From positions 1 to 23,101 of the IMG/VR virus record IMGVR_UViG_3300042154_000164: a stretch of 23,101 nt of DNA; one strand, given 5' to 3'. Made by a program: the position numbers and the translations under genes. The notes under the pieces are model-generated. The model had not been told where the DNA came from. It was given only the letters and a program-made list of their open reading frames with translations, and searched no databases. Origin of the DNA: a virus. Of this stretch, positions 1-23,101 are shown one piece after another. Every line of letters starts with the position of its first letter. Position 1 is the stretch's first letter.

Positions 1-731
1 AGATTATCGACGAATACGGCCCCGACAGCGCTCAGGCTCACGTCGAGGTCTACGGAGCCTTCCCGAACGCATCGGATGACCAGTTCATACCGTCATCACT
101 GGTCATGGAGGCGCAGACACGCGCACCACAGAAGGACCAGACGGCACCGATAATCGTCGGCGTCGACCCGGCGCGGTTCGGGGCGGACGCCACGGTCATC
201 GCCATCCGGCAAGGACGCGACATCATCGGCATCCGTCGCTACCGCGGCGACGACACGATGGAGGTGGTCGGCAGAGTCATCGACATCATCGAGGAGTATC
301 GGCCCAGCCTAGTCGTGATCGACGAAGGCGGCCTAGGCGCGGGTGTCGTCGACCGGCTCAAGGAGCAACGATACAAGATCCGGGGCGTCAACTTCGGCAG
401 CAAGTCCTCCCGTCCGATCATGTTCGGGAACAAGCGGGCCGAGATGTGGCACGCCATGCGGGAGTGGTTGAAGACGGCCAGCATACCAAACGACCGATTC
501 CTAAAGAGCGACCTGACCGGGCCAATGATGAAGCCTGACAGTAAAGGGACTATATTCCTAGAGAGCAAGAAAGACATGAAAGCGCGAGGGCTGGCGAGCC
601 CCGACGCCGCCGACGCTATCGCCGTGACGTTCGCGTATCCGGTGGCGCACAGGGAGGCTAGACCAATGGACAACAGACCGCGCGTCAGTTATGGTGGCAA
701 CGCAGCCTCTTCAGGATGGATGGGACACTAA
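1..731 (+). CDS. Terminase large subunit, C-terminal part (left end cut by window)
   Basis: The reading frame is open from base 3 to the TAA at 729-731, so the window starts inside the gene; an internal ATG at 105 is not the true start. About 242 residues remain. The early [15 protein letters not shown] stretch is typical of the linker before the nuclease domain of large terminases. After it come the features of the RNase H-like nuclease: [13 protein letters not shown] (first acidic residue), VVIDEGG (second) and [14 protein letters not shown] (third, metal-binding). This domain cuts concatemeric DNA during head filling; the ATPase half lies upstream and is not seen. It is followed directly by portal-region genes, as in P22-like phages. 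The stop overlaps the next start as TAATG. Confidence 0.93.
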
Positions 732-874
732 TGCCCCTAGTCAAATCAACCTCCAAGAACGCCTTTCGCAAAAATGTTGCGGCCGAAATCAAAGCGGGCA
801 AGCCGCCGAAACAGGCGGTCGCCATCGCCTACTCGACCAAGCGCGCGGCGGCCAAAAAGCCAAAGATGAAATAA
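731..874 (+). CDS. Small basic DUF6496-like protein (47 aa)
   Basis: A 47-codon frame starts at the ATG of the TAATG that ends the terminase gene and itself ends in a TAATG that starts the next gene. The product begins [16 protein letters not shown], continues with [20 protein letters not shown] and ends in a run of Lys and Ala. This pattern (start MPLVKS, central GKPxKQAxAIAYxxKR, basic tail) matches my memory of the DUF6496 family of tiny proteins, common in phages and bacterial genomes with no known role. A longer frame on another phase (691-1497) covers it, so a gene caller could easily miss it. The basic composition would suit nucleic-acid binding, but that is a guess. Confidence 0.75.
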
Positions 875-1497
875 TGCCGAACGCGCTCGCAGATCGGTTT
901 CGTGAGGTCTATAACGCCATGATACCCGCGCCTGCGCGGATCTATGGCGAGTTCATGATGGGATCTAACGCGCCGATCACTGAGCGCGACATGACGCCGG
1001 ACATGATGGCGGAGATACGCAGGCAGTTTGAAGACAAGCGGCAGCGCGACGAAGCTGAAGCCGCGCGGCTGCGCGGTCGGCTCGACATGACCCGCGAAGA
1101 GTATGCGAAATATCCTGAAGTAGACCCAATAGCGCAACAATCCGGGTATGAAGGAATGTTGCCATATGAAAAAGCGATGGAACTGTATCGTCAGCAGTTA
1201 TCGCAATATAAACCGGGGCGCACGGCGATCAGTAAGTATGACCCGAAACACACCAACGTAGACACGGCAATGCCGCAGCCCTACGATCCGGGCTATCAGG
1301 TCGCCACGACGCTGGGCCGCTATAACGTGGTGCAAACGCCGCAAGGGCCGGTCGCGCTAGACACGTATAATTTCGACAATTTTCAGGGAAATGGGTTACT
1401 ATCGACACCGGGCCTAGTTGGCAGATTAAACGTGCTGGCTAATATGGTGCGTCCCGGCGCGTCGCGCCCTGTCAGGATCAATCTAAATGGCAAGTGA
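874..1497 (+). CDS. Unrecognised phage protein between terminase and portal (207 aa)
   Basis: The frame is open upstream to 691, but the ATG at 874 is preferred because it overlaps the preceding stop (TAATG) and the product then starts cleanly as [16 protein letters not shown]. The first half is helical and charged (residues about 40-75 rich in Arg, Glu and Lys). The second half has conserved-looking TLGRYNVVQTPQGPVALDTY, a style I associate with phage proteins of unknown role encoded near terminase and portal genes. No catalytic motif, signal peptide or membrane segment is visible. It overlaps the portal start by 11 bases, so it is probably made together with the portal. Function unknown. 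Confidence 0.75.
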   Translation: MPNALADRFREVYNAMIPAPARIYGEFMMGSNAPITERDMTPDMMAEIRRQFEDKRQRDEAEAARLRGRLDMTREEYAKYPEVDPIAQQSGYEGMLPYEKAMELYRQQLSQYKPGRTAISKYDPKHTNVDTAMPQPYDPGYQVATTLGRYNVVQTPQGPVALDTYNFDNFQGNGLLSTPGLVGRLNVLANMVRPGASRPVRINLNGK

Positions 1498-3604
1498 TGA
1501 CGTAATCGCCGCTGGCAAAGTCTCCGACAATCCAGACGATGATCGTCTGGCCACAATGCGTCACCGTTTCACGGTAGCGATGGCGGCTTACAGCGACAGC
1601 CGCGAAGACGAGCTAGACGACCTGCGCTTCATGGCCGGCTCGCCGGACAACGCGTGGCAGTGGCCGGCGGACGTGCTGGCGACACGCGGCGCGGTGCAGG
1701 GCCAGACGATCAACGCACGCCCGTGCCTGACGATCAACAAGCTGCCGCAGCATGTGCGTCTCGTGACAAACGAACAGCGCCAGAACCGCCCGACTGCGCG
1801 CGTCATCCCGGCCGACGACAACGCCGACCCAGAGGTCGCGGAAATCTTCGACGGCATCGTGCGGCACATCGAATATATGTCCGACGCCGACGTTGCCTAT
1901 GACACGGCCTGCGATAATCAGGTCACATACGGCGAAGGCTATATCCGCGTCTTGACGGAATACACGAACGAAAATTCGTTCGAGCAGGACATTCGCATCG
2001 GCCGCGTGCGTAGCAGCTTTAGCGTCTACATGGACCCGATGATTCAAGATCCGTGCGGTCAGGACGCGCGCTATTGCTTTATTACGGAAGACATTCCGAA
2101 GGCTGAATACGAAGCGATGTACCCCGACGCGACGCCTGTGACCGGCATGATGTCGCAGGGCGTGGGCGACCAGACGCTGAGCATGTGGGTCAGCCAGGAA
2201 ACGGTGCGCATCGCTGAGTATTTTTACATCGACAGCAAGCGCGAAACGCTCAACCTTTACCCCGACAATGTGACGGCGTTCTCTGGCACGCCGGAGGACA
2301 AACGCCTCAAAGCGGCCTATGGCAAGCCGATCAAGTCGCGTGAGAGCGAGCGCCGCCGCGTCATGTGGATCAAGACCAACGGTTACGAAGTGCTTGAGGA
2401 ACGCGAGTGGGCGGGCAAATACATTCCCGTCGTGCGCGTCATCGGCAACGAGTTCGAGGTCGACGGACAGATTTACATAAGTGGACTTGTGCGCAACGCA
2501 AAGGACGCGCAGCGCATGTATAACTATTGGGTCAGCCAAGAAGCGGAAATGCTCGCGCTGGCCCCGAAAGCGCCTTTCATTGGCTATGGCGGCCAGTTCG
2601 AAGGCTACGAAATGCAGTGGAAAACGGCCAATACGAACAACTGGCCGTATCTTGAGGTCAACCCGGACGTTAGCGATGGTGCTGGAAACCCTCTTCCCCT
2701 TCCTGAGCGCGCGCAGCCGCCTCTGGCCCAGACGGGACTCATTCAAGCTAAAATGGGGGCAGGGGAAGATATTAAATCGACCACGGGCCAGTACGATAGT
2801 AGCATTGGGGCGACTTCCAATGAACGGACGGGTCGTGCGATCCTCGCTCGGGAGCGGCAAGGCGACACGTCTACTTATCATTATGTCGACAACCTTGCGC
2901 GGGCGATAAAATACGTTGCGCGCCAGTTGGTCGATCTGATTCCGAAGATTTACGACACGCAGCGCGTCGCCCGCATCATCAACGTCGAGGGCGAAGTGCA
3001 GATGGCGCGCATCAATCCGGCCCAGCCGGAGGCGGTGCGAAGAATCGTCGACGAGCAGGGTATTGAGATCATGAAGATCTACAACCCGAATGTCGGCACC
3101 TATGACGTGCATGTGTCGTCTGGCCCCAGCTACATGACCCGCAAGCAGGAGGCGATGGACACGATGGGCCAGATCCTGCAAACGAACCCCGCGCTGTGGG
3201 GCGTTGCGGGCGACCTGTTCGTCAAGAACATGGATTGGCCAGGCGCGGAGACGATGGCCAAGCGGTTCGAAAAGATGCTCGACCCGAAAGTCCTCGAAAA
3301 CACCGACGATTCGCCGGAAGCGCAGATCATGCGCCAGCAGATCATGCAGATGGCGCAGGCGATGGAAGAAACCAAAGCACAGGTGCAGCAGGTTCTTCAG
3401 TCGTATGAGATGCAGAAACTCAAGATCGACGAGCAGAACGCGCAGATCAAGGCTTATGACGCCGAAACGAAGCGTCTTTCGGCCATGCAAAGCGGCCTGA
3501 CGCCGGAACAAATTCAGGATATAGTGCAGGGCACGATAGCAGCCGCGCTAGACACGGGCGATATTGTGCCGGGTGTTGCGCCAATGCAGGGGATGGGTCA
3601 ATGA
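1487..3604 (+). CDS. Portal protein, P22 gp1-like (705 aa)
   Basis: This protein forms the dodecameric ring at one vertex of the head, through which DNA enters and leaves and to which the tail attaches. The length (705) is close to P22 gp1. Typical P22-portal-like features are the N-terminal helical segment with WPADV and the RPCLTINKLPQHVR stretch (about residues 78-91), followed by NEQRQNRPTARVIPAD, and the YGEGYIRVLTEY segment near residue 150. Residues about 610-670 are a Gln/Lys/Glu-rich coiled coil, expected for the helical barrel. The start at 1487 has an AGGA about 9 bases upstream (1474-1477). It overlaps the previous gene by 11 bases and the next by four (ATGA). Confidence 0.92.
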   Translation: MASDDVIAAGKVSDNPDDDRLATMRHRFTVAMAAYSDSREDELDDLRFMAGSPDNAWQWPADVLATRGAVQGQTINARPCLTINKLPQHVRLVTNEQRQNRPTARVIPADDNADPEVAEIFDGIVRHIEYMSDADVAYDTACDNQVTYGEGYIRVLTEYTNENSFEQDIRIGRVRSSFSVYMDPMIQDPCGQDARYCFITEDIPKAEYEAMYPDATPVTGMMSQGVGDQTLSMWVSQETVRIAEYFYIDSKRETLNLYPDNVTAFSGTPEDKRLKAAYGKPIKSRESERRRVMWIKTNGYEVLEEREWAGKYIPVVRVIGNEFEVDGQIYISGLVRNAKDAQRMYNYWVSQEAEMLALAPKAPFIGYGGQFEGYEMQWKTANTNNWPYLEVNPDVSDGAGNPLPLPERAQPPLAQTGLIQAKMGAGEDIKSTTGQYDSSIGATSNERTGRAILARERQGDTSTYHYVDNLARAIKYVARQLVDLIPKIYDTQRVARIINVEGEVQMARINPAQPEAVRRIVDEQGIEIMKIYNPNVGTYDVHVSSGPSYMTRKQEAMDTMGQILQTNPALWGVAGDLFVKNMDWPGAETMAKRFEKMLDPKVLENTDDSPEAQIMRQQIMQMAQAMEETKAQVQQVLQSYEMQKLKIDEQNAQIKAYDAETKRLSAMQSGLTPEQIQDIVQGTIAAALDTGDIVPGVAPMQGMGQ

Positions 3605-3954
3605 GTTGCGCGGATCTGATCGGGCATTTGTTCTTGGCGCGCGATGTGACCCATTCGGTGCATCTAAACACGCGGTCTTTTGCTAAACACAAGGCTCTGG
3701 GTAAGTTTTACCCGGCCGTGATCGACCTAGCGGACACGCTGGCGGAAGCCTATCAGGGTCGATACGGTCTAATCGGGCCGATTACGCTGCATTCGGCCGA
3801 AAAAACCAACAATGTCGTCGAATTCTTGGAAGATTCGCTGAAAAAAGTGCAAAAAGAGCGCGAAGAATACGACGATACAGCGCTTCAGAACATTATTGAC
3901 GAGATTGAGGGTCTTTATCTCTCGACGCTCTATAAACTCAAATTTTTGGCTTAA
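3601..3954 (+). CDS. Small helical phage protein, DUF5856-like (117 aa)
   Basis: It starts in an ATGA overlap with the portal stop. The product looks all-helical: HLFLARDVTHSVHLNTRSFAKHKALG, split by VIDLADTLAEAYQGRYG, then a charged helix (SLKKVQKEREEYDD) and an IIDEIEGLYLSTLYKLKFL end. The pattern of a His-rich first helix and LAEAYQGRYG resembles a small phage family that I recall as DUF5856; its layout is reminiscent of a Dps/ferritin-like four-helix bundle. I cannot show any metal site from sequence alone. Translational coupling to the portal suggests a structural or assembly role, but function is unknown. Confidence 0.75.
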   Translation: MSCADLIGHLFLARDVTHSVHLNTRSFAKHKALGKFYPAVIDLADTLAEAYQGRYGLIGPITLHSAEKTNNVVEFLEDSLKKVQKEREEYDDTALQNIIDEIEGLYLSTLYKLKFLA

Positions 3955-3957
3955 TTC

Positions 3958-4374
3958 ATGCCCATAGCGACCTATACCAAGTATCCGGCCGCCATTGAAC
4001 CGTTGATGGAGAACATCAATTCGGGCACGGACGCGTGGTATATAGCGCTCGCGGCGACTGTAAACTCCGCTGATACGACGTTCGTGCCCGGCACGACCGA
4101 TTTGCCTACGGCTAACGGCTACACGGCTGGCGGCAATCCGGCGACTACGGCATCAGCGACCCAGACAGGCGGCGTCTATAAACTTCTGCTTAATAGCCCG
4201 TCTGGTTGGCTGGCGACGGGCAGCGGATTTACGTTTCGCTACGCAATTTTATGGGATTCGACGACTAGCACGCCAGTCGCTTATTGGGACTATGGCGCTA
4301 GTCAGCTTGTGTCCGCAGGAGAAACTATCTCAGTCGTGCTAGATTCGGTCAACGGCACCTTCCAGGCGACGTGA
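3958..4374 (+). CDS. Beta-rich phage structural protein of a widespread unnamed family (138 aa)
   Basis: It begins three bases after the previous stop. The product opens MPIATYTKYPAAIEPLMENI and ends with a FRYAILWDS motif followed by YWDYGASQLVSAGETISVVLD. The pattern of FRYA(I/V)L(W/Y), then WDYG(A/S)S and an L/V-x-x-GET segment is one I recognise from many phage genomes, where the protein is small, Thr/Gly-rich and sits among tail or head genes. No enzyme motif, signal peptide or membrane helix is visible. I infer a virion component; its exact place is unknown. Confidence 0.75.
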   Translation: MPIATYTKYPAAIEPLMENINSGTDAWYIALAATVNSADTTFVPGTTDLPTANGYTAGGNPATTASATQTGGVYKLLLNSPSGWLATGSGFTFRYAILWDSTTSTPVAYWDYGASQLVSAGETISVVLDSVNGTFQAT

Positions 4375-4378
4375 TGAT

Positions 4379-4960
4379 ATGTTCTATGTATCCCTCCTGC
4401 TCACGGAGGACGGCGACCTACTAGTTACTGAATCCGGCGAAGGCATTATCGCTTGGGTTGATGACGGCGCGTATCTTCTGGCCGAAAACGGCGATTTCCT
4501 GATTACGGAAAATGGCGAGAAGATCTGGGCGGTTTTAGACTACAATTCGCGGCTTTTGGCGGAAGACGGCTGGCCGCTGATAACTGAAGACGGCATTTAT
4601 ATCGTCGCCACGATCAATTATCAGCTTTCGGGCTGCGGCGGCAATTATCTGGTGGTGGGCTATCCTGCCGATCTTATCCGGGGGCGGATAGTTAACGCAG
4701 GCTATGGCTCTTACATCGTCACCGGCTCGTCGGCTACGTTCCTGTCAGGACGGTTGTTCAACGTCGGGACCGGCAGTTATACAATCACCGGGCAAAGCGT
4801 AAATATCTCTTTTGACAAGGTTTTATACCCGTTAAAAGGAGACTATTCAATCACCGGCAACAATGCTACAATCATATATACGCCTACCCCGCCTGTGCCT
4901 GCGGCTGATAATGTCCTCGACATAAGGCTGCGGTCACTTACGGAACGAAGGAGAACTTAG
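4379..4960 (+). CDS. Repeat-built structural protein: three 26-aa and four 22-aa repeats (193 aa)
   Basis: The whole protein is made of two repeat series. Residues 7-23, 33-49 and 59-75 repeat LL(T/A)E(D/N)G..L(V/I)TE(S/N/D)G with an exact 26-residue step. Residues from 88 on repeat G(N/S/D)Y.(V/I)(V/T)G, with the Tyr at 90, 112, 134 and 156, an exact 22-residue step. A Pro-rich hinge (about 168-175) leads to a basic tail ending LTERRRT. Such short regular beta repeats suggest a beta-solenoid or stacked hairpins. The G.Y.(I/V)TG motif occurs in other phage structural proteins I know of, without a function. The ATG at 4379 is four bases after the previous stop. Virion part or adhesin-like decoration is an inference. 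Confidence 0.75.
   Translation: MFYVSLLLTEDGDLLVTESGEGIIAWVDDGAYLLAENGDFLITENGEKIWAVLDYNSRLLAEDGWPLITEDGIYIVATINYQLSGCGGNYLVVGYPADLIRGRIVNAGYGSYIVTGSSATFLSGRLFNVGTGSYTITGQSVNISFDKVLYPLKGDYSITGNNATIIYTPTPPVPAADNVLDIRLRSLTERRRT
4397..4603 (+). repeat. Three in-frame 78-bp (26-residue) repeats
   Basis: The encoded motifs LLTEDGDLLVTESG, LLAENGDFLITENG and LLAEDGWPLITEDG begin at residues 7, 33 and 59 of the 4379-4960 product, exactly 26 residues apart. The DNA copies have diverged at synonymous sites, so the repeat is old and kept at the protein level. Confidence 0.85.
4640..4885 (+). repeat. Four in-frame 66-bp (22-residue) repeats
   Basis: Within the same product, GGNYLVVG, YGSYIVTG, TGSYTITG and KGDYSITG place their Tyr at residues 90, 112, 134 and 156, a constant step of 22. 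The last copy is truncated by the Pro-rich hinge. Confidence 0.82.
4948..4953 (+). promoter_or_regulatory. Ribosome binding site AAGGAG fixing a GTG start
   Basis: A perfect AAGGAG lies 8 bases before the GTG at 4962 and inside the end of the previous gene. It decides in favour of the GTG start for the 4962-5270 gene. Confidence 0.7.
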
Positions 4961-4961
4961 C

Positions 4962-5270
4962 GTGGCGACGAATGTTAAGGCGATTACCTCTTGCTTGGGG
5001 TATCAGCAAATCACGTCTTTGAGTTCGGCCACGGGTCTGACCGTCCCGACGATTGACCCCTCGACGGGCCTCACGGTGAGGGCCAATTTTGCGTTGATTA
5101 TCCCTGAAGGTCAGGCGGTTCGCTGGCGCGATGACGGCACGAGCCCGTCGTCTGCGGTCGGTATGCCGCTTGCGGTCGGCGTGACGCTTCAGTATGACGG
5201 TGATCTGTCCAGAATTAAGTTTGTCGAGCAGGTTGGCGGCGCTAAACTTAACATCAGCTATTACGTCTGA
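4962..5270 (+). CDS. Small phage structural protein with RDDGTxPSxxVGMPL motif (102 aa)
   Basis: The start is GTG with a strong AAGGAG 8 bases upstream. The product is a compact beta-type protein with VRWRDDGTSPSSAVGMPLA (about residues 53-71) followed by YDGDLSRIKFVEQ and an ending AKLNISYYV. This ordered set (RDDGT, GMPL, F/Y-x-GDLS-x-I, AKLNxSYY) recurs in many phage genomes as a small structural protein of unknown role. There is no signal peptide or membrane segment. It sits in a run of small virion-type genes between portal and fibres. Function unknown; a virion or assembly role is inferred. Confidence 0.78.
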   Translation: MATNVKAITSCLGYQQITSLSSATGLTVPTIDPSTGLTVRANFALIIPEGQAVRWRDDGTSPSSAVGMPLAVGVTLQYDGDLSRIKFVEQVGGAKLNISYYV

Positions 5271-5277
5271 GGCTGTT

Positions 5278-5763
5278 ATGAATATCTCAAACGATGGAAC
5301 GGCCAATATAGACCCCGTGCAATACGTTACTAAGCAGTTCCCGCAGGAATTTGCTCAGTATATCGCAGTGCGCGACGAACTGGCCCGACGCCAAGGCGCA
5401 ATGTCGGCGGTCGAAGACTCGCTGAAAGACCGCGCAAAAGCCAAGGATGAACTGGCGAAGGCGGAAGCTGAAGCCGCTGCGATGGTCAACGACGCGCAGG
5501 AAACCAACGCTAAATCTAAGGCGCTGAAGGCGGAATTAGACGCCCGCGACAAGGATCTGGCGAAGCGCATCAAAGAGTTTGAGAAGGTGATGAAAGCCCG
5601 CGAGGACGCGGCTGCGGCGGCTGAAAAGGCCGTAGCTGACCGTGAGGCTGACATTGCTAACCGTGAAGCTAAGATCGTCGCTGACAAATCGCAGTTGGAA
5701 TCTGACCGCGCGGCGCTTGATTCGCGCATCAAGGCGTTCCAAGATCGCGTCGCTTCTTTCTAA
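5278..5763 (+). CDS. Long coiled-coil protein (161 aa)
   Basis: The frame is open from 5194, but the ATG at 5278 is chosen because it lies just after the previous stop and gives a clean start, MNISNDGTANIDPVQYVTKQ; the earlier start would bury 77 bases in the neighbour. After a short N-terminal region (about 40 residues), the rest is one highly charged Ala/Lys/Glu/Asp helix (DELAKAEAEAAAM, DARDKDLAKRIKEFEKVMKA, EKAVADREADIANREAKI), i.e. a probable long coiled coil. It may be a trimeric stalk or an assembly rod; no family is recognised. It lies just before the fibre genes, which fits a stalk or scaffold for fibres, but that is inference. Confidence 0.8.
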   Translation: MNISNDGTANIDPVQYVTKQFPQEFAQYIAVRDELARRQGAMSAVEDSLKDRAKAKDELAKAEAEAAAMVNDAQETNAKSKALKAELDARDKDLAKRIKEFEKVMKAREDAAAAAEKAVADREADIANREAKIVADKSQLESDRAALDSRIKAFQDRVASF

Positions 5764-5774
5764 GGGCAGGGTAG

Positions 5775-6413
5775 ATGGCTGACGTAAAAATATCCCAACT
5801 TCCGGTAGCCACTACTCCGGTAACTGGCACGGAAGTTCTGCCGATTGTGCAGTCGGCCACAACCAAGCAGGTTTCTATCGCTAATCTGACTGCTGGCCGC
5901 GCTATCTCGGCTGACAGTCTGACGTTGACCAATCCTCTGACGCCTGCCAACGGCGGCACGGGCACTGCTACGACATTCACGTCTGGTTCGGTCGTCTTTG
6001 CTGGCACGCTTGGCGTTTATAATCAGCGCAACGCCAACTTTTTCTGGGACAACACGAATTATCGCCTTGGCATCGGCACCACGTCGCCAGGCGTCTCGCT
6101 GGCCGTTGGCGGCACGGACGCCATCAAAGTGCCGGTCGGCACGACGGCGGAACGTCCTACCGGCGCGACGGGCTACATTCGTTTCAACAGCACGAACGTC
6201 ACGTTCGAAGGCTATAACGGCACGTCATGGACTTCCGTGGGCGGCGGCGCAACAGGCGGCGGTTCTGACCAGATTTTCTATTTGAACGGCCAGACTGTGA
6301 ACAATGACTACACAGTCGCCTCGACTCTTAACGCCGGCACGTTCGGCCCTATCACTATTGCTGCCGGTAAGACCGTGACGGTCGACACGGGCGCGACTTG
6401 GTCAATAGTCTGA
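5775..6413 (+). CDS. Tail fibre / receptor-binding protein 1 (212 aa)
   Basis: The product opens KISQLPVATTPVTGTEVLPIVQ, a typical phage fibre N-terminal attachment segment, followed by NGGTGTATTF, LGIGTTSPGVSLAVGG, and the module TTAERPTGATGYIRFN...EGYNGTSWTSV (about residues 120-155) found in many fibres. It ends with GKTVTVDTGATWSIV, a usual fibre terminus, so it looks complete rather than split by the following endonuclease gene. Low-complexity Thr/Gly/Ala-rich composition is normal for trimeric fibres. Its TGA overlaps the next ATG (TGATG). It should lie outside the particle and contact the host or other fibres. Confidence 0.8.
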   Translation: MADVKISQLPVATTPVTGTEVLPIVQSATTKQVSIANLTAGRAISADSLTLTNPLTPANGGTGTATTFTSGSVVFAGTLGVYNQRNANFFWDNTNYRLGIGTTSPGVSLAVGGTDAIKVPVGTTAERPTGATGYIRFNSTNVTFEGYNGTSWTSVGGGATGGGSDQIFYLNGQTVNNDYTVASTLNAGTFGPITIAAGKTVTVDTGATWSIV

Positions 6414-6958
6414 TGGAAAAACAACTCGCAACTTTTCCTGATTACTACGTTCATTCAGACGGCTATGTAATAAGCCGCAAGAACGGTAAAAGCCGCGTTA
6501 TGAAAGGCGGCTCTACAGGTCATGGGTATCCTCAGGTAACTTTGCGGCACAACGGAAAACAAGTTCAACGATTGATTCATCGTCTTATCGCAGAGTATTT
6601 TTGCTTTCGTCCTGACGGCGCAGATCAAGTTAATCATGTAGACGGCGATAAAGCTAATAATTCCGCTGATAATCTTGAATGGGTTACGGCGAAAGAAAAT
6701 ATGGCTCACTCCGTAAAAACCGGTTTATGGACCAGCCCCACAAAAGAACACTATTGTCGAATGCGAAAAAATGCCGCCCGCAAATTGGCATTGTTTACTC
6801 TTGACGAAGGCAGTGACATTATAGAGATGAAAGATGCTCTCGGACTGTCATGCCTCGAAATGGCGAAACTTATCGGGTGCAGCAAGTCATCTATACAACG
6901 ATTGGCTAACGGCGCTATGACCCACTTTAAAGATGGGACAATTATACAATGCCTTTAA
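6413..6958 (+). CDS. Free-standing HNH homing-type endonuclease (NUMOD4 + HNH + HTH, 181 aa)
   Basis: Start at 6413 (TGATG overlap) is preferred to an in-frame TTG at 6398 inside the fibre gene. Residues about 8-47 look like a NUMOD4 DNA-binding segment (FPDYYVHSDGYVISRKNGK). The HNH_3-type core follows: IHRLIAEYF with His56, VNHVDGDKANN with Asn74-His75 and Asn82, then NLEWVT. Residues about 144-166 (LSCLEMAKLIGCSKSSIQRL) form a helix-turn-helix for site recognition. The gene is visibly more AT-rich than the early fibre genes around it, a sign of separate origin. It overlaps both neighbours and leaves them intact, so it acts as an intronless mobile gene. It is expected to nick or cut related phage DNA that lacks it. 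Confidence 0.88.
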   Translation: MEKQLATFPDYYVHSDGYVISRKNGKSRVMKGGSTGHGYPQVTLRHNGKQVQRLIHRLIAEYFCFRPDGADQVNHVDGDKANNSADNLEWVTAKENMAHSVKTGLWTSPTKEHYCRMRKNAARKLALFTLDEGSDIIEMKDALGLSCLEMAKLIGCSKSSIQRLANGAMTHFKDGTIIQCL

Positions 6959-7557
6959 CGCTTAAACCGGCTACCGGCTCTGGCCAGATGACGCTTATTA
7001 GCGTCGCTGGCACGACGACTAACGACACGCTGACGCTTCCGGCCAAAACCGGCAACATCATTACGTCTGCGGATACGGGAACAGTCACGCAGACGATGCT
7101 ATCGACGAATGTTGCGGGTAACGGACCGGGATTTTTAGCTCATAGAAACGGATCAAATCAGACTGGCATATCAAGCTCTACTGCAACAAAAGTTCAGTTA
7201 AACAATGTATCAACATATCCAGGATATAATAATGGAAGCGGGTTTGATACATCCACGAATAGATTTACGCCTCCGGTTAATGGTTATTATCATATAGTGG
7301 GTTCTGTCAGTTTGGGTGGAACAAATCTTACTTATGGTGTCTCGTTATTGTATAGAAATAACGCGCTGCTGGTCTTTGGGTCATACTCATCGGCATCGGC
7401 AGCTTTCTATGGGTCATTAGCTTCTACCATCGTATATCTAACAACATCAGATTATATTGAACTTTTTGCAAGCGGTACTACTACATCAGGAACCGTAACT
7501 GTCTTTGGTAGCTCCGTAGAAACATATCTTTCAGCCACTTTGGTGAGGGCTGCATAA
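6949..7557 (+). CDS. Tail fibre 2 with C1q-like C-terminal domain (202 aa)
   Basis: The N-terminal part (MPLTLKPATGSGQMTLISVAG, then TLPAKTGNIITSADTGTVTQ) is a standard fibre attachment region. From about residue 60 comes a C1q/TNF-like beta jelly-roll: FDTSTNRFTPPVNGYYHIVG is the hallmark segment, and the end is ATLVRAA. Such domains trimerise and often form fibre tips that bind receptors. The base composition changes inside the gene: the first ~170 bases resemble the GC-richer fibre genes while the C1q part is AT-rich, suggesting domain exchange. It overlaps the HNH gene by 10 bases and its stop overlaps the small accessory gene (TAATG). Confidence 0.82.
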   Translation: MPLTLKPATGSGQMTLISVAGTTTNDTLTLPAKTGNIITSADTGTVTQTMLSTNVAGNGPGFLAHRNGSNQTGISSSTATKVQLNNVSTYPGYNNGSGFDTSTNRFTPPVNGYYHIVGSVSLGGTNLTYGVSLLYRNNALLVFGSYSSASAAFYGSLASTIVYLTTSDYIELFASGTTTSGTVTVFGSSVETYLSATLVRAA

Positions 7558-7733
7558 TGACACTCTATGAAAAAGTGATGCAGCTATATCCTGCGCTCAC
7601 GCCACGTGATTTTATGACTGTAATCACGCTCCAAAACGACAGCGACGGACGCGGCGATTATATTGCTCGCTGGGAACATCCTGACTACCCGCGCCCGACA
7701 GACGAACAGCTAAACGCTGTGGAGGCAAAATAA
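7543..7733 (+). repeat. Diverged direct repeat, copy A (fibre end + XkdW-like gene)
   Basis: The 191 bases from GTGAGGGCTGC (the VRAA end of the fibre) to the stop of the small gene have a counterpart of the same length at 8291-8481. The first 11 bases are identical, ATGCAGCTATATCC is shared, and the RGDYIAxWEHPDYPRPTDEQ part is conserved at protein level with many synonymous changes. Confidence 0.8.
7557..7733 (+). CDS. XkdW-like small fibre-accessory protein, copy A (58 aa)
   Basis: A 58-codon frame joins its neighbours by TAATG on both sides. The product starts MTLYEKVMQLYP and ends with GRGDYIARWEHPDYPRPTDE plus a short tail. The pattern LY(D/E)K(I/V)MxxYP...DF...GxYIxxW...PT...L matches the XkdW family known from the Bacillus defective phage PBSX, as I remember it. 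Members sit next to tail or fibre genes; the role is not established. A near copy lies 748 bases downstream in the same position relative to a fibre gene, which argues for a partner or chaperone role to the fibre upstream. Confidence 0.72.
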   Translation: MTLYEKVMQLYPALTPRDFMTVITLQNDSDGRGDYIARWEHPDYPRPTDEQLNAVEAK

Positions 7734-8305
7734 TGCCGCTAACTCTTAACGGAACAACCGGCGAGATATTCCCGTCATGGACGACGGCTGGCCGTCCTTC
7801 GCCGGCTACGGCTGGGCAAACTGGCTATAACTCTACGCTTAATGTCTTAGAAACCTATAACGGCTCTGCATGGGTTCAAGCTGATCTTGGTCCAGCGTTC
7901 AGCGCGTATCAAAGTTCGGCTCAAACACCATCTTCAAGCACATGGACAAAGATGAATTTGCAAGCCGAAGAGTTTGATACGGCCAACTGTTTTGACAGCG
8001 CGACCAACTATAGGTTTACGCCTAATGTTGCTGGATACTATCAATTCAACGCGGTTGTTGCTCCTTCAGGGACAACGACCGCTTGTATCATTTCGCTATA
8101 TAAAAATGGATCGCTATTCAAATACGGTAATATTAGCGCCCCAGCGACAGTTGGGTCATTAGCTAATTTATCAACTATAGTTTATATGAACGGAACAACC
8201 GATTATGCTGAAGCATGGATTTATTTATCCGCCAGCGTTGCGCTTAATGCTATTACTCCAACGACATATAATTTCTTCCAAGGTGCATTAGTGAGGGCTG
8301 CGTAA
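7733..8305 (+). CDS. Tail fibre 3 with C1q-like C-terminal domain (190 aa)
   Basis: It starts in a TAATG overlap. The N-terminus (MPLTLNGTTGEIFPSW) and the module TAGRPSPATAGQTGYNST...ETYNGSAWVQ match phage fibre entry segments, and the latter resembles the module in the fibre at 5775-6413. From about residue 55 there is a C1q-like jelly-roll (FSAYQSSAQTPSSSTWTKM, YRFTPNVAGYYQFNAVV) ending GALVRAA, as in the fibre at 6949-7557. The C-terminal half is again AT-richer than the start. It is likely a second, alternative receptor-binding protein; its C1q sequence is only distantly similar to that of fibre 2, so specificity may differ. Confidence 0.82.
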   Translation: MPLTLNGTTGEIFPSWTTAGRPSPATAGQTGYNSTLNVLETYNGSAWVQADLGPAFSAYQSSAQTPSSSTWTKMNLQAEEFDTANCFDSATNYRFTPNVAGYYQFNAVVAPSGTTTACIISLYKNGSLFKYGNISAPATVGSLANLSTIVYMNGTTDYAEAWIYLSASVALNAITPTTYNFFQGALVRAA

Positions 8306-8481
8306 TGTCACTCTACGATAAAATCATGCAGCTATATCCATATCTTACGGAATATGACTTTGGGCCGTTTGGGTCAATTCGGCTTGAAAATGCCGGTGAC
8401 GAACGCGGCGATTATATCGCCAAGTGGGAACACCCCGATTATCCTCGTCCGACTGACGAGCAGCTTGCGGGAATTAAATAA
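8291..8481 (+). repeat. Diverged direct repeat, copy B (fibre end + XkdW-like gene)
   Basis: This is the counterpart of 7543-7733, offset by 748 bases. It covers the fibre end (GTGAGGGCTGC) and the whole XkdW-like gene. Confidence 0.8.
8305..8481 (+). CDS. XkdW-like small fibre-accessory protein, copy B (58 aa)
   Basis: A 58-codon frame with TAATG at both ends. It begins MSLYDKIMQLYPYLTEYDFG and ends ERGDYIAKWEHPDYPRPTDE plus QLAGIK. It is the same length as copy A, with 20 of 21 residues identical over the RGDYIA...DEQL segment and a two-residue gap in the middle. The LYDKIM..YP and GDYIAKW motifs are closer still to XkdW than in copy A. As it follows a fibre with a C1q-like tip in the same way, I read it as a dedicated partner of fibre 3. 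Confidence 0.72.
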   Translation: MSLYDKIMQLYPYLTEYDFGPFGSIRLENAGDERGDYIAKWEHPDYPRPTDEQLAGIK

Positions 8482-9566
8482 TGGCCGCTACACTTAAATG
8501 CGATACGATCCAGAACGCCTCCAGCGCGACCGTTAACGCCTATCTGGACGGCAACGGCAACTTGAGCGTCGGCAACTCCACGAGCCCCAGCGCAACGTCC
8601 ACTGGCAACATCAACGCCAGCGGCACCGTCATAATGGGTTCTAGCTTCCTGCGGAATCGGCTGATTAACGGAGATATGGGCGTCTATCAGCGCGGGTCTA
8701 TAGCGGCGACGACTTCCGGCGCATACACGTTGGATCGTTGGTTTGTGACGCCAACGGGCGCGACTGTCACGGTTACGCAAAGCACGACGACGGTTCCTAC
8801 TGGCTTTGCTGACAGCCTTAACGTAGCTGGCGCGGCAAGCGTCACCAACGTGTCTGTCCGTCAGCGTATCGAAAGCGTCAACACGCAGGACTTGGCAAGC
8901 GGCGTTATCGTAACGGTGTCCGGTCGCATCTATCAAAGCACCGGATCGGCTGTCACGACTGCGACGATTGCGCTGGCTGCGCCGACTGCGCTGGACAACT
9001 ACACGTCAACCACATCGGCTGCGACGACATACACGCTGCCCAGCATTCCGAATGCAACGTGGACGACGTTTAGCAACACGTTCACGCTGACGACAAGCTG
9101 CGTCAATGGCTTACAGGTGACGATTGCGCTTGGCACTGGCCTGACGACTGGTTCGTTTAACATCACCGGCGTCCAGCTAGAAGTAGGCTCAGTCGCCACG
9201 CCGTTCGAGCGTAGGCAGTATGGCACTGAGTTGGCGCTGTGTCAGAGGTATTATTGGAAGTCTTTTCCGCAAGGCACGGCTCCGGCTCAAAATGCTGGAG
9301 CTGACGGGGCTATAGCCGTTTCTACATCGGCTACCTCAACATTCGCTACGTCTGTAACTTTTCCGGTTTTAATGCGCGCAACTCCGGGGACTATTACGAC
9401 CTACAATCCTTCGGCAGCAAATGCTAATTGGCGGGACACAAATAATTCCGCCGACAGAACGCTCAATTCCGCAACCGCCGTTGATTCGCAGGTATATCTC
9501 GTCGGCCTAGCGGGTATCGTAAACGGCATCAATCGTATTCATGTCACGGCTTCAGCGGAGTTATAA
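8481..9566 (+). CDS. Tail fibre 4 with carbohydrate-binding-like module (361 aa)
   Basis: TAATG start. The N-terminus MAATLKCDTIQNASSATVNAYL is a common fibre entry segment. At about residues 56-88, FLRNRLINGDMGVYQRG and YTLDRW open a beta-sandwich module that resembles carbohydrate-binding modules in many phage fibres. It closes near residues 228-259 with GVQLEVGSVATPFERR and ELALCQRYYW. The last ~100 residues form a separate tip (FPVLMRATPGTITTYNPSAANANW). The DNA of the tip is AT-richer than the central part. It is expected to bind cell-surface sugar. The next gene encodes an assembly-type protein two bases further on. Confidence 0.85.
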   Translation: MAATLKCDTIQNASSATVNAYLDGNGNLSVGNSTSPSATSTGNINASGTVIMGSSFLRNRLINGDMGVYQRGSIAATTSGAYTLDRWFVTPTGATVTVTQSTTTVPTGFADSLNVAGAASVTNVSVRQRIESVNTQDLASGVIVTVSGRIYQSTGSAVTTATIALAAPTALDNYTSTTSAATTYTLPSIPNATWTTFSNTFTLTTSCVNGLQVTIALGTGLTTGSFNITGVQLEVGSVATPFERRQYGTELALCQRYYWKSFPQGTAPAQNAGADGAIAVSTSATSTFATSVTFPVLMRATPGTITTYNPSAANANWRDTNNSADRTLNSATAVDSQVYLVGLAGIVNGINRIHVTASAEL

Positions 9567-9568
9567 TT

Positions 9569-9955
9569 ATGATTGTTTATAGGCTGAATGCTGATGGACT
9601 ATATGCCGAAAAATACATTGACGACATTAGCACGGGTGAATGGTCTGATACGACGACTAATCAAGAATATCTTGATTGGGTAAACGAAGGAAATACGCCT
9701 TTACCTTACATCAATCCCATCCCGCAGTCTGCCCCCATGTGGGCCGTTCGCACGGTGTTGCAGAACGATGGCCTGTTCGATCAGGCGCAGGCGCTTATCA
9801 ATGAGACGAGCGACAACGCGCTGAAGAACGTCTGGGAATACGGCAACTTTGCCGACCGGAACTCTCGGGCGATTAGCGTGCTTGCTATAGAACTCGGCCT
9901 GACCGAAGCGCAGGTCGATCAAATGTTCATTGACGCTAATAATCTTAGCGTCTAA
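9569..9955 (+). CDS. Tail-fibre assembly-like accessory protein (128 aa)
   Basis: The first half (MIVYRLNADGLYAEKYID, then QEYLDWVNEGNTPLPYI) has the look of tail-fibre assembly proteins, where a Q-x-YL-x-W-x-x-x-GN-x-P segment is frequent. The second half (MWAVRTVLQNDGLFDQAQAL, EYGNFADRNSRAISVLA, LGLTEAQVDQMFIDA) is a helical domain common in small phage proteins downstream of fibre genes. The N-terminal half is AT-rich like the preceding fibre tip, the C-terminal half GC-rich, so the gene looks mosaic. I infer a chaperone or partner of fibre 4. Confidence 0.75.
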   Translation: MIVYRLNADGLYAEKYIDDISTGEWSDTTTNQEYLDWVNEGNTPLPYINPIPQSAPMWAVRTVLQNDGLFDQAQALINETSDNALKNVWEYGNFADRNSRAISVLAIELGLTEAQVDQMFIDANNLSV

Positions 9956-9969
9956 TGTAGACTTACCGA

Positions 9970-9985
9970 CTAGCCGGATAGCTAG
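9970..9985 (+). promoter_or_regulatory. Small inverted repeat in the leader of the scaffold gene
   Basis: CTAGC-CGGATA-GCTAG is a perfect 5-bp stem with a 6-base loop, ending three bases before the AAGGAG ribosome site (9989-9994). It lacks a T-run, so it is not a standard terminator. It could be a weak leader hairpin or operator. The 45-base gap at 9956-10000 is one of the few spaces in this gene chain. Confidence 0.3.
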
Positions 9986-10000
9986 GTTAAGGAGAGCCGC

Positions 10001-10780
10001 GTGAGCGACGAAGAACAGGCTGTAGCGGAGATCAGCCCCGCGCCGGAACCGGAAGCCACGGCAGCACCGGAATCTGTTGAATCGACGCCGGAGGAACAAA
10101 CCCAACAAAAAGTGTTTACCGAACAAGAGGTAGACGCTCTAGTCGGGAAGCGCCTAGCAAGACAACAGCGCAAACTGGAACGAGACTTCGCTTTGAAGCT
10201 CGCGGAGCAACAGGCTAGACAGCCTGCCGCACCTCCACCTGCGCCGGATGATTTTGAGAATGCGCAGCACTACGCGGAAGCGTTGGCGCAGCAAAAGGCT
10301 CAAGAACTACTGGCACAGCGAGAGGCCGCACAGCAACAGGCGGCAATCTTGGAGTCATACCGCGACCGCGAAGAGGAAGCGCGGGATAGATACGAAGACT
10401 TTGAACAAGTCGCGTATAATCCTAGCCTCCCCGTTACGGACGTAATGGCTCAAGCCATCCAGGCTTCCGACATTGGCCCCGAAGTCATTTATTGGCTCGG
10501 CTCCAATCCGAAAGAAGCCGGACGCATATCCCGTCTGCCGCCTGTCTTGCAGGCGAAGGAAATCGGTAAGATCGAGATGAATCTCACCTCGAACCCGCCG
10601 ACTAAGCGCACATCATCTGCGCCCGCACCGCTTGCTCCTGTCACGGCTACCCGATCAAACTCAGGCCCACGGTATGACACGACTGACCCCCGGTCATTAA
10701 AGTCAATGTCAACGTCGGATTGGATTGAAGCGGAACGGCAGCGGCAGATCAAGAAGTGGGAAGCGCAAAACAGACGATAG
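10001..10780 (+). CDS. Scaffolding protein, P22 gp8-like role (259 aa)
   Basis: GTG start with AAGGAG 6 bases upstream. The protein is acidic and Ala/Pro/Glu-rich at the N-terminus, then strongly helical (residues about 45-130, many Gln, Glu, Arg and Lys). It has the segment YEDFEQVAYNPSLPVTDVMA and then PEVIYWLGSNPKEAGRISRL, which I associate with scaffolding proteins of P22-like and related podoviruses. The last ~25 residues (DWIEAERQRQIKKWEAQNRR) are basic and helical, the place where P22 scaffold binds coat. It is expected to direct procapsid assembly and then leave. It precedes the coat gene, with an endonuclease gene in between. Confidence 0.88.
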   Translation: MSDEEQAVAEISPAPEPEATAAPESVESTPEEQTQQKVFTEQEVDALVGKRLARQQRKLERDFALKLAEQQARQPAAPPPAPDDFENAQHYAEALAQQKAQELLAQREAAQQQAAILESYRDREEEARDRYEDFEQVAYNPSLPVTDVMAQAIQASDIGPEVIYWLGSNPKEAGRISRLPPVLQAKEIGKIEMNLTSNPPTKRTSSAPAPLAPVTATRSNSGPRYDTTDPRSLKSMSTSDWIEAERQRQIKKWEAQNRR

Positions 10781-10806
10781 ACTAAGCCGCCATTGTCGAG
10801 TATGAT
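10778..10806 (+). promoter_or_regulatory. Possible sigma70-type promoter of the HNH gene
   Basis: TAGACT (10778-10783, four of six bases of TTGACA) and TATGAT (10801-10806, five of six bases of TATAAT) are separated by 17 bases. Transcription would start near 10813, just before the GGAGG ribosome site. The -10 box lies in the palindrome at 10792-10817. Match only; host sigma factor unknown. Confidence 0.3.
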
Positions 10807-10817
10807 AACTCGAAAAT
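10792..10817 (+). promoter_or_regulatory. Palindrome upstream of HNH gene (operator or hairpin)
   Basis: TCGAGT-ATGATA-ACTCGA (10796-10813) is a perfect 6-bp inverted repeat with a 6-base centre. Beyond one mismatch (10795/10814) it extends by ATT/AAT, giving 9 of 10 paired bases per arm. It overlaps the putative -10 box, so it may be an operator; as RNA it could be a hairpin just before the ribosome site. No T-run follows. Confidence 0.45.
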
Positions 10818-10827
10818 GGAGGCAGAA

Positions 10828-11334
10828 ATGGAGAGTGAAAATCAAACTGCTGATGAACTAAAGCGGCAACGCAATAGAGAAGCGGCAGCGCGATACCGCG
10901 AACGAAACCGGGAGAAGGTCAATCTGCGTATGCGTGATTGGCGCGAAAATAACCGAGAGCAAGATCGGTTACATAAGCGTGAATGGCGCAACCGAAAGTT
11001 GGCGAATGGAACGCCTGAAGAGGTAGCCGCAATACGGCAGGCTGAACGGGACAAAACCAATCGCAATAACGCTCGGTGTAGGGAAGAAGTATTTGCTGCT
11101 TATGGCGGTTATACTTGCAACTGCTGCGGAGAGACTGAACCTCTGTTTTTAACGATTGACCATGTAGATAACGACGGGGCTAAAATGCGTAGAGAGGGCG
11201 TTCACGGAAATGGATCAGCTTTCTATACTTGGCTCCGAAAAAACGGGTTCCCTAGCGGGTTCCAAGTTCTCTGCATGAACTGTCAACTCGGTAAGCACAG
11301 AAACGGCGGAATTTGCCCTCACCATTCTTCCTAA
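10828..11334 (+). CDS. Free-standing zinc-type HNH endonuclease (168 aa)
   Basis: Two starts are possible, 10816 and 10828; the second is chosen because GGAGG (10818-10822) lies 5 bases before it. The N-terminal ~85 residues are a very basic, Arg/Asn/Glu-rich helical arm (RYRERNREKVNLRMRDWREN), probably DNA-contacting. The C-terminal half is an HNH fold with zinc ligands: Cys97 and Cys100, the catalytic-type IDHVDNDG (Asp111-His112), FYTWLRKNGFPSGFQVLCMN, then Cys149, Cys152 and a GKHRNGGICPHH end. Such genes sit next to capsid genes in many phages as homing endonucleases. It separates scaffold and coat, both intact, so no intron or intein is needed. Codon and base use is more AT-rich than coat. 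Confidence 0.87.
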   Translation: MESENQTADELKRQRNREAAARYRERNREKVNLRMRDWRENNREQDRLHKREWRNRKLANGTPEEVAAIRQAERDKTNRNNARCREEVFAAYGGYTCNCCGETEPLFLTIDHVDNDGAKMRREGVHGNGSAFYTWLRKNGFPSGFQVLCMNCQLGKHRNGGICPHHSS

Positions 11335-11354
11335 CTTCTTGAAAGGGCTATGAA

Positions 11355-12551
11355 ATGAGTAATTCTCTTCTTACGATCGACATGATCACAAGGAAGGCTT
11401 TAGAAATCCTTGAAAACAACCTTGTCCTGACCCGCACCGTCAACCGTCAGTATGACGACTCTTTCGCCGTCGAAGGCGCTAAGATCGGCTCGACCCTGCG
11501 CATCCGTCTGCCCGACCGCGCTCTGGTTACGGACGGCGCTGCCCTTCAGGTGCAGGACGACAACGAGCAGTACACGACCCTGACCGTTTCGTCGCAGAAG
11601 CACATCGGCGTGAACTTCACGACCGCCGAACTGACGATGCAGTTGGACGACTTTGCGGAACGTGTGCTGAAGCCGCGTATTTCGCAGCTTGCGTCTTCCA
11701 TCGACGCCGACGTTGCGAACTCGTTCAAATACATCGGCAACTCGGTCGGCACGCCCGGCACGACCCCGGCCACCTCGCTCGTTCTGTTGCAGGCGCAGCA
11801 GAAGCTGAATGAGAACGCCGCTGTCATGTCGCCGCGCTACGCGACGGTCAACCCGGCCGCCAACGCGTCTCTGATCGAAGGCATGAAGGGTCTGTTCAAC
11901 CCTGTTTCGGCTATCTCGAAGCAGTTTAAGAACGGCATTTTTGGCGAAGGCATTCTCGGCTACGACGAACTGAATATGTCGCAGTCGATTAAGCAGTTCA
12001 CGACGGGCTCGCGCACGGGCACGGTCACGGTCAGTTCGTCGGTTACGACCGAAGGCTCGACCACCATCGTTCTGACGGGCCTCGGCTCCACGACGATCAA
12101 GGCCGGTGACGTGTTCACCATCGCCAACGTCTACGCCGTCAACCCGCAGACCCGTGAGTCGACTGGCTCGCTGTTCCAGTTCGTTGCTCTGGCTGACGTT
12201 ACGGCGTCGACCACGGCTTCGGTCACTGTCGCCGCGATGTATTCGGCCACGCAGGCTCTGGCCACGGTCGACGCGCTGCCGGTCGCTTCTGCGGCTGTCA
12301 CGTTCCTCGGCGCTGCCTCGACGCAGTATCCGCAGAACCTGATCTACCACAAGGACGCCATCGCGTTCGCCACCGCCGACCTTCTGCTCCCGCAGGGCGT
12401 CGACATGGCTTCGCGCCAGGTCCACAACGGTATCTCGCTCCGTGTTGTCCGTCAGTATGACATCAACAACGACCGACTGCCCTGCCGTATTGACGTTCTG
12501 TATGGCTACAGCGTCATTCGTCCGCAGATGGCGGTTCGCCTTTGGGGCTAA
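11355..12551 (+). CDS. Major capsid (coat) protein, P22 gp5-like (398 aa)
   Basis: The length is close to P22 gp5 (430). The start MSNSLLTIDMITRKALEILE, the SFAVEGAKIGSTLRIRLPDR segment, FTTAELTMQLDDFAERVLKP and the end NDRLPCRIDVLYGYSVIRPQ follow the P22 coat family pattern. A Thr/Ser/Val-rich stretch at about residues 220-320 corresponds to the inserted domain of P22 coat (HK97 fold plus extra domain). This is the shell protein, made in the largest amount; codons are the most uniform of the window, consistent with high expression. The ribosome site AAGG lies 8 bases before the start, and a strong hairpin follows the stop. Confidence 0.93.
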   Translation: MSNSLLTIDMITRKALEILENNLVLTRTVNRQYDDSFAVEGAKIGSTLRIRLPDRALVTDGAALQVQDDNEQYTTLTVSSQKHIGVNFTTAELTMQLDDFAERVLKPRISQLASSIDADVANSFKYIGNSVGTPGTTPATSLVLLQAQQKLNENAAVMSPRYATVNPAANASLIEGMKGLFNPVSAISKQFKNGIFGEGILGYDELNMSQSIKQFTTGSRTGTVTVSSSVTTEGSTTIVLTGLGSTTIKAGDVFTIANVYAVNPQTRESTGSLFQFVALADVTASTTASVTVAAMYSATQALATVDALPVASAAVTFLGAASTQYPQNLIYHKDAIAFATADLLLPQGVDMASRQVHNGISLRVVRQYDINNDRLPCRIDVLYGYSVIRPQMAVRLWG

Positions 12552-12553
12552 TA

Positions 12554-12580
12554 GAGGGGGCTTCGGCCCCTTCTTCCTCT
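12554..12580 (+). terminator. Hairpin with C(UUCG)G loop after coat gene
   Basis: GAGGGGGC-TTCG-GCCCCTTC forms an 8-bp stem (one G-T pair) closed by the extra-stable C(UUCG)G tetraloop, followed by the pyrimidine tract TTCCTCTC. It begins two bases after the coat stop. It is probably a partial terminator or a 3'-end stabiliser that keeps coat mRNA high relative to the downstream genes. Confidence 0.7.
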
Positions 12581-12601
12581 CAAATTAAGGAGCATTAGAT
12601 C

Positions 12602-13069
12602 ATGGCTATCACTACTCAGGGCGCTTCTTATCCGCTCGAATCCTTTGGCCCTAATCCGCCGCTTTCGCAGGGCACGGGCGGGTATCAGCTTGGCGCTGGC
12701 AACCTCAACGAGCCGAATATGTTTGCTACGGCCGTTCCGGCCACGGCGACCGCTTCGGCCACGCTGACGGCTTCGCAGGTGCTTAACGGCATTCTGCTCG
12801 GCTCGCCAGGTGGCACGGCGGCTTCATATCAGCTTCCGACCGTCGCGGTTCTGGAAGTCGGCATTCCGTCTGCGGCGGCTGTTGGCGAGAGCTTCGACTT
12901 TTCGGTCGTCAACGTCGACGGCACGGGCACCGGCGTTATCACGCTGACGACCAACACGGGCTGGACGCTGGTTGGCCTGATGACGGTCGTTGCGACGGCC
13001 GGCACCGCCCAGATGTTCCGCGCTCGCAAAACGGGCACGGGCACTTGGTCGCTTTACCGCATCGGTTAA
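12602..13069 (+). CDS. Probable capsid decoration protein 1 (155 aa)
   Basis: AAGGAG (12587-12592) precedes the ATG by 9 bases. The product has a Pro/Gly-rich arm (about residues 1-40, PLSQGTGGYQLGAGN) followed by a beta-rich domain: TLTASQVLNGILLGSPGGTA, SAAAVGESFDFSVVN, and a GTWSLYRIG end. This domain style occurs in small phage proteins that follow coat genes and act as head decoration or stabilising proteins. A similar second gene follows, supporting a head role. No membrane or signal segment. The specific family is not recognised with certainty. Confidence 0.7.
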   Translation: MAITTQGASYPLESFGPNPPLSQGTGGYQLGAGNLNEPNMFATAVPATATASATLTASQVLNGILLGSPGGTAASYQLPTVAVLEVGIPSAAAVGESFDFSVVNVDGTGTGVITLTTNTGWTLVGLMTVVATAGTAQMFRARKTGTGTWSLYRIG

Positions 13070-13084
13070 TTATAGGAGAAGGCA

Positions 13085-13540
13085 ATGCCTAACACTAAAC
13101 CTGTCGGTGTTGCCTTCTCTGATCCCGAACTCGTGGCTGGCACAACCATCACGGGCGCGACGATCAGCGGAGGCTCTATTTCCGGCGCTACCTCGGTTAC
13201 TGCGTCTGACATCACGACGACCGGCGGCCTTTATCTGAAATCGGCTACTGTTGCGGCTGCGGGTTCTACCCAAGCCAACGCGGCGGCTGTTTCGGACGGC
13301 TTTACGCTCGTATCCGGCGCGGACGGCACCAAAGGCATTCTTCTGCCGGCGGCTGTTGCGGGCCGCACGGTCATCCTGAAGAACAACGCTAATGCTGTTC
13401 TGAAGGTCTGGCCGGCGTCTGGCGACGCTGTGAACGCTATTGCGGCGGATTCCAACTATGTGCTGGCGGCTTATACGTCGTCGCTCTTGGTCGCGTATGA
13501 CTCGACCACTTGGTATTCTGTCCCGCTTCTGGCGTCTTAA
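13085..13540 (+). CDS. Probable capsid decoration protein 2 (151 aa)
   Basis: AGGAG (13074-13078) lies 6 bases before the ATG. The start has a regular Ile/Ser/Gly beta-repeat (GTTITGATISGGSISGATSV), as in beta-helical attachment segments. The rest (ATVAAAGSTQANAAAVSDGF, GILLPAAVAGRTVILKNNAN, WYSVPLLAS) is a small beta domain often encoded next to coat genes. It shares layout and size with the gene before it. A head-surface role is inferred; a fibre-like head appendage is an alternative because of the N-terminal repeat. Confidence 0.68.
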   Translation: MPNTKPVGVAFSDPELVAGTTITGATISGGSISGATSVTASDITTTGGLYLKSATVAAAGSTQANAAAVSDGFTLVSGADGTKGILLPAAVAGRTVILKNNANAVLKVWPASGDAVNAIAADSNYVLAAYTSSLLVAYDSTTWYSVPLLAS

Positions 13541-13552
13541 TCTAATCCTACG

Positions 13553-13570
13553 GGCGGCCTACGGGCCGCC
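13553..13570 (+). terminator. Hairpin with C(UACG)G loop after decoration genes
   Basis: GGCGGCC-TACG-GGCCGCC is a perfect 7-bp all-GC stem closed by a C(UACG)G tetraloop of the stable UNCG class. It lies 12 bases after the stop at 13540. The tract after it (TGGCCCTTCCC) is poor in T, so strong factor-independent termination is doubtful; mRNA end protection is an alternative. Confidence 0.6.
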
Positions 13571-13592
13571 TGGCCCTTCCCATAGGTGTAAA

Positions 13593-13895
13593 ATGGCCCT
13601 CATTTATTTGCGTCATGACGTGCATGGCGTTAAGATCGCTACGCTGGAAATGGAAGCGGAAGCCGACGAAGAGAACGGCTGGGAAAGGTTCGATCCTGAT
13701 GACGACGGCGGGCGAGCAGATCAACGGAGCCCTGAGACTTCTGGGCGTTCTCGCAGAGGGCGAAACGCCTTCGTCGGAAACGTCGCAGGACGCTCTGACA
13801 GCCCTCAACCAGATGATCGACTCGTGGAACACGGAACGTCTGGCGGTCTTTTCAACGCAGGATCAAGTGTTTCTATGGCCGCCCGGAGAGCTTAA
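13593..13895 (+). CDS. Small conserved phage protein with out-of-frame C-terminal extension (100 aa)
   Basis: ATG with AGGTG just upstream (13584-13588). The first ~37 residues, MALIYLRHDVHGVKIATLEM then EAEADEENGWERFDPDD, match a style of very small phage proteins I know (YL(K/R)H..HG.K, E.EA, NGW..(F/Y)(D/E)P), with no known role. From residue 36 the sequence is Arg/Ser/Gly-rich and looks like a frame not shaped for protein, because it lies over the beginning of the next gene for 197 bases. The natural stop was probably lost, or the overlap is a genuine extension. The N-terminal part is well supported, the tail is not. Confidence 0.62.
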   Translation: MALIYLRHDVHGVKIATLEMEAEADEENGWERFDPDDDGGRADQRSPETSGRSRRGRNAFVGNVAGRSDSPQPDDRLVEHGTSGGLFNAGSSVSMAARRA

Positions 13896-14409
13896 CCGGA
13901 CGCTTGGCCCGACCGGCGATTTTGTTGGCAATCGGCCCATTCTGCTAGACGACGCGACTTATTTCCGTGATCCGCAGACCAATGTGTCCTATGGCATCAA
14001 GCTGATCAATCAACAGCAGTATGACGGCATCGCGGTTAAAACGGTCACGTCGACCTATCCGCAAGTCATGTTTGTCAACAATACCTATCCAGACATTGAA
14101 ATGTATATCTATCCGGTGCCATTACGGTTGCTGGAATGGCATTTTATTTCGGTAGAGGAATTGACGCGCCCGGCGCAGTTGGCGACGCAGCTTACGTTCC
14201 CGCCGGGCTATCTGCGGGCGTTTCGCTACAATCTGGCGTGTGAAATTGCGCCGGAGTTTGGCGTCGAGCCCTCCGCACAGGTGCAGCGCATCGCCATGTA
14301 CAGCAAGCGCAACCTGAAGCGTATCAATAACCCAGATGACATCATGGCGCTGCCTTACAGCATCGTCGGCACACGTCAGCGCTATAATATCTACGCCGGA
14401 AACTACTAA
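13699..14409 (+). CDS. Tail accessory factor / head completion protein, P22 gp4-like (236 aa)
   Basis: An earlier in-frame ATG (13615) would add 28 implausible Lys/Arg/Trp-rich residues, so the ATG at 13699 is chosen, with AAAGG about 10 bases upstream. The start TTAGEQINGALRLLGVLAEG, then TALNQMIDSWNTERLAVFS, is typical of gp4-like connector proteins, which bind the portal after packaging and begin the tail. Central segments (NVSYGIKLINQQQYDGIAVK, YPDIEMYIYPVP) and the FPPGYLRAFRYNLACEIAPE helix agree. It precedes the gp10-like gene with a TAATG overlap, as in P22-like gene order. Confidence 0.85.
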   Translation: MTTAGEQINGALRLLGVLAEGETPSSETSQDALTALNQMIDSWNTERLAVFSTQDQVFLWPPGELNRTLGPTGDFVGNRPILLDDATYFRDPQTNVSYGIKLINQQQYDGIAVKTVTSTYPQVMFVNNTYPDIEMYIYPVPLRLLEWHFISVEELTRPAQLATQLTFPPGYLRAFRYNLACEIAPEFGVEPSAQVQRIAMYSKRNLKRINNPDDIMALPYSIVGTRQRYNIYAGNY

Positions 14410-16139
14410 TGAAGACGCCTATCCTTGGCTCGTCTTATGTCCTGCGTAGCCCAAATGCGGCAGATAGCCGCATGGTCAATTTATTCCCTGAGATAATCCC
14501 TGAAGCCGGCAAAGAACCTGGCTGGCTTCAGCGCGTGCCAGGGCTGCGCACGCTTCTTCAGCTTCCGACTGGCCCCGTGCGTGGCATGTGGCAGTATGGG
14601 TATTATGGCTATGCCGTCGCAGGCACCAAATTATACCGCATTGACACTGACTGGTCGTATCACGAATTAGGCACGATCCTTGGCACTAGCTCAGTTAATA
14701 TGACCGATAACGGCACGCAGATGTTTATCGCGGCCGGACAATATGGCTACATCTACAATAACAGCGACTTTACGCTGGCCTGCAACACGACGAACACAAG
14801 CACAACCGTTGTTACGTCTTTTACCGGCGCTATCTGGGTCGGGCAACCTGTTTCCGGTTCGGGCATTCCGGCCGGCACAACTGTCGCCAGCATCACGAAT
14901 GACACAACCTTTGAATTATCACAGGCTGCAACAGCTACGGCTACTGGCGTTACATTAACCTTTTCGCCGTTTCTTGCACAGATCACCGATCCAGACTTTT
15001 ATGGCGCTGTCGGTGTTGGATTTATTGACGGCTATTTTGTCTATAACGAACCTAACAGCCAGCGTTTTTGGGTCACGGAATCTTACAACGGTTTGTCTAT
15101 TGACTCGCTTGCGTTCGCCAGCGCTGAAGGGTCGCCCGATAACCTTGTCACGTTGATTGTTGATCATCGTGAAATTTGGCTGTTTGGCGTTAACACTGTC
15201 GAAGTCTGGTATAACGCTGGCACGCCGGACTTTCCGCTGGCGCGTATTCAAGGCGCGTTCAACGAAATTGGTTGTCTTGCGGCTTATTCCGTCGCCAAAC
15301 TGGACAACGGCCTGTTCTGGCTTGGCCGCGACGCTCGCGGTAACGGTATCGTCTATCGGTCAAAAGGCTACTCCGGCGAGCGCATCTCGACGCACGCTGT
15401 TGAGTGGCAAATCCAACAATACTCTACCTTAGAAGACGCCGTTGCTTACACTTATCAGCAAGATGGTCATAGCTTCTATGTGCTGAATTTCCCCACGGCT
15501 AATACGACGTGGGTTTACGATGTAGCGACCGGCGTTTGGCATGAGCGCGCAGGCTGGAACAACAGCCAATTTACGCGTCATCGTGGTCAGTGCCAGATGA
15601 ACTTTAACAATGAAATCGTCATCGGTGACTATTTCAGCGGTCTTGTCTTCGCGTATGACCCGACCGTCTATACCGAAGCCGGCACGATCCAAAAATGGCT
15701 GCGGTCATGGCGCGCGTTGCCGACTAGCGAGAACAACCTAAAGCGCACGACGCAGCACAGTCTGCAACTGGATTGCGAAGCCGGCGTAGGTTTGGCCAGT
15801 AACGACTATGGCTTGCTCGGCACGACTTATCTTGCCGATGAATCGCTTGAAAATATTATCTGTGAAAACGGCGATTATATCGTTGTGTCGCTTAATCTCC
15901 CGGCCCCCGGTATCGTTCCGCAGGTCATGCTGCGCTGGTCGGACGATGGCGGTCACACATGGTCAAATGAGCATTGGAAGTCTATGGGCCGTATTGGCCA
16001 GTATGGCTACCGCACGATCTGGCGGCGTTTGGGTATGACGCTCAAGCTGCGTGACCGCGTATATGAGATCTCTGGCACTGATCCGGTCAAGATCGCCATT
16101 ATGGGCGCAGAACTCATAGTGGACCCGACGAATGCCTAA
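14409..16139 (+). CDS. Packaged-DNA stabilisation protein, P22 gp10-like (576 aa)
   Basis: This tail factor forms the hexameric ring under gp4 and plugs the filled head. Start MKTPILGSSYVLRSPNAADS and RMVNLFPEIIPEAGKEPGWL are strongly typical of the family, as are PGLRTL and the beta-propeller-like middle (DPDFYGAVGVGFIDGYFVYN, HREIWLFGVNTVEVWYN, AYTYQQDGHSFYVLNFPTAN). The end (PQVMLRWSDDGGHTWSNEHW) is the second beta domain. Residues about 119-187 are an extra Thr/Val-rich domain (VSGSGIPAGTTVASI) inserted in the propeller. The TAATG start couples it to gp4. Length is near the P22 protein plus the insert. Confidence 0.9.
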   Translation: MKTPILGSSYVLRSPNAADSRMVNLFPEIIPEAGKEPGWLQRVPGLRTLLQLPTGPVRGMWQYGYYGYAVAGTKLYRIDTDWSYHELGTILGTSSVNMTDNGTQMFIAAGQYGYIYNNSDFTLACNTTNTSTTVVTSFTGAIWVGQPVSGSGIPAGTTVASITNDTTFELSQAATATATGVTLTFSPFLAQITDPDFYGAVGVGFIDGYFVYNEPNSQRFWVTESYNGLSIDSLAFASAEGSPDNLVTLIVDHREIWLFGVNTVEVWYNAGTPDFPLARIQGAFNEIGCLAAYSVAKLDNGLFWLGRDARGNGIVYRSKGYSGERISTHAVEWQIQQYSTLEDAVAYTYQQDGHSFYVLNFPTANTTWVYDVATGVWHERAGWNNSQFTRHRGQCQMNFNNEIVIGDYFSGLVFAYDPTVYTEAGTIQKWLRSWRALPTSENNLKRTTQHSLQLDCEAGVGLASNDYGLLGTTYLADESLENIICENGDYIVVSLNLPAPGIVPQVMLRWSDDGGHTWSNEHWKSMGRIGQYGYRTIWRRLGMTLKLRDRVYEISGTDPVKIAIMGAELIVDPTNA

Positions 16140-16737
16140 TCTCCCTAACAATACGCTTATACCGGCCGCGCGTGTCCCGATCTGGGATAAGGTGACGAAT
16201 TTCGTCACCCGCGAATGGTATCGTTGGTTCTACAATACCTATATCGCCGTCGAGGCCGGGCGTCGTTACGGCTCATTCTACAGCACAACGACGTTCACGC
16301 CGGCTGTTATTAATACGGCCTACGCGATTACGTTCAACAATACTTATGAACGCGCTGACGGGTCTGAGTTGGTTTACGGCGTCTATGTTGGCCCCGTCAC
16401 GTCGCAGATATTTGTAGACAACACGGCGACGTATAACTTCCAGTTCTCAGCGCAGTTGAAAGAAACCGGCGGCGGCACGAAACAAATTTATATCTGGCCG
16501 CGCATAAATGGCGTTGATGTAGCCGATTCTGCTACTAACGTGACGCTTGCCAACGGCTTGAATGCTGCGGCTGTCGCGGCGTGGAATTTCGTGCTAAACC
16601 TTCAAGCTGGCGATTATTTTGAACTGATCTATTCGGCTAGTAGCACAAGCGTGTCAATTCCGTATGTGGCGGCGTCTAGCCCAGTTCCCGCTATTCCTTC
16701 GGTCATCCTGACCGTAACCAGTTGTGTAGGTGGATAA
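16132..16737 (+). CDS. Tail protein with C1q/TNF-like domain (201 aa)
   Basis: It overlaps the gp10-like gene by 8 bases. Residues 1-45 (PIWDKVTNFVTREWYRWFYN) form an amphipathic attachment segment seen at the start of many small tail proteins next to gp10. From about residue 48 there is a C1q/TNF-like jelly-roll: GSFYSTTTFTPAVINTAYAI, SQIFVDNTATYNFQFSAQLK, and AGDYFELIYSASSTSVSIPY. It probably forms a trimeric knob at the tail. P22 has its needle (gp26) in this region; this protein is much shorter and not coiled, so it is not an obvious homologue. Receptor or tail-tip function is inferred. Confidence 0.78.
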   Translation: MPNLPNNTLIPAARVPIWDKVTNFVTREWYRWFYNTYIAVEAGRRYGSFYSTTTFTPAVINTAYAITFNNTYERADGSELVYGVYVGPVTSQIFVDNTATYNFQFSAQLKETGGGTKQIYIWPRINGVDVADSATNVTLANGLNAAAVAAWNFVLNLQAGDYFELIYSASSTSVSIPYVAASSPVPAIPSVILTVTSCVGG

Positions 16738-17786
16738 TGGCAGTCGTAACTCCTACCCCAAAAGCCCAATTCTTTTACGCTGACGGCACGCCGCTGGTTG
16801 GCGGTAAACTATACAGCTATGAGGCTGGATCGACCACGCCGCAGAACACTTATACGGACTACACGGGTCTTGTGCCGAACGAAAACCCGGTCATTCTGGA
16901 TTCGCGCGGCGAGGCTAATGTTTGGCTGGGCGAGGCGTCGTATAAGTTCAAACTGACCGATGAGAATGAAGTTGAGATCTGGACCGTCGATTATGTGACG
17001 GCCCCGCTGACCTCCGTGTCGCCGGTCCTGTCCGGCAACGTGACTATTTCGACCAATTCGATTGGTCCGGCGCTCAAGATCACGCAGATCGGCACCGGCA
17101 ACGCGCTGGTTGTGCAAGACAGCACCGATCCTGACTCGACGCCGTTTGTCGTAACGAATGACGGTTCGGTCGGTATTGGCACGACTACGCCGTTGACGCA
17201 GTTCGCCATGACGGGCACCGCCAGCATCGACACGATTGCCGAATACACGGCGAGCGCTGGCGTCACCGTGGCGGGCGTTCTTTGTAAGAACAGCGCCATC
17301 GCCGGCGATTATCTGCGTATTGCGGGCAAAACCACGCAGGCGTCGACGACCGGCACGTCAATCTCGTTTACATCTATCCCGACATGGGCGCGGCGCATCA
17401 CGGTCATGTTCGCGGGCGTCTCAACGGACAGCACGTCGCCGTTACTGGTTAAGATTGGCCCGTCTGGCGGCATTGTGTCGACCGGCTATGTCTCCACAAG
17501 CGCGCGTTTAGCGGCGGCGGGGACGACGGTTGGTGATTCTACGGCGGGCTTTATCATTAACAGCACGGCGGCGGCTGATACGGTGTCTGGCACTCTGGTC
17601 ATAAGCGTCGTTGACCCGACTAACTATTATTACATCGCGGATCATACGGTTAAAGCCGGCACGACAGCGGTTATGACGGGCGGCGGTCGCGTCACGCTGA
17701 CCGGTCTAATGACGCAGCTAACGATCACTACCGTGTCCGGCACGGCTAACTTTGACGCCGGCTCTATCAACGTGCTGTATGAATGA
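16737..17786 (+). CDS. Tailspike/fibre with P22-like head-binding N-terminus (349 aa)
   Basis: An in-frame TTG at 16722 is rejected; the ATG at 16737 overlaps the previous stop (TAATG). Residues about 1-95 (PKAQFFYADGTPLVGGKLYS, NPVILDSRGEANVWLG, YKFKLTDENEVEIWTVDYV) resemble the head-binding domain of tailspikes of P22 type. A short repeat part (GSVGIGTTTPLTQF) follows. The last ~150 residues (TSISFTSIPTWARRITVMFA, NYYYIADHTVKAGTTAVMTG) make a compact beta tip found in fibres. It lacks a long beta-helix, so an enzymatic tailspike is unlikely; adsorption is the likely role. Confidence 0.83.
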   Translation: MAVVTPTPKAQFFYADGTPLVGGKLYSYEAGSTTPQNTYTDYTGLVPNENPVILDSRGEANVWLGEASYKFKLTDENEVEIWTVDYVTAPLTSVSPVLSGNVTISTNSIGPALKITQIGTGNALVVQDSTDPDSTPFVVTNDGSVGIGTTTPLTQFAMTGTASIDTIAEYTASAGVTVAGVLCKNSAIAGDYLRIAGKTTQASTTGTSISFTSIPTWARRITVMFAGVSTDSTSPLLVKIGPSGGIVSTGYVSTSARLAAAGTTVGDSTAGFIINSTAAADTVSGTLVISVVDPTNYYYIADHTVKAGTTAVMTGGGRVTLTGLMTQLTITTVSGTANFDAGSINVLYE

Positions 17787-18139
17787 CAACTGACGTTATA
17801 GACAACAGGACGCTAGGTCTTAAAATAGGATACGCCGCTACGGACTGGCGGCATCCTATGGATTACGACACATACGAACAGGAAATGGCTGACTGGCATG
17901 TGTCTGTAATTATTAGAGATCTTGAGCCTATTGGCGCGGTGTATAAAAAAGACGGTGAAACGCATGTGTCGATCCTGCCGCATTGGCGGCGGAGATGGGC
18001 GACTAAAGGGCTACTAAAAGAAATTCTCTCGGACATGCGGTCTACAAGGGTCGATGATGGGAACGATTTCATGTATGGTATATTGGAAAGACTAGGCTTC
18101 CGTCGTCAGCCGGACGGTATGCTAACAAGAGAGATCTGA
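17783..18139 (+). CDS. GNAT-like acyltransferase-fold protein (118 aa)
   Basis: ATGA overlap with the fibre gene. The middle (VIIRDLEPIGAVYKKDGETH, then VSILPHWRRRWATKGLLKEI) has the beta-strand plus R/Q-x-x-x-A-type turn and helix of the GNAT acetyltransferase fold, and the end (YGILERLGFRRQPDGM) matches the usual GNAT C-terminal (LGF). The fold is short of its N-terminal strand, so it may be a minimal or non-catalytic version. Proteins with this pattern occur among late genes of podoviruses, with T7 gp13 as an analogous GNAT-type internal-protein case. Whether it modifies virion or host proteins is not known. Confidence 0.62.
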   Translation: MTTDVIDNRTLGLKIGYAATDWRHPMDYDTYEQEMADWHVSVIIRDLEPIGAVYKKDGETHVSILPHWRRRWATKGLLKEILSDMRSTRVDDGNDFMYGILERLGFRRQPDGMLTREI

Positions 18140-18140
18140 C

Positions 18141-19235
18141 ATGGGCATTGGTTCCGCTTCACGCGCGCAACAGCAGGCCACGCAGCAGGCCATGATAATT
18201 CAGGCCGTCGCTAATCAGCAGGCGGCCGATAGAGCCCGCGCGGCAGAAGCACAGCAGCGTTCGGATCTTGGCGCGTCGCAGGCGGCGGCGGAACGAGCGC
18301 TTCTGGAAGGGCGGCAGCGCGGCGCGCAAGCGCTCATTGAAAATCGTGATCTTGGCGCAACGGCATTACGGCGCGGCGAAGAACAGAGCGCGCAGGCGCT
18401 ACAAGATTATTATACGCGAGGTATTGGGTTCCAACAGCCATACCTTCAGGCCGGCGAAGGCGCGACAAACCGTCTTGCGGCGCTCTATGGCCAAGGCGGC
18501 GAATACACGCAACAGCCGGGACTTGAACAGCTTCAAATGGACCCTGGCTATGCGTTCCGTTTGGCGCAGGGACAGCAGGCGCTTCAGTCGACGCTTGGCG
18601 CGTCTGGTTTGCGCGGATCTGGCGCAGCACTGAAAGCTGGCACGCGTTATGGCCAAGAGGCTGGCAGTCAAGAATATCAGAACGCCTATAATCGTTTCAT
18701 GGCTAATCGTCAGGCTGTGACGCAAGGGCTTCAGGGCTTATCTGCGGGTGGATTGTCGGCGGCCGGCACGGCAACTGGTCTTGCCGGGCAGACTGGTGTT
18801 AATTTAGGAAATGTATTCGGCACGACAGGAACAAATCTAGCCAATCTATACAACACCGCCGGCGGTAATCTTAGTAATGTTTACACGGGCACGGGCGGTC
18901 AGTTGGCTAATGCTAATCTGTCCACGGGCCAACAACTCGCCACTAACGCCATGGCTACAGGCAACACGTTAGCCGGTCTTCAGAGCGGGTTAGGCCAGTC
19001 GCTTGGCCAGGGCTTCTCTAATATCGGCACGATTCAAGGCCAACAAGCTATGGCCCCGATTAATGCGTTGTCGTCACTAGCCGGTCAAGCTATGCAGGCT
19101 GCGGCGCTTGCGTATGGGGGCGGCATGGGCGGCGCGTTAGGCGCAGCCGCGCAACGCGGGTCTACTTATCAAGCGCCGCAAGGTTTTGCGCGCTATAATC
19201 CTAGAGGCGGTCTTGGTCCTACTTTGATGGGTTAA
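18141..19235 (+). CDS. DNA ejection/pilot protein with 11-residue repeats (364 aa)
   Basis: Gln/Ala-rich helices open the protein (QQATQQAMIIQAVANQQAAD). The core QDYYTRGIGFQQPYLQAGEG, DPGYAFRLAQGQQALQSTLG and GLRGSGAALKAGTRYGQEAG is typical of a phage ejection or injection protein family of podoviruses (gp7-like position). Residues about 50-93 hold four and residues 219-295 seven tandem 11-residue units (the latter beginning G..L). Such 11-residue periodicity builds helices that can lie along membranes. The C-terminus is Gly-rich. Its place, before two other large ejection proteins, fits a role in forming the DNA conduit across the host envelope. Confidence 0.78.
   Translation: MGIGSASRAQQQATQQAMIIQAVANQQAADRARAAEAQQRSDLGASQAAAERALLEGRQRGAQALIENRDLGATALRRGEEQSAQALQDYYTRGIGFQQPYLQAGEGATNRLAALYGQGGEYTQQPGLEQLQMDPGYAFRLAQGQQALQSTLGASGLRGSGAALKAGTRYGQEAGSQEYQNAYNRFMANRQAVTQGLQGLSAGGLSAAGTATGLAGQTGVNLGNVFGTTGTNLANLYNTAGGNLSNVYTGTGGQLANANLSTGQQLATNAMATGNTLAGLQSGLGQSLGQGFSNIGTIQGQQAMAPINALSSLAGQAMQAAALAYGGGMGGALGAAAQRGSTYQAPQGFARYNPRGGLGPTLMG
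18795..19025 (+). repeat. Seven in-frame 33-bp (11-residue) repeats
   Basis: Units GVNLGNVFGTT, GTNLANLYNTA, GGNLSNVYTGT, GGQLANANLST, GQQLATNAMAT, GNTLAGLQSGL and GQSLGQGFSNI follow one another without gaps at residues 219-295. Gly is at position 1 and Leu at position 4 of every unit. Confidence 0.88.
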
Positions 19236-19240
19236 TAAAA

Positions 19241-21157
19241 ATGGCTGTTCAATATTCTCCGCTTCCTACGCTTGAAGTCCCTAACGTAAATCTACTCGGC
19301 GCGTATGCGCAGGGTGCAGCGTTGCGGCGCAATCAGCTTGAAGAAGAAAAACTAGCGCAAGTAACAGAACTTGCCGGGCTTAAATATAAGCAAGAAGCTG
19401 AAGCCGCACAGCGAAAGGCGCAGGCGGACGAACTGGATTTTGCGGTTAAGAACGCGGACATTTTTAAGAGCCGCGTTCAACAGTTAAACCCGACTGATCC
19501 GGCGTCGCAGGGCAAGTATAATGAACTGTTGCGCGAGTTTCAGCCAAAAGCGCCGTCGATTCTTGGCGGTCTGCCGACGCAGTTTAGCGCGGATACGCAG
19601 CGTGCGCTGCTTATGCAGCATGATGACTTTATGAAAACCGTCACGCCGCATGAACGCGAAACGCAGGTCGACGGTCGCGGTGGCAAGGCAATGTTTATTT
19701 TTGACCCCTATACGCAAGCTGAGCGTATGGTGTCCGGGTCATTTCAAGCCGCGCCCGAAAAATGGTCGCCTGTGCGCGGCGAAAAACAACAGATTGAATA
19801 CTATACGAATCAGACGGGCACCGAGATCCTGACGCCTGATGAGTATAAAGAGCGTATGCGCAGCAAGACGACGCGCGGGCAGGCTGGCGAGATCGCACCC
19901 GCTGCTGCACCTATGGCAGCGCCGGCGGCGGACGGAACGGCCGCGTTAGTCAATCAAGCCAAAGCCGGTGTTGCTAACGTTGAGTCTGGCAGCCCGCAGG
20001 GTAATTACGGCGCGATTGGCCCAGAGGTTAAGCGCAAAAGCGGCGTCGACCATGCCTACGGCAAGTATCAGGTCATGGGCGCGAACATTCCGACATGGAC
20101 GAAACAGGCGCTTGGCAAGTCCATGACGCCTGACGAGTTCCTAGCGAGCCCGGAAGCACAGGAAAAGGTCTTCGAAGACCAGTTTACGCGCAACGTCAAA
20201 AAATACGGCAATCTTGAAGACGCTGTATCGGTCTGGTTCTCCGGCCGACCGCTTGCGCAGGCGACAAAAGCTGGCGCGCGCGACGTGAACATGGGTGTGG
20301 GGGATTACGTCGGCAAAGTTATGGGTGGTATTGGCCCTTATAAGACTGCTGCGACCGTTCCGTTGACGGGTGAACAACCGTCTCTGCGCGCCATGCCAAT
20401 GAACGCTATGGCCCCGGCGGCTGAGCCGGTCAACGCTATGGCTGCGCCTGTCGCGCCCGTGGCTGCGCCGACGTTTGGCCCCGCGCCTACACCCCAGCCC
20501 ACGCCGATGCAGCAGCCCGCTCCGGTTCAAGACACGGCTACGCGTCAGCAGCAGTTCATCGCCAGCGCGCCGCTCGGTCAGACGAACAAATACAAGAGCA
20601 AGGTCGAACTTGAGAACATGCTCACCAACTTTGGCAACGAGATCGAATATCTCGCTGAGCAAGGCGGTGTGCCTAGCGTCAAGAATACGGCGGCTAAAAA
20701 CGCGGAGATCTCTACCGGCGCGTCTTGGCTTGGCCAGGCGTATGGACGTTTCACGGGTTCTCCGATCCAGTCGACCCGCGATACGGTCGACAGCATCCGG
20801 CAGAATCTCGTGTCGGTTCTGGCTCGTGCCACCGGCAAGACGGCGCAGGAACTTAACTCTAACTTCGACGTTAAAAACGCCATCAAAGCGTTGGGTGACC
20901 CCAAAGCGACCGTCGAATCTGTTCGTGCAACGTTGAACAATCTTAATAAATCGTTCGGCACGAATGTGGACATTTCCGGTTCGTCGGCTAAATCCGAAAG
21001 TCGTCGTCAGATCGAAGCGGCCAAAGCTGCGCCACCTGAAGCGGCTGGCATTCCTCCGGCGGCGATTGAAGAGTTGCGGGCTAATCCGAACACGGCCGCG
21101 ATGTTTGACGAGCATTTTGGCGTGCCGGGCTTGGCGGCAAAGATCCTGGGGCGCTAA
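19241..21157 (+). CDS. Ejection protein with lytic transglycosylase domain (638 aa)
   Basis: Residues 1-75 are helical and charged (LRRNQLEEEKLAQVTELAGL). Residues about 241-365 form a lysozyme-like transglycosylase domain: NVESGSPQGNYGAIGPEVKR with probable catalytic Glu248, AYGKYQVMGANIPTWTKQAL, FLASPEAQEKVFEDQFTRNV, and SVWFSGRPLAQ. This domain cuts peptidoglycan as the DNA enters. A Pro/Ala/Met-rich flexible linker (about 380-435) leads to a helical C-terminal part, residues 450-590. It corresponds in role to the wall-cutting ejection proteins of T7 (gp16) and similar phages. It is followed with zero gap by another ejection protein. Start ATG at 19241, six bases after the previous stop. 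Confidence 0.85.
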   Translation: MAVQYSPLPTLEVPNVNLLGAYAQGAALRRNQLEEEKLAQVTELAGLKYKQEAEAAQRKAQADELDFAVKNADIFKSRVQQLNPTDPASQGKYNELLREFQPKAPSILGGLPTQFSADTQRALLMQHDDFMKTVTPHERETQVDGRGGKAMFIFDPYTQAERMVSGSFQAAPEKWSPVRGEKQQIEYYTNQTGTEILTPDEYKERMRSKTTRGQAGEIAPAAAPMAAPAADGTAALVNQAKAGVANVESGSPQGNYGAIGPEVKRKSGVDHAYGKYQVMGANIPTWTKQALGKSMTPDEFLASPEAQEKVFEDQFTRNVKKYGNLEDAVSVWFSGRPLAQATKAGARDVNMGVGDYVGKVMGGIGPYKTAATVPLTGEQPSLRAMPMNAMAPAAEPVNAMAAPVAPVAAPTFGPAPTPQPTPMQQPAPVQDTATRQQQFIASAPLGQTNKYKSKVELENMLTNFGNEIEYLAEQGGVPSVKNTAAKNAEISTGASWLGQAYGRFTGSPIQSTRDTVDSIRQNLVSVLARATGKTAQELNSNFDVKNAIKALGDPKATVESVRATLNNLNKSFGTNVDISGSSAKSESRRQIEAAKAAPPEAAGIPPAAIEELRANPNTAAMFDEHFGVPGLAAKILGR

Positions 21158-22801
21158 ATGGAAAACCCATACGCTAAATACGGCAAGCCCTCAGCAAATC
21201 CATACGCAAAGTATGGCAAACCGGAAGGTCTGACGCTTGGCCGCGCGGCGGAAGTTGCTGTCGGTGAAGCGTTGCCGACCGCAGCGGCTGCTGGGCTTGG
21301 CGGTTTAGCAGGCGCTGCACTTGGCGTGGGGGCTCTGCCGGCGGCGGCGTTGGGCGCGGGCGCTCTTGGCGCGGCCGAACTTGGCACGTCTCTTTACAAT
21401 ATCGCTGCGCCAGCGTTCGGCGCACAGCCGGTCAGAACGCCGGTTGAAATGTTCCAAGAGCGGTTTACGCCGTCGTATCGGCCTCAGACTCCGGCCGAAA
21501 AAGTCGAAGCCGGCTTGGTTGGCGGCGCGATTGGTGGTCTGACCCAAGCACGCGGCGCTAATGCGTTGCTGCGCTATCTTGCGCCAGAAACTCGCGGCGC
21601 GCGCATGGCGGAAGGGTTTGCGGCTGGCCCTGCCGCGCAGACGGCGGCCGGCGCTATCGGTGGCGCTGCGCCTGAATACTACAAAGAAGTCGCCGGCGGC
21701 GAGAACCCTTACTTTCAGTTTGGCCTCGGCGTGCTGGGCGGCGGCCTTGGCGGACGCGCGATGGGCGCTATTGAGCGCGGCGCGACCCGCGCAGCGCCGA
21801 CGATGGCGCAGAACATCGAACAGGGCGCTAAGGATCTTGGCCAGAAGGCCCGTAATCTGCGTGCTGAAGCCTATTCGTCTGGCGCTCAATATGACGCCTC
21901 TGCCTATGACAACTTTGTCAGCGGCATGGAGCAGGATTTCAAAAACCAATACCAATGGAATCCAGCGAAGAAAGCGCGATTCGGAAACATAAACGACGTT
22001 ATGTCCGATTTGGCGTCGACCAAAGGCAAAGACGTTACGATGGCAGACATACATGGTCTGCGCAAAGACGCCGGCACTATATTCCAAAATCCCGCCGCAA
22101 ACGATGTCGAGCGCGCTATGGCGCACGATGTTGTCGAACGTATCGACTTGTTTCGTAACGAACCGATGAACGCGGTCCCCGGCGGCGAGTTGGCGGCGGC
22201 TAAGGGAACGTCGAATCTTACCAAATCCATAGAGGCGGACGCTCGGCTGTTTAGAAACGCCGACGTTCAAGCGGCGATGACGGCTGCTAGAGAAGCGCCT
22301 AACTTTGCAACAGGTGTAAAGCAACAGTTTACAGCGCTCAAAAAGTCTGGGGCGTATAAGTCTTTTACACCTGAGCAACAAAAGATAATAAGCGATCTAG
22401 CCAGTGGTCGCTCGTCGTCAAGAGCGATCAATTTTATGGCCGCGTTTGCACCTAGCTTCACCAAGACTGGATTGGCCGAAGCGGGTCTGACGGCCGCGCC
22501 GTTTGCGGTTGGCTTTATGCCGACTGAATACCGCGAAAAATATCTGATGGACGATTACGCCAACATTGGCGCGTTAGGCGCTATAGGCGCGGCAAGCGCG
22601 GGTCTTTTGGCCAAGAAGCGCCAGACGGCCAACGCCATGCGAGCATCGCAACAGCTTCAGTCTAACATCCTCGGTAATGTTGCCGCGCCGCCAATTAACT
22701 ACGGAAATCTCCCGTCATTGGCCGCAGCCGGCGCGCAAGGTCTGGCGTATCAAGGCCAGAACAGCATGATTGATCCTTACGCACGGTTCACGAGGCGATA
22801 A
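21158..22801 (+). CDS. Large ejection protein with membrane-active segments (547 aa)
   Basis: The ATG follows the previous stop directly. It begins with two copies of NPYAKYGKP (residues 3-11 and 14-22, step 11), a motif style seen at the start of some phage ejection proteins. Then come long Gly/Ala/Leu-rich hydrophobic stretches (GEALPTAAAAGLGGLAGAAL, residues about 36-75, and again 118-175) that could insert in membranes. The middle (about 215-420) is helical and hydrophilic. Another hydrophobic part lies at about 440-505 (FAVGFMPTEY, IGALGAIGAASAGLLAKKR). This is the expected make-up of a protein ejected to form a channel, as P22 gp16 or T7 internal core proteins. No enzyme motif is visible. 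Confidence 0.75.
   Translation: MENPYAKYGKPSANPYAKYGKPEGLTLGRAAEVAVGEALPTAAAAGLGGLAGAALGVGALPAAALGAGALGAAELGTSLYNIAAPAFGAQPVRTPVEMFQERFTPSYRPQTPAEKVEAGLVGGAIGGLTQARGANALLRYLAPETRGARMAEGFAAGPAAQTAAGAIGGAAPEYYKEVAGGENPYFQFGLGVLGGGLGGRAMGAIERGATRAAPTMAQNIEQGAKDLGQKARNLRAEAYSSGAQYDASAYDNFVSGMEQDFKNQYQWNPAKKARFGNINDVMSDLASTKGKDVTMADIHGLRKDAGTIFQNPAANDVERAMAHDVVERIDLFRNEPMNAVPGGELAAAKGTSNLTKSIEADARLFRNADVQAAMTAAREAPNFATGVKQQFTALKKSGAYKSFTPEQQKIISDLASGRSSSRAINFMAAFAPSFTKTGLAEAGLTAAPFAVGFMPTEYREKYLMDDYANIGALGAIGAASAGLLAKKRQTANAMRASQQLQSNILGNVAAPPINYGNLPSLAAAGAQGLAYQGQNSMIDPYARFTRR
21164..21223 (+). repeat. Two in-frame copies of the NPYAKYGKP motif
   Basis: AACCCATACGCTAAATACGG and AATCCATACGCAAAGTATGG, 33 bases apart, code for the same nine residues with synonymous changes, so the peptide is under selection. 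Confidence 0.85.
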
Positions 22802-22803
22802 TT

Positions 22804-23052
22804 ATGGTCGAATATCAAGTTCTCTTTGACGTAGCCATTGGCGTGATTGGCGTGCTGGGCGGCTGGACGCTCAACACTGTCTGGGCGGCCGTGAAGGATC
22901 TTCAGCAAGCCGACAAGGAACTGGCGGAAAAGGTCGGCCAGATTGAAGTTCTGGTCGCCGGGCGCTATGTGACCCGCGAGGACTTTAATCAGGTGCTGAA
23001 TCAGGTGTTTGAAAGACTTGACCGCATCCGTGACTTGGTGAGCCAACGATGA
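22804..23052 (+). CDS. One-helix membrane protein, holin candidate (82 aa)
   Basis: Residues about 6-27 (VLFDVAIGVIGVLGGWTLNT) form one transmembrane helix. The rest is a charged coiled coil (DLQQADKELAEKVGQIEVLV, GRYVTREDF, QVFERLDRIRDLVSQR). Proteins with one membrane helix, a helical DLQQADKxLAxKV segment and VAGxYVTRExF lie just before endolysin genes in many phages and are usually called holin or simply hypothetical. It overlaps the endolysin start by ATGA, which supports a lysis role. A type I or II holin would normally have two or three helices, so it could also be a class III holin or a regulator of lysis. Confidence 0.72.
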   Translation: MVEYQVLFDVAIGVIGVLGGWTLNTVWAAVKDLQQADKELAEKVGQIEVLVAGRYVTREDFNQVLNQVFERLDRIRDLVSQR

Positions 23053-23101
23053 AAGAGAACTACGACGCCGCGCTGAAGGCGACGCTGCGCTACGAAGGCG
23101 G
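23049..23101 (+). CDS. Endolysin, GH108-type lysozyme, N-terminal fragment (cut by window)
   Basis: Only 17 codons are seen: MKENYDAALKATLRYEGG. The pattern F/Y-DxAL-x-x-x-L-x-x-EGG, with a catalytic-type Glu followed by two Gly, is the usual start of glycoside hydrolase family 108 N-acetylmuramidases, which break the cell wall at the end of infection. ATGA overlap with the preceding membrane protein fits a lysis cassette. The remainder lies outside the window, so the family call rests on this short piece and the context. Confidence 0.68.
   Translation, partial: MKENYDAALKATLRYEG

Follow-up and report, generated by a model that had tools for sequence, protein, structure and literature searches.

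XkdW-family proteins, whose genes lie directly behind phage fibre genes, are paired with fibres that end in a C1q-type tip, and this pairing holds both in the virus studied here and in distant phages. We consider it reasonably probable that stem, C1q/TNF-like tip and XkdW make up a portable receptor-binding cassette, in which XkdW is an assembly chaperone or cap specific to this class of tip. In such a cassette, a stem of variable type would carry a presumably trimeric tip that touches the host surface. XkdW, translated from an overlapping stop and start, would help the tip to fold, to trimerise or to stay capped until assembly, and would be matched to the tip class (C1q) rather than to the individual tip. 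Both cassettes and tips pass from phage to phage through recombination, with crossovers in the conserved core of XkdW and in further conserved segments, and in this way two units with unlike tips have ended up in tandem.

To our knowledge, the XkdW family has no agreed function; the structure of the PBSX protein (PDB code 2hg7) was solved in 2006. In the phages with short XkdWs, the protein is a stand-alone domain of 53-58 residues, comprising two helices, a beta hairpin and a helix. In other phages, this domain makes up the N-terminus of a longer protein (100-145 residues), whose C-domain is helical or shared. In PBSX, xkdW has been grouped with the tail genes (PMC6834076).

Results

Two fibre–XkdW units within one fibre block

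The window, i.e., the entire 23,101-nt stretch of viral DNA analysed here, contains a fibre block between the portal gene (1487-3604) and the coat gene (11355-12551), as judged from the list of open reading frames (ORFs) and the sequence. The block comprises, in this order, fib0, an HNH endonuclease, fibre 1 with XkdW1, fibre 2 with XkdW2, and fibre 3 with a 128-residue partner (Table 1). Fib0 is probably not truncated, since its end, GATWSIV, resembles that of fib0 in the related contig L102. The first-pass annotation had described two tandem units of the same plan, and the ORFs and the sequence confirm it: both fibres end in LVRAA, each junction is a one-base TAATG overlap, and the XkdW starts are offset by 748 nt. 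The third fibre and its small partner, which follow the two units, had been missed.

Table 1 Features of the fibre block, in window positions
Feature	Position	Strand	Evidence or remark
fib0, fibre/stem gene opening the block	5775..6413	+	phrog search and comparison with L102
HNH endonuclease, free-standing, between fib0 and fibre 1	6398..6958	+	Pfam HNH_3 2.2e-10
Fibre 1, 202 aa: stem ~1-60 (LTLPAKTGN type) and C1q-like tip ~61-202	6949..7557	+	
GTGAGGGCTGCATAA, fibre 1 end: last tip strand (VRAA) and SD-like GTGAGGG for XkdW1	7543..7557	+	
XkdW1, 58 aa	7557..7733	+	Pfam PF09636 1.3e-10; model pLDDT 86; best PDB match 2hg7
Fibre 2, 190 aa: stem 1-52 (type unlike fibre 1) and C1q-like tip 53-190	7733..8305	+	AlphaFold2 model
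GTGAGGGCTGCGTAA, fibre 2 end: corresponding dual-use end ahead of XkdW2	8291..8305	+	
XkdW2, 58 aa, shared unchanged with contig L167	8305..8481	+	Pfam PF09636 2e-5
Fibre 3, other tip class (QRYY motif, ends SAEL)	8481..9566	+	phrog_4492 tail fibre 6.5e-44
Fibre 3 small partner, 128 aa, EYLxWVNEGNTP type	9569..9955	+	parallel fibre-plus-partner pair

The two small proteins are nearly identical at their core, with one residue differing in RGDYIA(R/K)WEHPDYPRPTDEQ, and share 64% identity over 58 columns (E 1.6e-27). The tips are strongly diverged, with 37% identity over 134 columns (E 1.5e-16). With such E values, the likeness of the units is far beyond chance. Both small proteins also pass the gathering cut-off of Pfam XkdW (PF09636; 24.6 bits), XkdW1 with 41.3 bits and XkdW2 barely, with 24.7 bits. 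The model of XkdW1 shows a helix-helix-hairpin-helix arrangement, and its top Foldseek match is PBSX XkdW (TM 0.58, probability 0.98), which is also retrieved with a VIA Z of 4.5 (2.8 Å over 52 residues; the first unrelated structure below it has Z 2.2) and by the XkdW profile (E 2.8e-5). Coronavirus nucleocapsid proteins in the same Foldseek list were rejected as low-TM chance matches.

The assignment of the tips to the C1q class is based on the fold and not on the Pfam C1q profile (PF00386), which matches 13 of 60 relatives at E 0.01 and whose cut-off of 23.7 bits is missed by both fibres (17.3 and 14.0 bits). A fibre profile matched C1q-like proteins of the PDB (E 2.5e-5). In the AlphaFold2 model of fibre 2, a confident jelly roll, mostly with pLDDT >90, extends from residue 53 to the end, and its best PDB match is the gC1q domain of C1QL1 (Foldseek E 1e-9, TMt 0.86). 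Fibres 1 and 2, on the other hand, have N-terminal stems that are barely related (E 0.003), which the first-pass annotation had not noticed; the stem of fibre 2 instead matches residues 109-152 of fib0 (E 3e-8).

A second HNH endonuclease gene is found at 10816-11334, between scaffold and coat, with homologues at the same place in contigs L088, L113, L151 and L164 and none in the other relatives. The sister contig L167 has no HNH gene at the place matching that of the first one (window 6398-6958). Across all phages examined, an HNH or GIY-YIG ORF directly adjoins 10 of 140 C1q–XkdW units, as if homing genes favoured the fibre block.

XkdW genes follow C1q-type tips across phages

The association of XkdW with fibres extends well beyond the window and is specific for C1q-type tips. 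Sufficient sequence was available upstream of 140 non-redundant viral XkdW genes, and in all 140 the ORF directly upstream is 100 residues or longer and ends in a C1q-type tip, with a one-base overlap in 106 of them; the loci were chosen by XkdW similarity, so common descent is possible. When profiles were made from the upstream ORF ends of half of the set, every member of the other half was recovered; the C1q identity of this tip family comes from the fold and from the PDB profile match. Far relatives agree, namely Bacillus PBP180, Paenibacillus Unity, pelagiphages, MEP401 and a phage from a spring metagenome (tip-profile E 5e-10 to 3e-52), and the pairing is thereby also found in phages of Bacillus, Paenibacillus, Pelagibacter and Methylophilales. 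PBSX itself is represented only by the related PBP180, and in Unity the C1q domain lies C-terminally in an endopeptidase tail protein. Two exceptions were observed, the XkdWs of SPbeta (YorD) and HTVC115P, neither of which has a C1q tip immediately before it. In HTVC010P (L245:3109-3932), the C1q-tip gene before XkdW is apparently split, in the genome as deposited, into ORFs of 216 and 45 aa, by a sequencing error, a frameshift or a real break.

Searching from the tip side, we found that the gene following a C1q tip is XkdW in 65 of 82 cases, another C1q tip in 4 and something else in 13. Some of the 17 tips without an adjacent XkdW have no XkdW at all in the available flanking DNA. The first-pass annotation had proposed to look for one, two or more units in related genomes. 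Units do occur elsewhere, but among the 29 coat-protein relatives with a full portal-to-coat interval, only L102 has a C1q tip with an XkdW, as one unit. The only C1q-tipped relative is thus also the only one with XkdW, and the presence of XkdW goes with the tip rather than with the lineage of the phage. A scan of cellular genomes yielded short XkdWs in only 2 MAG contigs. Some loci (L217:5432-6644, L081:1952-3643 and L205:4569-6001) have a run of fibre genes of the C1q or LMEIA type with a single XkdW in it, so that several fibres may share one XkdW.

Tips that are 89-96% identical can carry XkdWs that are only 72-75% identical, which indicates that the match is to the tip class and that the fit to the individual tip is loose. 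Tip and XkdW identities are correlated (Mantel r 0.40), and the correlation is stronger for the N-terminal half of XkdW, the half nearest to the tip (partial r 0.36 vs 0.13), although linkage alone could give the same result.

The fibre end and the translation of XkdW

The DNA encoding the fibre end, GTGAGGGCTGC(A/G)TAATG, contains a GAGG resembling a Shine-Dalgarno (SD) sequence. The arginine codon of LVRAA is AGG in 110 of the 122 tips linked to XkdW, whereas elsewhere in the same genes AGG encodes 42 of 370 arginines (Fisher p 1e-59, computed over related genes as if independent). Among tips without XkdW, AGG is present in 10 of 10 when the next start lies at -4 to +1. When the gap is wider and the arginine is kept (n=5), the codons are AGA, CGT, CGT, CGA and CGT, never AGG, and the R-x-A motif is still present. 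Since AGG tracks the distance to the next start, this codon serves the translation of whatever follows, and the arginine residue itself would be kept either for the fold or by inheritance. Much of the conservation of LVRAA reflects an SD constraint, the fibre end being in part a ribosome-binding site. In pelagiphages, XkdW starts at least 11 bases downstream and the tips end without RAA. An SD sequence inside the fibre end would couple the expression of fibre and XkdW.

In the AlphaFold2 model of fibre 2, the last C1q strand runs to residue 189 of 190, so that FxGxLV and R-A are predicted to belong to this strand. The small protein had been proposed to be either a fibre-specific chaperone or a conserved docking piece. 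The former, tied to the tip class, is the best reading of the data; LVRAA, being under an SD constraint, is poor evidence for a docking site. We have mostly abandoned LVRAA as a docking peptide for XkdW, because the AGG bias explains much of its conservation and R-x-A persists in tips that lack XkdW.

Small partners are matched to tip classes

Pelagiphage XkdWs carry a C-domain of the QLDMQYWDKVNGTTNWEDAI type, which is also present in cyanophage and other proteins with different N-domains. Among proteins with this common C-domain, those with an XkdW N-domain are behind a C1q tip in 7 of 8 cases and those with other N-domains in 0 of 9 (Fisher p 4e-4, which overstates independence, as numbers are small and the phages are partly related). 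The MYKL-type N-domain is found behind a fibre ending in QAEL, the NP-x-V-x-I type behind fibres with ends like LMEIA, and another type adjoins glycine-rich adhesins. The shared C-domain had no match in Pfam and nothing convincing in comparisons with the PDB or with Mu U. In marine phages, this common C-domain (QLDMQYWDKVNGTT-W type) is fused to at least four kinds of N-domain (L246:3944-4264, L334:2827-3204, L338:2363-2638 and L339:2306-2710), each of which adjoins a different fibre class.

Fibre 3 of the window and its 128-residue partner belong to the SAEx/MYKL-type kind. In the fetched IMG/VR contigs, an MYKL-type protein, as defined by a strict motif, comes next after 38 of 71 fibres ending in SAEx, and many of the remaining listed fibres are followed by a similar small ORF. 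Homology between XkdW and the MYKL partner was not supported (hhalign probability 0.4 percent). We tentatively propose, as a possibility that we would not yet favour, that XkdW is one of several mutually unrelated small 'tip readers', which would form a combinatorial chaperone code and let phages swap tip and partner together. The pairs would be XkdW with C1q, the MYKL/WLAEGNTP type with SAEL ends, the NP-x-V-x-I type with LMEIA ends, and a fourth type with glycine-rich tips, some of the readers being stand-alone and others fused to the common C-domain.

Discussion

The role of XkdW

The match between modular N-domains and tip classes counts in favour of a chaperone, as it follows the logic of Pam3, with an N-domain that binds the fibre and a conserved C-domain (PMC9608196). 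The generality of the pairing, seen from the XkdW side and from the tip side, its independence of phage lineage and the coupling of expression point in the same direction. Point mutants of XkdW in phage Sam46 have an altered plaque type and unaltered adsorption (PMC8190038), which fits a role in assembly. Like the genes of fibre chaperones, XkdW is adjacent to, and matched with, its putative client fibre, and PHROG 8746, a 'tail fiber assembly protein', weakly matches 11 of 55 XkdWs (best E 3.6e-4). Several observations count against it: the C1q tips without an adjacent XkdW, the separations in SPbeta and HTVC115P, the looseness of the fit to individual tips, the size of XkdW, which at 58 residues is without the trimerising domain of known Tfa chaperones, and the lack of a sequence relation to Mu Tfa. 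The likeness to chaperones would therefore be one of function and not of membership in the Tfa family.

The main rival is that XkdW is a permanent part of the virion, a docking or capping piece that would remain on C1q fibres, perhaps at the base of the tip, and would link them into the tail or protect them. The genetics of the pairing fit this role too, there is usually one XkdW copy per fibre gene, and the literature treats xkdV-xkdW-xkdX of PBSX as genes for structural tail proteins (PMC6834076). We nevertheless find it unlikely, as Pam3 gp25, which of the cases studied is the closest one to have a TNF-like client, is not part of virions (PMC9608196), the Sam46 mutants adsorb normally (PMC8190038), and C1q fibres without XkdW exist.

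It is more doubtful still that XkdW acts elsewhere, on lysis timing or a host factor, and hitch-hikes in the variable fibre block, its conserved DNA being a recombination handle. A recombination boundary inside XkdW (see below), the effect of the Sam46 mutations on plaque type and lysis with adsorption unchanged (PMC8190038), and the higher tip correlation of the tip-proximal half of XkdW, as expected from linkage, could all be explained in this way. In contrast, linkage alone would not be expected to match N-domains to tip classes at a shared C-domain, or to keep the pairing across phages of Gram-positive and Gram-negative hosts and across tail types, with SPbeta and HTVC115P as the only separations seen.

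Origin of the tandem units

The L167 contig differs from the window by a single mismatch over 7671-8998 (1.3 kb), a stretch that begins in XkdW1, takes in fibre 2 and XkdW2 and ends within fibre 3. This match starts inside the WEHPDYPRPTDEQ codons of XkdW1, which places a recombination boundary at ~7670. The first tip of L167 is unrelated to that of fibre 1, and the portal and scaffold flanks are ~86% identical. The tip of fibre 3 differs between the two contigs beyond ~9250, having been exchanged after the LALCQRYY motif. The GC content is 0.39-0.42 in the tips, 0.53-0.57 in the stems and 0.58-0.60 in portal and coat; within fibre 1, it is 0.39 in the tip vs 0.57 in the stem. XkdW1 is 86% identical to the XkdW of contig L003, where a single unit is followed by a fibre 3 homologue, and ~65% identical to XkdW2. 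Fourteen other loci have two units, and in no case do the two XkdWs of a locus pair up as closest relatives. Tips thus move by recombination, and the L167 comparison, the 14 loci, the GC content and the 29 relatives together indicate that the unit travels as a cassette with crossovers in conserved parts, including XkdW.

The first-pass annotation had explained the tandem by local duplication in this lineage followed by diversification of the tip, which we regard as very improbable: the unit order is the same, the XkdWs are 64% identical and the tips are homologous, but the stems are of different types, the tips are AT-rich, XkdW1 is closer to XkdWs of other contigs, and a recent local duplication is rejected on the basis of the 14 two-unit loci and of L167, in which unit 2 is the same but unit 1 has been replaced. 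It is plausible that the virion displays two receptor-binding proteins; no invertase or other switching element came to notice in the fibre block.

Significance of the pairing

The pairing with C1q tips makes the function of XkdW a directly testable claim. If XkdW is a chaperone, its short forms would be of a size far below that of Pam3 gp25 (162 residues) and Mu U (175 residues), and would be useful for making soluble phage adhesins. The conserved XkdW DNA at the edge of the tip, as a homologous crossover point, also explains how tips are swapped. In the open-access literature, we found no paper linking XkdW to C1q tips. This link appears to be new, as do the double use of the fibre end, the crossover within XkdW and the matching of partners to tip classes; the type of module, a fibre and a partner that are exchanged together, is already known.

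Comparison with known systems

The small proteins of the window belong with the XkdW family (PBSX XkdW and SPbeta YorD), having a profile score above the curated cut-off and the same small fold, and in the PBSX-like PBP180, XkdW is also behind a gene with a C1q-type end. They differ in length, the short form having 53-58 residues against 104-145, and in having no C-terminal coiled coil or C-domain; the short form also occurs once or twice per locus, always together with a short C1q fibre of its own.

The chaperone gp25 of Pam3 (162 residues) holds the TNF-like domain of the fibre through an N-domain of ~55 residues and is absent from virions (PMC9608196). As in the window, the Pam3 fibre gene is followed by that of a small partner (gp24/gp25, PDB code 7YPX), and the client is TNF-like, i.e., of the C1q superfamily; the N-domain of the chaperone is variable and its C-domain conserved (PMC9608196). 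However, gp25 has a beta-sandwich N-domain that is related to Mu Tfa, whereas XkdW is predicted to be alpha-alpha-beta-beta-alpha; no homology was found, and the XkdWs of the window have no C-domain. The possibility that XkdW is a stand-alone Tfa N-domain found no support in sequence (hhalign) or in predicted secondary structure. XkdW showed no sequence relation to Mu U (hhalign probability 0.1), the small proteins of the window had no Tfa-type Pfam match at E 1, and neither Tfa nor the gp25 N-domain is among the Foldseek matches listed for the XkdW1 model.

Phage Mu, with S/U and S'/U' (Tfa), likewise has two fibre variants per genome, each of them next to a small partner of its own; in the window, unlike in Mu, both units have the same orientation within one gene row. 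Metaviromic islands of marine phages, as reported in 2014, already contained both kinds of gene among the most frequent identifiable ones, C1q-like proteins with 10 genes and XkdW, labelled 'unknown', with 4 (PMC3909814). In the accessible portion of that report the two are not paired, whereas here they are adjacent and class-matched. In the host-recognition modules of Alteromonas phages A5 and V22, a fibre and its cognate chaperone are reported to be common to distantly related phages, the fibre and chaperone families being different from those described here (PMC10579305).
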